Assembly (NCBI GenBank): GCA_014169315.1
Contig: AP022133.1
Span: 4,216,001 to 4,280,000 of the forward strand
Source: Enterobacter cloacae
GTDB taxonomy: Bacteria; Pseudomonadota; Gammaproteobacteria; Enterobacterales; Enterobacteriaceae
Reading direction: 5' to 3'
Length of the DNA: 64,000 bases
Part shown: piece after piece, positions 1 to 64,000 of the stretch
How positions within the stretch are numbered: position 1 is the stretch's first letter
Layout: every line of letters begins with the position of its first letter
Program-made: the position numbers and the translations under genes
The notes under the pieces: model-generated
Database searches by the model: none
The model's input: the letters and a program-made list of their open reading frames with translations, nothing else
What the model was told of the DNA's origin: nothing

Positions 1-437
1 AGTTTAAGACGGCGACCTTTGCCGACGGTGTCGAGACCATGAACGACCTGCTACCAGGTATGGTGCTGGAAGGTGCGGTCACTAACGTCACCAACTTTGG
101 TGCGTTTGTGGATATCGGCGTGCATCAGGATGGTCTGGTTCACATTTCATCGCTGGCCGATAAGTTCGTTGAAGACCCGCATACCGTGGTCAAAGCGGGC
201 GATATCGTGAAGGTGAAAGTGCTGGAAGTGGATCTGCAGCGCAAACGTATCGCCCTGACTATGCGCCTGGACGAGCAGCCCGGTGAAACCAACGCACGCC
301 GTGGCGGCAATGGTGGAGCCCGCGAGCAGCAGCGTCCTGCAGCCAAAGCAGCGAAGCCGCGTGGGCGTGACGCCCAGCCTGCGGGTAACAGCGCGATGAT
401 GGATGCGCTGGCGGCGGCGATGGGTAAGAAGCGCTAA
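1..437 (+). CDS. tex: Tex transcription accessory protein, C-terminal part (5' end outside window)
   Basis: Open from the first bases of the window (reading frame begins at base 3) to TAA at 437. The visible part is an S1 RNA-binding domain ([20 protein letters not shown] through KVKVLEVD, roughly the first 75 codons shown) followed by a basic, low-complexity tail rich in Arg, Ala and Gln that ends in AMGKKR. This matches the C-terminus of enterobacterial Tex/YhgF, a nucleic-acid-binding protein linked to transcription and toxin expression. The N-terminal HTH and YqgF-like domains lie upstream of the window. Position next to feoABC is as in E. coli. The assignment is firm; only the 5' boundary is unknown. 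Confidence 0.96.
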
Positions 438-444
438 CCCTTCA

Positions 445-467
445 CCCTCTCCCCAATGGGGAGAGGG
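445..467. repeat. REP-like palindrome after tex
   Basis: Perfect 10-bp stem CCCTCTCCCC / GGGGAGAGGG with a 3-nt loop, 8 bp after the tex stop. It belongs to the same CCCTCTCCC family that recurs through the window. No T-run follows, so it is more likely an mRNA 3'-end stabilising or REP element than a classical terminator. Confidence 0.8.
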
Positions 468-599
468 GTATTTAATTAACTCGCTGACCCAACGTTACTC
501 ATCAAATATGAAACCGATTGCATATCCATATTTAAACCACTAATTATCCTTCCGTTAACAAACTCCCGCGTTTTACTTTTTTCCGCATTTCATAAAATA

Positions 600-692
600 T
601 TGAGCAAGGTCAAACAGGCCGTAAATTCATACCCAAAACTACATTCCGTCACAGTTTTATGATTGATGATAAAAACTATTCTCATTATCATC
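600..692 (+). promoter_or_regulatory. feo control region: FNR-like site and Fur-like box
   Basis: At 600-613 TTGAG-CAAG-GTCAA matches the FNR consensus TTGAT-N4-ATCAA with one mismatch per half. At about 668-692 an A/T-rich stretch ending in CTCATTATC resembles a Fur box (12 of 19 bases in the best register, 671-689). Anaerobic activation by FNR and iron repression by Fur are established for E. coli feo, so both sites fit the operon downstream. The rest of the 294-bp gap between tex and feoA shows no gene. Confidence 0.6.
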
Positions 693-731
693 ACAGAGTA
701 GATAATTTAACCTCTCGTGGAATCAGGCATT

Positions 732-959
732 ATGCAATTCACTCCAGACAGTGCATGGAAAATCACCGGTTTTACCCGTGAAATTAGCCCAGCCTATCGG
801 CAAAAGCTGCTGTCGCTGGGCATGCTACCCGGCTCATCATTCCAGGTCGTGCGCGTTGCCCCGTTAGGAGATCCTGTTCATATCGAAACCCGACGTGTGA
901 ATCTGGTTCTGCGTAAAAAAGACCTCGCATTAATAGAAGTCGAAGCCTTATCCCGATAA
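732..959 (+). CDS. feoA: FeoA, ferrous iron transport SH3-like protein
   Basis: 75-residue cytoplasmic FeoA, the small SH3-fold partner of the FeoB iron permease. The protein starts [14 protein letters not shown], as in E. coli. A GTG five codons upstream (717) could extend the frame, but the ATG at 732 has an AGG a few bases before it and gives the family length. The [11 protein letters not shown] core and the basic [12 protein letters not shown] segment are typical. First gene of feoABC; feoB begins 30 bp after its stop. The FNR-like and Fur-like sites upstream suggest induction under anoxic, iron-poor conditions. Confidence 0.96.
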
Positions 960-989
960 CAAGCCAGCGGTTTCAGTGAGTTTACGATA

Positions 990-3308
990 ATGAAAAAATT
1001 AACTATTGGCTTAATTGGCAATCCTAATTCCGGCAAGACCACGCTATTTAACCAGCTGACGGGTGCGCGCCAGCGCGTCGGTAACTGGGCGGGCGTGACG
1101 GTTGAGCGTAAAGAAGGCCAGTTCGCGACAACAGACAATCAGGTCACGCTGGTTGACCTGCCAGGCACGTATTCGTTAACCACCATCTCGTCACAAACGT
1201 CTCTCGATGAGCAGATTGCCTGTCACTATATTCTGAGCGGCGACGCCGATTTGCTCATTAACGTCGTGGATGCCTCGAATCTGGAGCGCAACCTGTATCT
1301 GACGCTGCAACTGCTGGAGCTGGGTATTCCCTGCATTGTGGCACTCAACATGCTCGACATCGCGGAAAAGCAAAAGCTGCGCATAGATGTCGATGCCCTC
1401 GCCACGCGCCTGGGCTGCCCGGTTGTCCCGCTGGTTTCCACCCGCGCACGGGGTATTGATGCCCTGAAGATGACCATCGACCGTCACGTGAGCAATCAGG
1501 ATGTTGAGCTGGTGCATTATGCACAGCCGCTGCTGCGCGAAGCCGGCCAGTTGGCGCAAGAGATGGACAAAAGCATGCCGGAAAAACAGCGTCTGTGGCT
1601 CGGGTTGCAGATGCTGGAAGGCGATATCTACAGTCGCGCCTATGCAGGCGATGCGGCAGATAAGCTGGATGTTGCACTGGCACGTCTGAGTGGCGAGCTG
1701 GATGACCCTGCGTTACACATCGCCGACGCACGCTACCAGACCATTGCGGCCATTTGCGATGTGGTCAGTAACGCTCTGACGGCTGAGCCAAGCCGCTTTA
1801 CCGCCGCCGTGGATAAAGTGGTGCTCAACCGCTTCCTTGGTTTGCCGATCTTTTTACTGGTGATGTACCTGATGTTCCTGCTCGCCATTAACATCGGCGG
1901 CGCACTCCAGCCGATTTTCGATGCGGGTTCCGTCGCGATATTCGTGCACGGTATTCAGTGGGTGGGTTATACCCTGCACTTCCCGGAATGGCTGACTATT
2001 TTCCTCGCCCAAGGGATCGGTGGCGGTATCAACACCGTTCTGCCGCTGGTACCGCAAATCGGCATGATGTACTTGTTCCTCTCCTTCCTTGAGGATTCCG
2101 GTTACATGGCGCGCGCGGCCTTCGTGATGGATCGTCTGATGCAGGCGCTGGGTCTGCCGGGTAAATCCTTCGTCCCACTGATTGTCGGTTTCGGTTGTAA
2201 CGTGCCGTCGGTGATGGGCGCACGTACGCTGGATGCACCGCGCGAACGTCTGATGACCATCATGATGGCACCGTTTATGTCCTGCGGCGCACGCCTGGCT
2301 ATCTTTGCGGTCTTTGCAGCGGCCTTCTTTGGTCAGCAAGGGGCTCTGGCGGTGTTCTCACTGTATGTACTCGGCATCGTCATGGCGATCCTGACGGGGT
2401 TGATGCTGAAACACACCATCATGCGTGGCGAAGCGTCACCGTTCGTGATGGAGCTTCCGGTGTATCACGTGCCACACCTTAAAAGCCTGGTGATCCAGAC
2501 CTGGCAGCGCCTGAAAGGGTTTGTTCTGCGCGCCGGTAAAGTGATTGTCATCGTAAGCATCTTCCTGAGCGCACTGAACAGCTTCACCCTGAGCGGACAA
2601 GCGGCAGATAACATCAACGACTCCGCCCTCGCCTCCGTCAGCCGTGTCATCACACCGGTCTTCAAACCCATCGGTGTACATGAGGACAACTGGCAGGCGA
2701 CCGTTGGCCTGTTCACGGGAGCGATGGCAAAAGAGGTGGTTGTTGGTACGCTGAACACCCTCTTTACCGCAGAAAACATTCAGGAACAGGCCTTCAACCC
2801 GGCAGAATTTAACCTCGGTGGTGAACTGCTGGCTGCCGCAGAAGAGACCTGGCAGAGCCTGAAAGACACCTTTAGCCTGAGCGTGCTGGCGAACCCTATT
2901 GAAGCCAGTAAAGGCGATGGCGAAATGGCCACCGGCGCAATGGGTGTGATGAGCGAGAAATTTGGCAGCGCGTCTGCGGCCTATAGCTACCTGATCTTCG
3001 TGTTGCTCTATATTCCATGCATCTCCGTCATGGGGGCCATTGCCCGCGAGTCCAGCCGCGGCTGGATGGGCTTCTCTATCCTGTGGGGGCTAAACATTGC
3101 CTACTCGCTGGCGACGCTCTTTTACCAGACCGTTAACTTTAGCCAGCACCCACGGTACAGCCTGGTCTGCATCCTGGCAGTTCTGCTGTTCAACGTGATC
3201 GTTCTCGGCCTGCTACGTCGGGCGCGCAGTCGCGTTGACATCAACCTGCTGGCGAACCGCAAAACCGCGGCGTCCTGCTGCAACAGCCCGGCTGGCGACT
3301 GTCACTAA
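990..3308 (+). CDS. feoB: FeoB, ferrous iron permease with GTPase domain
   Basis: 772-aa inner-membrane Fe(II) transporter. The N-terminal cytosolic G domain shows G1 GNPNSGKT (residues 10-17), G3 DLPG (56-59) and G4 NMLD (120-123), followed by a helical GDI-like region to about residue 270. The C-terminal half is polytopic, with two Gate regions that include the conserved cysteines in [14 protein letters not shown] and [15 protein letters not shown]. Length equals E. coli FeoB (773). The C-terminus ends in a Cys-containing tail ([10 protein letters not shown]) that may bind metal. The gene lies between feoA and feoC, 5 bp before the first in-frame ATG of feoC, so the three are almost certainly co-transcribed. 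Confidence 0.98.
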
Positions 3309-3319
3309 GGAGAATGACA

Positions 3320-3556
3320 ATGGCATCATTGATACAGGTTCGCGATTTACTGGCGTTACAGGGGCGAATGGACGCGAAACAGCTGAGCCTCAGCCTGCAT
3401 ACACCACAACCAATGATTGATGCCATGCTGGAGCGACTGGAAGCGATGGGAAAAGCCGTGCGCATTCAGGAAGATGCGGATGGTTGTCTCTCTGGCAGTT
3501 GCAAAAGCTGCCCGGAAGGAAAAGCCTGCCTCAGGGTGTGGTGGGCGCTGCGTTAA
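3320..3556 (+). CDS. feoC: FeoC, [Fe-S]-dependent winged-helix regulator of FeoB
   Basis: 78-aa FeoC. An N-terminal winged-helix fold ([13 protein letters not shown] onward) is followed by a C-terminal wing with four cysteines at residues 56, 61, 64 and 70 (CLSGSC..C....C), the iron-sulphur ligands known in the family. An ATG at 3314 is also in frame, but AAGGAG at 3307-3312 sits at proper distance from 3320 and the protein then starts as in E. coli. In the family, FeoC binds FeoB and protects it from FtsH proteolysis. Last gene of feoABC; a strong terminator follows at 3558. Confidence 0.94.
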
Positions 3557-3557
3557 T

Positions 3558-3583
3558 AAAGCCGGGCAATGCTGCCCGGCTTT
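3558..3583. terminator. Bidirectional terminator between feoC and the yhcN-like gene
   Basis: Perfect 11-bp stem AAAGCCGGGCA / TGCCCGGCTTT with a 4-nt loop between two convergent genes. The A/T ends let it act in both directions. Confidence 0.85.
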
Positions 3584-3589
3584 AGTGTA

Positions 3590-3859
3590 TTACTTATAAA
3601 CGTCTGCTGTTGCACGTACGTTTTTGGTATCTTTCGATGCGCTGGTGACCACGAAATATTTGCCACCCAGTTTATCCGCTTTCTTCGACAGCTCTTTTCT
3701 CGCGTCCATTGGCGCGGTGGTGTCAGACGTGGAAATCTGACCAATCTTGGTCAGATGCATCCCTTTCACCTTGTCTTTTTCCAGCTCTTGCGCCGCAAAC
3801 ACGCCAAATGACAGTGACCCAATAACCAGAGAAGTGACAATACCTGTAACAAGTTTCAT
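3590..3859 (-). CDS. YhcN/BhsA-family (DUF1471) small periplasmic protein
   Basis: 89 residues when started at MKLVTGIVTS. An upstream ATG (3874) is in frame but has no ribosome site, whereas GGAGAA lies before 3859. A Sec signal peptide ends near FGVFAA. The mature part carries the DUF1471 core: an opening strand (GMHLTKIGQIS), a helix (APMDARKELSKKADKLGGKYFVV) and a final strand (VRATADVYK). This family (BhsA, McbA, YhcN, YdgH) is exported and tied to stress, biofilm and acid or peroxide responses; this member's own role is unknown. In K-12 this place holds yhgA. It converges on feoC and shares its terminator. Confidence 0.82.
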   Translation of the reverse strand: MKLVTGIVTSLVIGSLSFGVFAAQELEKDKVKGMHLTKIGQISTSDTTAPMDARKELSKKADKLGGKYFVVTSASKDTKNVRATADVYK

Positions 3860-3970
3860 AACCTGATTCTCCATAGGATTGTTGTTTTGATTATCGAAAG
3901 CAGAACAACCGCAACGACATCTGGAGTATGGTTGCGGTAGGTGACTTTTTCCAGGATGGATAGAAAATAA

Positions 3971-4744
3971 TCAGTCTAAACGTTGACTTAAAGCAACAAG
4001 CGCTGAACAAAACTCCGCGGGATGAGAGATAAACGGCGCATGTGCGGCTTTGGGCACAACCAGCGATTCGCTTTCTGGCCACAGTACATCCAGTAATGGG
4101 ACCACTTTGCGCGGCACAAGGCCGTCAAGGTTGCCATAGATACGCAGGTGTGGCATGGCAAGCAATGTCAGCGATTCACGCAAATCGACGGTTTTCAGTA
4201 TTTCCAGTCCCCCGTTAAGCACCTCTACGTCCGGCATCGGCAGAGAGAGCACCGTCTGTTTCAGCATACGGGCATCCTGACGTGCAGTTTCGGTTCCCAT
4301 CGTCTGCAATGCCAGGAAACGCTCAACCGTCCGCTGGAAGTCTTCGCTCAGCTGCTGCTGGAACCCGGCCAGTACCTCGGGTTTGATACCCGGCCATGCG
4401 TCCTGCGCACTGAAGCACGGTGACGAGGCTACCGTCACCAGTGCCTGCACGCGTTCAGGGTTTGCCAGTGCAATCCTGCTTGCGACCAGCCCACCCAGGC
4501 TCCAGCCCAGCCAGATGGCATTTTGCGGCGCGGCATCCAGAACGTGCTGCGCCATCTCATCGAGCGACATCGCACCAAAGCCGTGGCTACGGCCAAAACC
4601 CGGTAAATCCACCAGGTGCAGGGTAAAATGCGAGGCAAGTTCCTCGTTTATGCAATGCCACACTTCAGCATTCAGTCCCCATCCGTGCAGCAGCACAAGA
4701 TGGCAATTTCCCGTCCCTACGGTCTGCCACCACAGAGTCTTCAT
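3971..4744 (-). CDS. bioH: BioH, pimeloyl-[acyl-carrier protein] methyl ester esterase
   Basis: 257-aa alpha/beta-hydrolase that removes the methyl group from pimeloyl-ACP methyl ester so that it can enter biotin ring assembly. The nucleophile elbow GWSLGG places Ser82, and the acid and base sit in LDGLVP (near residue 207) and KAAHAPF (near residue 235), as in E. coli BioH. The [10 protein letters not shown] oxyanion region is intact. No signal peptide; cytoplasmic. It is transcribed away from gntX with 36 bp between the two starts, the same divergent pair as in E. coli. It stands alone, not with the other bio genes. Confidence 0.97.
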
Positions 4745-4780
4745 CAGTTACTGTTCTCTTTTTTTACATGGAGGTTGTAC

Positions 4781-5464
4781 ATGCTAACAGTGCCTGGCTT
4801 GTGCTGGCTATGTCGAATGCCACTTGCGCTGAGTCACTGGGGTGTCTGTTCTGTCTGCACGCGCTCACTGGAAGGCCGTATCACGGGGTGTCCACAGTGT
4901 GGTTTACCGGCCATGAGCCGGGTATTTCCCTGTGGCCGCTGCCTGAAAAAATCACCACCGTGGAGCGCCCTGGTGGCGGTTGATGATTATGTCCCACCGC
5001 TGAGCGGGCTTATCCACAAGCTGAAGTTTTCCGGCCAGACCACGCTGGCACACCCTCTGGCTCGCCTGTTGCTGTTGGCGATTTTGCAGGCCCGACGCAC
5101 CCGCGCCCTGCCGAAAGTCGACATGGTAATGAATGTGCCGCTGCACCCACGTCGTCACTGGCAGCGTGGCTATAACCAGAGTGACCTGCTCTGCCAGCCT
5201 CTCGCGCGCTGGCTGGGATGTCGGTATGCGGTTTCAGCGCTTAAACGCGTCCATGCCACCGCGGTACAACATCAGCTCAATGCCCGGCTTCGCAAAAGAA
5301 ACCTGAAAAATGCCTTTCGCCTTGAATTACCGGTCGAAGGTCTCCATATCGCGATTGTGGATGATGTCGTCACCACGGGCAGTACCGTTGCTGAACTTTC
5401 CCGACTGCTTTTGCAAAGCGGTGCCGCGTCGGTTCAGGTATGGTGTCTGTGCCGTACCTTGTAG
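4781..5464 (+). CDS. gntX: GntX/ComF-family phosphoribosyltransferase-like protein
   Basis: 227 aa beginning MLTVPGLCWLC. GGAGG at 4770-4774 fixes the ATG at 4781, although the frame is open further upstream across the bioH start. The N-terminus has paired cysteines (CWLC, CSVC, CPQCG, CGRC) that look like a double zinc ribbon. The C-terminal half has the PRTase signature VDDVVTTGSTVAE, the PRPP-binding loop of type I phosphoribosyltransferases. E. coli GntX/YhgH is needed for DNA use as a nutrient and resembles ComF; its enzymatic activity is not established. It lies just before nfuA. Confidence 0.95.
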   Translation: MLTVPGLCWLCRMPLALSHWGVCSVCTRSLEGRITGCPQCGLPAMSRVFPCGRCLKKSPPWSALVAVDDYVPPLSGLIHKLKFSGQTTLAHPLARLLLLAILQARRTRALPKVDMVMNVPLHPRRHWQRGYNQSDLLCQPLARWLGCRYAVSALKRVHATAVQHQLNARLRKRNLKNAFRLELPVEGLHIAIVDDVVTTGSTVAELSRLLLQSGAASVQVWCLCRTL

Positions 5465-5525
5465 CCCTTCTTCATTGGGCGTATTATTATACCCAAGTAA
5501 TTTAGTCAACTATTAGGCCAAAGCT

Positions 5526-6101
5526 ATGATCCGTATTTCCGATTCTGCACAAGCGCACTTTGCCAAACTGCTGGCAAATCAGGAAGAAGGGACGCAGATC
5601 CGCGTGTTTGTGATCAATCCAGGCACTCCGAATGCAGAATGTGGTGTCTCTTATTGCCCTCCGGACGCGGTGGAAGCAACCGACACAGCCCTTAAATTTG
5701 AACAGCTCACCGCTTACGTTGATGAGCTCAGCGCACCGTATCTTGACGATGCGGAAATTGACTTCGTCACCGATCAGCTGGGTTCTCAGCTGACCCTGAA
5801 AGCACCCAACGCAAAAATGCGTAAAGTGTCTGACGATGCCCCGCTGATGGAGCGCGTTGAGTACCTGCTGCAATCCCAGATCAACCCACAGCTGGCAGGT
5901 CACGGCGGCCGTGTCTCACTGATGGAAATCACTGAAGATGGCCTGGCGATCCTGCAATTCGGCGGCGGCTGTAACGGCTGTTCAATGGTCGACGTCACGC
6001 TGAAAGAAGGGATCGAGAAGCAGCTGCTGAACGAATTCCCTGAGCTGAAAGGCGTGCGCGATCTGACCGAACACCAGCGCGGCGAGCACTCTTACTACTA
6101 A
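5526..6101 (+). CDS. nfuA: NfuA, Fe-S cluster carrier
   Basis: 191-aa cytosolic Fe-S biogenesis protein. An N-terminal degenerate A-type domain (residues 1-100, lacking the full Cys triad) is fused to a C-terminal Nfu domain with the CNGC motif, Cys149 and Cys152, that holds a [4Fe-4S] cluster at a dimer interface. Length and both cysteines match E. coli NfuA, which delivers clusters to aconitase, lipoyl synthase and others under oxidative or iron stress. It starts 61 bp after gntX and is followed by a REP pair. Confidence 0.97.
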
Positions 6102-6111
6102 GCCGTCTGCC

Positions 6112-6203
6112 TTTGCCCGGTGGCGCTGCGCTTACCGGTCCTACAGCGACGCTACACATCTTGATTCGTAAGCCGGGTAAGGCGAAGCCGCCGCCCGGCT
6201 TTT
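6112..6203. repeat. BIME-type inverted pair of REP sequences after nfuA
   Basis: Two facing GC-rich palindromic units: about 6114-6137 (GCCCGGTGGCGC...TTACCGG) and 6169-6203 (GTAAGCCGGG...CCGCCCGGC). This is the classical enterobacterial PU/REP layout around a short linker. The second unit ends in TTTTGTTTG and could also terminate nfuA transcription. It differs from the CCCTCTCCC family found elsewhere in the window. Confidence 0.8.
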
Positions 6204-6269
6204 GTTTGCCCGCCTCTCCCCTCTGTATATGTTGACCTGCGTCTCATAATTTAAATTTTGCCGCTCAGG

Positions 6270-6443
6270 GTGATTCTCAATCACGCCATGTTACCCGTAT
6301 CATTCAAGTGGGCACTAAGCACTCTTATAACAGCTAACTACATTTAATAGTTTCACAGGTATCCGTGTTAGTGCCGTTCACACTCTGTTCCCAGTTGGGA
6401 CGAGCGGAAATCGTCATTGACACAATGACGTTACCCATAACAA
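6270..6443 (+). promoter_or_regulatory. gntT promoter region with two GntR operators
   Basis: Two copies of the GntR operator are visible: ATGTTACCCGTATCATT at 6288-6304 and GTTACCCATAACA at 6430-6442, about 140 bp apart. The first overlaps a plausible -10 (TATCAT, 6298-6303), so repressor bound there would block RNA polymerase. Two spaced operators suggest DNA looping, as reported for E. coli gntT. A perfect inverted repeat GTGATT-CTC-AATCAC lies at 6270-6284; its 7-bp centre does not fit a CRP site and its binder is unknown. Confidence 0.65.
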
Positions 6444-6462
6444 TTCAAAGGCCAGGTAAATC

Positions 6463-7779
6463 ATGCCATTAGTCATCGTCGCTATCGGTGTTGTGTTATT
6501 ACTGCTCTTGATGATCCGTTTCAAAATGAACGGATTTATCGCTCTGGTTCTGGTGGCACTTGCAGTCGGTCTGATGCAAGGGATGCCGCTGGTTAAAGTT
6601 ATTAGCTCGATTAAAGCAGGTGTAGGCGGTACGCTCGGCGGCCTGGCGTTGATCATGGGCTTTGGTGCCATGCTCGGCAAAATGCTGGCAGACTGCGGTG
6701 GTGCGCAGCGCATCGCAACCACACTTATCGCCAAATTCGGTAAGAAGAATATCCAGTGGGCGGTGGTATTAACCGGTTTTACCGTCGGTTTTGCGCTGTT
6801 CTATGAAGTGGGCTTCGTGCTGATGCTGCCACTGGTGTTCACCATTGCGGCTGCGGCAAATATCCCACTGCTGTATGTAGGTGTGCCAATGGCGGCGGCG
6901 CTGTCCGTGACGCACGGCTTCCTGCCACCACACCCTGGCCCAACCGCTATTGCAACTATTTTCCACGCCGATATGGGTAAAACCCTGCTGTTCGGTACAA
7001 TTCTGGCGATCCCAACCGTCATTCTGGCAGGTCCGGTATACGCGCGTTTCCTGAAAGGTATTGATAAGCCTATCCCGGAAGGTCTGTACAGCGCGAAAAC
7101 CTTCACTGAAGAAGAGATGCCTGGCTTTGGCGTCAGCGTCTGGACATCTCTGGTACCGGTGATCCTGATGGCCATGCGTGCTATAGCAGAGATGATCCTG
7201 CCAAAAGATCACGCCTTCCTGGCCGTTGCGGAATTCCTGGGTGACCCGGTCATGGCAACACTGATTGCGGTACTGATCGCGATGTTTACCTTCGGTCTGA
7301 ACCGTGGTCGTTCAATGGATCAGATCAACGACACGCTGATCTCTTCCATCAAAATCATTGCCATGATGCTCCTGATCATCGGCGGTGGCGGTGCGTTCAA
7401 ACAGGTTCTGGTCGACAGTGGCGTGGATAAATACATCGCCTCCATGATGCATGAAACCAACGTGTCACCACTCTTTATGGCCTGGTCTATTGCTGCGGTT
7501 CTGCGTATTGCGCTTGGCTCTGCAACCGTTGCGGCAATTACTGCGGGTGGTATCGTTGCGCCGCTGATTGCGACCACCGGCGTCAGCCCTGAGCTGATGG
7601 TTATCGCGGTCGGTTCCGGTAGCGTGATTTTCTCTCACGTAAACGATCCGGGCTTCTGGCTGTTCAAGGAGTACTTCAACCTGACGATCGGTGAAACTAT
7701 CAAGTCCTGGTCAATGCTGGAAACCATTATTTCGGTGTGTGGCCTGGTCGGGGTTCTGCTGCTGAATATGGCACTCTGA
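6463..7779 (+). CDS. gntT: GntT, high-affinity gluconate permease
   Basis: 438-aa inner-membrane Gnt-family (GntP superfamily) H+/gluconate symporter. The whole protein is hydrophobic, with 12 or more predicted membrane segments. It carries family motifs such as FYEVGFVLMLPLVF, HGFLPPHPGPTAIA and SHVNDPGFWLFKEYFN. Length equals E. coli GntT. The paralogue GntU, with HVNDAGFW, is encoded at 40165. The upstream operators suggest repression by GntR (encoded at 42163) until gluconate is present. A long bidirectional terminator follows. Confidence 0.96.
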   Translation: MPLVIVAIGVVLLLLLMIRFKMNGFIALVLVALAVGLMQGMPLVKVISSIKAGVGGTLGGLALIMGFGAMLGKMLADCGGAQRIATTLIAKFGKKNIQWAVVLTGFTVGFALFYEVGFVLMLPLVFTIAAAANIPLLYVGVPMAAALSVTHGFLPPHPGPTAIATIFHADMGKTLLFGTILAIPTVILAGPVYARFLKGIDKPIPEGLYSAKTFTEEEMPGFGVSVWTSLVPVILMAMRAIAEMILPKDHAFLAVAEFLGDPVMATLIAVLIAMFTFGLNRGRSMDQINDTLISSIKIIAMMLLIIGGGGAFKQVLVDSGVDKYIASMMHETNVSPLFMAWSIAAVLRIALGSATVAAITAGGIVAPLIATTGVSPELMVIAVGSGSVIFSHVNDPGFWLFKEYFNLTIGETIKSWSMLETIISVCGLVGVLLLNMAL

Positions 7780-7783
7780 TGTA

Positions 7784-7817
7784 AAAAAAGAACCCGCCAA
7801 CAGGCGGGTTCTTTTTT
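7784..7817. terminator. Bidirectional terminator between gntT and malQ
   Basis: Perfect 15-bp stem AAAAAAGAACCCGCC / GGCGGGTTCTTTTTT with loop AACA. It overlaps the malQ stop codon by two bases and ends both convergent units. Confidence 0.93.
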
Positions 7818-9897
7818 ATTTCTTCTTCACTACAGCTTTTCTGCGCTTATCCAAATCCTTAATCAGCTTGTTCACCTCCTCATCGGCAAACATCTTCTCA
7901 AGACTCACGGACAACTTACGACGCCAGTTCTTGTACTGATAGCTGGTTCCCGGAATGTTCACCGGCCCGGCCATATCAATCCAGTCTTCCGGCTGCAGAC
8001 CCAGCAAGGCACTGTTACTGTCAGCGATGTAGCGTTGTAACCCCCGGTTAAGCGTGGGGGTCATCGACATCAGCGAAGCCTTATGCCCGGCACGTTTCGG
8101 CAGACAGCCATGCTTATGCAGCGCATCCAGCAGCCCCTGCTTCGCCAGCTCGCGATCCTGATACAGACCGCATAGCACCTCTTCATCAGGATAAAGACCC
8201 AGCGTTTTACCAAGCGTCAGATCGCCGCTTTCCCAATAGCCACGCAGCGTAGGAAGATCATGCGTCGTCGCGACTGCCATTGACTGTTCCGGATACGCTT
8301 TTGGCGCGCGGAAGGTTTTCTCATGGTTGTTTTCAAAATAGAGCACTTTGTAGGAATACACGCCGCTATCGCGGAGCTTGCTGACGATCTCCACCGGTAC
8401 GGTACCGAGATCTTCACCGATCACCATGCACTGATGGCGTTTACTTTCCAGCGCCAGGATCGACAGCAGATCGTCAACCGGATACTGCACGTAAGCCCCG
8501 TGATCCGCCGTTTCACCATAAGGGATCCACCACAGGCGCAGCACGGACATCACGTGGTCAATACGCAGCGCCCCGCAGTTTTGCATGTTGGCGCGCAACA
8601 GGTCGATAAACGGCTCGTATGCGCGCGCCGCCATCACGTGTGGATCCATCGGCGGTAAGCCCCAGTTCTGACCGAGCGGGCCAAGAATATCCGGCGGTGC
8701 ACCAACAGAGGCTTTCAGGCAGTAAAGCTCGCGATCACACCAGGTTTCCGCCCCCCCTTCTGCCACACCGACGGCCAGGTCACGATACAGGCCGATCGGC
8801 ATTTTATAACCCTGGCTCACCTGCCAGCAGGCCGCAAACTGGCTGTACGCCAGCCATTGCAGCCACAGGTAGAAGTCCACCTCATCGGCATGCTTTTGAC
8901 AAAATGCTTTCACTTCAGGGGTGTCTACGGATTGATATGCCTGCGGCCATACCGGCCAGCCCCAGCGCATTTCATCCTCTTTCACCTGATACGCATGCAG
9001 CGCATCGAACGCCGCCTGCCAGTAAAGGCTCTCACCTTCCTGCGTCACAAACTGACGGAAAGCCGCCATTTGTTCATCATCACGCTTCGCAAAGCCTTTC
9101 CACGCCAGACGCAGCGCGGCCATCTTCAGGGAGGTGACGGTAGAGTAATCGACCCACTCCGCATCGCGGGCCTCTTTCAGCATGTGCTGCGTCGTCGCGA
9201 GTTTCCACCACGACTGCGCCTCTTTGCTGTTTTTGAAATCCTCTAACGCGTTAACGTCGATATAAATCACGTTCAGCCAGCGGCGAGATGACGGGCTATA
9301 CGGGCTGGCACTTTCCGGGTTCGCCGGATAGAGCGCGTGGATCGGGTTGAGGCCGATAAACGCACCGCCGCGTTCGCCGACGTCCGTCAGCATCTTTTTC
9401 AGGTCGCCAAAATCACCGATGCCCCAGTTGCTGTCGGAGCGCAGCGTGTAGAGCTGCACGCATGCACCCCACAACTTTTTGCCTTCGAGCAATGCCTGTG
9501 GCTCATAGCAGCGTTTTGGCGCAACAATCAGCCGGCAGTGAAAACGCTGGTCGTCCTGGGTGAGCGTTAATGTGTGGTAGCCCTCCGGCAGTTTTGCCGG
9601 AAGGTTAAGAGCCTTGCCTCCAGTGGCATGGCCTTTGTGCTGATGACCCTCTTCAGTGGTGAGCAGCCAGCTAAACTCGCCTCGCCCCTCCACCGTCAGC
9701 GGCATCTTTTTGCCCGCAGTAAAGACCTTCACGTTCGGTACCGGAGCAACCGACGCTTTCGCGTCGGCTTTGTGCATGGCATCCAGCAAACGTCTTTTGG
9801 TGTCAGCGCCAATAGACTGTGGTTTGCCGTGAGCATTAATGTAACTGAGGCTGATCCCCGCCGCCTGCGCGGCACTATCCAGACGTTTACTCTCCAT
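7816..9897 (-). CDS. malQ: MalQ, 4-alpha-glucanotransferase (amylomaltase)
   Basis: 693-aa GH77 enzyme that transfers glucosyl or maltodextrinyl units between maltodextrins, releasing glucose and lengthening chains for MalP. GH77 signatures are present: GIGDFGDL, LRIDHVMSVLRLWWIP (nucleophile Asp region), VIGEDLGTVP (acid/base Glu) and TTHDLPTLRGYW. Cytoplasmic, no signal peptide. Length matches E. coli (694). It is the second gene of malPQ, starting 9 bp after malP, and so is presumably induced by MalT with maltotriose. Confidence 0.98.
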   Translation of the reverse strand: MESKRLDSAAQAAGISLSYINAHGKPQSIGADTKRRLLDAMHKADAKASVAPVPNVKVFTAGKKMPLTVEGRGEFSWLLTTEEGHQHKGHATGGKALNLPAKLPEGYHTLTLTQDDQRFHCRLIVAPKRCYEPQALLEGKKLWGACVQLYTLRSDSNWGIGDFGDLKKMLTDVGERGGAFIGLNPIHALYPANPESASPYSPSSRRWLNVIYIDVNALEDFKNSKEAQSWWKLATTQHMLKEARDAEWVDYSTVTSLKMAALRLAWKGFAKRDDEQMAAFRQFVTQEGESLYWQAAFDALHAYQVKEDEMRWGWPVWPQAYQSVDTPEVKAFCQKHADEVDFYLWLQWLAYSQFAACWQVSQGYKMPIGLYRDLAVGVAEGGAETWCDRELYCLKASVGAPPDILGPLGQNWGLPPMDPHVMAARAYEPFIDLLRANMQNCGALRIDHVMSVLRLWWIPYGETADHGAYVQYPVDDLLSILALESKRHQCMVIGEDLGTVPVEIVSKLRDSGVYSYKVLYFENNHEKTFRAPKAYPEQSMAVATTHDLPTLRGYWESGDLTLGKTLGLYPDEEVLCGLYQDRELAKQGLLDALHKHGCLPKRAGHKASLMSMTPTLNRGLQRYIADSNSALLGLQPEDWIDMAGPVNIPGTSYQYKNWRRKLSVSLEKMFADEEVNKLIKDLDKRRKAVVKKK

Positions 9898-9906
9898 CGC
9901 GCTTCC

Positions 9907-12300
9907 TTAGCGTTTTGCCTGCCAGATACGAGCCTGATAATCACGGATTGAGCGGTCAGAGCTGAACATACCGCAGCGGGCAGTGTTCAGGATGCACGCC
10001 CGGGTCCAGGCTTCCTGGTCGCGATACAGCACGTCGACCTGTTTTTGTGCTTCCACGTACGCCGCGAAGTCCGCCATCACCAGATACGGGTCGCCGCCGT
10101 GTTTGTTCATGCTGTGCAGCATCTGGTCAAACGCGTGCTTGTCGCCATCGCTGTATTTACCGCTTTCCAGTTCTTTCAGGACAGCATCAAGCACTTTGTC
10201 CTTCTTACGCCATTTCACCGGGTCGTAACCTTTGGCCTTGATGGCTTTCACTTCTTCAACGGTATGTCCGAAGATAAAGATGTTCTCTTCCCCGACCTTC
10301 TCAGCAATTTCAACGTTCGCACCGTCAAGCGTACCGACGGTGAGCGCGCCGTTCAGCGCCAGCTTCATGTTGCCGGTACCGGAGGCTTCTTTACCCGCCG
10401 TGGAGATCTGCTCGGAGATATCCGCCGCCGGGATCAACATCTCTGCTGCGGAGACACAGTAATCCGGCAGGAACACCACCTTCAGCTTGTCGCCCACTTT
10501 CGGATCGTTGTTGATCGCTTCTGCCACTTTGTTGATGGCGAGGATAATGTTTTTCGCCAGGTAGTAACCCGGTGCCGCTTTTGCGCCGAACAGGAACACG
10601 CGTGGAACTCGGTTAGCTTTCGGGTTCTCGCGGATCTCTTTATACAGTGCCAGAATGTGCAGCAGGTTCAGGTGCTGGCGTTTGTACTCATGCAGACGTT
10701 TAATCTGGATGTCGAAAATGGCCTGTGGGTTGATCTCAATCCCGGTACGCGCTTTTACAAACGCCGCCAGACGCACTTTGTTCTCCAGCTTGATGGCGCG
10801 GTACTGTTCACGGAATTTCGCGTCGTCGGCGTATTTTTCCAGATTGATGAGCTGATCCAGATCGTTGGCCCACTCTTTCTTCAGGGTTTTATCCAGCAGG
10901 TCGGCCAGCAGCGGGTTGCACTGCTTGATCCAGCGACGTGGCGTGATACCGTTGGTCACGTTGTGGAATTTGGTCGGCCACAGGTGGTGGTATTCCGGGA
11001 ACAGATCTTTCACCACCAGATCCGAGTGCAGCGCCGCCACACCGTTGACCGCAAAACCGCTCACCACACACATGTTCGCCATGCGCACCTGTTTGTCGTG
11101 AACCACAGCCAGCTTCGCCCACACCTCTTTATTATCCGGCCAGGTCTTTTTCACCAGCACTTTAAAGCGGTCGTTAATCTCATTGATTAACTGCATGTGG
11201 CGCGGCAGCAGCGCCTTCACCAGCTTCTCATCCCAGCACTCCAGCGCCTCTGGCATCAGCGTATGGTTGGTGTAGGCAAACGTACGGCTGGTGATTGCCC
11301 AGGCGTCATCCCAGCTCAGTTGATGTTCATCAATCAGCACACGCAGCAGTTCAGGGATCGCAATGGTCGGGTGGGTGTCGTTAAGCTGAATCACTTCAAA
11401 GTCTGGCAGCTGTGCCAGCTTGCGACCTGCCAGGTGATGACGACGCAGAATATCCGCTACGGAACAGGCACACTGGAAGTATTGCTGCATCAGACGCAGT
11501 TTCTTGCCCGCCAGATGGTTGTCATTCGGGTAGAGCACTTTCGTCAGTTTCTCAGCGTCGATACCCTGTTGCTCAGCACGCAGGAAATCACCGTCGTTGA
11601 ATTTGGTCAGGTTAAACGGATGAGCATGCTTCGCCTGCCACAGGCGCAGAGGTTGTGCCACACTGTTACGGTAGCCCAGCACCGGCAGATCCCAGGCTTC
11701 ACCGGTAAGCGTAAAGGCAGGTTCCCAGACCCCTTGTTTTGATACCTTACCGCCAATGCCCACCTGCACATCAAGCTGCGCATTGTGGCGGAACCACGGG
11801 TACGTATTGCGGTGCCAGTCATCCGGTGCTTCCATCTGATGACCTTCAGCAAACGACTGGCGGAACAGACCGTACTGGTAGTTCAGGCCATAGCCAATTG
11901 CCGACTGACCTACCGTTGCCATTGAATCAAGGAAACAGGCCGCCAGACGCCCCAAACCACCGTTACCCAGTGCCGGGTCAATCTCTTCTTCCAGCAGGTC
12001 TGTCAGGTTCACGTCGTGCTCTTTCAACACGTCGCCCACGTCCTGATACCAGCCGAGGTTCAGCAGGTTGTTGCCGGTCAGACGGCCAATCAGGAATTCC
12101 ATCGAAATATAGTTCACATGGCGCTGGCCTTTAACAGGCTTTGCTACCGGTTGAGCATCCAGCTGCTCTGCGAGCGCACCGCTCACCGCCTGCCACCACT
12201 GGTGAGGCGTCATCTCGTTTGCAGCATGAAGACCAAAACGCTGCCACTGACGCGTCAGGGCAGCCTGAAATTGAGCTTTGTTGAAGGTAGGCTGTGACAT
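9907..12300 (-). CDS. malP: MalP, maltodextrin phosphorylase
   Basis: 797-aa GT35 phosphorylase releasing glucose-1-phosphate from the non-reducing ends of maltodextrins. The PLP-binding lysine motif [17 protein letters not shown] and the KRLHEYKRQ phosphate-site motif are intact. The start [10 protein letters not shown] (12300) is preferred over an in-frame upstream ATG at 12333 because it matches E. coli MalP and its length of 797. The paralogue GlgP (19954) shares the fold but acts on glycogen. First gene of malPQ, divergent from malT; MalT boxes lie 80-115 bp upstream. Confidence 0.98.
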
Positions 12301-15590
<3,290 letters not shown>

Positions 15591-15600
15591 GGTCTGTTCG

Positions 15601-15644
15601 GCCTGATGCCCTCACCCCGGCCCTCTCCCACAGGGAGAGGGAGA
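15601..15644. repeat. REP-like palindrome between malT and glpR
   Basis: GCCTGATGCCCTCACCCCGG head followed by CCCTCTCCC / GGGAGAGGG (9-bp stem). Full-length member of the window's main REP family, filling the 62-bp gap between convergent malT and glpR. Confidence 0.85.
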
Positions 15645-15652
15645 AAGGCTTT

Positions 15653-16411
15653 TCAACACAACTCTAACTGCAGATTATTATCCTTAATCACCTGCATCAC
15701 ACCTGCTGGCGGCATCACGTCGGTATAGACCGCATCGACCATACTGATACTGCCCATATTCACCATCGCGTTACGACCAAACTTGGAGTGATCCACCACC
15801 AGCATGACATGACGTGAGTTTTCAATAATGGCCCGCTTGGTGCGCACTTCGTGATAATCAAACTCCAGCAACGAGCCGTCGCTGTCGATACCGCTGATCC
15901 CCAGGATGCCGAAATCGAGGCGGAACTGAGAGATAAAATCGAGCGTCGCTTCACCAATAATACCGCCGTCACGGCTGCGCAATTCGCCGCCCGCGAGGAT
16001 GATGCGGAAATCATCTTTCTGCATCAGGGTATTCGCCACGTTCAGGTTGTTGGTGACCACGCGCAGGTTCTCGTGTTCCAGCAGCGCATGGGCGACTGCT
16101 TCCGGCGTGGTGCCGATATCAATAAACAGCGTCGCACCGTTCGGGATCTGGCTTGCCACTTTACGGGCAATGCGCTCCTTCTCTGCCGTTTGCGTTGCTT
16201 TGCGGTCATGCCAGGAGGTGTTAACCGAGCTGGACGGCAGCGCCGCGCCGCCGTGGTGGCGCAGAATACGGTTTTGATCGGCCAGGTCGTTCAGGTCACG
16301 ACGGATGGTTTGTGGGCTGACGGCAAACTGTTCCACCAGCTCTTCGGTACTGACGTATCCCTGCTTTTTTACCAGTTCGATAATGGCGTCATGACGTTGT
16401 GTTTGTTTCAT
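15653..16411 (-). CDS. glpR: GlpR, glycerol-3-phosphate regulon repressor
   Basis: 252-aa DeoR-family repressor. The N-terminal HTH (MKQTQRHDAIIELVKKQGYVSTEELVEQF through TIRRDLNDLA) binds glp operators, and the C-terminal DeoR sensor domain (IDIGTTPEAVAHAL, GIIGEATLDF, VVDHSKFGRNA) binds glycerol-3-phosphate. The frame runs upstream into glpG, but MKQTQRH at 16411 matches E. coli and gives the usual length. Last gene of glpEGR. Its likely targets in this window are the tandem operators before glpD. Unlike some laboratory K-12 derivatives, no frameshift is seen. Confidence 0.97.
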   Translation of the reverse strand: MKQTQRHDAIIELVKKQGYVSTEELVEQFAVSPQTIRRDLNDLADQNRILRHHGGAALPSSSVNTSWHDRKATQTAEKERIARKVASQIPNGATLFIDIGTTPEAVAHALLEHENLRVVTNNLNVANTLMQKDDFRIILAGGELRSRDGGIIGEATLDFISQFRLDFGILGISGIDSDGSLLEFDYHEVRTKRAIIENSRHVMLVVDHSKFGRNAMVNMGSISMVDAVYTDVMPPAGVMQVIKDNNLQLELC

Positions 16412-16427
16412 CAAATATCCCTGGAAA

Positions 16428-17258
16428 TTATGTTCGTTTTCGCGCATGAAGCGTATCGGCAAAGGCCATCGCCAGCCCGACGGCCAGCCCGGTAACGTGC
16501 GCACCGTTGGCGATAGACATGCCAAACAAATCAAACCATCCGGCAATTAACCATATTAATGCAAAGGTTATCAACCCGCGTTGCAAATAGATACCGCTGG
16601 CAGGATCGCGCTCGCCTCTGAGCCAGACGTAGCCCATCAGGGCATATACCACACCAGATAAACCGCCAAACCACGGGCCGCTGAATTTGTGCTGCACATA
16701 GCCGCTTAACAAGGCACTGATAATTGTAATAACAATCAGTTTGCCACTGCCCAGACGTTTCTCCACGGCACCGCCGAGATACCACCACCACAGCAGGTTG
16801 AAGAGAATATGCATCACCGAGAAGTGCATCAGCGCATGGGTAAAATAGCGCCAGACATCAAATTCCAGCGAGGGATCATACGGCCACGCCAGGGCGATCA
16901 TCACGCTCTGGTCGCCCGCCACATTCATAATAATGAAGACGATAATGCAGGCGGCCATCAGTAGCAGCGTAAACGGGCCTGCGCGCTCGCGAATGGTGGC
17001 AAGGAAAGGAAAACGACGGTAGTGCAACCCGCTGCCGGTCTGGCCGGACTGCCAGCTTGCCGCCAGATAGCGCGGATCGCCAGGGTTCTCCAGGAAACGC
17101 GCCAGCTCTGCATTCACTCGTGCGGCCTGACTCTCGTCCGCCAGCCAGACGTCGGTCTGAGTATGTTGTTGAATGGTCAGGATGACGCCCTGCGTCGCCA
17201 TATAATCGACAAACGCCTGGGCGACGCGCGGGTTGGTAAAAGAGGTGATCATCAACAT
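16428..17258 (-). CDS. glpG: GlpG, rhomboid intramembrane serine protease
   Basis: 276 aa. A soluble N-terminal domain (residues 1-90) is followed by a six-helix rhomboid core. The catalytic dyad is visible as Ser201 in GLSG and His254 in NGAH, with the oxyanion-assisting His150 and Asn154 in HILFN, all at the E. coli positions. The start at 17258 (MLMITSF) is chosen over an in-frame codon nine residues upstream by length and homology. It sits between glpE and glpR in one transcription unit, 16 bp before glpR. Its physiological substrates are poorly known. Confidence 0.97.
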
Positions 17259-17311
17259 GAGCAGCGGTCGCTTATTTCCACACAAAGGGGAACAGTATAG
17301 AGCGAATGGTT

Positions 17312-17644
17312 TTAGCCGCCAAACGCGTGCTCAACTTCTGCCGGGAAATGACGATGCCAGGCATCGAAACCACCATCGACACTGTACACCGCGTCGTAGC
17401 CCTGCTGGAGCAGATACTGCGCCGCCCCTTTACTGCTGTTGCCGTGGTAGCACATCACCATTACCGGCGTGTCGAAGTCGTTATCACGCATAAACGCACC
17501 CAGCGTGTCGTTGGTGAGGTGGAACGCGCCCGGCGTGTGGCCCATCGCAAAACTCTGCGGATCACGGATATCCACCAGCACCGCCGTTCCCTGGTGCATC
17601 TTCTGATGGGCTTCTTCTACGTTAATACATTCAAAGTGATCCAT
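17312..17644 (-). CDS. glpE: GlpE, thiosulfate sulfurtransferase (single-domain rhodanese)
   Basis: 110-aa cytosolic rhodanese. The active-site cysteine is Cys65 in MCYHGNSS, and [17 protein letters not shown] is the family's N-terminal signature. In the family it transfers sulfane sulphur from thiosulfate to cyanide or to thioredoxin. It heads glpEGR and is divergent from glpD across a 188-bp control region. Two residues longer than E. coli GlpE at the C-terminus. Confidence 0.96.
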
Positions 17645-17719
17645 GGTGTTCTCTTTACATTGGTCAACGGCACTATTTTACCCCGTAGTGTACGTCCTGG
17701 CGGCAGGTAAACGCCATTA

Positions 17720-17820
17720 TGTTATCCATATCACTCTAAATTGTTTTTTTGATGTTACCAAAAGCGCGTTCCTTTGCTATTATGAGCGATATCGAACATT
17801 TTTGAGCTTTAACGAAAGTG
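17720..17820 (+). promoter_or_regulatory. glpD promoter with CRP site and tandem GlpR operators
   Basis: CRP site 17720-17735 TGTTA-TCCATA-TCACT has correct N6 spacing. Promoter: -35 TTACCA 17755-17760, 17-bp spacer, -10 TATTAT 17778-17783. Two back-to-back 20-bp GlpR operators fill 17781-17800 (TATGAGCGATATCGAACATT) and 17801-17820 (TTTGAGCTTTAACGAAAGTG); the first overlaps the -10 and both cover the early transcript. The arrangement matches that known for E. coli glpD. Confidence 0.75.
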
Positions 17821-17832
17821 CGTGAGGGTGAC

Positions 17833-19341
17833 ATGGAAACCAAAGATCTGATTGTGATAGGCGGTGGCATCAACGGTGCCGGGATTGCGGTCGATGCCGC
17901 AGGACGCGGATTATCCGTACTGATGCTGGAAGCTAACGATCTCGCCTGTGCGACATCGTCCGCCAGCTCAAAACTGATCCATGGTGGCCTGCGCTACCTG
18001 GAACACTACGAATTCCGCCTGGTCAGTGAAGCACTGGCCGAACGTGAAGTGCTGCTGAAGATGGCTCCGCACCTGGCGATCCCAATGCGCTTCCGCCTGC
18101 CACACCGTCCACACCTGCGTCCGGCATGGATGATCCGAATTGGTCTGTTTATGTACGATCACCTGGGTAAACGTACCAGCCTGCCAGGTTCGAATGGTTT
18201 GCGTTTTGGCTCAGAATCGGTACTTAAGCCTGAAATCGTGCGCGGATTCGAATATTCCGACTGCTGGGTGGACGATGCGCGCCTGGTCCTGGCCAATGCG
18301 CAGATGGTAGAGAGGAAAGGTGGCGAAGTGAAAACCCGTACCCGCGCCACCGCTGCCCGTCGTGAAAACGGCTTGTGGATTGTCGAAGCGGAAGACGTGG
18401 ACACTGGCGAGAAGTTCAGCTGGAAAGCGCGCGGCCTGGTGAACGCCACCGGTCCGTGGGTGAAACAGTTCTTTGACGAGGGAATGCACCTGCCTTCACC
18501 TTATGGTATCCGTCTGATCAAAGGCAGCCACATTGTTGTGCCTCGCGTGCATACCCAGAAACAGGCCTACATTCTGCAGAACGAAGATAAGCGCATTGTG
18601 TTTGTGATCCCGTGGATGGACGAGTTTTCCATCATCGGCACCACCGACGTGGAGTACAAAGGCGACCCGAAAAACGTCGAGATTGACGAGAGCGAAGTGA
18701 ACTACCTGCTGAAAGTGTATAACGCGCACTTTAAGAAACAGCTGGCACGTAATGACGTGGTCTGGACTTATTCCGGTGTGCGTCCGCTGTGTGATGACGA
18801 ATCTGACTCACCGCAGGCTATCACCCGCGACTATACGCTCGATATTCATGACGTAGACGGTCAGGCACCACTGCTGTCGGTGTTTGGTGGCAAACTCACC
18901 ACTTACCGTAAACTGGCCGAACACGCGCTGGAAAAACTGGTGCCGTACTACAAAGGTATTGGCCCGGCATGGACGAAAGGCGCGGTACTGCCTGGTGGTG
19001 ATATCGGTGGCAACCGCGATGATTATGCCGCGAAACTGCGTCGTCGCTACCCCTTCATTACTGAATCAATGGCGCGCCATTACGCCCGCACCTACGGCAG
19101 CAATACCGAATGGATCCTCGGGGAAGCGAAAGAGATTGCCGACCTGGGCGAACATTTTGGCCACGAGCTGTATGAAGCCGAGCTGCGTTATCTGGTCGAA
19201 CATGAATGGGTTCGCCGCCTGGATGATGCCATCTGGCGTCGTACCAAAGAAGGGATGTGGCTGGATGCCGAACAACAGTCTCGCGTTGCACAGTGGCTGC
19301 TGCAAAACGCGGGGAAGCGTGAGTTGTCGTTGGCGTCGTGA
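17833..19341 (+). CDS. glpD: GlpD, aerobic glycerol-3-phosphate dehydrogenase
   Basis: 502-aa FAD-dependent peripheral inner-membrane enzyme oxidising sn-glycerol-3-phosphate to dihydroxyacetone phosphate and passing electrons to ubiquinone. The N-terminal dinucleotide-binding motif GGGINGAGIAVDAAGRG and the ATSSASSKLIHGGLRYLE substrate/FAD motif are intact. METKDL at 17833 follows GAGGGTGAC and is preferred over an in-frame upstream start at 17818. It completes catabolism of glycerol-3-phosphate imported by Ugp (window 48-53 kb). Regulation by GlpR and CRP is inferred from the upstream sites. Confidence 0.98.
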   Translation: METKDLIVIGGGINGAGIAVDAAGRGLSVLMLEANDLACATSSASSKLIHGGLRYLEHYEFRLVSEALAEREVLLKMAPHLAIPMRFRLPHRPHLRPAWMIRIGLFMYDHLGKRTSLPGSNGLRFGSESVLKPEIVRGFEYSDCWVDDARLVLANAQMVERKGGEVKTRTRATAARRENGLWIVEAEDVDTGEKFSWKARGLVNATGPWVKQFFDEGMHLPSPYGIRLIKGSHIVVPRVHTQKQAYILQNEDKRIVFVIPWMDEFSIIGTTDVEYKGDPKNVEIDESEVNYLLKVYNAHFKKQLARNDVVWTYSGVRPLCDDESDSPQAITRDYTLDIHDVDGQAPLLSVFGGKLTTYRKLAEHALEKLVPYYKGIGPAWTKGAVLPGGDIGGNRDDYAAKLRRRYPFITESMARHYARTYGSNTEWILGEAKEIADLGEHFGHELYEAELRYLVEHEWVRRLDDAIWRRTKEGMWLDAEQQSRVAQWLLQNAGKRELSLAS

Positions 19342-19512
19342 TGTAAATTAGTGAGGCCTCTCCCATCAGGAGATGGCCGCAAACAGTAAAAACGGCAACC
19401 TCGGTTGTAATGCCAGACAGTTAAGCGACACCAGGGCACTTTGTTATTTCAGTGGTATCGTTCCGTTCACTCAGACATTCCTGCTACCTGCATAATCCGC
19501 TGCGGTGAACGT
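19342..19512. other. glpD 3' flank with a decayed REP/terminator remnant
   Basis: No gene is visible. CTCTCCCATCAGGAGATGG (from about 19351) followed by TAAAAACGGCAACC-TC-GGTTGTAATGCC looks like a degenerate copy of the REP plus GGCAAC-stem module found intact behind livF and livJ. The resemblance is partial and the call is tentative. Confidence 0.3.
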
Positions 19513-19847
19513 GTTAAGGGGGCTATCGCGCCCCCTTAACCTTCTTCATCGCCTGAATGTGGCACGGATGTTGAGTCCCCGCTGAAATCGGCGAACCAGA
19601 GACCGGATGACAAAGGCTGGACGCCAGGGATGGCGGCCAGAGGCGAAACGAGACAGGACAAAATTGCCGGGAGCAATTTTGAACAACGCTTGCGTTGGCC
19701 CCGAAGGGGCGAGTCCCAGGGATGGGACGAGTAATCTTGAGTCGAGCCGACCGCAGGCAGCGGGTCGGGAGGTGAGCGCAGTGCGAAGCACCGATTTCTC
19801 TGCGGGGCCGCGGGGATTGATAAGGGGGCCGCGGTGGCCCCCTTATC
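19513..19847. repeat. Hairpin-chain intergenic element bounded by related G-run hairpins
   Basis: Begins with an 11-bp perfect hairpin (19513-19540, GTTAAGGGGGC / GCCCCCTTAAC) and ends with a 12-bp perfect hairpin (19819-19847, GATAAGGGGGCC / GGCCCCCTTATC) of related sequence. Between them are hairpins at 19622-19635, 19660-19680 (AAAATTGC / GCAATTTT), 19685-19696, 19698-19710 (GCCCC / GGGGC), 19713-19728 (GTCCCA / TGGGAC), 19747-19768 (CCGACC / GGTCGG) and a nested one at 19771-19792. Three have GGGA in the loop. Short open frames cross it in several phases but look incidental. Probably a mobile or structured repeat; its class is not recognised. Confidence 0.6.
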
Positions 19848-19953
19848 CCGTTCACAGGTTGTGAGCGTATTATTTTCTGCAGATATTAAGGTGAACGGAA
19901 TTATCCACAGTGCTTAACTGACCAGCATTACAACTTGTGTTGCCGTTTTGTTT

Positions 19954-22401
19954 TTACAACCGTACCGGATCAATATGCCAGATAGTCTCGGCATACTCCT
20001 TGATGGTTCTGTCCGACGAGAAGTACCCCATATTGGCGATGTTGTGCATCGCGGCACTGGTCCACTTCTCCTGGTGACGGTACAGTTCGTCCACCTTGTC
20101 CTGGCAATCCACATAACTGCGATAATCCGCCAGCACCTGATAGTGATCGCCAAAGTTAATCAGCGAATCCACCAGGTCACGGTAGCGGCCTGGCTCTTCT
20201 GGGTTGAACAATCCGGTGGCGATCTGCGTCAGCACCTGGCGCAACTCATCGTCCTGCTCGTAACACTCACGCGGCTTGTAGCCCTGCTTGCGCAGTTCCT
20301 CCACCTCTTCCGTTGTATTACCGAAGATAAAGATGTTATCCGCTCCCACATGCTCCAGCATCTCGACGTTAGCACCGTCCAGCGTGCCGATGGTCAGCGC
20401 GCCGTTGAGGGCAAACTTCATGTTACTGGTTCCGGACGCTTCCGTACCGGCCGTTGAGATCTGCTCAGAGAGATCCGCCGCCGGAATGATCAGCTGCGCC
20501 AGGCTCACGCTGTAGTTCGGGATAAACACCACTTTCAGCTTATCGCCAATCTCAGGATCGTTGTTCACCACCTTCGCGACATCGTTGATGAGGTGAATTA
20601 TGTGTTTCGCCATGTAATAGGCAGAAGCCGCCTTACCGGCAAAGATTTTCACGCGTGGTACCCAGTCCAGCGTCGGATCGGCCTTGATACGGTTGTAGTG
20701 AGTGATCACATGCAGCACGTTCATCAACTGGCGTTTGTACTCGTGGATACGCTTGATCTGCACATCGAACAGCGCTTTTGGGTTAGCCACCACATTCAGG
20801 TGCAGCGCAAGCCAGACCGACAGCCGCTTTTTGTTTAACAGCTTGGCTTCACGCACGGCTTTGTTCACCGTCGGGAAATCAATGTGCTGTTCAAGCTCGC
20901 CCAGTTGACCTAAATCCGTCCGCCAGGTACGACCAATGTTGGCATCCAGCACCTCAGACAACGGCTGGTTTGCCAGCGCCAGCCAGCGGCGCGGCGTAAC
21001 GCCGTTGGTCACGTTGCAAAAACGCGTCGGGAAGATTTTCGCGAAATCGGCAAACAGCGACTGCACCATCAGGTTCGAGTGCAGCTCAGACACCCCGTTC
21101 ACCTTGTGGCTGATCACCACCGCCAGCCAGGCCATACGCACACGACGGCCGTTCGACTCATCAATGATCGAGGTACGGCTCAGCAGGCCGGTATCGTTCG
21201 GATACTGCTCCTGCACCGTCTTGAGGAAGTAGTCGTTGATCTCAAAGATAATCTGCAGATGGCGCGGCAGAATTTTACCGAGCATATCCACCGGCCAGGT
21301 TTCCAGCGCTTCGCTCATCAGCGTGTGGTTGGTGTACGAGAAAACCTGACAGGTCACGTCAAACGCGTCATCCCAGCTGAACTTATGCTCATCAATCAAC
21401 AGACGCATCAACTCAGGGATCGACAACACCGGATGGGTGTCGTTAAGGTGAATAGCGGTTTTCTCCGCCAGATTTTTGTAGGTTTTGTGCAACTGGTAGT
21501 GACGGTTAAGGATGTCCTGTACCGTCGAGGAGACAAGGAAATACTCCTGACGCAGACGCAGCTCACGCCCGGAGTAGGTCGAGTCGTCCGGGTAAAGCAC
21601 ACGGGAAACGTTCTCGGAGTGGTTTTTATCTTCCACCGCCGCGAAATAGTCGCCCTGGTTAAACTTACCGAGGTTGATCTCGCTACTGGCCTGTGCGCTC
21701 CACAGGCGCAACGTGTTGGTGGCATCGGTGTCGTAGCCTGGAATGATCTGGTCATAAGCCACCGCCAGGATCTCTTCGGTTTCAACCCAGCGGGACTTTT
21801 TCCCTTCCTGTTGAATACGCCCACCAAAGCGTACTTTGTAGCGCGTGTTGTGGCGTTTGAACTCCCACGGGTTGCCGTACTCCAGCCAGTAGTCCGGAGA
21901 CTCTTTCTGACGTCCGTCAACGATGTTCTGTTTGAACATCCCGTAGTCATAGCGAATACCGTAGCCACGCCCCGGCAGCGCCAGCGTCGCCAGCGAGTCC
22001 AGGAAACAGGCCGCAAGACGCCCCAGACCACCGTTACCGAGGCCCGGGTCGTTTTCTTCGTCAATCAGTTCTTCTAAATCCAGCCCCATCTCTTCCAGCG
22101 CGTTTTTCACGTCGTCATAAATACCGAGCGACAACAGCGCGTTGGAAAGGGTGCGGCCAATCAAAAACTCCATCGACAGGTAATAAACCTGACGCGTTTC
22201 TTGTGAGAGCTGGGCGCGGTTTGAGCGCAACCAGCGTTCGACTAAACGGTCACGCACCGCAAACAGAGTGGCGTTCAGCCACTCATGTTTGTTAGCAATG
22301 ACCGGATCTTTCCCGATGGTGAACATCAGCTTGTAGGCGATGGAGTGCTTTAACGCCTCAACGCTGAGTGTTGGTGAAGAGTAGCTAAAAGGTGCATTCA
22401 T
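19954..22401 (-). CDS. glgP: GlgP, glycogen phosphorylase
   Basis: 815-aa GT35 phosphorylase that shortens glycogen outer chains to glucose-1-phosphate. The PLP lysine motif [17 protein letters not shown] and KRIHEYKRQ are present. It is about 18 residues longer than MalP, with the extension at the N-terminus. Last gene of glgBXCAP, 18 bp after glgA. It leaves limit-dextrin stubs that GlgX debranches. Length equals E. coli GlgP. Confidence 0.98.
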
Positions 22402-22419
22402 ATCAGTGACTCCGCCTCG

Positions 22420-23853
22420 TTACATCAAGCGTTGATAAAGATCGCGGTATGACTGCGCCGCAACGTGCCAGCTAAAGTCCATGCCCATCGCCTGACGTTG
22501 AACGTAACGCCATAAGGAAGGGCGGGACCATAATACGAAAGCACGCCGAATCGCTCGTAGCAACGACCAGGCATTACTGTCTTCAAAAACAAACCCACTG
22601 GCGATACCATCCGCCAGGTTTTCCAGAGAACTGTCGGAAACCGTATCCGCCAGCCCCCCTGTACGTCGAACCAGCGGCAGCGTGCCGTATTTCAGACCGT
22701 ACAGCTGCGTCAGGCCACAAGGTTCAAAGCGGCTTGGCACCAGAATGACGTCTGCACCACCCATAATGCGGTGCGAAAACGCTTCGTGATAGCCAATCTG
22801 AACCCCAACCTGCCCCGGATATTCCGCTGCGGCGGCAAGGAAACCTTCCTGCAACACCGGGTCACCCGCACCGAGCAGCGCGAGTTGCCCTCCCTGCTCC
22901 AGTAACCCCGGCAGGGCTTCCAGCACCAGATCCAGCCCTTTCTGGCTGGTCAGGCGGCTGACCACGGCGAACAACGGTACTTTGTCGTTCACCTTCAGGC
23001 CCATTGCAATTTGCAACTGGCGTTTGTTTTCGGCTTTGTCTTCGACCGAATCACGGCCATAGCGTGAAGCCAGCAGAAGATCGGTTTCCGGGTTCCAGAT
23101 TTTTTCATCGACGCCGTTCAGGATCCCTGACAGGCGTCCTTCACGGTGTCGCTGGCTCAGCAGCCCTTCAAGACCATAACCAAACTGCGCCTCCGTGATT
23201 TCACGGGCATAGGTTGGACTGACCGCCGTAATGTGATCGGCGTAGTACAACCCCGCTTTCAGGAAGGAAATTTGTCCCTTAAACTCCAGCCCGTGTATGT
23301 TATAGAACGACCAGGGCAATTCGATGTCATTCATATGATGGGCATAATACATGCCCTGATACGCCAGGTTGTGTACCGTGAACACCGATTTGGCCGGGTG
23401 GCCGCGCGCCGCCAGATACGCCGGAGCAAGCCCGGCGTGCCAGTCGTGGGCGTGTACCACATCGGGACGCCAGAAAGGATCCAGACCGCTGGCCATTTCT
23501 GCGCCCACCCAGCCGAGCAGCGCAAAGCGCAGCACGTTATCCGGGTAAGCAAACAGGTTAGTATCGTGGTACGGACTCCCTGGGCGCTCATACAGGTGCG
23601 GCGCGTCAATCAGGTAAATTCCTACGCCATTGTAATGTCCAAACAGCAGGGTGATACGCCCGGCGAACGTCTCGCGGCGGGTAACAACCTGCGCATCAGG
23701 AATGCCACGTCGGATATCAGGAAAAGCGGGTAACACCACACGAGCATCAATACCGGCAGCAATTTGCGCCGCCGGTAACGCACCGATGACATCCGCCAGA
23801 CCGCCCGTTTTTAACAACGGGAACATCTCTGAGCACACATGTAAAACCTGCAT
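22420..23853 (-). CDS. glgA: GlgA, glycogen synthase (ADP-glucose dependent)
   Basis: 477-aa GT5 glycosyltransferase that elongates alpha-1,4-glucan with ADP-glucose. The N-terminal ADP-glucose-binding motif KTGGLADV (residues 15-22) and the C-terminal [33 protein letters not shown] region, with its second KTGGL-like motif, are intact. The start codon overlaps the glgC stop by one base (TAATG), indicating translational coupling. Length equals E. coli GlgA. Confidence 0.98.
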
Positions 23854-25148
23854 TATCGCTCCTGTTTGACCTGCAGTTTCCGCAGCATTTCTCGTGTCAC
23901 CAACACGATCCCCTCTTCTGAGCGGTAGAAACGACGTGCATCCTCTTCCGCGTTTTCGCCAATCACCATGCCTTCAGGAATGACGCAGGCACGGTCAATA
24001 ACGCAACGACGCAGGCGACATGAACGCCCTACCCAGACATCCGGCAACAATACTGCCGAGTCGATATTACAAAATGAGTTAACACGCACGCGGGGGAATA
24101 GCACGGACTGCACCACCACCGAGCCAGAGATAATGCACCCGCCAGAAACCAGCGAGTTCAGCGTCATGCCGTGGCTACCGGAGCGGTCCTGGACGAACTT
24201 CGCCGGAGGCAACGATTCCATATGCGTGCGGATCGGCCAGTCCTGGTCGTACATATCCAGCTCAGGCGTGACGGAGGCCAGGTCCAGGTTCGCTTTCCAG
24301 TAGGCTTCCAGCGTTCCAACATCGCGCCAGTACGGTTCTGAACTCGGATCGGACTGCACACAGGACAGCGGGAAAGGATGTGCATATGCCATGCCAGCTT
24401 TGGTGATTTTCGGGATGATATCCTTACCGAAGTCATGGCTGGAATTTTCGTCCACGTCGTCGGCTTCCAGCAATTCATAAAGGTAATCGGCATCAAAGAC
24501 ATAGATACCCATACTGGCAAGCGATTTGGTGGCATCACCCGGCATTGACGGTGGGTTAGCGGGTTTTTCAACGAACTCAATAATTTTATCGTTCTCGTCC
24601 ACCGCCATCACGCCAAACGCTTTTGCCTCCTCAACAGGCACAGGCATGCAGGCCACGGTGCAACGCGCTCCTTTTTCGACATGGTCAATCAACATGCGGG
24701 AGTAGTCCTGCTTATAGATATGGTCCCCCGCCAGGATCACGATGTATTCCGCATGATAACGGCGAATGATGTCGAGGTTTTGTGTCACCGCATCCGCGGT
24801 CCCGCGATACCAGTTTTCACCGTGTACACGCTGTTGCGCGGGGAGCAAATCGACAAACTCGTTCATCTGTTCGCTAAAGAAAGACCAGCCACGTTGAATG
24901 TGTTGCACCAGCGTGTGGGATTGATACTGCGTGATCACACCGATACGGCGGATACCCGAGTTCAGACAGTTTGACAGTGCAAAATCGATAATACGGAATT
25001 TACCGCCGAAGTGGACGGCAGGTTTGGCTCGCTTAATTGTTAAATCTTTCAAACGCGTGCCGCGACCACCCGCAAGTATGAGGGCAACAGATTTTAATGG
25101 TAGCTGGCGCGCCAACATTAACGGATCGTTCTTATCTAATCTAACCAT
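23853..25148 (-). CDS. glgC: GlgC, glucose-1-phosphate adenylyltransferase
   Basis: 431-aa ADP-glucose pyrophosphorylase, the committing and allosterically controlled step of bacterial glycogen synthesis. The nucleotide-binding motif [13 protein letters not shown] with the following [12 protein letters not shown] (activator and substrate sites) and WYRGTADAV are visible; a left-handed beta-helix fills the C-terminus. The start at 25148 (MVRLDKND) is chosen over an in-frame ATG 12 codons upstream because AAGGAG precedes it and the length then equals E. coli. The GGA in that ribosome site is the kind of target CsrA uses in E. coli glgC. Confidence 0.98.
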
Positions 25149-25165
25149 GACTAACTCCTTTTTTA

Positions 25166-27139
25166 TCATCTCTGGAATACGCAAACTCCGTGCGCAGGCC
25201 CATGCCAGACTGCCATGACGACCGGATTATCCTCTCCGGCAAATGGGGGGATGGCATGCCATGCCCCACCAGGTAATACAAAATTAACCACATCCTGCGT
25301 GGCGTTTAACGTGATAAGCCAGCGTTCCGAAAGCAGGATTTGTAGACAGGGCATGCCGCTTTGCCACTCTTGTGCGCTCAACGGCTGAGCCTCTTTGTTC
25401 AACCAGACAACACTGCCATCGCCCTCTTCCCACCACTGGTTTGCCGTCAATGCGGGAATGGACTGACGAAGGCGGATCAACGCCGCCGTAAAATGCACCA
25501 GGCCGCTGTTTGCCTGCTCCCATTCAAGCCAGGTCAGGCTGTTGTCCTGACAATAGGCATTGTTGTTACCATGCTGACTGTGGCCGTGTTCATCGCCCGC
25601 CAGTAGCATCGGCGTACCTTGCGACAGCAGCAATGTCGTCAGCAGTGCATGCACGCTGTCGCGCCGTCGCTCAATGACGTCGAGGCTTCCACCTAATCCT
25701 TCTATACCATGATTAAAGCTATGGTTATTGTTAGTGCCATCGCGATTCTCCTCACCGTTCGCCTCATTGTGTTTCTGATTGAAACAAACGCAGTCGCGAA
25801 GCGTGAAGCCATCGTGCGCCGTCACCAGATTGATGGTGGCGGAGGGTAATTTACCGTCGCGTTTAAACAGGTCACTGGATGCGGCAAAGCGCCCGGCGAA
25901 TTCACCCAGCGGTAAATTTCGCTCCAGCCAGAAGCGGCGCGAGGCATCGCGATAGTGATCGTTCCATTCGGCAAACATCGGCGGGAAATTCCCCACCTGA
26001 TAACCACCTTCGCCAATGTCCCACGGCTCGGCAATCAGCTTCACCTGTGAGAGCACCGGACAGTTTTTTATCGCCTCAAACAGCGGTGCCTGCTGGCTGA
26101 AGGCGGGTGTACGTCCCATGACTGAGGCTAAATCGAAACGAAAGCCGTCGATGTGGAACGTTTCTACCCAATATTTCAGGCATTCATACGCATAATGCGT
26201 CACCGCCGGGTGGCTGAGATTCAGCGTATTACCGCAACCGGTCCAGTTGTAGTAATTGCCATCTTCTCTGATCCAATAATAGCTACGGTTATCAATTCCG
26301 CGCAGGGAGAGCGTGGGGCCATCAAGATCGCTTTCCGCGCTGTGGTTCAACACCACATCCAGAATGACCTCAATACCCGCTTCATGCAGCGCTTTCACCG
26401 CATCACGAAACTCATCCCGCGCCTTATCAGGATGCACTGCATAGCGCGGTTCAAGTGCGAACATCGCCAGCGGGTTGTAGCCCCAGTAGTTGCTCAGCCC
26501 AAGTCGTTGCAGGCGGGGTTCACTGACAAAATGTGCCACGGGCAGCAGCTCCAGCGCGGTGATCCCCAGATGCTTTAAGTAAGCGATCATCACCGGATGC
26601 GCGAGCGCCTTATAGGTCCCGCGGATCTCTTTGGGGATCGACGGGTGAAGATTCGTCAGTCCTTTAACATGAGCTTCATAAATGACAGTGCGGCCCCACG
26701 GCGTTCGGGGAGGCTCATCTCCTTCCCAGTCGTACAGTTCATTGACCACCACACTTTTTGGTGCGAGGGGTGCGCTGTCCCGGTGATCGGGTTCACCGTA
26801 GCCAATGTGTAACACTGGATCGTCGATCAGATGACCATCCACACGTTGGGCGCACGGATCGAGCAGCAACTTCGCCGGGTTAAACCAGTGTCCCTGTGAA
26901 GGCTCCCACGGACCGTGAACGCGAAAACCGTAATGCATCCCTGGCCGTCCACCGGCCAGGTAGCCGTGCCAGGTCTCCCCGGTACGCGACGGCAGGTCGT
27001 AACGGTGCTCGTTGCCTTCGCCGTCAAACACACAAAGTTCAACCCGCTCCGCATGAGCAGAAAAGAGGGTGAAGTTCACACCCTTTCCATCAAAATGCGC
27101 CCCGAGCGGTTCGGGTTGACCTGCCGTAAGTTGTGTCAT
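25166..27139 (-). CDS. glgX: GlgX, glycogen debranching enzyme
   Basis: 657-aa GH13 isoamylase-type enzyme hydrolysing alpha-1,6 branch stubs left by GlgP. It has an N-terminal CBM48 ([20 protein letters not shown]), then the GH13 barrel with [22 protein letters not shown] (nucleophile Asp), LIAEPWDIG (acid/base Glu) and VTAHDGFTL. Its first four bases overlap the end of glgB (ATGA type) and its stop is 17 bp before glgC. Length equals E. coli GlgX. Confidence 0.98.
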
Positions 27140-29322
27140 TCCCCCTCCCGAACCAGCCAGATAGTACTCAGCGGCGGCAGCGTGAGGCTAATCGAGTTCG
27201 GGCGTCCGTGGCTTTCAATGGCATCACTCTGCACCAGACCGCCATTACCCGCGTTGCTGCCGTGGTAGTGCATGGAATCCGTATTCACGATTTCGCGCCA
27301 TTTACCGGTCTGGTTAACGCCGAAGCGGTAATGTTCGCGCGTAACTGGCGTGAAGTTGCTGGCGACAATAATTTCATTGCCCGCTTTATCACGGCGCACG
27401 AAGACAAATACCGAGCGCTCGTGATCGTCCACCACCAGCCATTCAAAGCCGTAGGGATCGAAGTCGAGTTCATGCAGCGCTTTATGATGACGGTAGGTCA
27501 GGTTCAGGTCGCGTACCAGGCGCTGCACACCGTGGTGCCAGTTGTCTCCGCCTTCCAGCAGATGCCAGTCGAGGCTGGCGTCATGGTTCCATTCGCGTCC
27601 CTGAGCAAATTCATTGCCCATAAACAGCAGCTTTTTGCCCGGGAAGGCAAACATCCAGCCGTAGTAAGCGCGCAGGTTGGCGAATTTCTGCCATGCATCG
27701 CCCGGCATGCGGTCGAGAATGGATTTTTTGCCGTGGACGACTTCGTCGTGTGACAGCGGCAGCATGAAGTTTTCGGTGTAGTTGTAGAGCATCCCGAAGG
27801 TGAGCTTCTCGTGATGGTACTTACGGTGAACCGGGTCGAGCTTCATATAGTCGAGCGTGTCGTGCATCCAGCCCATGTTCCATTTGTACCAGAACCCCAG
27901 CCCGCCCATTGACGCGGGTCGGGATACCCCGGCGAAGTCCGTCGACTCTTCCGCCATCGTCACCGCACCATCAACCTGCTCACCAATAATGCGGTTCGTG
28001 TTGCGCAGAAACTCAATCGCCTCCAGGTTTTCACGGCCACCAAACTCGTTCGGGATCCACTCCCCTTGTTTACGGCTGTAGTCGCGGTAGATCATCGACG
28101 CCACCGCATCGACGCGCAGGGCATCAATGCCAAAACGCTCAATCCAGTACAGCGCATTCCCGACAAGGTAGTTCGCCACTTCGCGGCGGCCGTAGTTGTA
28201 AATCAGCGTGTTCCAGTCCTGGTGATAACCTTCACGCGGGTCGCTGTGTTCGTACAGTCGGGTGCCATCAAACTCAGACAGACCAAAATCGTCAGACGGG
28301 AAATGGCCAGGCACCCAGTCGAGGATCACATTCAGCCCGGCGGCATGTGCAGCATTGATGAAGTAGCGGAAGTCATCGCGCGTGCCGAAGCGGCGTGTCG
28401 GCGCATACAGCCCGGTAGGCTGATAGCCCCAGCTCCCGTCGAACGGGTGTTCGTTAACTGGCAACAGTTCCAGGTGGGTAAAGCCCATCCATTTAGCGTA
28501 AGGCACCAGCTGATCGGCCAGTTCACGGTAGCTCAGCCAGAAGTTGTTATCGGTGTGGCGACGCCAGGAACCAAGATGCACTTCATAGACGGAGATTGGC
28601 GCATCAAAGCGGTTGGCCTGCTTGCGCTCTTCGCTCTGGATAATCTTTTCCGGCAGCCCGCAAATCAGCGAGGCCGTATCCGGGCGCATCTGCGCTTCGA
28701 AGGCGTAAGGGTCGGCTTTAATCCGCAGCTTGCCGTGCGCGTCAATCATCTCGAATTTATAGAGCTGGCCGTTATGTGCGCCGGGGATAAACAGTTCCCA
28801 GATGCCGGTTTCGCGGCGCAGGCGCATCGGGTGACGACGACCATCCCAGTAGTTGAACTGCCCGACAACGGAGACGCGACGGGCGTTGGGGGCCCACACG
28901 GAAAAACGCGTGCCGGTGATGCCATCCATCGTATCAGCATGAGCACCCAGCGTTTCATAAGGTCGCAGATGGGTACCTTCAGACAACAGCCAGGCGTCCA
29001 TCTCCTGTAAGAGAGGGCCAAAGCTGTAGGGATCATCAATCAGATTTTGCTGGCCGTGCCAGATAACGGCGAGCTGATAACGAAATGGGTTTTTACGACG
29101 GGGCATTACGCCAGAAAAGAAGCCTCGCGAGTCAATACACTCCAGGTTGCCCACTTTACGTCCGGTTTTGGGTTCAATCACCCAGACTTCTGTGGCATCC
29201 GGTAACAGTGCCCGAACCTCCAGTCCCACCTCTGTACGGTGCATCCCAAGCACAGAAAAGGGGTCGGCAAAATGACCCGCAATAAGCGCATTAATCACGT
29301 CTCTATCCACACGATCAGACAT
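27136..29322 (-). CDS. glgB: GlgB, 1,4-alpha-glucan branching enzyme
   Basis: 728-aa GH13 enzyme that introduces alpha-1,6 branches into glycogen. Two N-terminal CBM48-like modules precede the barrel ([28 protein letters not shown] with the nucleophile, TMAEESTDF with the general acid, [12 protein letters not shown]). An in-frame ATG three codons upstream exists, but AGGATG spacing and E. coli length favour 29322. First gene of glgBXCAP, reading away from asd. The gap to asd is 236 bp. Confidence 0.98.
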
Positions 29323-29516
29323 GGTATTCATCCTGTTTTTATGTCGCCCTTTTTAAGCGCGCCGGACGACTTTTAATGTGACCTGAACGGTGCAGCCTAT
29401 CCTCTCTGCTCCGCCCTACCCTCAGGTGAGAAATCAATCTTCCTTAAAGCATAGCCAACGACGTTACTCCTCCAGATAAAAAATAAGACATCTACGCTTT
29501 ACTCCATGTAGTACGC

Positions 29517-29542
29517 AAAAAAAGGGGGTGAAAATCACCCCC
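29517..29542 (-). terminator. asd rho-independent terminator
   Basis: 8-bp stem GGGGGTGA / TCACCCCC with loop AAA. It is followed on the minus strand by seven T, 16 bp after the asd stop. Confidence 0.93.
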
Positions 29543-29558
29543 GGTAGTTAACACATTA

Positions 29559-30662
29559 TTACGCCAGCTGGCGCAGCATGCGGCGCAACGGTTCGGCTGC
29601 ACCCCACAAGAGCTGGTCGCCAACGGTGAAGGCGGACAAGAACTCCGGCCCCATATTCAACTTACGCAGACGACCAACCGGCGTGGTCAACGTGCCGGTC
29701 ACGGCAGCCGGGGTCAGTTCACGCATGGTGATATCGCGATCGTTTGGTACCACTTTCGCCCACGGGTTGTGTGCAGCCAGCAGCTCTTCCACGGTCGGGA
29801 TAGACACATCTTTTTTCAGTTTGATGGTGAACGCCTGGCTGTGGCAGCGCAGCGCACCGATACGTACGCACAGTCCGTCAACCGGAATGGTGTTCGCGGT
29901 GGCGAGGATTTTGTTGGTCTCGGCCTGGCCCTTCCACTCTTCGCGGGTCTGGCCGTTATCCAGCTGTTTGTCGATCCACGGGATCAGACCACCGGCCAGC
30001 GGTACGCCGAAGTTGTCGACTGGCAGCTCACCGCTACGGGTCAGTTGAGTGACTTTACGTTCGATATCGAGAATAGCGGACGCCGGGTTTGCCAGCTCGT
30101 GTGCGACGCTGTCGTGCAACTGGCCCATCTGGGTCAGCAGCTCACGCATATGGCGCGCACCGCCACCGGAAGCCGCCTGGTACGTCGCCACGGACACCCA
30201 CTCCACCAGATCCTGCGCGAACAGGCCGCCCAGAGACATCAGCATCAGGCTGACGGTGCAGTTACCACCAACAAAGGTTTTCACCCCTTTGTTCAGGCCG
30301 TCGGTGATCACGTCCTGGTTAACCGGGTCGAGAATGATGATGGCATCGTCTTTCATGCGCAGCGAAGAGGCTGCGTCAATCCAGTAACCCTGCCAGCCGC
30401 TTTCACGCAGCTTTGGATAGATTTCGTTGGTATAATCGCCGCCCTGGCAAGTGACAATAATGTCGAGTGCCTTCAGCGCTTCCAGATCGAAAGCATCCTG
30501 CAACGTACCAGTGGTGCCGCCAAAGGAAGGCGCAGCCTGGCCAAGCTGGGAAGTGGAGAAGAAGACCGGGCGGATGGCGTCGAAATCGCGCTCTTCAACC
30601 ATGCGTTGCATGAGTACAGAGCCGACCATACCGCGCCAGCCGATAAAACCAACGTTTTTCAT
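29559..30662 (-). CDS. asd: Asd, aspartate-semialdehyde dehydrogenase
   Basis: 367-aa NADPH-dependent enzyme reducing aspartyl phosphate to aspartate semialdehyde, the branch point to lysine, diaminopimelate, methionine and threonine. The NADP motif [14 protein letters not shown], the catalytic cysteine in GGNCTV and the substrate region [12 protein letters not shown] are visible. The frame is open 40 codons upstream, but MKNVGFIG at 30662 is the established start. It is divergent from yhgN across 177 bp. The terminator at 29517 separates it from glgB. Confidence 0.98.
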
Positions 30663-30839
30663 AGCATTTTTTCCTGCAGAGGGTGTGTGCTGTTGTGCAA
30701 GCCAGTATTGAACTGGGATATGCTTCACATTACAAAATGCTGCCAAAGCTGCAAGCAAAATTAATCGATGATTGCCCGGCAATCAGAAAAAGAGCTAATC
30801 ATCGGAATAACACTACTAAGTATCAGGGATAATTTAAAG

Positions 30840-31433
30840 ATGAGTGAAATCATTTCCGCCGCGGTTTTGTTGATCCTGATTATGGATCCACTCGGAAACC
30901 TGCCTATCTTCATGTCCGTGCTGAAGCACACCGAGCCGAAGCGCCGTCGGGCGATCATGATCCGCGAGCTGCTCATCGCTCTGCTGGTGATGTTTATCTT
31001 CCTGTTTGCGGGCGAAAAAATCCTCGCATTCCTGAATTTGCGCGCTGAAACGGTTTCAATTTCCGGCGGGATTATTCTGTTCCTGATTGCCATCAAGATG
31101 ATTTTCCCGAGTGCCGAAGGGGGCAGTAGCGGTCTGCCTGCGGGTGAAGAGCCGTTCATCGTACCGCTGGCAATCCCACTGGTGGCCGGGCCGACGATCC
31201 TGGCGACGCTGATGCTGCTTTCACATCAATACCCGAATCAGATGAGCCATCTGGTGATTGCGTTACTGATCGCCTGGGGCGGGACGTTTATCATTCTGCT
31301 GCAGTCGTCTTTGTTCCTGCGTCTGCTGGGTGAGAAAGGGGTGAACGCGCTGGAGCGCCTGATGGGGTTGATTCTGGTGATGATGGCAACGCAGATGTTC
31401 CTGGATGGCATTCAGGCGTGGATGAAGGGCTAG
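30840..31433 (+). CDS. yhgN: YhgN, MarC-family inner-membrane protein
   Basis: 197-aa polytopic protein of the MarC/UPF0056 family with about six membrane segments. DPLGNLPIF near residue 16 and the PLAIPLVAGPTILATLM motif are the family's duplicated proline-glycine signatures. It begins MSEIISAAVLL at 30840; the frame extends 24 codons upstream without a ribosome site. The biochemical role is unknown; some homologues have been proposed as amino-acid exporters. It is the last chromosomal gene before the integrated element. Confidence 0.94.
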   Translation: MSEIISAAVLLILIMDPLGNLPIFMSVLKHTEPKRRRAIMIRELLIALLVMFIFLFAGEKILAFLNLRAETVSISGGIILFLIAIKMIFPSAEGGSSGLPAGEEPFIVPLAIPLVAGPTILATLMLLSHQYPNQMSHLVIALLIAWGGTFIILLQSSLFLRLLGEKGVNALERLMGLILVMMATQMFLDGIQAWMKG

Positions 31434-31441
31434 GTAAAAGC

Positions 31442-31520
31442 AAAATGGCCACTGCGTGACCATTTTTAATGTTTGCTCCCTCTCCCCGTGGGAGAGGGCC
31501 GGGGTGAGGGCAATCAGGCC
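31442..31520 (+). repeat. Terminator-REP composite module behind yhgN
   Basis: GTAAAAGCAAAATGGCCA-CTGCG-TGACCATTTTT forms a stem with one mismatch and five T (31442-31467). AATGTTTGCTC and the REP palindrome CCCTCTCCC / GGGAGAGGG with tail GGGGTGAGGGCAATCAGGCC follow directly. The same order and flanks recur behind gntU, livF and livJ with a different stem each time. Confidence 0.8.
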
Positions 31521-31533
31521 ACACTCCTCAAAA

Positions 31534-31546
31534 ATAATCCTTCGTT
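31534..31546 (+). repeat. attL core
   Basis: ATAATCCTTCGTT, identical and in the same orientation at 39307-39319. Flanking bases differ, as expected for att cores. 14 bp to its left the yhgN REP ends. Confidence 0.75.
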
Positions 31547-31676
31547 ATTTAATTATTCTACTCACCTCGTTTCGCACCGTATCCAAAGCAACTCTAAAAT
31601 CACAACAATATTATACTATTTCAATAAGATAGATTTCATGTTGTCTTACTATGTTTTGAGGTATATGCTCGCAATT

Positions 31677-31695
31677 GTGGGTTCATTGGTGGGTT
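31677..31695 (+). other. Left pair of GTGGGTT arm-type sites
   Basis: GTGGGTT at 31677-31683 and 31689-31695, 12 bp apart start to start. An identical pair with the same spacing and orientation lies at 39216-39234. They are likely integrase arm-binding sites, by analogy with P4-family att regions. Confidence 0.5.
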
Positions 31696-31738
31696 CTAAT
31701 CTTACAAAGACAGGCGCAAGGTTTCCGTCTCGATAGTT

Positions 31739-31775
31739 GTTACCCCCACCTGTGCACCTGTTTTACCTGTGGAAA
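31739..31775 (+). repeat. Left copy of 37-bp perfect inverted repeat
   Basis: Begins GTTACCCCCACCTGTGCACC and ends ACCTGTGGAAA. It contains ACCTGT three times at 31748, 31756 and 31765. Its exact reverse complement is at 39081-39117. It ends 20 bp before the integrase start and so overlaps the int control region. Confidence 0.85.
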
Positions 31776-31795
31776 GACGACTTTGAGGATTATAG

Positions 31796-32953
31796 ATGCT
31801 GAATGATGCAAAGCTCCGGGCCTTAGCTCGCGGCCACGATAATACCAGCCCGAAAAAAATTGCGGATAGTAATGGACTTGCTGCGCTTGTCAGACCAAAC
31901 GGGCAAATCTCGTTCATATTCCGATTCAGGTTGAATGCCAAACAGCAAAATTTCACGCTGGGCCAATACCCTAATCTCAGCCTGAAGGCCGCGCGTGAAC
32001 GGGCCACACAGTGCCGCAAATGGCTGGCTGATGGATTTGACCCACGTGTGCAGGCCCGAATTGAGAAGCAAGCCAACCGCGAGCAGCTCACCGTAAGACA
32101 AGCGGTTGATTTCTGGCTTACAGATAGTGAAACAGCGGCGGCAGATAGTTACCGGAAACAGTTCGAGAAGCATATTTTCCCGCACCTGGGGGATCTGCCT
32201 ATCGACCAACTCGACACAGCCGCATGGTTGAAAGTATTCAGCGATATTAAACGTGGTACTTATCACCGCGCAGCCCCGAACGCTGCCGCTTACGTTTTTG
32301 GTTTGACCAAAACAGCAATGAAGTACTGTCGGGCGCGTCAGATGGTCAAGACAACTGTCTTAAATGATCTCAGCGCCGGTGATGTTGGCGCTACGGTCAA
32401 TAAGCGTGACCGGGTGCTTAAACAGAATGAACTTGACGACGCGGTGACGTGGACAAATGACATCCGCAACCCATTTTACTATCGGGCGTTGCTGAAACTG
32501 CTGATTACTTTCGGATGCCGCCTGTCTGAACTGCGGTTATCAACCGTAAAAGAGTGGGATATGAGCGCTATGGTGTGGACGGCTCCTAAGCAGCACACAA
32601 AGACAGGTATAGAAATACAGCGCCCGATTCCTGCTGCACTGGCACCGATACTGACCTCCCTTATGAATGACAGAAAGAGTGGCCTACTTTTAACCGAGAA
32701 GAAAACAGTCGGCTCAGTGTCGAACTACATAATAGGCATCTCACGCAAGTTAGGCCATGACTCATGGACAGCCCACGATCTGCGTAGAACTTTCGCAACC
32801 CGTCTTGCTGATATGGGGGTGCATCATCACGTCATTGAGGCGTTGCTGGGCCACACTCTTCCAGGCGTTGCCGGTATTTATAACCGTAGCCATTTAATTA
32901 ATGAGAAGCGCGAAGCGCTTGAGCTTTGGATGAGTAATGGAGTGAAGCTATGA
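31796..32953 (+). CDS. P4-type tyrosine-recombinase integrase
   Basis: 385-aa site-specific recombinase. An N-terminal arm-binding domain (DUF4102-like; GLAALVRPNGQISFIFRFR, residues 27-45) and a core-binding SAM-like domain (about 95-190) precede the catalytic domain. Catalytic residues can be placed: Arg242 in GCRLSELR, Lys near 265-269, His327 and Arg330 in AHDLRRTF, His353 in LLGHT and nucleophile Tyr362 in GIYNRS. GAGG lies 7 bp before the ATG. It sits just inside attL and reads into the element, 20 bp after the 37-bp inverted repeat. The last bases overlap the next gene by 4 (ATGA). Confidence 0.95.
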   Translation: MLNDAKLRALARGHDNTSPKKIADSNGLAALVRPNGQISFIFRFRLNAKQQNFTLGQYPNLSLKAARERATQCRKWLADGFDPRVQARIEKQANREQLTVRQAVDFWLTDSETAAADSYRKQFEKHIFPHLGDLPIDQLDTAAWLKVFSDIKRGTYHRAAPNAAAYVFGLTKTAMKYCRARQMVKTTVLNDLSAGDVGATVNKRDRVLKQNELDDAVTWTNDIRNPFYYRALLKLLITFGCRLSELRLSTVKEWDMSAMVWTAPKQHTKTGIEIQRPIPAALAPILTSLMNDRKSGLLLTEKKTVGSVSNYIIGISRKLGHDSWTAHDLRRTFATRLADMGVHHHVIEALLGHTLPGVAGIYNRSHLINEKREALELWMSNGVKL

Positions 32954-33390
32954 AATTTTTTCGTAGGGAGGAAGATAAGGCGGACCCACACTTCATCAAG
33001 CGTGCATTAGAGGCGTTTATCTTTTTGGTGGATTCGGGAGCGCCCATTCCCGATGAGTTGTTGCATTTCATGGCTGACGGCGCTAAGCAAAAATTAAAAG
33101 ACGGTACACCATGGCCTACACATACGGGCAGATCGAAAATAGATGAGCATGTACTGGCTTTGGTTGCTGAAATTGACGAAAGGTTTCCCAAAGAGCGCCA
33201 TCAGATAGCTGAATATCTCGAACGCTCTCAAAGACGGGTTAGTCAGATGATTGAGGAAGCCGCCAAGGCTTCGAATACGTCTGCGGTAACAATCCACCGC
33301 CGGATATACAAAGCCATGATTGCGGGCAAAACATTGTCGGAGACCCTATCTGTGCTTGAGCAAGTTAAAGCCTGGGCCGAGGGGAAATAA
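32950..33390 (+). CDS. Unknown 146-aa protein coupled to the integrase
   Basis: Not recognised. The ATG overlaps the integrase stop (ATGA), so translation is probably coupled. It is charged and soluble, with no signal or membrane segment. Residues 75-130 are predicted helical and contain an EYLERSQRRVSQMIEEAAK stretch followed by TSAVTIHRRIYKAMIAGKT, which resembles a helix-turn-helix pair, so DNA binding is possible. A role as excision factor or regulator would suit its place beside int but is inference only. An 87-bp gap separates it from the AlpA-like gene. Confidence 0.8.
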   Translation: MKFFRREEDKADPHFIKRALEAFIFLVDSGAPIPDELLHFMADGAKQKLKDGTPWPTHTGRSKIDEHVLALVAEIDERFPKERHQIAEYLERSQRRVSQMIEEAAKASNTSAVTIHRRIYKAMIAGKTLSETLSVLEQVKAWAEGK

Positions 33391-33477
33391 ACTATTTTTC
33401 GTTTTCTTCCACATTCAACATCCAACATCGCGATGATAGTCGTGCCACAACGGCAAAATACAAATGAGGATATATAA

Positions 33478-33663
33478 ATGGAAAGACTTATAAGCATTCC
33501 ACAGTTAGCTAAATTACTTAACCGCCACCGTACGCGTATCTATGTCTACCAAAAAACCGGGTACCTGCCTCCCGCAATCATGAGAAACGGAAGAACCATT
33601 GGCTGGCGCGAGTCGGATATTACTCGATGGATGGAAGAGAATAAAGATGCGCAAAACAGATAA
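33478..33663 (+). CDS. AlpA-like helix-turn-helix regulator
   Basis: 61-aa MerR/AlpA-type DNA-binding protein. MERLISIPQLAKLLNRHRTRIY is a standard N-terminal HTH, followed by the GYLPPAIMRNGRTIGWRESD wing and a short helix ending DITRWMEENK. Such proteins activate or repress satellite and prophage operons (AlpA of CP4-57, Vis of P4, AlpA of Gram-negative PICIs). AGGATATATA precedes the start. It lies 98 bp upstream of the replication gene, which suggests control of that operon or of excision. Confidence 0.85.
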   Translation: MERLISIPQLAKLLNRHRTRIYVYQKTGYLPPAIMRNGRTIGWRESDITRWMEENKDAQNR

Positions 33664-33761
33664 AGAAAACGCCCAGACCTTTCGGAGCTGAGCGCTTCGC
33701 AACCTTTAACAATCAGCCTGCAACGTGTACCAGACGGCGCAGGCTTTAACCAGGACACTAT

Positions 33762-36230
33762 ATGTCAACTGATGGCGTAATTATGGCAACTGATGCCAAC
33801 AATAGCAAAGTATTATTCAAACTGAAGGCAAAGAACAACAGCATAGAACCTAACACGTGGCTTCGACGTACTGTACGTATGCTGGAGCGCAGCGGCTACT
33901 CCGCTATACCTTGCCTGGCTAATGGCACTACCGCGTCATATGGCGAGGGACAGACATACCCACGCAATCACTCAGTCTGGCAGGGGCGCAATGTTAAAAG
34001 CGATGTCGTAGCTTTCAGGCTTGATGATGTAATTCTCCTAGATTACGACGGCAACAAAGCCCCACAAGGCGAAATTATCAGCATCCGTGAACTGACAGAT
34101 TTACTTGGCCTGTCTGACCTGATGCAGTTTTGCACACAGAAGAATGATGACGGTGATTCGCTCCATTTTCTGTTTCGCTGGCCAGAGGGGGTTGACCGTA
34201 GCATTTATAAAGCAGCCAACAACGGCAAGTGGCAGAAACATATTGATATTAAGACAGGTAATCAGCTCTGCTATCTAAAACGTGGGAAACAGGTTATCGA
34301 GGGTGTATTACCCTGCATTGACGATTTGCCTGAAGCACCGCCAGTGCTGATGGAGACTCTACATAAGGCAAACATTGTTCAGCCAGAAAAGCCCCTCTCC
34401 GCCAGTGGCACAGAGAGTGACATTGAATGGTTTAATCGTACAGCACCTGAATGGGAAGCTTTGTTTTTTGAATACGGTTTCGAAAAACAGGGTAATAAAT
34501 GGCTTCACCCGGAAAGCACCACCGGTAATCCGGGCATATCAATCAACAAGGACGGACGCTACATTTCATCTCACGGGAGCGATCCGCTTTGCGATGGACA
34601 CAACCATGATAAATTCGACTTCATAGCCCAATATCAATATGAGGGCGACAAGTCACAGCTCCTTAGTGATATTCGCCAAAATCGTCAGGCTTGTCTTGAC
34701 GAAGATTTAGCTGATGAACAGGAATGGACATCACCAAAAGAATTGAAGAGCGAACTGGTGCCAGTTGCCCCGTTCGAAGTCAGTCTATTGCCTGCGGCCG
34801 TACGCGCCTATGTCATGGATTACGCTGCCCGTATGGATAACGCAGCGCCTGACTATGCGGCAATATCGGTAATGATTGCAGCCGGTGCAGTTATCGGCGG
34901 TGCGGCTCAAATACAACCCAAGCGGAATGATACAGGCTGGAAATTGGTTCCTAACCTGTGGGGAAGTGCCATCGGCTACCCTTCTGCAATGAAAACACCC
35001 AGCCTCAAATGTGGACTCGATTTGCTGGCACATTCGCAGAAGGTTCTTGACCGTGACTTTATGAGACGCCAGAGCCGTTATGAGGCTGAAAAGGCTATTC
35101 ATGGCGCAAGACGGGCCGATATTGAAGCCAGAATCGAAGCGGCGACACAAGCCGCTAATAGCGCGTTATCCGCCGGGGAAAATGACGATTACGAGGCTGC
35201 CGTGTCTGAGCTTATGCGTCTCCAGGAAAGTCTGAAAGCCGAACCGGATGAACCTAAATCGCGTGAATTAATGGTCAATGACGCCACGGTTGAATCACTA
35301 GCAATCATGGCGAACAATAATCCTATGGGTGTTATGGTCTTCCGTGATGAGCTGAGCGGTTGGCTCGCCAGTCTGGACAGCCCGCAGCGCCCTAACGACC
35401 GTGCATTTTATCTGGAAGGGTTCTCCTGCGGTTCGTATAAACAATCCAGGGTAAGCCGTGCGCCCCTCAAAATAGATAGGCTAATTGTCAGCCTACTTGG
35501 CGGTATTCAACCGGGCAAATTAGCCCCTATTCTCGCCTCTCGCGCTTCAGGTGATGGTGATGACGGTCTTTTAGAGCGTATTATCCAAATGTCAGTATTC
35601 CCTGACCTGTCTGGAGAATATAGGGATACGGCTCCCGACTTAGCGGCGGAGAGTCGCGCTAAGTCCGTTTTCGAAACATTAGCCGGAATTGCTACCGCTG
35701 CCGTATATACCTTTAGCGAGGATGCCCAGAAAATATGGGATGAATGGGCCGTCGGTCATAAGAAGCGCGAGCAATCGGCATCGGCAGACTGGCAAGGTAT
35801 ACTCGGTAAATATCCGGCACTATGCGCAAAAATTGCTCTGGTTCACCACATATTGACTGAGGCTGACGGCATTGATTATGAAAATGACGCATTTAGCCCT
35901 GCACTGAAGGTTTCCACCGATTCTCTATGCTGCGCTCTTCGCTGGATGCAGTACCTTGAGAGCCATGCAACGAGAATTACCACTTACTTCCGTGCTGAAA
36001 AGGAAATGCTTCCGGCAATCACCCTAAGGGATCGGCTTTCGCAACTTAGCCCATCTTTTACTCGTAATTCGTTAGGGCAAAAAGACTGGCAACACCTGAA
36101 GAGCAAAGATGGTCGTGAGTCTGCAATTGAGCAACTGATTAAGACAGGTCATATCCGCGAAGTCATAACCCCGCCTAAGAATGGAACAGGTCGCCCCTCA
36201 GTATCCTTCCTCGTAAACCCACTAATTTAG
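33762..36230 (+). CDS. Primase-polymerase / DUF3987 helicase-like replication protein
   Basis: 822 aa. The N-terminal third matches an archaeo-eukaryotic-type primase: DYD (Asp94, Asp96), SLH (Ser133-His135) and an Asp162 in HID correspond to the three AEP motifs. The middle and C-terminal part resemble DUF3987 helicase-like proteins, with a P-loop-like GYPSAMKTPSLK near residue 405-417 and a Walker-B-like FRDELSGWLASLD near 527-538. A long charged helix at about 430-510 separates them. It is probably the element's replication initiator, analogous in role to P4 alpha. AGGA precedes ATG 33762; MATDANN at 33783 is an alternative start. A terminator follows. Confidence 0.8.
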   Translation: MSTDGVIMATDANNSKVLFKLKAKNNSIEPNTWLRRTVRMLERSGYSAIPCLANGTTASYGEGQTYPRNHSVWQGRNVKSDVVAFRLDDVILLDYDGNKAPQGEIISIRELTDLLGLSDLMQFCTQKNDDGDSLHFLFRWPEGVDRSIYKAANNGKWQKHIDIKTGNQLCYLKRGKQVIEGVLPCIDDLPEAPPVLMETLHKANIVQPEKPLSASGTESDIEWFNRTAPEWEALFFEYGFEKQGNKWLHPESTTGNPGISINKDGRYISSHGSDPLCDGHNHDKFDFIAQYQYEGDKSQLLSDIRQNRQACLDEDLADEQEWTSPKELKSELVPVAPFEVSLLPAAVRAYVMDYAARMDNAAPDYAAISVMIAAGAVIGGAAQIQPKRNDTGWKLVPNLWGSAIGYPSAMKTPSLKCGLDLLAHSQKVLDRDFMRRQSRYEAEKAIHGARRADIEARIEAATQAANSALSAGENDDYEAAVSELMRLQESLKAEPDEPKSRELMVNDATVESLAIMANNNPMGVMVFRDELSGWLASLDSPQRPNDRAFYLEGFSCGSYKQSRVSRAPLKIDRLIVSLLGGIQPGKLAPILASRASGDGDDGLLERIIQMSVFPDLSGEYRDTAPDLAAESRAKSVFETLAGIATAAVYTFSEDAQKIWDEWAVGHKKREQSASADWQGILGKYPALCAKIALVHHILTEADGIDYENDAFSPALKVSTDSLCCALRWMQYLESHATRITTYFRAEKEMLPAITLRDRLSQLSPSFTRNSLGQKDWQHLKSKDGRESAIEQLIKTGHIREVITPPKNGTGRPSVSFLVNPLI

Positions 36231-36235
36231 TCAAA

Positions 36236-36256
36236 TCGCCCTCGCAACGAGGGCGA
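36236..36256 (+). terminator. Stem-loop after the replication gene
   Basis: Perfect 9-bp stem TCGCCCTCG / CGAGGGCGA with loop CAA, 6 bp after the stop, followed by CATAATTTTAC. A weak T-tract makes it a probable rather than certain terminator. The rest of the gap to 36470 is A/T-rich with no gene. Confidence 0.65.
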
Positions 36257-36436
36257 CATAATTTTACATTATTCTACTATTTAATTATAAGAACATATAA
36301 AACAGCTAGTTAAAGACAACCATAGAAATCAATGCGCATAAAGCGCCCACAAACAAACCCACTTTGTATTTTTACGTCGCGGTGTAACGCGAGTTATTGT
36401 GCACATATTGAGCAGACTCATGCCATCCGCTATTGT

Positions 36437-36464
36437 CCTTTGAAATAACATGAATATTCAAAGG
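36437..36464 (+). promoter_or_regulatory. Hairpin sequestering the ribosome site of the next gene
   Basis: CCTTTGAA (36437-36444) pairs perfectly with TTCAAAGG (36457-36464). The right arm contains the AAGG Shine-Dalgarno of the gene starting at 36471. A smaller palindrome TGAATATTCA occupies 36451-36460. Folding would hide the ribosome site. Confidence 0.5.
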
Positions 36465-36470
36465 TGACAT

Positions 36471-36746
36471 ATGGCAAACGGACACGGTGGGGCAAGAGCT
36501 GGAGCAGGCCGAAAACGCAGCCCTCTGCCGAAACAACTCACTGACAATGCGTTAAAACGACTTGCCGAGTTGGTGGAAGAAGGAGACGTTCAAGCGGTGA
36601 GAATGGTTATCGACAGAAGTTTTCCTGCTCTGAAGTCCATTACTCCAACAGGGACGCTGGATGCTGAATTGCTCAAGCTGAAGATCAAAGAGCTTTCAGA
36701 GTTCGAGGAACGCTTAGCGGCACTTGAGGCGAGCAATGGCAGGTAA
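36471..36746 (+). CDS. Small basic protein with terminase-small-subunit-like N-terminus
   Basis: 91 aa. MANGHGGARAGAGRKRS is the glycine/arginine N-terminal motif common to phage small-terminase and related DNA-binding proteins. The rest is helical (ALKRLAELVEEGDVQAVRMVID and a C-terminal coiled-coil-like KIKELSEFEERLAALEA). It is short for a full TerS. In a satellite, a TerS-like protein could redirect helper packaging; that is inference. It overlaps the next gene by 11 bp. Its ribosome site lies inside a hairpin. Confidence 0.65.
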   Translation: MANGHGGARAGAGRKRSPLPKQLTDNALKRLAELVEEGDVQAVRMVIDRSFPALKSITPTGTLDAELLKLKIKELSEFEERLAALEASNGR

Positions 36747-36984
36747 CAACAGGCTTGCCCGTCTGTGTTGGCTGGAGAAGGCTTATGCACCTCATATCCT
36801 GGCTAATTTCCGCTTCGTTACTCATATCACTGTCGAGCAAACAGACCCGCTTTGCGGAAGCTACAAACACAATACATTGCCTGACAGCCCTATTACCGAA
36901 TTAGTCATTTATACGGCTACACGCGAAGCCTACCGGGCGAAGGTTAAACATTTTGAGCAGCATTACACATTACTGGAGGGCTAG
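36736..36984 (+). CDS. Unknown 82-aa element protein
   Basis: Not recognised. ATG 36736 lies within the end of the preceding gene and follows GAGGCGAGCA; an earlier in-frame start at 36724 is less likely. The protein (MAGNNRLARLCWLEKAYAPH...) is soluble, with a beta-rich middle (FVTHITVEQTDPLC) and a C-terminal helix REAYRAKVKHFEQHY. The overlap with both neighbours in one frame-shifting cluster suggests co-translation. Confidence 0.65.
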   Translation: MAGNNRLARLCWLEKAYAPHILANFRFVTHITVEQTDPLCGSYKHNTLPDSPITELVIYTATREAYRAKVKHFEQHYTLLEG

Positions 36985-36987
36985 CTC

Positions 36988-37215
36988 TTGGCAACACTGA
37001 AAGAAAGACTGACCCGGCTTGAGGCAAAGACAACCACAACCACACCTATCGATATTGAATTTCATATCGTTTCTGTCGTAACCAGTGGGGATGAAAGGCG
37101 CGGAACCTGGCACCGCAACACCGAAGATTTACCTTATCCATGCACCACATTTTACGCGGCCTCTGTAGCCGAATTCGAAGCCCTTCGCGATCAACACGCA
37201 CTGGGCCTGTCTTAA
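36988..37215 (+). CDS. Unknown 75-aa element protein (TTG start)
   Basis: Not recognised. It starts at TTG 36988 with a strong GGAGGG at 36975-36980, 3 bp after the previous stop. A short N-terminal coiled coil (LKERLTRLEAK) precedes a beta-like domain (IDIEFHIVSVVTSGDERRGTWHRN) and ends in a helix. Related short proteins occur in prophages, but no function can be assigned. Confidence 0.6.
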   Translation: MATLKERLTRLEAKTTTTTPIDIEFHIVSVVTSGDERRGTWHRNTEDLPYPCTTFYAASVAEFEALRDQHALGLS

Positions 37216-37235
37216 AATATATTAGGAATCAACTT

Positions 37236-37931
37236 ATGAATTATACCTCAAATATGCTTAAAGGCTTCGGTACCTCCTCCCATATTCAGAATATGCATTA
37301 TCGCGCAGCGCTAAAGGTGAATGACGCGATCGAAACGCATAAAGCACTGCTGGCCGACCGCACCCGCACCAAATCGGAGAAAGCGCCAATGTTGGCCAAA
37401 CTGCAAAAGAAATTGGAAGCAGAGGCCCAGCGCGACATTCAGAATATTCTTAACAACCTTAACGCTCGCGCAGATGAGCTGGATAAGAAAGAAGCGGAAA
37501 TTTTATCTTCAATGAGCATGACCGATGCCCTTTCTCTCACTGCGGCAATGAAAGGTATGGATGCCGGTGAAATGATTGCCGCCACGCGAGAATCGAAAGA
37601 GCTTGCCTTAGCAATGGCCATTGTACCTAGCGCATTATCTGGTTTTAGCAAAGACCAGGCGTTTAAGACGTTAATCGACGCCCACTATCCTGATATTAAA
37701 GCGGCAACTGATGAGATGGCCTCCGACTTCAGAGCGTATGAATCCTTACGTAATAACGTTGAAAACACCACTCGCGAAATTGGCTACGATGTGGATTTGA
37801 AAGCGCTGGAGAGCCGTTTTGATGAGAATAAGCTCGAAGTATCTCCAGCGCCAAAAACAATGGCAGAGCAAAATGCCGAACTGGCCCGTCTTGAGCGCTC
37901 CTCCGGCATCGAACCATCCATAAGCGAGTAA
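37236..37931 (+). CDS. Unknown 231-aa coiled-coil protein
   Basis: Not recognised. It starts at ATG 37236 with AGGAA at 37224; the frame runs further upstream without support. Residues 25-100 are strongly helical and charged (THKALLADRTRTKSEKAPML.., KKLEAEAQRDIQNILNNL.., DELDKKEAEIL), which suggests a long coiled coil. A second helical region (about 150-220) follows a more hydrophobic centre. No signal peptide or membrane segment. It could be a scaffold-like or structural satellite protein, but nothing in the sequence proves this. Confidence 0.7.
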   Translation: MNYTSNMLKGFGTSSHIQNMHYRAALKVNDAIETHKALLADRTRTKSEKAPMLAKLQKKLEAEAQRDIQNILNNLNARADELDKKEAEILSSMSMTDALSLTAAMKGMDAGEMIAATRESKELALAMAIVPSALSGFSKDQAFKTLIDAHYPDIKAATDEMASDFRAYESLRNNVENTTREIGYDVDLKALESRFDENKLEVSPAPKTMAEQNAELARLERSSGIEPSISE

Positions 37932-37985
37932 CCAACCCAACAAGGCCTGACCAGCCGGGCCTTTAATTAATTAGGAGCCATTAGC

Positions 37986-38219
37986 ATGAAAACTATTACC
38001 CTCACAGAAGACCAGGCGTCATTGTTAGCCAAACAGTTATTCCTACGTGTGCGCGCCAATAAGTTGGCAAGGGATTACTTCGCCGCAGAAGCCAGTCGTT
38101 ACGAATATGTGTTCTTTAATCCGGTCGAAAGCAAGAGTATGCAGGAGATTGTTGGAGTCTATAACGCCCTCATTCACGATGACTTAGAAGTACTCCGTGA
38201 TATGGACCGCCATTCCTGA
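37986..38219 (+). CDS. Unknown 77-aa helical protein
   Basis: Not recognised. TTAGGAG precedes the ATG at good distance. It is mostly helical and soluble (MKTITLTEDQASLLAKQLFLRV..., C-terminal IVGVYNALIHDDLEVLRDMDRHS). Last plus-strand gene of the element. Confidence 0.65.
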   Translation: MKTITLTEDQASLLAKQLFLRVRANKLARDYFAAEASRYEYVFFNPVESKSMQEIVGVYNALIHDDLEVLRDMDRHS

Positions 38220-38251
38220 TGAAAAGGAGAAGTCGTTATTAGCCCCTCTAC

Positions 38252-38272
38252 TGCCCGGTCCGACACCGGGCA
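38252..38272. terminator. Stem-loop between convergent element genes
   Basis: 8-bp perfect stem TGCCCGGT / ACCGGGCA with 5-nt loop, between the 77-aa gene and the oppositely oriented lipoprotein. T-tracts are weak. Confidence 0.5.
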
Positions 38273-38281
38273 ACCTTACCA

Positions 38282-38878
38282 CTAAACCCCGCCTCTTGCT
38301 TTTACTGCATCGACTTTTGACATGAATTCTTTGATAGAAACAATCGCAGTAGCCTTACCACCAGGAATATGCTCAGCTGAGAAATATATGTCTTGGTTAC
38401 CCTGACCAGTATGTATGCGAAGACGACAGTTTTTAGACGCAACCATTTTCTGCAATACTTCGTATGGTATTACAATAGTATTTTTGCTGGATGTATAAAT
38501 TGTTTTAGAAACCGTATTGTACCCGCTGCTATTTAAGCTGGTTGATTCATTGGCCTTGTAGCTGGAAATATTGCCGTCAATATTAATATCCAGAGCCGTC
38601 AGGCTTAAATAGGCTGAAGAGCCATTTGAAATATTTGAACTATAAGAAAGCACAAGCCCTACTTCGTTCGGCATAGCGCTAGACCAAATCGCTCCTAACT
38701 GGATTGGCGTTCCCCAAGCACTGTTTGGGTCATAGAGGGAGTTTGGGGACACATCGATAACTGTTGAGTTGTCAAAGGCAGAGGTTTGTTGAGATACGAC
38801 CCCCATTCCCGCCAGCTTATCCATAGCGGTACAACCGGTCAAAACCAGCAGCACCAACATTAATGCACTCTTTTTCAT
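38282..38878 (-). CDS. Unknown lipoprotein encoded opposite to the rest of the element
   Basis: 198 aa when started at MKKSALML (38878), the ATG with AGGA 6-7 bases upstream; two more upstream in-frame ATGs lack spacing. The type II signal peptide ends in LVLTGC, with lipidation at Cys16; Thr at +2 predicts the outer membrane. The mature part is Ser/Asn-rich and beta-like, with a single further Cys in NCRLRIHTGQGNQDIYF. No family is recognised. A lone surface lipoprotein at the distal end of a satellite, transcribed on its own, resembles cargo (moron) genes such as superinfection-exclusion lipoproteins, but this is inference. Confidence 0.75.
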   Translation of the reverse strand: MKKSALMLVLLVLTGCTAMDKLAGMGVVSQQTSAFDNSTVIDVSPNSLYDPNSAWGTPIQLGAIWSSAMPNEVGLVLSYSSNISNGSSAYLSLTALDINIDGNISSYKANESTSLNSSGYNTVSKTIYTSSKNTIVIPYEVLQKMVASKNCRLRIHTGQGNQDIYFSAEHIPGGKATAIVSIKEFMSKVDAVKARGGV

Positions 38879-39080
38879 ATTCATTCCTAATGTTGTAATT
38901 TTTCCCGTACCAGAAAACATGATACTAACCACCATAAGATCTTACGTAAATGCCAATCCTCAGCCTACGTATACAGTTGCCCGTCTTAGGCGTCATTTTT
39001 GCCTAGGAAATTCCCACTATTCGTGGGTTGAAACCAGATGCTAGTGCTGCAAAACATTACCCCCATCCAAAATCGCATGG

Positions 39081-39117
39081 TTTCCACAGGTAAAACAGGT
39101 GCACAGGTGGGGGTAAC
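39081..39117 (-). repeat. Right copy of 37-bp perfect inverted repeat
   Basis: Exact reverse complement of 31739-31775, so it carries three ACAGGT on the plus strand. It lies 190 bp inside attR. Confidence 0.85.
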
Positions 39118-39215
39118 ATATCAACCGCCTGTCTTTAATAGGGGGATACATAAGCAAAAATGTAACTAAATATTACATATATTTTTCCATTTAATAGACA
39201 GGCAGATTTTCATTC

Positions 39216-39234
39216 GTGGGTTTTGCTGTGGGTT
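39216..39234 (+). other. Right pair of GTGGGTT arm-type sites
   Basis: GTGGGTT at 39216-39222 and 39228-39234, with the same 12-bp phasing and orientation as the left pair. A further single copy is at 39023-39029. An AGACAGGC motif (39196-39203) also occurs near the left pair (31708-31715) and inverted at 39127-39134. Confidence 0.5.
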
Positions 39235-39306
39235 TAAACGTAAAAACAACTTAAATTAAAATATCAAAAATTTATACATATCAATTAATTACACAGAATT
39301 AAGAGC

Positions 39307-39319
39307 ATAATCCTTCGTT
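39307..39319 (+). repeat. attR core
   Basis: ATAATCCTTCGTT, identical to 31534-31546. Chromosomal-side sequence TTGCGAGCCGCC follows. Confidence 0.75.
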
Positions 39320-39607
39320 TTGCGAGCCGCCTTCCAGAGCCTCTCTTGCCACCCGATCGGCAAAGCAGTATCTTCTTGCCGCGCCTGCAAAATCAGGCGT
39401 CAGGATTAGCCTCCTGCCAGACTTCTTCGGTGACACAAGTATTTTTGTGTCGCGCGCTTAGCTACACTCCAAGGGTGGGCCGAGCGGGGGCGTCGCAAGA
39501 CGCACCGGTATCCGAAGAGGCCGGTAAGGCTAACCCTGCTCGGTTCCGCCACCAGCGAGATTAGCCTCTCCAGTGGTGGATAAAAACTACTCTTTGGAGG
39601 CGGTCAT
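39320..39607 (+). ncRNA. Structured leader with P4-immunity-RNA-like complementarity
   Basis: About 290 nt before the gene at 39608. Hairpins: 39382-39399 (CGCCTG / CAGGCG), 39401-39416, 39430-39453 (GACACAA / TTGTGTC) and 39549-39579 (CCACCA / TGGTGG). The 10-mer GATTAGCCTC occurs at 39404-39413 and 39559-39568. Between them GGCTAA (39528-39533) can pair with either copy, and CCGAAGA (39512-39518) pairs with TCTTCGG (39424-39430). Two copies of a target flanking one antisense segment is the layout of the P4 CI immunity region. An open frame crossing it is probably not a gene. Confidence 0.4.
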
Positions 39608-40054
39608 ATGACTACTACCCCTGGCTTTTCTCACTCTTTATTCACTACCCCATTCGATCACACTACCGATTTCACCGAACTGGCGGACAACTGCGAGCGA
39701 TTCGTAGACGTGCTGGTTGAATGTGAAGATCCGGCACAAAAGATGGCGCTATGCGGACGGCTTTCCGCCTGCCTCGCCCTGCTCCAGCCAACGCTGCTTG
39801 AGCCTGTTCCTGAACATGTAAAAGCAAGCCTGACGGTGGATGACCTGCCGCTTGACGTGCCACTCTTCGAGCCGGAAAGCGATCAGCTTGGGCAATATTG
39901 CCAGCTGTTAACGCAGCTGCTGCTGAGCCGTACTTTGTCGGCGCGTGATGAGAGAATTGCGGGAGATTTATTGCAGGATCTTGTGGCGTTTTACAGCGGT
40001 ACGCTGAAAGCGCCACGCTGGCTGCGAACTAATGAGGGTGTCGTGCAGTTGTAA
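39608..40054 (+). CDS. Unknown 148-aa acidic protein
   Basis: Not recognised by name. It has a strong ribosome site TTTGGAGG, 7 bp before ATG. It is acidic, all-helical and soluble, with no signal peptide (MTTTPGFSHSLFTTPFDH, CEDPAQKMALCGRLSACLALLQP, LGQYCQLLTQLLLSRTLSARDERIAGDLL). It lies outside the attR core yet behind the structured leader, and has no counterpart in K-12 between yhgN and gntU. It may be the remains of an older satellite insertion or a host accessory gene that the newer element used as its landing site. Confidence 0.7.
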   Translation: MTTTPGFSHSLFTTPFDHTTDFTELADNCERFVDVLVECEDPAQKMALCGRLSACLALLQPTLLEPVPEHVKASLTVDDLPLDVPLFEPESDQLGQYCQLLTQLLLSRTLSARDERIAGDLLQDLVAFYSGTLKAPRWLRTNEGVVQL

Positions 40055-40069
40055 ATCCAACCTCTGCGG

Positions 40070-40149
40070 TCTGATGCCCTCACCCCGGACCGTACACCCA
40101 CAGGGAGAGGGAGCAAACACTAAAAACGACAATCTAAGATTGTCGTTTT
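40070..40149 (-). repeat. Degenerate REP plus terminator module behind gntU
   Basis: Decayed REP (CTGATGCCCTCACCCCGGACC...CAGGGAGAGGGAG, 40070-40113), then CAAACACTA and a perfect 12-bp stem AAAACGACAATC / GATTGTCGTTTT with loop TAA (40123-40149), followed by ACTTTTACCC. On the minus strand the order is terminator then REP, as behind yhgN and livF. The stem is a bidirectional terminator for gntU and the 148-aa gene. Confidence 0.8.
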
Positions 40150-40164
40150 ACTTTTACCCTGTAG

Positions 40165-41505
40165 TTAGCTCAGCAGCGTAAACGCAATCATCCCGACAAT
40201 CGCACCCGTAGTGCCGAGGATGGTTTCCATCAGCGTCCAGGTTTTCAGGGTTTGCGCTTCGGTGGCTCCGGTAAATTTACCGAACAGCCAGAAACCAGCG
40301 TCGTTCACGTGGGACACCACAATCGAGCCACCTGCAATACAGATAGACAGCGCCGCCATCTGCGCACCGGAGTAGTTCAGCTGTTCAATCACCGGCATCA
40401 CCAGACCCACGGCGGTTAAACAGGCTACGGTTGCGGAACCCTGAATGATACGCACCGCGGCCGCCAGCACGAAGCAGGTCACTGCAATCGGCAGGCCCAT
40501 ACCTGTCAGCGCTTCGCCCAGAGCCGGGCCCACGCCAGAATCCACCAGCACCTGCTTGAACACACCACCCGCACCGATCACCAGCAGAATGATGCCCGCA
40601 GGCTGCAGCGCGTGACCGCAGATCTCCATCACCCTGTCTTTCGGCATACCCTGACGCATCGCCAGGCCATAAATGGCGACCAGACACGCCACCAGGATCG
40701 CAGTGAATGGATGGCCGATAAACTCAAACCATTCATACGCGGTAGACCCTACCGGCACGAAACGCGCGGCGATGGTTTTCAGACCCACCAGCACCAGCGG
40801 CAGCAGGATCAACGACAGGCTGAAACCGAAGGACGGCATTTTACCTTCGCCCAGATGCGGCTCAGTAACGTCATCCGGAATGTGCAGCTCAACGTAGCGG
40901 CTGATAAAATTGCCCCACAGCGGACCGGCAATAATCATGCCCGGGATCGCCGCACACAGGCCAATCAGGATCATCCAGCCAAAGTCAGCGTGCATCTGCG
41001 ACGCCAGCAGCATCGGGGCAGGCCCCGGCAGCAGGAACGCTGCGGCAGCGGCCACACCCGCAAACAGCGGAATGACCAGCTTCACCAGGTTGGTACCGGT
41101 ATGACGTGCCATTGAGAACGCCACGCTAATCAGCAGCACCACCGCCACCTCAAAGAACAGCGGTAACGCACAAATCAGACCGGCCAGGCCAATCGCGTAG
41201 TGTGCGCGGCTGTGCCCGAACGATTTCAACATCCTGACGGCAATCTGATCGACTGCGCCCGTCTCATGCAAAATCTTGCCAAACATCGCGCCCAGCGCGA
41301 CCACAATCGCCAGGAAACCCAGCGTGCCGCCCATCCCTTTTTCCATCGTCGCTGCGATTTTATCGAGCGGCATACCGGAAAAGAGACCTGCACCAATAGA
41401 AACCACCATCAAAGCAACGAAAGCATGCATACGCGCCTTCATCACTAAAAACAGCAGCAGCAACACAGAACCCACTGCTGTTAAAACAAGCGTTAATGTA
41501 CTCAC
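40165..41505 (-). CDS. gntU: GntU, low-affinity gluconate permease
   Basis: 446-aa Gnt-family inner-membrane transporter and paralogue of GntT. About 12-14 membrane segments; family motifs FEVAVVLLISVAF, LLPGPAPMLLASQ and SHVNDAGFWLFGKFTG. Length equals E. coli GntU. It starts 3 bp after gntK in a gntKU operon controlled by GntR operators at 42057-42083. In E. coli it takes over at high gluconate. Confidence 0.97.
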   Translation of the reverse strand: MSTLTLVLTAVGSVLLLLFLVMKARMHAFVALMVVSIGAGLFSGMPLDKIAATMEKGMGGTLGFLAIVVALGAMFGKILHETGAVDQIAVRMLKSFGHSRAHYAIGLAGLICALPLFFEVAVVLLISVAFSMARHTGTNLVKLVIPLFAGVAAAAAFLLPGPAPMLLASQMHADFGWMILIGLCAAIPGMIIAGPLWGNFISRYVELHIPDDVTEPHLGEGKMPSFGFSLSLILLPLVLVGLKTIAARFVPVGSTAYEWFEFIGHPFTAILVACLVAIYGLAMRQGMPKDRVMEICGHALQPAGIILLVIGAGGVFKQVLVDSGVGPALGEALTGMGLPIAVTCFVLAAAVRIIQGSATVACLTAVGLVMPVIEQLNYSGAQMAALSICIAGGSIVVSHVNDAGFWLFGKFTGATEAQTLKTWTLMETILGTTGAIVGMIAFTLLS

Positions 41506-41508
41506 AAC

Positions 41509-42036
41509 TTACTGCCTTTTAGTAATAACCCCGATGGTGCTGGCAACAACACCTTCCAGTGACTGATCGATATCAACCACTAAAACATCTTTCTCATCCG
41601 CACCCGGCTCCTGCAGCGCGTCGAACTGCGTCACCAGCATCTGGGTTTTGAAGAAGTGCCCTTTACGCGCCTTCAGGCGGCTTTCAATCACCCCGAAATC
41701 CCCTTTCAGGTAGATGAAAGAGAGGTTCGGATTACCGTCACGCAGCAGGTCGCGGTAGGTTTTTTTCAGCGCGGAACACACAATCAAAGAGACTTCGTTG
41801 GTGCGCTGCATCGCAAAGGCAGCATCGTTCAGCGCCTGCAACCACGGTTTGCGGTCGTCGTCGTTCAGCGGCTCGCCTGCGGCCATTTTCATGATGTTGC
41901 TGCGTGGATGGAGGAAGTCGCCATCAAGAAACGCGGCATGGAGTTGATGCGCCACTTCGCTTGCTACGGCAGATTTACCGCTACCGGAAACGCCCATCAG
42001 GACGTAAACGTGGTGATCATGATTAGTCGTGCTCAA
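41509..42036 (-). CDS. gntK: GntK, thermoresistant gluconokinase
   Basis: 175-aa P-loop kinase phosphorylating gluconate to 6-phosphogluconate for the Entner-Doudoroff and pentose-phosphate routes. Walker A is GVSGSGKS (residues 15-22). Start taken as TTG 42036 (reading MSTTNHDHH): GAGGGA lies about 8 bases upstream and the length equals E. coli GntK. Another TTG further upstream (42054) is in frame without a ribosome site. First gene of gntKU. Confidence 0.95.
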   Translation of the reverse strand: MSTTNHDHHVYVLMGVSGSGKSAVASEVAHQLHAAFLDGDFLHPRSNIMKMAAGEPLNDDDRKPWLQALNDAAFAMQRTNEVSLIVCSALKKTYRDLLRDGNPNLSFIYLKGDFGVIESRLKARKGHFFKTQMLVTQFDALQEPGADEKDVLVVDIDQSLEGVVASTIGVITKRQ

Positions 42037-42056
42037 AGGGTGTCCCTCAGTCAATT

Positions 42057-42083
42057 GTTACGGGTAACAGTTATCGGTAACAT
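42057..42083 (-). promoter_or_regulatory. Tandem GntR operators before gntKU
   Basis: On the plus strand GTTACGGGTAACAG (42057-42070) is followed by GTTATCGGTAACAT (42070-42083). Read on the minus strand, the second is ATGTTACCGATAAC, the GntR consensus. Both lie just upstream of the gntK start. The 126-bp gap between gntR and gntK contains little else. Confidence 0.7.
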
Positions 42084-42162
42084 TGTCCTGCCGGGGCAAA
42101 AGAGAAGCAATATCCAAACGTGCGTGAAGTGAATAACTGTGAGCTACTTCAAATTTGTCAGC

Positions 42163-43158
42163 TCAAATAGATCCACCCGGTGACAAGGTGAAACCTAAAT
42201 CTAACATTTTGGGGGTAACCACCTCACCACGAATGCGCGCCAGCAGGCGTTCTGCACCAATGCGGCCCATGCGTTCACGCGGTGTCAGGACGCTCGCCAG
42301 ACGCGGTTCCATCACCTGGCCGATGTCATGACCGTGGAAACCGGCAATCGCCATATCGTCCGGGATCTTCAGCCCCAGACGCTGGCATTCGAACGCCGCA
42401 CCAACCGCAAGGTCATCGTTGGTACAGAAAATACCGTCCAGTTGCGGGTACTCACGTCGTGCCTGGCGCATCAGTTCAATCCCCGACGTATAGGAGGACG
42501 ATTGCTCCACCATTACGCTGTACGGGGTTAAATTCGCGTCGAGCATCGCCTGCTCGTATCCTTTCTGTTTGATGATAGTACGCTCATCCAGACGCGCCCC
42601 CAGGTAAGCCACATGGCGATGGCCGCGCGCGATGATCGCTGCCGTCATCTGGCGCGCCGCTTCGAAGTTATCAAAGCCAACGGCAATATCGAGGCACGGC
42701 GACTGGCTGTCCATCAGCTCCACCACCGGGATCCCTGCCACTTCAATCATCTTCAGCGTGCGTGGGGTGTGAGTACGTTCGGTTAAAATCAGGCCGTCGA
42801 TGTTCCAGGAAAGCATCGATTCAAGACGTTCTTCTTCCAGTTCCGGCTTGTACCCGTAGTGAGCGAGCATGGTCTGGTAACCAAAGGCATCCGTCACGCT
42901 TTCAATACCGCGTAACACTTCGGCGAAAACCTGGTTGGTTAAGGAAGGCAGGAGGACGCCCACCGCACGGCTGGTCGCATTGGAGAGTATATCGGGTGCG
43001 CGGTTGGGGATATAACCCAGTTCATCAAGGGCTGCAGCAATCTTGCCACGCAACGCCACGGAAACCTGTTCCGGGTTACGTAAAAAACGGCTGACCGTCA
43101 TTTTGGTCACACCAACGCGATCGGCGACATCCTGAAGTACGGGGCGTTTCTTTTTCAT
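42163..43158 (-). CDS. gntR: GntR, gluconate utilisation repressor (LacI family)
   Basis: 331 aa, same length as E. coli. The N-terminal LacI HTH with hinge (LQDVADRVGVTKMTVSRFLRNPEQVS) binds ATGTTACC-type operators; the C-terminal periplasmic-binding-protein fold senses gluconate. It likely represses gntT (two operators at 6288 and 6430) and gntKU. Note that this is the LacI-family GntR, not the GntR/FadR superfamily. It is separated from gntK by 126 bp and from yhhW by 90 bp. Confidence 0.97.
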   Translation of the reverse strand: MKKKRPVLQDVADRVGVTKMTVSRFLRNPEQVSVALRGKIAAALDELGYIPNRAPDILSNATSRAVGVLLPSLTNQVFAEVLRGIESVTDAFGYQTMLAHYGYKPELEEERLESMLSWNIDGLILTERTHTPRTLKMIEVAGIPVVELMDSQSPCLDIAVGFDNFEAARQMTAAIIARGHRHVAYLGARLDERTIIKQKGYEQAMLDANLTPYSVMVEQSSSYTSGIELMRQARREYPQLDGIFCTNDDLAVGAAFECQRLGLKIPDDMAIAGFHGHDIGQVMEPRLASVLTPRERMGRIGAERLLARIRGEVVTPKMLDLGFTLSPGGSI

Positions 43159-43208
43159 CGTCCTGAGAAATCTTGAGTGAGAGATTTGCTCAGTTTATCA
43201 CGGACAAA

Positions 43209-43242
43209 GCTCAACCTTCCCCGTTTAAAGGGAAGGTTGAGC
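43209..43242 (-). terminator. Stem-loop between yhhW and gntR
   Basis: 13-bp perfect stem GCTCAACCTTCCC / GGGAAGGTTGAGC with 8-nt loop, 7 bp beyond the yhhW stop. Only TTT follows on the minus strand, so it may end yhhW or act as a processing barrier before it. Confidence 0.7.
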
Positions 43243-43248
43243 AATTAT

Positions 43249-43944
43249 TTATACCGGAGGTAAATCAAACAGCAGAATTTCGCTTTCGCTGTCGGCATGT
43301 ACAGACAGTGCCTGCTCATCCCAGATAGCCAGACCATCGCTGGTGGTGGCTTTGGTACCATTAATGGTCACTTCGCCTTTCACCACCTGGATCCACACGC
43401 GGCGGTTGGCGGCAATCTGATGCACAGACTGTTCATCTTTCGCCAGTGCCCAGCGATACAGCTCCATATCCTGATGCACTTTCAGGGAGCCTTCACGCGC
43501 ATCCGGGGACAGTACCAGCTGTTTACCCTGCTCGGCGTCGAAGCGACGCTGTTCGTAGCGCGGCGTGATGCCGGTTTCTTCCGGAATGATCCAGATTTGA
43601 TACAGACGCAGACGGTCAGTTTTGCTTGGGTTGTACTCAGAGTGACGCACCCCGGTACCTGCGCTCATAATCTGGAACTCACCCGCCGGAACCTGCTCTT
43701 TGTTGCCCATGCTGTCCTGGTGCTCAACCGCCCCTTCCAGCACATAGGTCAGGATTTCCATGTCTTTGTGCGGGTGGGTACCGAAGCCCTGGCCTGCATC
43801 AATCACGTCGTCGTTAATCACGCGCAGTGCAGAGAAGCCCATGAAGTTCGGGTCATAATAGTCAGCAAACGAGAATGAATGCCATGAGTCCAGCCAGCCA
43901 TGATTCGCGTGACCACGTTCGTTTGCTTTGCGTAAGTAGATCAT
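43249..43944 (-). CDS. yhhW: YhhW, pirin-family quercetin 2,3-dioxygenase
   Basis: 231-aa bicupin. The N-terminal cupin holds the metal ligands in HPHKDMEILTYVLEG and EFQIMSAGTGVRHSEYN (two His in HPHK, His and Glu further on). E. coli YhhW degrades quercetin in vitro; the true substrate is unknown. The frame is open 34 codons upstream, but MIYLRKANERGHANHGW at 43944 is the established start and length. It lies 123 bp from yhhX in the same direction. Confidence 0.95.
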   Translation of the reverse strand: MIYLRKANERGHANHGWLDSWHSFSFADYYDPNFMGFSALRVINDDVIDAGQGFGTHPHKDMEILTYVLEGAVEHQDSMGNKEQVPAGEFQIMSAGTGVRHSEYNPSKTDRLRLYQIWIIPEETGITPRYEQRRFDAEQGKQLVLSPDAREGSLKVHQDMELYRWALAKDEQSVHQIAANRRVWIQVVKGEVTINGTKATTSDGLAIWDEQALSVHADSESEILLFDLPPV

Positions 43945-44067
43945 TGTTTTCACCCTCAGTTCGTTTCGATGGACTAAGTGTGGACGCAAACCGCCTGGGA
44001 TCATAGAGGGTGAAAATTGACTCCTCTGTTCAAAAATTGTGAACAAGTACAGAGGAGCTATATTTGC

Positions 44068-45105
44068 TTATTTTGCGAGGGTTACCGTGGCAGGAGAAGC
44101 CTGAGCAAAAGCCCGTTCAAGGATTTCGAGGTTAGTCAGAACGTCAGATTCCTTGACGTAATTCGGCGCACCGTTGCTGATCGTCTCAAACAGTGCATCA
44201 TAGACGCGACCATAGTCACCCGTTTCAGGTTTCAACTCTTCCCTGACCGTCACGCCTGCGTCATTCACATACTCCAGCACGCCCACCGAATCATCCGCCG
44301 CAAAGCCCGGTTCACCTGGCATAATATTGGCCTTCAGGCTGGTTTCCTGCTGGTCGATGCCGTACCTGATAAACGAGCCTCTGGTACCGTGAACGATAAA
44401 TTTCGGGTAGTCGATTTTCACCAGATGGCTGGTTTTAACGATAGCTTTCAGGTCGCCGTAAAACAGCTGTGCTTCAAAGGTATCGTCCGGGTTAGCGTTA
44501 TCGCGCAGGCTGCGGATGTCATACGCCACATGGTCCGGGCGACCAAACAGAGAGATAATTTGATCCATGGTGTGTACACCCAGACCATAAAATGCACCGT
44601 CCTGCGGCAGGCCGGGTTTGGTTTCCGCCACCGGGCGGAAGTAATCGAAATGGCTTTCAATCTCAACGATATCGCCGAGCTTACCGCTCTCAATGGCCTT
44701 TTTCGCCGTCAGGAAGCAGCTGTCAAAACGGCGATTCTGGTATGGCGTAACGGTCAGCCCTTTGCTTTTCGCCAGCGCAAACAGGGTTTTCGCTTCGGCA
44801 AGCGTTGGGGTAAACGGTTTTTCCACCAGCACGTTTTTGCCTGCTTCGAGCGCACGTTTGGCGTAGTCAAAATGGCTGTCGGCGTGGGTACAAACGATCA
44901 TCAGCTGTACCTGTGGATCGTTTAAAACCTCATCAAGATCGCTGGTGAAATGAATATGAGAGTACTGCGGAGATTGCTCTTCTGGCTTCGCGCTGCGCCG
45001 GTAAATGTGGGCAACGTGCCAGCGGTCTTTACGGTGGAGAACATACGGAAGATGGTAACGCATGGTGCTTTTACCAAATCCGATAAATGCACAGTTCAGG
45101 GTCAT
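44068..45105 (-). CDS. yhhX: YhhX, Gfo/Idh/MocA-family oxidoreductase
   Basis: 345-aa NAD(P)-dependent oxidoreductase with an N-terminal Rossmann fold (FIGFGKSTMRYHLPYV), the family motif EKPFTPTLAEAKTLFALAKSKGL and a C-terminal substrate domain. Length equals E. coli YhhX. Its substrate is not known; expression in E. coli has been linked to copper and nitric-oxide stress, which the sequence cannot confirm. It is followed upstream by a REP and ryhB. Confidence 0.95.
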   Translation of the reverse strand: MTLNCAFIGFGKSTMRYHLPYVLHRKDRWHVAHIYRRSAKPEEQSPQYSHIHFTSDLDEVLNDPQVQLMIVCTHADSHFDYAKRALEAGKNVLVEKPFTPTLAEAKTLFALAKSKGLTVTPYQNRRFDSCFLTAKKAIESGKLGDIVEIESHFDYFRPVAETKPGLPQDGAFYGLGVHTMDQIISLFGRPDHVAYDIRSLRDNANPDDTFEAQLFYGDLKAIVKTSHLVKIDYPKFIVHGTRGSFIRYGIDQQETSLKANIMPGEPGFAADDSVGVLEYVNDAGVTVREELKPETGDYGRVYDALFETISNGAPNYVKESDVLTNLEILERAFAQASPATVTLAK

Positions 45106-45152
45106 GGCTCAGTCCTTTTTAAGGTTACTGTGAGATACAGTAGCGCAAGTTT

Positions 45153-45190
45153 TGCCCTCACCCCACCCCTCTCCCACAGGGAGAGGGAGA
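45153..45190. repeat. REP-like palindrome between yhhX and ryhB
   Basis: GCCCTCACCCCACCCCTCTCCCACAGGGAGAGGGAG. It lies directly beyond the ryhB terminator in the same relative order (stem, then REP) as the composite modules elsewhere. Confidence 0.8.
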
Positions 45191-45200
45191 AAAACAGGCA

Positions 45201-45293
45201 AAAAAAAGCCAGCTAGAAGCTGGCTAAAGTAATACTGGAAGCAATGTGAGCAATGTCGTGCTTTCAGGTTCCCGTAGAGGTCTTCCTGAACGC
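45201..45293 (-). ncRNA. ryhB: RyhB, iron-responsive small RNA
   Basis: Minus-strand RNA starting GCGTTCAGGAAGACC, with the conserved core CCTGAAAGCACGACATTGC followed by TCACATTGCTTCCAGTATTACTT, and a terminator stem AGCCAGCT / AGCTGGCT with T8. Apart from the 5' stem loop, the core is the same as E. coli RyhB. With Hfq, RyhB base-pairs to and destabilises mRNAs of iron-using proteins (sdh, sodB) when Fur repression is lifted. A Fur box and promoter lie immediately upstream. This is about 93 nt including the T-tract. Confidence 0.93.
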
Positions 45294-45296
45294 GAA

Positions 45297-45330
45297 GCAA
45301 TAATAATCATTCTCATTCGCACTTGTCCAA
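45297..45330 (-). promoter_or_regulatory. ryhB promoter and Fur box
   Basis: On the minus strand -35 TTGGAC (45330-45325) and -10 TATTAT (45305-45300) lie 6 bp before the RNA start. AATAATAATCATTCTCATT (45299-45317, plus strand) resembles the Fur consensus at 12 of 19 positions and covers the -10, as expected for repression by Fe-Fur. Confidence 0.7.
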
Positions 45331-45414
45331 TCTTTTTTGCAAAAAATAGCAGTTGACGCAATTTTTAAAGTCATTGATGTTGGAAGGGACGTTTAACTGA
45401 CTGAGGATGAAGGA

Positions 45415-45903
45415 ATGAGTGAGATAGTGATACGCCACGCTGAACCAAAAGATTACGATGCCATTCGTCAGATCCATTCCCAGCCGGAGGTGTACCACAA
45501 CACGCTACAGGTTCCTCATCCTTCAATGGAAATGTGGCAAATGCGGCTAGGCGACCAGCCGGGTATTAAGCAGCTGGTTGCCTGCATTGACGATATCGTG
45601 GTCGGGCATCTCACTATTGATGTCGCCCAGCGCCCGCGCCGTAGCCACGTCGCCGATTTCGGTATCTGCGTTGATGCACAGTGGCAAAACCGTGGCGTCG
45701 CCAGCGCACTGATACGCACCATGATTGATATGTGCGACAACTGGCTGCGCGTCGACCGTATTGAGCTGACGGTGTTTGTGGATAACGAACCGGCGATTGC
45801 GGTCTACAAGAAACACGGGTTTGAGATTGAAGGCACTGGCAAGCGCTACGGGCTGCGCAACGGCGAGTATGTGGACGCGTATTATATGGCGAGAATGAAG
45901 TAG
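45415..45903 (+). CDS. yhhY: YhhY, GNAT-family N-acetyltransferase
   Basis: 162-aa single-domain GNAT. The acetyl-CoA-binding motif A is in FGICVDAQWQNRGVASALI (Q/RxxGxA) and motif B in VFVDNEPAIAVYKKHGFEIEG. E. coli YhhY acetylates certain amino acids and toxic aminoacyl analogues in vitro; physiological substrate uncertain. It begins MSEIVIRHAE, 121 bp from the ryhB start and divergent to it. Length equals E. coli. Confidence 0.94.
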   Translation: MSEIVIRHAEPKDYDAIRQIHSQPEVYHNTLQVPHPSMEMWQMRLGDQPGIKQLVACIDDIVVGHLTIDVAQRPRRSHVADFGICVDAQWQNRGVASALIRTMIDMCDNWLRVDRIELTVFVDNEPAIAVYKKHGFEIEGTGKRYGLRNGEYVDAYYMARMK

Positions 45904-45910
45904 TTCATTT

Positions 45911-45935
45911 CCCCTCTCCCCTATGGGGAGAGGGG
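45911..45935. repeat. REP-like palindrome between yhhY and ggt
   Basis: Perfect 11-bp stem CCCCTCTCCCC / GGGGAGAGGGG with loop TAT, between convergent genes. Same short form as the one after tex. Confidence 0.85.
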
Positions 45936-45940
45936 AACAA

Positions 45941-47686
45941 TCAGTACCCCGCCGTCAAATCATCCACCGAACGCGGGTCCGATGCCCCAAACAGCGCTCC
46001 GTCCGGCCCGACCATAATGCTCTGGGTACTGCCCATCGCCTCTTTCACCGCCACTTTCTGTCCGCGCTGCTCCAGCAGTTTGATCGTGTCCGGGCTAAAG
46101 CCTTTCTCGACGCGCAGTTCATCCGGCAGCCACTGATGGTGGAAGCGTGGAGCATTGGTCGCTTCGGCGACGTTCATCCCAAAATCAATGCTGTTCACCA
46201 CCATCTGCAGCACGGTGGTAATGATACGGCTACCGCCAGGGCTGCCGGTCACCAGCCAGGTTTTACCGTCTTTCACCACAATGGTTGGCGACATCGACGA
46301 CAGCGGCCGTTTCTTCGGCCCGACGGCGTTAGCATCACCGCCTACCAGTCCGTAGACGTTTGGCACGCCCGGTTTGGCGGAGAAGTCGTCCATCTCGTTG
46401 TTCATCAGAATGCCGCTGTTGCCCGCCACAATCCCGGTACCAAAGGTAGTGTTGAGCGTGTAGGTCACCGCTACCGCATTACCGTCTTTATCCACCACCG
46501 AGAAGTGGGTGGTCTGGTTGCTTTCGTACGGGGCCAGCTTGCCTGGGCGGATCTCACTGGACGGTTTAGCCTTGTTGATGTCGATCTGATCGGCAATGGA
46601 TTTGGCGTAGGCTTTATTGGTTAACGCCTGCCACGGTACCTTCACAAAGTCCGGGTCACCGAGGTATTCCGAGCGGTCAGCGTAGGCATGCTTTTCCGCC
46701 TCCGCCATCACCTGCATGGCATCCGCACTGCCAAAGCCAAACTTGTGCATATCGAAGTTTTCAAGGATGTTGAGGATCTGCACGATATGAATGCCCCCGG
46801 AGGACGGTGGCGGCATGGAGTAAACCTGATACCCGCGATACTCCCCGCTGATGGGGGTGCGCTCTACCGCCTTGTACTCCGCCAGATCCACTTTGGTGAT
46901 AAGCCCGCCGTTCTTTTTCATTTCGTCGGCAATCTGGTCGGCAATCGCCCCTTTGTAGAAAGCATCCGGGCCGTGCTCCGCTATCAGCTCAAGGCTTTTC
47001 GCGAGGTTCTTTTGCACCAGTTGGTCACCCTTCTTCAGCGGCTCGCCGTTTTTCCAGAAGATCGCTTTACTGTTTTCATGCTGAGGGATGACTTCGCTGC
47101 CGTAGGTTTTGAGATCGTCCGCCAGCGCGTCATTCACCACAAAACCGTCGCGCGCCAGCTTAATTGCAGGCTGCACCACTTTGTTCAGCGGCATCGTGCC
47201 GTATTTTTCCAGCGCCAGCGAGAAGCCCGCAACGGTGCCCGGCGTACCGGAGGCAAGATGCGAGGTCAGGGATTTTTTACTGTCCGGGTTGCCCTGAGCG
47301 TCAAGGAACATATCCCGGGAGGCCTGATTGGGTGCCATTTCACGGAAATCGATAGCCGTGGTTTTCCCGTCTTTGGTTCGCAGCATCATAAAACCACCAC
47401 CGCCCAGGTTACCCGCCTGCGGGTGTGTTACCGCCAGCGCATATCCCACCGCAACGGCGGCATCTACCGCGTTACCCCCCTGCTTAAGAATATCGACACC
47501 GACTTTCGTTGCCAGCGCGTCCACCGACGCCACCATGCCATGTGTCGCCCGCACGGGATGAAAAACATCTTCTTCCACGCCGTAGGACACTGGTGGAGCC
47601 GCAGGCGGGTTGGCCGCCACGCTAAATGTGCCGCCTGCCATCAGTGCGGCGATCGCTACCCAGCGCAAAAACGTTGGTTTCATCAT
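45941..47686 (-). CDS. ggt: Ggt, periplasmic gamma-glutamyltranspeptidase
   Basis: 581-aa precursor. A Sec signal peptide (MMKPTFLRWVAIAALMAGG..) ends near FSVAANP. The proenzyme self-cleaves before the catalytic Thr in SNQTTHFSVVD (near residue 391), giving large and small subunits; PLSSMSPTIV and GSPGGSRI form the oxyanion region. It hydrolyses or transfers the gamma-glutamyl group of glutathione. GGAGAA places the start at the first Met of MMKP (47686); an in-frame upstream codon at 47713 is unlikely. Convergent with yhhY, divergent from yhhA. Confidence 0.97.
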   Translation of the reverse strand: MMKPTFLRWVAIAALMAGGTFSVAANPPAAPPVSYGVEEDVFHPVRATHGMVASVDALATKVGVDILKQGGNAVDAAVAVGYALAVTHPQAGNLGGGGFMMLRTKDGKTTAIDFREMAPNQASRDMFLDAQGNPDSKKSLTSHLASGTPGTVAGFSLALEKYGTMPLNKVVQPAIKLARDGFVVNDALADDLKTYGSEVIPQHENSKAIFWKNGEPLKKGDQLVQKNLAKSLELIAEHGPDAFYKGAIADQIADEMKKNGGLITKVDLAEYKAVERTPISGEYRGYQVYSMPPPSSGGIHIVQILNILENFDMHKFGFGSADAMQVMAEAEKHAYADRSEYLGDPDFVKVPWQALTNKAYAKSIADQIDINKAKPSSEIRPGKLAPYESNQTTHFSVVDKDGNAVAVTYTLNTTFGTGIVAGNSGILMNNEMDDFSAKPGVPNVYGLVGGDANAVGPKKRPLSSMSPTIVVKDGKTWLVTGSPGGSRIITTVLQMVVNSIDFGMNVAEATNAPRFHHQWLPDELRVEKGFSPDTIKLLEQRGQKVAVKEAMGSTQSIMVGPDGALFGASDPRSVDDLTAGY

Positions 47687-47809
47687 TATTGTTCTCCAGG
47701 TGAAGGGATCCATATTCCCCGGTTAAGCCTGGTTCACAACTCCTAAAAAATCATCGTTATGCCGGATTCAGGGTAAACTTAAGAAAAGCCTCAGAAGGAG
47801 GAGACAACC

Positions 47810-48187
47810 GTGAAACAGCTTTTGATCATTGCAGCACTGATACCCTTTACCGCGCTCGCACAGCCCCTGAATACCCTGAATAACCCGAACCAGCAGGGTT
47901 ATGTCATTCCCAGCCAGCAGCGTATGCAAACGGAGATGATGAGCCAACAGCAGCAGCAAAAAGGGATGCTGAACCAGCAGCTGAAAATGCAGACCCAGAT
48001 GCAGCAGCAGGGCCTGCAAAACCAGATGGATGCCAATACCCAGCGCATTCAGCAGGGCCAGGTACGTGAGCAGCCGTTGCCAAACCATAACGGCGGCATG
48101 TTAGGCGGGGGAACAACCCAAAGTAGCGGTCAGCAGCATATGCTGCCGCCGCAGTCGAATGGCAGTATGCTTAATCCACAGAACTAA
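47810..48187 (+). CDS. yhhA: YhhA, DUF2756 exported glutamine-rich protein
   Basis: 125 aa. The signal peptide [17 protein letters not shown] is cleaved before QPLNTLN. The mature chain is dominated by Gln, Met and Asn ([22 protein letters not shown]), probably helical or disordered. Shorter than the E. coli version (146). Function unknown. Its last 17 bp overlap the 3' end of convergent ugpQ. Confidence 0.88.
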
Positions 48188-48917
48188 AATTCGGGCCAAT
48201 CAGATCAATTGCATCGGTACAGATGCAGTCCACTCCCCAGCGCAGCAGCTCAGCCGCACGCTGGGGTTTGTTGACGGTGTAAACCAGAATATGCAGACCC
48301 GCCGCTTTCAACATCTTCACCCGTGCTTCATCCAGCAGCGAGTGGTTCAGGTGGATAGACACACAGGCTAAGCGGGACGTCAGCTCGCGCCAGTCTTCAC
48401 GCCATTCGTCCAGCAGCAGCCCGCGCGGCAGCTCCGGCACAGCAGCCTGCGCCGCTTCCAGTGCGTCAATTTCAAACGACGACAGCAGCGGTGCGGTCAT
48501 TCCTTCCCACAGCTCACGAGCAGCCAGCGCAACCGCTTTGCCCGTCAGTGGCCCGGTGCCCGTGGTCGGTTTGATTTCGATGTTAGCCATCATCCCGTGT
48601 TGACGACAGCGGTCTGCTACGTTCGCCAGCAGCGGCAGCGGTTCGCCCTTGAATTCGCCGCTGTACCAGCTTCCGGCATCCACGTTCAGCAGGTCACGCC
48701 ACGGCAACTCCCCTGCTACGCCCCAGCCGTTGCTGGTGCGTTCGAGGTTGTCATCGTGCAGCAGGAAAATTTCGCCGTCTTTCGACAGTTTGGCGTCGAA
48801 CTCGATCATCGTATGACCGTAACGCGCCCCCATGTCGATCGCCGCCAGGGTATTTTCCGGTGCCAGTTTACCGCCGCCACGGTGGGCGACGATGTGGGGA
48901 TAAGGCCAGTTGCTCAT
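48171..48917 (-). CDS. ugpQ: UgpQ, glycerophosphodiester phosphodiesterase
   Basis: 248-aa cytosolic GDPD hydrolysing glycerophosphodiesters to glycerol-3-phosphate and an alcohol. The catalytic motif [15 protein letters not shown] (His-Arg) and [10 protein letters not shown] with [11 protein letters not shown] (metal ligands and general acid His) are intact; IEIKPTTG and [12 protein letters not shown] close the barrel. No signal peptide, unlike GlpQ. Last gene of ugpBAECQ; its ATG overlaps the ugpC stop by 4 bp. It processes diesters imported by Ugp. Confidence 0.97.
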
Positions 48918-49984
48918 ACTCGTTGTCCTGTTTCACCGTCAAAGAAGTGCAGGTGATTTTCCGGCAAATGCAGCCACAGCGTGCTGCCTGCTTTAGGGCG
49001 TTCCTGGTGTGCCAGACGCACCACCAGTTTTTGCTCGCCCCACCGTCCGTGCGCCAGGTTATCTGCCCCCAGCATCTCCAGCGTGTCCATCACCAACGGC
49101 ACGCCGCCTTCCGCCTGAGAAGTTAAACCGATATGCTCCGGGCGGATACCGAGCGTCATTTTACGCCCGGCGTAGCCACGATAGTACCAGTTGATCGGGA
49201 TGGCCATCCCGCTTTCCAGCTCAAAGTGCGTGCCCGCGTTGCTGATATGGCCTTCCAGCAGGTTCATCGCCGGGCTGCCGATAAAGCTCGCCACAAAGCG
49301 GGTGGCCGGTTTCTCATACACTTCCACCGGGGTGCCAATCTGCTCGGCGATGCCTTTGTTCATCACCATCACCCGCTGGGCGAGGGTCATGGCCTCCACC
49401 TGATCGTGGGTCACGTACAGGGATGTTGTTTTCAGACGGCGATGCAATTGTTGCAGCTCAAGGCGCATCTGCACGCGCAGTTTGGCATCCAGGTTGGAGA
49501 GTGGTTCGTCGAACAGGAATACCGCCGGGTCGCGCACGATGGCACGTCCCATCGCCACGCGCTGACGCTGGCCGCCGGAAAGCTCACGTGGGCGGCGCTT
49601 CAGCAAACCGTCCAGCTCCAGAATGCGTGCCGCTTCTTTCACCCGCTCGTCGATATGGCTTTTGCCCATACCGCGAATTTTCAGCCCCCAGGCCATGTTC
49701 TCTTCCACGCTCATGTGCGGGTAAAGGGCATAGTTCTGGAACACCATCGCGATGCCCCTGTCTTTCGGCTCCATCTCGGTGACGCGCTGGCGGTCAATCC
49801 AGATATCGCCGGAGGTCACGCGTTCCAGCCCGGCCACCATACGCAACAGCGTCGATTTGCCACAGCCAGACGGGCCGACCATCACAATGAACTCTCCGTC
49901 CGCCACATCAAGCGTGAGCGGCTGAATGACCTGGGTTTTGCCGTCCCAGCTTTTGGTTACTGCCTGAAGTTTCAGTCCTGCCAT
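48914..49984 (-). CDS. ugpC: UgpC, glycerol-3-phosphate importer ATPase
   Basis: 356-aa ABC ATPase of the MalK type. Walker A GPSGCGKS (residues 37-44), Q-loop [11 protein letters not shown], signature [15 protein letters not shown], Walker [14 protein letters not shown], then a C-terminal MalK-like OB regulatory domain. MAGLKLQAV at 49984 is preferred over an in-frame codon four residues upstream. Energises UgpA-UgpE. It is 1 bp from ugpE and overlaps ugpQ by 4. Confidence 0.97.
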
Positions 49985-49985
49985 C

Positions 49986-50831
49986 TTATTTCTCACTGTC
50001 CACTAAACCACGCACAAACGCACGCTGCATGGCTAAAACGATTACGACCGGGGGGATAAGGGTGAGCAGCATCGCCGCCATGACCTGGTTCCAGAGGGTG
50101 GTGCCTTCACCGGTGGCGATCATGCCTTTGATGCCCGCCACGGCGGTGCCGAGGTTGACGTCCTGGATAATCAGCAGCGGCCACAGGTACTGGTTCCAGC
50201 CGTAGATAAAGGTGATCACAAACAGCGCCGCGAGGTTGGTTTTCGACAGCGGCAACACGATGTCGCGGAAGAAGCGCATCGGCGAAGCACCGTCGATACG
50301 CGCCGCTTCAATCAGTTCGTCCGGCAGGGTCATAAAGAACTGACGGAACAGGAAAGTAGCGGTCGCCGAGGCCATCAGCGGCAAGGTTAAGCCCGCGTAG
50401 CTGTCCAGCATATTCAGGTTGGCAATCACTTCCACCGTCGGGAAGATACGGACTTCCACTGGCAGCATCAGGGTGATGAAAATCATCCAGAAGAACAGGT
50501 TACGCAGGGGAAAACGGAACCAGACGATGGCAAAAGCAGATAGCATCGACACCGTAATTTTGCCCACCGTAATACCGAACGCCATGATGAAGCTGTTGAG
50601 CATCATCAGCCAGAATGGTGCGCTGTTGGCACCCACGCCCTGCGTCCAGATGGTTTCCATGTTCTCGAACAGATGTCCGCCCGGGATCAGCGTCATCGGC
50701 GTATCAAACACCGCTTTGGTGTCCAGCGTGGCGGCCACAAAGGCCACATAAAGCGGGAACAGGATGACGATAATGCCCAGAATCAGCATGGTATGGCTGA
50801 AAATCGTCAGCCCGCGACGGTTCTCAATCAT
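49986..50831 (-). CDS. ugpE: UgpE, glycerol-3-phosphate importer permease
   Basis: 281-aa inner-membrane permease with six predicted membrane segments. The EAA coupling loop is [27 protein letters not shown]. Pairs with UgpA to form the channel. Length equals E. coli. Its first 4 bases overlap the ugpA stop, and ugpC follows after 1 bp. Confidence 0.97.
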
Positions 50832-51715
50832 TGGTAGCGCACCTTACTTTCAACATAACGGAACTGCACCACCGTAAGGATGATGACGAGGAACATCAGC
50901 ACGACCGACTGCGCGGCGGAGGCTGAGAGATCCAGACCGGCAAAACCTTCGCGGTAGATCTTGTAGATCAGCGTGGTCGTCGCCTGTACCGGGCCACCAG
51001 CGGTCGCAGCGTCGATCACCGGGAAGGTATCGAAGAAGGCGTACACAAGGTTAACCACCAGCAGGAAGAAACTCACCGGGGCGATCAGCGGCAACGACAG
51101 TCTGAAGAAGCGGCGAACCGGGCCTGCACCATCAATCGCCGCAGCTTCTACCAGCGAACGCGGAATGGATTGCAGCGCGGCAAAGAAGAACAGGAAGTTG
51201 TAGCTGATCTGCTTCCATACTGAGGCAAACACCACCAGGAACATGGCCTGACCGCTGTTCTGTGCGTGGTTCCACTCAACACCAAATTCCGCGAGGAAGT
51301 GGGTAATCAACCCGCGCCCTGGGTTAAACAGGAAGATCCACAGCACGGCAGCAACCGCAGGGGCCACAGCGTAAGGTAACAGCATCAGCGTCTGATAGAG
51401 ACGGCTGCCGCGCACCACATAATCCACCAGCGCGGCAAAAAACAGCGAGGCGATAAGGCCGCTCACGGTAACCAGCGTGCTGAATTTGATCGTCGTCCAG
51501 AAGGCGTCGATGTAGTAGCTGTCGTGCCACAGGGCCGCGAAGTTATCCAGGCCGACAAACTGGCTGGAAAGCCCGAACGGATCGACACTTTGTACCGAGT
51601 ACCACAGCGCTTCGCCCGCAGGCCAGATAAAGAAGATAACGGTGATGACCAGTTGCGGCGCGACCAGCAAATACGGCAGCCAGCGCGAACGAAACACGGG
51701 ACGGGATGAGGACAT
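50828..51715 (-). CDS. ugpA: UgpA, glycerol-3-phosphate importer permease
   Basis: 295-aa inner-membrane permease of the MalF type without the large periplasmic loop; six segments. The EAA loop is [24 protein letters not shown]. Forms the heterodimeric channel with UgpE. It begins [17 protein letters not shown], 105 bp after ugpB, a gap filled by an inverted REP pair. Confidence 0.97.
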
Positions 51716-51735
51716 AAATTAGCTCAGGTTGATTT

Positions 51736-51815
51736 CCCCTCACCCCAGCCCTCTCCCAAAGGGAGAGGGTGTATGAGTTCCCTCTCCCTTTGGGAGAGGG
51801 CGAGGGTGAGGGTAA
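51736..51815. repeat. Inverted pair of REP palindromes between ugpB and ugpA
   Basis: Two units head to head: CCCTCACCCCAGCCCTCTCC...GGGAGAGGG (51738-51769) and CCCTCTCCC...GGGAGAGGG-CGAGGGTGAGGG (51780-51811). Each is a 9-bp hairpin, and the outer arms CCCTCACCC / GGGTGAGGG also pair across the whole 74 bp. A BIME-like structure inside the operon could stop 3' decay of ugpB mRNA and lower downstream expression. Confidence 0.85.
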
Positions 51816-51820
51816 AAGGA

Positions 51821-53137
51821 TTAAGACTTTGTCGACTGCTCAAAGCGGCGCAGCAGCTGATTTCCGCGCTCTACCGCAGAGTCCAGCGCCTGCTGTGGGG
51901 TTTTCTTACCGGTCCACACGCTTTCCAGCTCTTCATCAACGATGGTGCGGATCTGCGGCATGTTGCCCAGACGCAGACCTTTGGTGAATGGCAACGGTGG
52001 CTTGTTCAGCATCTGACGCGTGGCGATATCCGCCCCTGGGTTCTTGTCATAGAAGCCCTGCTCGCGGGTCAGGTCATACGCGGCTTTGGTGATTGGCAGG
52101 TAGCCCGTTTTCTGGTGCCATTCTGCGGCAATCTCAGGCTTCGCCAGGAAGTCGAGGAACTCGGCCACGCCTTTATAAGTGCCTTTGTCTTTACCCTGCA
52201 TCACCCACAGGCTCGCCCCGCCGATGATGGCGTTCTGCGGCGCGCCTTTCACATCAGCGTCGTAAGGCATCATGCCCACGCCGTAGTTGAATTTGGCGTA
52301 GTGACGGATATCCGCCAGCGAACCAGAAGACGCGGTGGTAATGGCACAGTCACCGTTGTAGAACTTCTCCGTAGATTCGTCTTTACGACCGAAGTAGCTG
52401 AAATCGCCCTTCTTGTTCAGTGCCTCCAGCAGCGCAATGTGTTTCACCTGCTCTGGCTTGTTGAACTCCAGTACCGCGTCAGTGCCGTCAAAACCGTTGT
52501 TTTTGGTGGCAACTGGCAGACCGTGCCAGGCGCTGAAGTTTTCAATCTGGATCCAGCCCTGCCAGCCGCTGGCGTAACCGCACTTCATACCCGCCGCTTT
52601 CAGCTTCGCGGTGTACTCGGCCAGATCCTGCCAGGTTTTTGGTGGCTGCTCCGGGTCTAAACCGGCTTTCTTAAAGGCGTCTTTGTTGTAGTACAGCACC
52701 GGCGTGGAGCTGTTGAATGGCTGAGACAGCAGGTGACCGGTTTTAGAATCTGTGTAGTAACCCGCCACCGTCGGCACGAACTGAGATTCGTCGAAGTTGA
52801 TGCCTGCATCTTTAAAGACTTCGTACACGGGTTTGATGGCTTTAGAGGCCATCATGGTGGCGGTACCCACTTCATAAACCTGTAACAACGCAGGCGCGTT
52901 ACCGGTACGGAAAGCGGCAATGCCCGCGCTCAGGCTCTGCTCGTAGTTACCTTTGTACACCGGCACAATTTTGTAATCCGGGTGGGTGTCGTTGAAGCGT
53001 TGCGCCAGGGAGTCGACTTCTTTACCCAACTCCCCTTCCATAGAATGCCAGAACGGAATGGTGGTGACAGCCATTGCGTTCGTCGCAAAAGCCAGACCCA
53101 GTGCCAGACCCAAAGCTGTGTGTCGTAACGATGTCAT
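51821..53137 (-). CDS. ugpB: UgpB, periplasmic glycerol-3-phosphate-binding protein
   Basis: 438-aa precursor when started at [10 protein letters not shown] (53137): AGAGAG lies six bases upstream and the length equals E. coli UgpB; an ATG two codons earlier is also in frame. The signal peptide ends near TNAMA, and the mature protein begins [15 protein letters not shown]. Type I solute-binding fold; binds glycerol-3-phosphate and glycerophosphodiesters. First gene of the ugp operon, with Pho boxes upstream. Confidence 0.97.
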
Positions 53138-53210
53138 TGTCATCTCTCTTATTGTGCCGGATGCGCGATATCACGCGTTTTATGCTCGCGAGGTAACATG
53201 ACATGCTCGA

Positions 53211-53250
53211 ATGACAGAAAAATAACTGTTTGTTTACAGATAAGTGACAG
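53211..53250 (-). promoter_or_regulatory. Pho boxes upstream of ugpB
   Basis: On the minus strand CTGTCAC (53250-53244), TTAT, CTGTAAA (53239-53233), then at the same 11-bp period a weak CAGTTAT (53228-53222) and CTGTCAT (53217-53211). Direct repeats of the CTGTCAT type every 11 bp are the PhoB recognition pattern, so the operon should be induced by phosphate starvation. Confidence 0.75.
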
Positions 53251-53293
53251 CAAAGCGTCAGGGGGATGATGGTTATGTGAAGGCGTTGGGTGT

Positions 53294-53662
53294 GGTCTGG
53301 TGCCCTCACCCCGGCCCTCTCCCACAGGCAGAGGGAGAACACATTAAAAAAGGCAACATGCGTTGCCTTTTTGCTTTTACCTCGTGCGGTCTGGTGCCCT
53401 CACCCTGGCCCTCTCCCACAGGGAGAGGGTACAAACACTAAAAAAGGCAACGTGCGTTGCCTTTTTGCTTTTACCTCGTGCGGTCTGGTGCCCTCACCCC
53501 GGCCCTCTCCCACAGGCAGAGGGAGAACACATTAAAAAAGGCAACATGCGTTGCCTTTTTGCTTTTACCTCGTGCGGTCTGGTGCCCTCACCCTGGCCCT
53601 CTCCCACGGGAGAGGGTACAAACACTAAAAAATGCAACGTGCGTTGCCTTTTTGCTTTTACC
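53294..53662 (-). repeat. Four tandem 94-bp REP-terminator units behind livF
   Basis: Units begin at 53294, 53388, 53482 and 53576 (period 94 bp; the last has a 2-bp deletion and ends at the livF stop). Each has GGTCTGGTGCCCTCACC, a CCCTCTCCC palindrome, a spacer, the stem AAAAAGGCAAC / GTTGCCTTTTT and GCTTTTACC. Units 1 and 3 are identical and share a broken REP stem (GCAGAGGG) and the spacer AACACATT; units 2 and 4 share CCTGG and TACAAACACT. Unit 4 has one mismatch in its terminator stem. Read from livF, this is four terminators in a row. The open frames that cross it are not genes. Confidence 0.92.
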
Positions 53663-54375
53663 TAACCGCCTAAATACGCACTCCGCACTGCTTCGTTCGC
53701 CAGCAGCGCGTCACCGGTGTCTTCCAGCACCACGCGGCCATTCTCCAGCACGTAACCACGGTCAGCCAGCTTCAGCGCCTGGTTGGCGTTCTGCTCGACG
53801 AGGAAGATGGTCATCCCCTCCTTACGCAGTTGCTCGATGGTGTCGAAAATCTGCTGGATGATGATCGGCGCAAGACCGAGCGACGGTTCATCAAGCAGTA
53901 ACAGGCGCGGCTGGCTCATCAGCGCACGGCCAATCGCCAGCATCTGCTGTTCACCACCAGACATAGTGCCCGCACGCTGAATGCGGCGTTCCCACAACCG
54001 CGGGAAGAGTTCATACACACGCTTGATACGGGTCTGATACTGGTCACGATCGGCAAAGAAGCCCCCCATTGACAGATTCTCTTCCACCGTCATACGAGAA
54101 AACACGCGACGCCCTTCCGGGACAATCGCCACCGCTTCACGCATGATTTTGGCGGTCTGCCAGTCGGTAATGTCTTTGCCATCAAACACAATCCGCCCGC
54201 TGGTGGCACGCGGATCACCGCACAGGGTACCCAGCAGCGTGGTTTTACCCGCGCCGTTGGCCCCGATCAGGGTGACGATTTCACCCTGATTGATATGCAG
54301 GCTGACGTCATGCAGCGCCTGGATCTTACCGTAGTGGGCATTTACTTTATCAAACGTTAACATCGCTTTTTCCAT
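53662..54375 (-). CDS. livF: LivF, branched-chain amino-acid importer ATPase
   Basis: 237-aa ABC ATPase. Walker A GANGAGKT (residues 38-45), signature MSGGEQQMLAIGRAL, Walker B RLLLLDEPSLGLAP, H-loop LVEQN. MEKAMLTFDKV at 54375 is chosen over an in-frame codon eight residues upstream by homology. Together with LivG powers LivHM. Last gene of livKHMGF, 1 bp after livG, followed by the tandem terminators. Confidence 0.97.
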   Translation of the reverse strand: MEKAMLTFDKVNAHYGKIQALHDVSLHINQGEIVTLIGANGAGKTTLLGTLCGDPRATSGRIVFDGKDITDWQTAKIMREAVAIVPEGRRVFSRMTVEENLSMGGFFADRDQYQTRIKRVYELFPRLWERRIQRAGTMSGGEQQMLAIGRALMSQPRLLLLDEPSLGLAPIIIQQIFDTIEQLRKEGMTIFLVEQNANQALKLADRGYVLENGRVVLEDTGDALLANEAVRSAYLGG

Positions 54376-54376
54376 C

Positions 54377-55144
54377 TTATGCCTCACCCAGGTAAGCACG
54401 GATCACGTCCGGGTTGTTGCGGATCTCATCCGGCGTACCATTCGCCAGCGGTGTGCCCTGGTTCACCACGTAGATACGGTCAGAGATGCCCATCACCAGC
54501 TTCATATCATGTTCAATCAACAGAATAGTGGTGTCGTGATGATCGCGCAGCTCAGCAATCAGCTCGTCCAGCTCTTTGGTCTCTTTCGGGTTGAGGCCCG
54601 CAGCCGGTTCGTCGAGCATCAGGATTTCCGGCTGGGTCACCATGCAGCGCACAATCTCAAGGCGACGCTGATCACCGTAGGCCAGGTTGCTCGCCTGACG
54701 GTTAGCGTGCTGGAGCAGACCAATACGGTCGAGCCAGGTCGCAGCGCGATCTAACGCTTCGCTCTGCGCACGACGGAAAGCTGGGGTTTTCAACAGGCCA
54801 GAGAAGATGCCCGTTTTGAGCTGCTGATGTTGTGCCACCAGCAGGTTCTCAATCACCGTCATCTCGCGGAACAGACGCACGTGCTGGAAGGTACGCACCA
54901 CGCCCATACGGGCAATTTGCTGGCCCGGCAATCCTTCCAGATGTTGGTCGCGCAGCATAATGGTACCGCCCGTTGGCTTGTAAAAACCGGTCAGGCAGTT
55001 AAACACGGTTGTTTTCCCCGCGCCGTTCGGGCCAATCAGGGAGACAATCTCTTTCTTGTGCAGATCCAGAGAGACGTTGTTGACCGCCAGCAGGCCGCCA
55101 AAACGCATCATCAGGCCGTTAACGGATAATAATGGCTGACTCAT
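54377..55144 (-). CDS. livG: LivG, branched-chain amino-acid importer ATPase
   Basis: 255-aa ABC ATPase. Walker A GPNGAGKT (residues 38-45), Q-loop [14 protein letters not shown], a signature region in which [16 protein letters not shown] replaces LSGGQ as usual for LivG, Walker [15 protein letters not shown]-loop LIEHDM. Its first 4 bp overlap livM. Confidence 0.97.
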
Positions 55145-56418
55145 GCCTGCTCTCCTTTCGCTTGTCCGTTCTTCAGCTTCAGCTGTGGACGCGTCATCGG
55201 CAGCAAGCCCTGCGGACGCCAGATCATCATCAGCACCATCAAACCACCCAGCATCAGCATGCTGTATTCGTTAAAGTCACGCATCAGTTCACGCGATACC
55301 ACCAGCAGGATGGCCGCCAGAATAACGGCGAACTGCGAGCCCATCCCGCCGAGCACCACAATCGCCAGCACAAAGGCGGATTCGGCAAAGGTGAACGATT
55401 CCGGGCTGACGAAGCCCTGACGTGCGGCAAACAGCGTTCCGGCGAAACCGGCAAATGCGGCACTGATGGTGAACGCGGTCAGCTTGATACGGGTTGGGTT
55501 CAGGCCCAGCGAGCGACAGGCAATCTCATCTTCACGCAGTGCTTCCCAGGCGCGGCCCAGCGGCATACGCAGCAGACGGTTAATCACGAACAGCGTAATC
55601 ACCACCAGCAGCAGCGCGACCAGGTAAAGCCAGATAACGCGGTCGGATGGGTCATACCTCATACCAAAGAAGTTGCTGAAAGTATCCCAGCCACCTTCGC
55701 GGGCGGTACGGCTGAACTCCAGACCGAAGAAGGTCGGTTTCGGGATCTGGCTGATACCGTTCGGGCCACCGGTCACTTCAGTATTGTTGAGCAGCAGGAT
55801 ACGGACGATTTCACCGAAGCCTAAGGTCACAATCGCTAAATAGTCACCACGCAGACGCAGCACCGGGAAGCCCAGCAGGAAGCCCGCCGCGGCAGAAACC
55901 AGCCCAGCCAGCGGCAGACACGTCCAGAATCCGAGGCCGTAATAGTGGTTCAGCAGCGCAAAGGTGTAGGCACCGATGGCGTAAAAGCCGCCGTAGCCCA
56001 GCACCAGCAGGCCGGACAAGCCCACCACCACGTTGAGGCCGAGACCGAGGATCACGTAGATCATGGTCAGCGTCGCGATATCCACCGTACCGCGCGATAC
56101 CACAAACGGCCACGCAACAGCCGCCACCAGCAGCGCCACGAGGAACAGCTTCTGCTTAACGGTAGAACCGTCGATAGCGGGCAGCACAAATTTCGGGCCA
56201 GAGACGTTTTTCAGCGTCTTCTGGAACAGCGGACGCAGCAGCTGGAACAGGAACACGACCGCAGTACCAATAAACACCCACTGCCAGCGGATGTCGGCGG
56301 CGGTATCGACCACCAGCTTAGTGCCATCCAGCTCTAACTGAACGCCCATAAAGACGCCCGCCAGCACGAAGAACATGGCAGCAGAGAGCAACGCCATTGC
56401 AAAATGCATCGGTTTCAT
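55141..56418 (-). CDS. livM: LivM, branched-chain amino-acid importer permease
   Basis: 425-aa polytopic inner-membrane permease. An N-terminal extension with two to three extra helices ([23 protein letters not shown]) precedes the LivM core ([26 protein letters not shown]). The coupling segment is [25 protein letters not shown]. Partner of LivH. It overlaps both livH and livG by 4 bp, so translation is coupled. Confidence 0.97.
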
Positions 56419-57341
56419 ACTTTCTCTACCTCCGGACGACCCAGAATACCGGTAGGCATCACCAGCAGAACCAGAATCAGCAGGGCAAACGACACCACAT
56501 CTTTATATTCGGTACTCAGATACGCCGAAGAGAGCGCTTCAGCCACACCCAGGATCAGGCCACCAATCATCGCGCCAGGAATACTGCCGATACCGCCCAG
56601 CACCGCCGCAGTGAAAGCTTTCATCCCGGCCATAAAGCCGATGTACGGGTTGATTACGCCGTAGAACTGACCGAGCAATACGCCCGCCACCGCCGCCATC
56701 GCTGCGCCAATCACGAAGGTAAGCGCAATCACGCGGTCGGTGTTGATGCCGAGCAGGCTCGCCATCTTCAGATCTTCTGCACAGGCGCGGCAGGCGCGTC
56801 CCATGCGGGAGTAACGGATGAACAGCGTCAGGGCGAGCATCGCAATGAAGGTCACAATCCAGATAACCAGCTGCATGGTGGTGATAGAGGCAGAGAAGTT
56901 GTCGCTGGCTCCTACAATCCACTGGCCGTTAAACAGGCTTGGCAACGCCACATCGCGTGAGCCTTCCGTCAGGCTGACGTAGTTTTGCAGGAAGATAGAC
57001 ATCCCGATGGCGGAGATGAGTGCAATCAGGCGCTTGGAGCTGCGCACCGGCCGGTAGGCCACGCGCTCAATGCTCCAGCCGTAGGCACTGGCAATCACAA
57101 TCGCGCCGACAAATCCGGCGGCAACCAGCAACCAGCTGCTGTCGATACCCATCATCATCAGGGCGGCAATGATCATAAAGGAGACATAGCTACCGATCAT
57201 GTACACCTCGCCGTGGGCGAAGTTGATCATGCCGATAATGCCGTAAACCATCGTATAACCGATGGCGATCAGCGCGTAGGTGCTTCCCAGCGTGACGCCG
57301 TTAAACATCTGCTGCAAGAAATAGAGAAACTGCTCGGACAT
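56415..57341 (-). CDS. livH: LivH, branched-chain amino-acid importer permease
   Basis: 308-aa permease with about eight membrane segments. Family motifs: [30 protein letters not shown] near the N-terminus and the coupling loop [35 protein letters not shown] at 57341 is used; an in-frame codon two residues upstream is the alternative. A stem-loop separates it from livK. Confidence 0.97.
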
Positions 57342-57359
57342 ATGCAAACCTTTTTATAC

Positions 57360-57379
57360 CCGCCCGGTGGTTCGGGCGG
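57360..57379 (-). other. Stem-loop between livK and livH
   Basis: 7-bp GC stem CCGCCCG / CGGGCGG with 6-nt loop in the 46-bp gap after livK. No T-run follows on the minus strand, so it is not a full terminator. It probably protects the abundant livK mRNA and lowers expression of livHMGF. Confidence 0.6.
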
Positions 57380-57387
57380 TGGGATAA

Positions 57388-58497
57388 TTATTTGGCGACC
57401 GAGGACGAACCATCGGCGTGCCACTTAAAGACACCAAACTCAAATCCCTTCAGATCGCCTTTCTCATCCCAGTTCAGCGGCCCAATCACGGTGTTCACCC
57501 CGTGTGCTTTTAAATCTTTCACCAGCGCCAGCGGTTCTTTGCTGCCGCTACGATCCAGTGCGGTTGCCAGAGACTGCACCGCTGCGTAAGTGATCCACAC
57601 GTATGGACCACTCGGATCTTTCTTCTGCGCCTTGAGCGCATCAACGATAGTTTTGTTCGCCGGATCCTGGTCATAGCGTTTTGGCATCGTCACCAGCATG
57701 CCTTCGGCAGCGTCGCCCGCAATGTTAGACAGTGAGGCATTGCCCACACCTTCCGGCCCCATAAACTGGGTTTTCAGACCGACTGAACGTGCCTGGCGCA
57801 GCATCTGGCCCATTTCCGGGTAGTAGCCACCGTAGTAAACGAAATCGATGTTTTCTTTTTGCAGACGGGCAATCAGCGCGGAGAAGTCTTTCTCACCCGC
57901 GGTAATACCGTCGAAGAAGACAACATTCGCACCGCCTTTTTTCAGGCCATCCTGAACGGAACGCGCCAGACCTTCGCCATACTGCTGCTTGTCATGAATA
58001 ATGGCGATGCGCTGCGGCTTGACGTTTTCGAGGATATATTTGGCGGCAGTTGGCCCCTGAGAGGAGTCCAGACCGGCAGTACGCATGATGTGCTGATAAC
58101 CGCGCTGGGTCAGCTCCGGGTTAGTCGCACCAGGGGTAATCATCAGAATGCCTTCGTCTTCATAGATATCAGACGCAGGCTGAGTGGACGATGAGCACAG
58201 GTGGCCGATCACGTACTGGATGCCATCGTTCACAATTTTGTTGGCGACTGCCACGGCCTGTTTTGGATCGCAGGCGTCGTCGTACTCCACACCTACCAGC
58301 TTGTCACCTTTGATACCGCCTTTGGCGTTGATGTCTTTGATTGCCTGGCGCGCGCCGTTGAACTCCATATCTCCCCACTGGGCGACAGGGCCGGACATCG
58401 CACCGACGACAGCAACTTTAATCTCTTCCGCCATAGCTGCATGCGAAATCGCCAGTGCGACCATCCCCGCGATTAACGTCTTCGCGTTCCTTTTCAT
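57388..58497 (-). CDS. livK: LivK, leucine-specific periplasmic binding protein
   Basis: 369-aa precursor. The signal peptide [23 protein letters not shown] is followed by [20 protein letters not shown], a type I periplasmic binding fold. The [10 protein letters not shown]...[12 protein letters not shown] region carries the single disulphide typical of Liv proteins. Trp in QWGD, where LivJ has QYGD, supports leucine-specific LivK. It heads the livKHMGF operon. Start 58497 by homology; the frame is open 20 codons upstream. Confidence 0.96.
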
Positions 58498-58921
58498 CTC
58501 TGAATCCCCATTCGTGATGTTGTGTATATATTTTGTTTTATTATGGTTAAAAAGCATTCTGTACTTTTAATGAACAACGCTATTTTTACCAGTGCCTTTA
58601 ATGGTTTAGCGCAGTTTTTTCACAAAAACCAGACTAATATCTCTATTTTTCAGGCGATTAAGCAAAGATAATATTCTGAAATCCGACAGAGATAAACAAA
58701 TAAAAGCGCAGTTTGCAGCATAAAATAACGGCATAAAGCGCCGAATAAATCACTGCCATTTAGGTTAAAATTCTGCTTATTTTTCGATCCATATGTTTTC
58801 GAACTGCACAATGCGTTGCCAAAAAACTAATCACCTGGTTAATGGGAATAAAAAGAAGAAGCCGCTGAGTGAATAAATTGAGTACACTGCCCCCACTCTA
58901 TTTGATTTGGACAAGTAGCTA
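58498..58921. promoter_or_regulatory. livK/panM divergent intergenic region
   Basis: 424 bp, very A/T-rich, no gene visible. It must hold the livK promoter (leftward) and the panM promoter (rightward). Leucine-Lrp control of livK is known in E. coli and its degenerate sites favour such A/T tracts, but I cannot place individual sites with confidence. Confidence 0.4.
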
Positions 58922-59305
58922 ATGAAACTGACTATCGTTCGTCTGGTGACCTTTAGCGACCAGGATCATATCGACCTGGGCAAAATCTGGCCGGAATATT
59001 CCCCTTCTTCGCTGACCGTCGACGAGACTCATCGCATTTATGCCGCGCGTTTTAACGAGCGTCTGCTGGCGGCTGTGCGCGTCACACTGAGCGGTACGGA
59101 AGGGGCGCTGGACTCACTTCGCGTGCGTGACGTAACCCGCCGTCGCGGTGTAGGGCAGTATCTGGTTGAAGAGGTTATCCGCGAAAACCCGAGTGTGACC
59201 TCCTGGTGGATGGCCGACGTGGGCGTGGAAGACCGCAGCGTGATGGCGGCATTTATGCAGGCATTAGGGTTTACGGCGCAGGCAAATGGGTGGGAGAAGC
59301 GCTAG
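58922..59305 (+). CDS. panM: PanM (PanZ), PanD maturation factor
   Basis: 127-aa GNAT-fold protein that binds acetyl-CoA and promotes self-cleavage of pro-PanD to its pyruvoyl form, for beta-alanine and CoA synthesis. The acetyl-CoA loop is in SLRVRDVTRRRGVGQYLVEEV (RRRGVG). Length and order between livK and livJ equal E. coli. It reads against livJ; a bidirectional terminator separates them. Confidence 0.94.
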   Translation: MKLTIVRLVTFSDQDHIDLGKIWPEYSPSSLTVDETHRIYAARFNERLLAAVRVTLSGTEGALDSLRVRDVTRRRGVGQYLVEEVIRENPSVTSWWMADVGVEDRSVMAAFMQALGFTAQANGWEKR

Positions 59306-59328
59306 TTTTGTTCTGTGCGGCCTGATGT

Positions 59329-59411
59329 GTGCGGCCTGATGCCCTCACCCCGGCCCTCTCCCACAGGGAGAGGGAGAAAACATTAAAAAAGGCAACTTAC
59401 GTTGCCTTTTT
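59329..59411 (-). repeat. REP plus terminator module between panM and livJ
   Basis: GTGCGGCCTGAT occurs twice in a row just before and at the edge (from 59315), then the REP palindrome CCCTCTCCC / GGGAGAGGG, then GAGAAAACATT and the stem AAAAAGGCAAC / GTTGCCTTTTT (59386-59411). The stem is the same as in the livF array and serves both convergent genes. Confidence 0.88.
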
Positions 59412-59415
59412 GCGT

Positions 59416-60516
59416 TTATTTGGCGTCGGTCGCCGTACCGTTGGCATGCCAGTTAAACACGCCGAACTCAAAGCCCTTCAGGTCGCCCTTCGCATCCCAG
59501 GAAAGCGGGCCCATAACGGTATCTACGGAGTTCGCTTTCAGCCAGGTGGCAATCTTAGCCGGATCGGTTGACTGGTTCAGACCTGCCTGCAGGGTCTGCA
59601 GCGCAGCGTAAGTCGTCCACACGAACGCACCGCTTGGATCCTGTTTCTTCGCCTTGATGGCATCTACAATCGGTTTGTTCGCAGGTACCTGATCGTAGTT
59701 CTTTGGCTTGGTGACCAGCAGGCCTTCAGCAGATTCACCGGCAATGTTAGACAGCGACACGTTCGCCACACCTTCTGGCCCCATGAACTGGGTTTTCAGG
59801 CCCGCAGCACGCGCCTGACGCAGGATCTGACCCATCTCCGGGTGATAGCCGCCGTAGTAAACGAAATCGATATTCTCTTTCTTCAGACGCGCCACCAGGG
59901 TGGAGAAGTCTTTTTCACCGGCAGTAATACCGTCGAAGAACACCACGTCGGCATTCGCTTTCTTAAGGTTATCCTGCACTGAGCGCGCCAGGCCTTCACC
60001 GTATTGCTGTTTGTCGTGAACGATCGCAATGCGTTTCGGTTTCACTTTTTCAACAATGTATTTGGCGGCAGTTGGGCCCTGATCGGAGTCCAGGCCAGTG
60101 GTACGCAGAGTCAGCTTATAACCACGTGCGGTCAGCTCTGGTGCAGTTGCGGCCGGGGTGATCATCAAAATACCTTCGTCTTCGTAGATGTCAGACGCTG
60201 GCTGTGTAGAGGAGGAGCACAGGTGGCCGATAACGTATTTGATCCCGTCGTTCACCACTTTGTTCGCTACGGCTACCGCTTGTTTCGGATCACAGGCATC
60301 GTCATATTTTACGATCTGCAGTTTTTCGCCTTTGATTCCGCCCTTAGCATTAATGTCTGCAACAGCCTGTTCTGCGCCAGTAAACTCCTGGTCACCATAC
60401 TGAGCTACCGGACCGGACATCGCACCAACGACGGCGATTTTAATGTCTGCCTGCGCCATCGTACTGAATGCCAACGCGATACATCCTGCCAGTAACGCTT
60501 TACCCTTCATATTCAT
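59416..60516 (-). CDS. livJ: LivJ, Leu/Ile/Val-binding periplasmic protein
   Basis: 366- to 367-aa precursor. The signal peptide [23 protein letters not shown] precedes [19 protein letters not shown]. Paralogue of LivK with the same Cys pair; QYGD and sequence closeness to E. coli LivJ give the broader Leu/Ile/Val specificity. Two start codons are possible: 60516 (MNMKGK, GGGGA 8 bp upstream) and 60510 (MKGK, AGG 6 bp upstream). Transcribed on its own, using the LivHMGF channel. Confidence 0.95.
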
Positions 60517-60713
60517 CCTGAGATTCCCCATTATTATGGTTATTACGATTGTTGTGATGTTGTTGCGTAGCGCTTTATTTCAGTTATAGGTATACCACTC
60601 GCGCTTTTTCAGCATACTCTGCTAAAACATACCCCATTTTTATGATTTTGGAATAGCTAATTTGAAATGAATATATGATAAGCCCGGCAGTCATTTCAGC
60701 CGGGCTTGTGGCT

Positions 60714-61979
60714 TTAACGTGTCAGCGACGCGGAAATAATATCCAGCGCTTTACGGAACTGCACTTCGGGGATGGTGAGCGGGTACAGGAAGCGGATGAC
60801 GTTGCCATACACGCCACAGCTCAGAAGCAGCAGACCTTCCTTCAGCGCACGCTCCTGCACCAGACGGGTGAATTCCGGTGACGGATGCCCGCTCTGCGGG
60901 TCGTTAAACTCTACCGCTACCATTGAACCTTGCGCGCGAATGTCGGCGATAAACGGACAGCCCGCTTTCGCTTTATTCAGCACCTCCACCAGATGGTGGC
61001 CGAGATGCGCCGCCCGCGTGCAGAGTTCCTCTTCTTCAATCACGTCCAGTACGGCGTGGGCCGCCGCAATCGCCAGCGGGTTACCCGCATAGGTGCCGCC
61101 CAGCCCGCCTGGTGCGGGTGCATCCATCACCTCTGCCCGGCCCGATACCGCAGAGAGCGGCATTCCACCCGCCAGGCTTTTCGCCATCGTGATCAAGTCA
61201 GCCTTCACGCAGTGATGTTCCATCGAGAAGAGCTTGCCGGTACGCGCGAAGCCGGTTTGTACTTCGTCAGCAATCAGCAAAATACCGTGGGTATCGCACA
61301 GGGCACGCAGTGCCTGCATGAAATCAGCAGGGGCGACGTTGAACCCCCCCTCACCCTGAACAGGCTCAAGGATAATGGCCGCCACCTGATCCGGGGCGAT
61401 GTCTGCTTTAAAGATACGCTCCAGGCTTTTCAGCGACTCCGCCGTACTGACGCCGTGCAGCGCATTCGGGTATTGCGCGTGGTAAACCGAGCCAGGGAAC
61501 GGGCCAAAGCCCAGCTTGTACGGCGCGACTTTCCCCGTCAGTGCCATTGTCATAAAAGTGCGGCCGTGGAAGCCACCGCCGAAAGTGATAAGACCGGGAC
61601 GTCGGGTATACGCGCGGGCAATTTTCACCGCGTTTTCGACGGCTTCTGCGCCCGTCGAGAAGAAGGCCGTTTTGGCCGGGCCGTCAATGGGCACACGTTC
61701 GTTAAGACGCTCGGCAAGGGCTACATAGCCTTCGTACGGCACAATCTGGTATGCCGTATGGGTAAATGCGTGGAGTTGTTTTTCGATAGCGGAGATAACT
61801 TTTGGATGCCGGTGCCCGGTATTCAGCACGGCGATCCCGGCGGCGAAATCAATGTACTCATTGCCTTCAACGTCCCACACCGTGGCATTTTCGGCTTTTT
61901 CGGCATAGAAGTTACACATCACCCCAATACCGCGCGGCGTCGCCTGCAAACGCCGGTCATTCAGTTCGTTATTTTTCAC
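60714..61979 (-). CDS. 4-aminobutyrate aminotransferase (GabT/PuuE type)
   Basis: 421-aa fold-type I, class III PLP aminotransferase. PLP motifs: STGAEAVENAVKIARAYT (phosphate), FGGGFHGRTFMT, LIADEVQTGFARTG (Asp pairing the pyridine N) and TMAKSLAGGMPLS (Schiff-base Lys). Closest in memory to PuuE (CNFYAEKAENATVWDVEGNEYIDFAAG). Predicted to move the amino group of GABA to 2-oxoglutarate. Start GTG 61979 with AGGGGGA upstream; the frame is open 30 codons further. K-12 lacks a gene here between livJ and rpoH. No other GABA or putrescine gene is nearby, so the true substrate is open. Confidence 0.88.
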   Translation of the reverse strand: MKNNELNDRRLQATPRGIGVMCNFYAEKAENATVWDVEGNEYIDFAAGIAVLNTGHRHPKVISAIEKQLHAFTHTAYQIVPYEGYVALAERLNERVPIDGPAKTAFFSTGAEAVENAVKIARAYTRRPGLITFGGGFHGRTFMTMALTGKVAPYKLGFGPFPGSVYHAQYPNALHGVSTAESLKSLERIFKADIAPDQVAAIILEPVQGEGGFNVAPADFMQALRALCDTHGILLIADEVQTGFARTGKLFSMEHHCVKADLITMAKSLAGGMPLSAVSGRAEVMDAPAPGGLGGTYAGNPLAIAAAHAVLDVIEEEELCTRAAHLGHHLVEVLNKAKAGCPFIADIRAQGSMVAVEFNDPQSGHPSPEFTRLVQERALKEGLLLLSCGVYGNVIRFLYPLTIPEVQFRKALDIISASLTR

Positions 61980-62058
61980 CCTGTCCCCCTGAGAAAGTTG
62001 CCTGCTTAGCGCATCTGTAAGTGTTTGCCAGGGGGGCGGAATTCGCCAGAGCGGGAGA

Positions 62059-62094
62059 TAAAAAAACAAAACCCCCGAATTTGCATTCGAGGGT
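62059..62094 (-). terminator. rpoH rho-independent terminator
   Basis: 10-bp stem ACCCCCGAAT / ATTCGAGGGT (one mismatch) with loop TTGC. TTTTGTTTTTTT follows on the minus strand, 21 bp after the rpoH stop. Confidence 0.92.
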
Positions 62095-62114
62095 CATCGG
62101 GGACTTCGCGGGAA

Positions 62115-62972
62115 TTACGCTTCGATAGCGGCGCGAAGTTTTTTCATGGCGTTCTTTTCAAGCTGACGCACACGTTCAGCGGACACGCCGTAGCGGTCAG
62201 CCAGTTCCTGCAGCGTGGACTTGTTGTCTTCGTCCAGCCAACGGGCACGGATAATATCCTGACTACGTTCGTCGAGGCCTTCCATCGCATAGCTCAGCTT
62301 GTTCGCGGCCTGATCTTCCCAGTTGTCCTCTTCAATGCCGTCGGCAAAGTTAGAGGTCTTATCCTGCAGATACAGAACCGGTGCCATCGGCTGGCTGTCA
62401 GAGGCATCATCGTCGGAAGACATGTCAAACGTCATGTCCTGCGCGGCCATACGGGATTCCATCTCACGCACGTCTTTGCTGGATACGCCCAGCTCGCGCG
62501 CCACCATTTCAACTTCATCCTGATTGAACCAGCCCAGACGCTGCTTGGTTTTACGCAGATTGAAGAACAGTTTGCGTTGCGCTTTTGTCGTGGCGACCTT
62601 CACGATACGCCAGTTACGCAGAACGTATTCGTGAATTTCAGCTTTGATCCAGTGTACGGCGAAGGAGACCAGTCGCACACCCACTTCCGGGTTAAAGCGA
62701 CGTACAGCCTTCATCAGACCGATGTTACCTTCCTGAATCAAGTCTGCCTGCGGCAGGCCGTAGCCCGCATAATTACGAGCAACGTGAACAACAAAGCGCA
62801 GGTGAGACAGGATCAGCTTCTTAGCTGATTCCAGGCAGCCCTGGTAATGCAGCTTTTCAGCAAGCTCCTTTTCTTCCTCGGCCGTTAACATCGGCCAGGT
62901 GTTCGCAGCCCGGATGTAAGACTCCAGGTTACCAACAGGGGCTAAAGCTAAAGTTTGCATTTCTTTGGTCAT
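62115..62972 (-). CDS. rpoH: RpoH, heat-shock sigma factor sigma-32
   Basis: 285-aa sigma-70-family factor. Region 2 ([50 protein letters not shown]), the RpoH box QRKLFFNLR between regions 2 and 3, and the region 4 HTH ([28 protein letters not shown]) are intact. AGAGGAATGA precedes ATG 62972. In E. coli, base pairing of the start region with downstream rpoH mRNA forms a thermometer; the conserved first codons here suggest the same. Sigma-E-type promoter upstream. Confidence 0.98.
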
Positions 62973-63070
62973 TCATTCCTCTCAATGTTTCTCTTCTGAC
63001 CCTGGTTATCCCCGTCAGGCAACAACCATGCCAAAGCGTTTGAGCAACGAGATTAGCATTCACTCTTTTA

Positions 63071-63098
63071 TCAGACAGTGATTTTATCCACAAGTTCC
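63071..63098 (-). promoter_or_regulatory. rpoH sigma-E promoter (P3-like) with DnaA box
   Basis: On the minus strand GGAACTT (63098-63092), 16 bp, TCTGA (63075-63071): the sigma-E promoter pattern and the same position as E. coli rpoH P3. A perfect DnaA box TTATCCACA overlaps at 63084-63092. It links rpoH to envelope and extreme-heat stress and possibly to replication state. The remaining sequence to 63226 is A/T-rich and holds no gene. Confidence 0.75.
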
Positions 63099-63226
63099 AG
63101 GTGCAACGGTGAATAAATTACGCACAAAATGTGACATGGAGATGATAATACGGGGAAGAGACAACAGGGACTCTTTCCCTGCAGAGCGAACACCTCGGTG
63201 CAGGGAAAGATTATATCACGCTTTTC

Positions 63227-64000
63227 TTAATCGGGAGTAAAGTGACGTAAATGTTGAACCGTCGCCAGCCATGCGGCCACCCAGCCGATCATCGAGCAGA
63301 CCAGCAGTAGCAACAGACACTCATCGAACCCTAAGCCACTGATATCAAACTTAGTTCCGAAAACCTGCGCCACTTCGGTGACGGCAGAGGAGAGCCGCAT
63401 CACCAAAATTTCTGACAATATTAATGAAAGAAATGCGCCGGAAAAACCGAGCAATGCGCCGCCGTAGAGGAATGGCCGGAGGATGAAACCATCCGTCGCA
63501 CCAATCAGTTTTTGCACGTTGATGGTATCACGGCGGGCGAAGATGCTCAGACGCACGCTGTTACCGATGACAAGGAATACCGCTGCCACCATCAGCACAC
63601 CAATCATCGCCGCCACACGCCCTACCAGCCCGGTCAGGGCAGAGAGACGCGCGAACCAGCTGTCATCCATACGCACTTCATCAATGCCTTTAATGCCGGT
63701 GATGCGGTCACGCAGGGTGTTGAGTGCATTCGTGCCCTGAAAATCAAGCTTCGGGATCACCACTGCCACGGCAGGCAGCGGGTTTTCTTCGAGCATGTCC
63801 AGCGCGCCACCAAACCCTGACCAGTTGCGGAACTCACCCAGCGCTTCATCACGCGAGAGATAGTTGACCTTCTCAACGCCCTGTTCGGCCTGGATCTGCC
63901 CGACCACCTGCGCCGCCGCGTTATCGTCGAGCGCTTTATCCAGATAGACCGTGATCTGCGGCGACGGATAATACTGTGACGCCGCCTGGTTGACGTTCTT
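63227..64000 (-). CDS. ftsX: FtsX, cell-division ABC-like permease (5' end outside window)
   Basis: Open on the minus strand from the window edge (first codons [20 protein letters not shown]) to TAA at 63227; 257 C-terminal residues of about 350 are visible. The large periplasmic loop ends near residue 120 of the visible part, and three membrane segments with the FtsX core ([75 protein letters not shown]) follow. With FtsE it activates amidases via EnvC at the septum. It precedes rpoH as in E. coli. Confidence 0.97.

What the first reader, a model, noticed from the sequence alone, without database searches (positions are those of the whole stretch)
31534..39319. 7.8-kb satellite-like element between yhgN and gntU
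Sequence shows a 13-bp direct repeat at both ends, a P4-type integrase, an AlpA-like regulator, an AEP-primase/DUF3987 fusion, a TerS-like small protein, several unknown genes and a lipoprotein, with no structural phage genes. Known P4 satellites and Gram-negative PICIs share the int-AlpA-primase logic. The 13-bp core in a non-tRNA target and the particular gene set may define an undescribed satellite family.
Basis: partly seen in the sequence, partly recalled or inferred. Interest (0 to 1): 0.8.

Follow-up and report, generated by a model that had tools for sequence, protein, structure and literature searches.

The report
Small phage-parasite island in an enterobacterium
A 7.8-kb block of DNA inserted in this enterobacterium looks like a tiny parasite of phages whose nearest relative with known surroundings sits in a marine Vibrio, which hints that a satellite family reported only from Vibrio and only from one insertion site reaches further.

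Summary
A 7,773-bp unit lies between two copies of ATAATCCTTCGTT (31534-31546, 39307-39319). Five genomes of the same genus carry the joined, empty site. The unit encodes a tyrosine integrase, a 146-aa protein overlapping int by ATGA, AlpA, an AEP-primase/DUF3987 fusion, a 91-aa TerS-like protein, four unknown proteins and a lipoprotein; no credible structural match. The closest relative with known surroundings is an element at fis in Vibrio sonorensis: int 49%, AlpA 36%, primase 45%, 91-aa protein 64% identical, in the same order, with the same two end motifs. That element has the anatomy of a PICMI, a satellite family published as complete only in Vibrio and always at fis. The element here fails the fis criterion, so I call it PICMI-like, not a PICMI. 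Most likely a helper phage triggers excision by Int and AlpA, the primase replicates it, and the helper packages it, perhaps steered by the TerS-like protein; these steps are inferred. New variant of a known kind.

The parts
31534..31546 (.). left att core, 13-bp direct repeat ATAATCCTTCGTT
   Evidence: a single copy (0 to 3 substitutions) in joined empty sites of five genomes
31677..31695 (+). doubled motif GTGGGTT-N5-GTGGGTT, candidate integrase arm sites, 130 bp inside the core
   Evidence: 2 matches in the window, none of 100 shuffles had 2; same place in L032; P4 annotated geometry
31738..31775 (+). left arm of perfect 38-bp inverted repeat containing a triple ACCTG motif
   Evidence: I1; motif; same motif at both ends of L032
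31796..32953 (+). int, tyrosine integrase, 385 aa
   Evidence: 49% identical to L032 int
32950..33390 (+). 146-aa protein overlapping int by ATGA (position of iolg in PICMI115)
   Evidence: no credible known family; 3 database entries, one of them the window's own cluster
33478..33663 (+). alpA, 61-aa AlpA-type regulator/excisionase
33762..36230 (+). prim, 822-aa AEP-type primase fused to DUF3987 helicase-like domain
36236..36256 (+). terminator-like hairpin after prim (such sites are no more frequent than in shuffles)
   Evidence: 7 found in the region, shuffles mean 8.7
36471..36746 (+). 91-aa TerS-like / DUF5681-related protein
   Evidence: 64% to the L032 protein
36739..36984 (+). 81-aa unknown protein
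   Evidence: no credible family
36988..37215 (+). 75-aa unknown protein (TTG start)
   Evidence: no family
37236..37931 (+). 231-aa unknown protein
   Evidence: found in 1 of 392 family genomes, the own one
37986..38219 (+). 77-aa unknown protein
   Evidence: no credible family
38282..38878 (-). 198-aa lipoprotein (signal peptide with LTGC), phrog_7678 of unknown function
   Evidence: lipobox by inspection
39081..39118 (-). right arm of the 38-bp inverted repeat
39216..39234 (+). second doubled GTGGGTT motif, co-oriented, 72 bp inside the core
39307..39319 (.). right att core

Best explanation
This is an integrated, probably intact phage satellite of the PICMI/PICI type. Shown here: boundaries, gene set, empty sites, and gene order and end motifs shared with the V. 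sonorensis element at fis. Inferred: a helper phage turns on alpA; Int, the overlapping 146-aa protein and AlpA excise the unit by recombining the 13-bp cores, with Int bound at the doubled GTGGGTT arm sites; the AEP-DUF3987 protein replicates the circle, the triple-ACCTG repeats being its origin, further arm sites or an operator; the 91-aa protein acts as a small-terminase substitute or modifier that favours satellite DNA in the helper's packaging motor; the DNA travels in helper particles and re-enters the site upstream of the C4 cassette. The lipoprotein and the 231-aa protein are probably cargo, the lipoprotein possibly excluding other phages (a guess).
For: Joined empty sites with one core in five same-genus genomes; the primase is in 0 of 60 other genus genomes and 0 of 391 others in an overlapping family sample, as for a mobile element. 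Int, AlpA, primase and the 91-aa protein are homologous and in the same order in L032, which ends in a Fis-family gene with a 16-bp direct repeat. Both end motifs occur at both ends of both elements, and the triple-ACCTG pattern occurs only in this element among 355 genomes. The doubled motif has the geometry of annotated P4 attP arm repeats and of HE-PICI attP motifs (PMC10111431). The int/ATGA overlap equals that of PICMI115, where int, iolg and alpA are needed for excision and prim for replication (PMC10803314). All ten reading frames are open. TerS role: in a more distant island (Colwellia, L044) the next gene after the DUF3987 primase, the relative position of the 91-aa gene here, is a Terminase_2 small subunit.
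Against: No helper, excision, replication or packaging is shown. The 146-, 81-, 75- and 231-aa proteins have no homology to the L032 proteins compared with them, and neither they nor the 77-aa protein and the lipoprotein matched anything in the fifteen loci scanned. Core and target differ from fis. TerS identity rests on an N-terminal match; the structure model is weak (pLDDT 63.7) and the best solved-structure match is only E 0.1. Only one close relative with known surroundings was available.
Confidence: 0.74

Rival explanations
1. It is an ordinary Gram-negative PICI (fis-PICI/HE-PICI branch) that changed its target site and primase, so the Vibrio link reflects only the general PICI integrase clade.
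For: Integration, replication and late zones fit the PICI layout of PMC10111431. A 16.5-kb capsid-encoding record (LR881103, cf-PICI-like by my reading) holds the best phage-collection integrase match, 41% identical; its next gene touches int by one base, and it too has a doubled motif of period 12 (GTATAAAC) on both sides of a fis-like core, so the arm geometry does not tell the families apart.
Against: The V. sonorensis integrase is closer (49%), the 91-aa protein is 64% identical there, and the triple-ACCTG repeat is shared with that element and absent from the other loci held. No set of fis-PICI integrases was compared here.
Confidence: 0.14
2. It is an integrative element mobilised by something other than a phage (plasmid conjugation or transformation), with phage-like replication genes.
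For: No credible virion gene; six of the ten proteins (146, 91, 81, 75, 231 and 77 aa) have no credible Pfam, PHROGs or NCBIfam match.
Against: Integrase, AlpA and primase are of the kinds found in phage satellites; a TerS-like protein; no relaxase or mobilisation family matched.
Confidence: 0.09
3. It is a P4-type satellite.
For: Arm-binding tyrosine integrase, AlpA-type protein and the same arm-site geometry.
Against: No Psu, delta, epsilon or Pox_D5-type alpha match; DUF3987 replaces the last.
Confidence: 0.02
4. It is a decayed prophage remnant.
For: Small size, genes of unknown function.
Against: Matching site pair, open integrase and primase frames, symmetrical end motifs and a colinear relative of similar size (8.3 kb) in Vibrio.
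Confidence: 0.01

Closest known systems
Element at fis in Vibrio sonorensis CAIM 1076 (NZ_LJJE01000094, L032 6309-14606), PICMI-type by anatomy
   Same: int, alpA, DUF3987 primase and 91-aa homologue in the same order; triple-ACCTG inverted repeat and doubled GTGGGTT at both ends, near-equal distances of the doubled motif from the cores (130/72 against 131/68 bp)
   Different: target fis and a 16-bp repeat of other sequence; other genes between int and alpA and after the 91-aa homologue; an extra gene (192-aa frame) before prim
PICMI115 of Vibrio chagasii (PMC10803314)
   Same: int with ATGA-overlapping next gene, alpA, primase; small size; no capsid genes
   Different: 6.1 kb, 17-bp repeats at fis, authors found no terS homologue; its sequence was not compared here
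Gram-negative PICIs, HE-PICIs and cf-PICIs (PMC6092414, PMC10111431; LR881103)
   Same: int-alpA-replication layout, related integrase, doubled arm motif geometry (HE-PICI in print, LR881103 seen here)
   Different: LR881103 is 16.5 kb with capsid, portal and terminase genes; motif sequences differ
P4 (NC_001609)
   Same: geometry of integrase arm repeats, AlpA-type regulator, a primase-helicase gene
   Different: no psu/delta/epsilon here; primase of another family; different gene order; tRNA target (recalled)

Membership tests
PICMI | integrase, AlpA and primase (DUF3987 or DUF5906) colocalised | tested here: met
   families; model from PMC10803314 Methods
PICMI | integration at fis ('hallmark') | tested here: not met
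   site lies between yhgN and a C4 cassette before gntU; empty sites there
PICMI | gene overlapping int (21 of 35 subfamilies; ATGA commonest) | tested here: met
   overlap at 32950-32953
PICMI | small size (6.7 kb mean in Vibrionaceae) and no capsid-remodelling genes | tested here: met
   7.8 kb; no credible structural match, though six proteins are of unknown family
PICMI | no terS-type packaging gene (reported for PICMI115) | tested here: inconclusive
   TerS-like N-terminus only; the V. sonorensis element has the homologue too
PICMI | induction by a virulent helper and concatemer packaging | not testable with these tools
   needs bench work
Gram-negative PICI | specific att sites, int, AlpA, replication zone | tested here: met
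   layout
Gram-negative PICI | phage-dependent induction, interference, specific packaging | not testable with these tools
   features listed in the abstract of PMC6092414
P4-like satellite | psu, delta, sid, epsilon, alpha next to integrase and alpA (list in PMC8628076) | tested here: not met
   Pfam models of psu, delta, epsilon and alpha did not match at E up to 1; sid uses a custom profile and was not searched
Terminase small subunit | profile match or position next to a large subunit | tested here: inconclusive
   no profile match, no large subunit in the element; N-terminus shared with TerS beside TerL in L063 and L071; Terminase_2 in the same relative position in L044

The most novel reading that the evidence does not exclude
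The element represents a satellite lineage spanning Enterobacteriaceae, Aeromonas and Vibrio, of which the Vibrio fis elements are one branch; it keeps a conserved attP with paired arms and triple-ACCTG repeats while switching target site, and it steers helper packaging with a 91-aa terminase mimic that has no large-subunit partner of its own.
Probability: 0.4. Interest if true: 0.66.

Novelty: new variant of a known kind. Interest (0 to 1): 0.5.

Why it matters
The PICMI paper reports no complete PICMI outside Vibrio and calls fis integration a hallmark. A colinear relative with a different target in an enterobacterial genome would separate the satellite's core (int, AlpA, primase, end motifs) from its host and site, and would put the system within reach of enterobacterial genetics. 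The shared TerS-like protein makes a testable question of how such small satellites get packaged. The two end motifs give a specific sequence signature for finding more members.

Tried and rejected
P4 membership was rejected (no psu, delta, epsilon or P4-type alpha). The C4 antisense RNA at 39468-39556 was first considered as an immunity RNA of the element; rejected because it lies outside the right core and was found in all 18 right-flank loci scanned (18 of the 30 held), in none of which element sequence was seen. Anti-phage cargo: PADLOC gave only weak or AlpA-type matches. The arm-motif geometry was first taken as a mark of this lineage; P4 and LR881103 have it too, so only the motif sequences are specific.

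Searches that led nowhere: E. coli genomes with the whole element and with int; phages and plasmids with the 91-aa protein; phages with the lipoprotein; viral contigs with the 231-aa protein, both forms of the triple-ACCTG pattern and a V. fluvialis primase; phages and plasmids with the primase, and phages with the V. fluvialis one, gave only partial matches. The first doubled-motif pattern with a 6-base gap found nothing; the gap is 5. Profile search of solved structures with the primase alignment: none. The primase model is poor (pLDDT 61.2, pTM 0.45) and its fold search gave no match at E 0.001 or below; ignored. The 91-aa model is weak and was not searched. Of the seven other order genomes matched, three were fetched with wide flanks, four were not. 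Promoter and terminator scans gave no more sites than shuffles.
Full report
What is there. The window lies at C1:4216001-4280000 of a 5.0-Mb genome. No call names the host; its gntU is 86% and its yhgN 81% identical to those of E. coli, and I infer Enterobacteriaceae from that. Two copies of ATAATCCTTCGTT bound a 7,773-bp unit of lower GC (0.471 against 0.548 and 0.552). Ten genes fill it: int, a 146-aa gene overlapping int by ATGA, alpA, the 822-aa primase, then 91-, 81-, 75-, 231- and 77-aa genes in one direction, and a lipoprotein gene on the other strand.

It is an insertion. The right flank was found in 50 of 61 genus genomes, the own one included; many of these matches are other copies of a dispersed cassette. 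Of the 30 loci held from that search (L002-L031, L002 being the window's own), 16, from 16 genomes, contain both the yhgN end and the cassette, 43 to 747 bases apart, so none of these 16 has the 7.8-kb unit between them. In five (L004, L005, L011, L012, L018) a 706-base left flank and the right flank meet exactly at one 13-base core, identical to the window's in L011 and with one to three substitutions in the others. Three more (L003, L010, L019) show the joined core with only about 55 to 76 aligned bases of left flank. The primase is absent from the 60 other genus genomes and from the 391 others of a family sample; the samples overlap. The genomes are one per species, so presence within the window's own species is untested. 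The protein database holds a 96% identical primase (P0001), and clusters to which the window's own 91-aa and 146-aa proteins seem to belong (P0048, 26 contigs; P0063, 48 contigs), so close copies exist.

Who are the relatives. The primase has 13 database relatives scoring over 500 bits, the named ones from Cronobacter turicensis (77%), Raoultella ornithinolytica (59%) and Vibrio (43-45%). The 91-aa protein has named relatives in Klebsiella/Raoultella (80%) and Aeromonas (P0057 64%, P0059 62%, P0060 77% over 68% of the length, P0062 34%). The scan of genome contigs gave 23 loci. One, L032 of Vibrio sonorensis, holds a colinear element: int 49%, AlpA 36%, primase 45% over residues 198-820, 91-aa protein 64%. 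It ends in a Fis-family gene, with a 16-bp direct repeat at 6309-6324 and 14591-14606, and has a MerR-family gene further upstream, as PICMI115 has zntR (zntR itself not tested). The other genes compared do not match (146-, 231-, 75-, 81-aa). A sample of 394 order genomes gave 8 with a primase-profile match at E 1e-20, the own one included.

Ends. A perfect 38-bp inverted repeat, 31738-31775 and 39081-39118, has a 7,305-bp interior. Its core, ACCTGYGNACCTGNNNTACCTGYG, is also at both ends of L032. In 355 order genomes it occurs twice, both in this element; the reversed control was 0 in the rows printed. Outside it, GTGGGTT-N5-GTGGGTT stands at both ends of both elements in the same orientation, 130 and 72 bp from the cores here, 131 and 68 bp in L032, against 113 and 54 bp for the annotated 12-bp attP arm repeats of P4. 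HE-PICIs have a doubled motif of another sequence 81 and 132 bp from the attP centre, which that paper did not find in fis-PICI attPs; the LR881103 record, with a fis-like core, nonetheless has its own doubled motif, GTATAAAC. I read the GTGGGTT pairs as integrase arm sites by this geometry, which is thus not specific to one family; the triple-ACCTG repeat could be an origin, further arm sites or an operator. That part is inference.

Proteins. Int carries the Arm-DNA-bind_3 and Phage_integrase domains and the catalytic set (residue roles recalled). The primase N-terminus is AEP by transitivity, with LLDYD at 92, SLHF at 133 and HIDIKTGN at 160 where AEP motifs would be expected, and GYPSAMKTPS at 405 and VFRDELS at 526, Walker-like, in DUF3987 (motif roles recalled). 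The 91-aa protein shares an N-terminus of the MANGHGGARxGAGRK kind with many phage proteins (66 viral loci), among them small terminases next to large-terminase genes in L063 and L071. Its relatives P0057-P0059 are listed with DUF5681, confirmed for P0057. In Colwellia L044 the gene after the primase is a Terminase_2 small subunit. I call the 91-aa protein TerS-like, not TerS.

Comparison with the literature. From PMC10803314 I read the abstract, parts 1 and 2 of the Results, the distribution section, the Discussion, one Methods section and search passages. PICMI115: int, overlapping iolg, alpA, up1, prim, up2; alpA, int and iolg needed for excision, prim for replication; concatemer packaging by a virulent phage. 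[quoted passage not shown] Results say fis was optional in the model, Methods list it as mandatory; 68 of their 135 first hits were outside Vibrionaceae (my subtraction), so elements like this one may be among them. V. sonorensis is not in the main text; supplements were not available. From PMC10111431 I read passages and sections 19 and 20: 3565 islands at fis, limited to Enterobacterales; yhgN and DUF3987 do not occur in its main text. From PMC6092414, PMC8628076 and PMC13230959 I saw passages. Paper searches seen as listings: 20 of 115, 7 of 7, 12 of 12, 3 of 3, 15 of 17, 12 of 2165, 15 of 87. Nothing listed is visibly a description of such an element; the library is open-access papers only and most listed papers were not opened.

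Verdict. An integrated satellite is well supported. By the family's own hallmark it is not a PICMI, but it works like one as far as anatomy shows. Helper, induction, replication mode and packaging are unknown. The host genome holds six AlpA-type genes, the element's included. Of two large-terminase families sought, phrog_2 gave one clear match (E 2.4e-43) and three weak ones, and phrog_9 matched only the element's own integrase, so a resident prophage is possible as helper or competitor.

Noticed in passing
window 39307-40054: A C4 antisense RNA (39468-39556) followed by a 148-aa ORF without a known family forms a dispersed cassette in the genus, several copies in many genomes; next to yhgN it is in inverted orientation in 4 of 16 loci (L008, L010, L016, L017).
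   Followed up: partly
window 31475-31520 and 40065-40115: Related inverted extragenic repeats lie after yhgN and after the 148-aa ORF, bracketing the cassette; similar repeats occur in many of the related loci. They could explain its inversion by recombination.
   Followed up: no
G000 C1: 82441, 491685, 3194292, 3476309, 3917177: Five further AlpA-type genes in the host genome besides the one in the element, so other satellites or islands are likely.
   Followed up: no
L137 (LR881103) about 4786-5140 and 6343: This capsid-encoding 16.5-kb record shows doubled GTATAAAC motifs of period 12 on both sides of a fis-like core, and its next gene touches int by one base: the same layout with another motif.
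   Followed up: partly
P0064, Jinshanibacter sp. LJY008: An 82% relative of the 146-aa int-overlapping protein is in a genome that the primase scan did not return; whether that genome is in the scanned collection is not known. It may hint at swapping of the replication module.
   Followed up: no
L044 4828-11984, L140: Other int-DUF3987 islands in Colwellia and an unnamed order genome follow a YicC-type gene (tested in L044; by likeness in L140); L044 has a Terminase_2 small-subunit gene right after the primase.
   Followed up: partly
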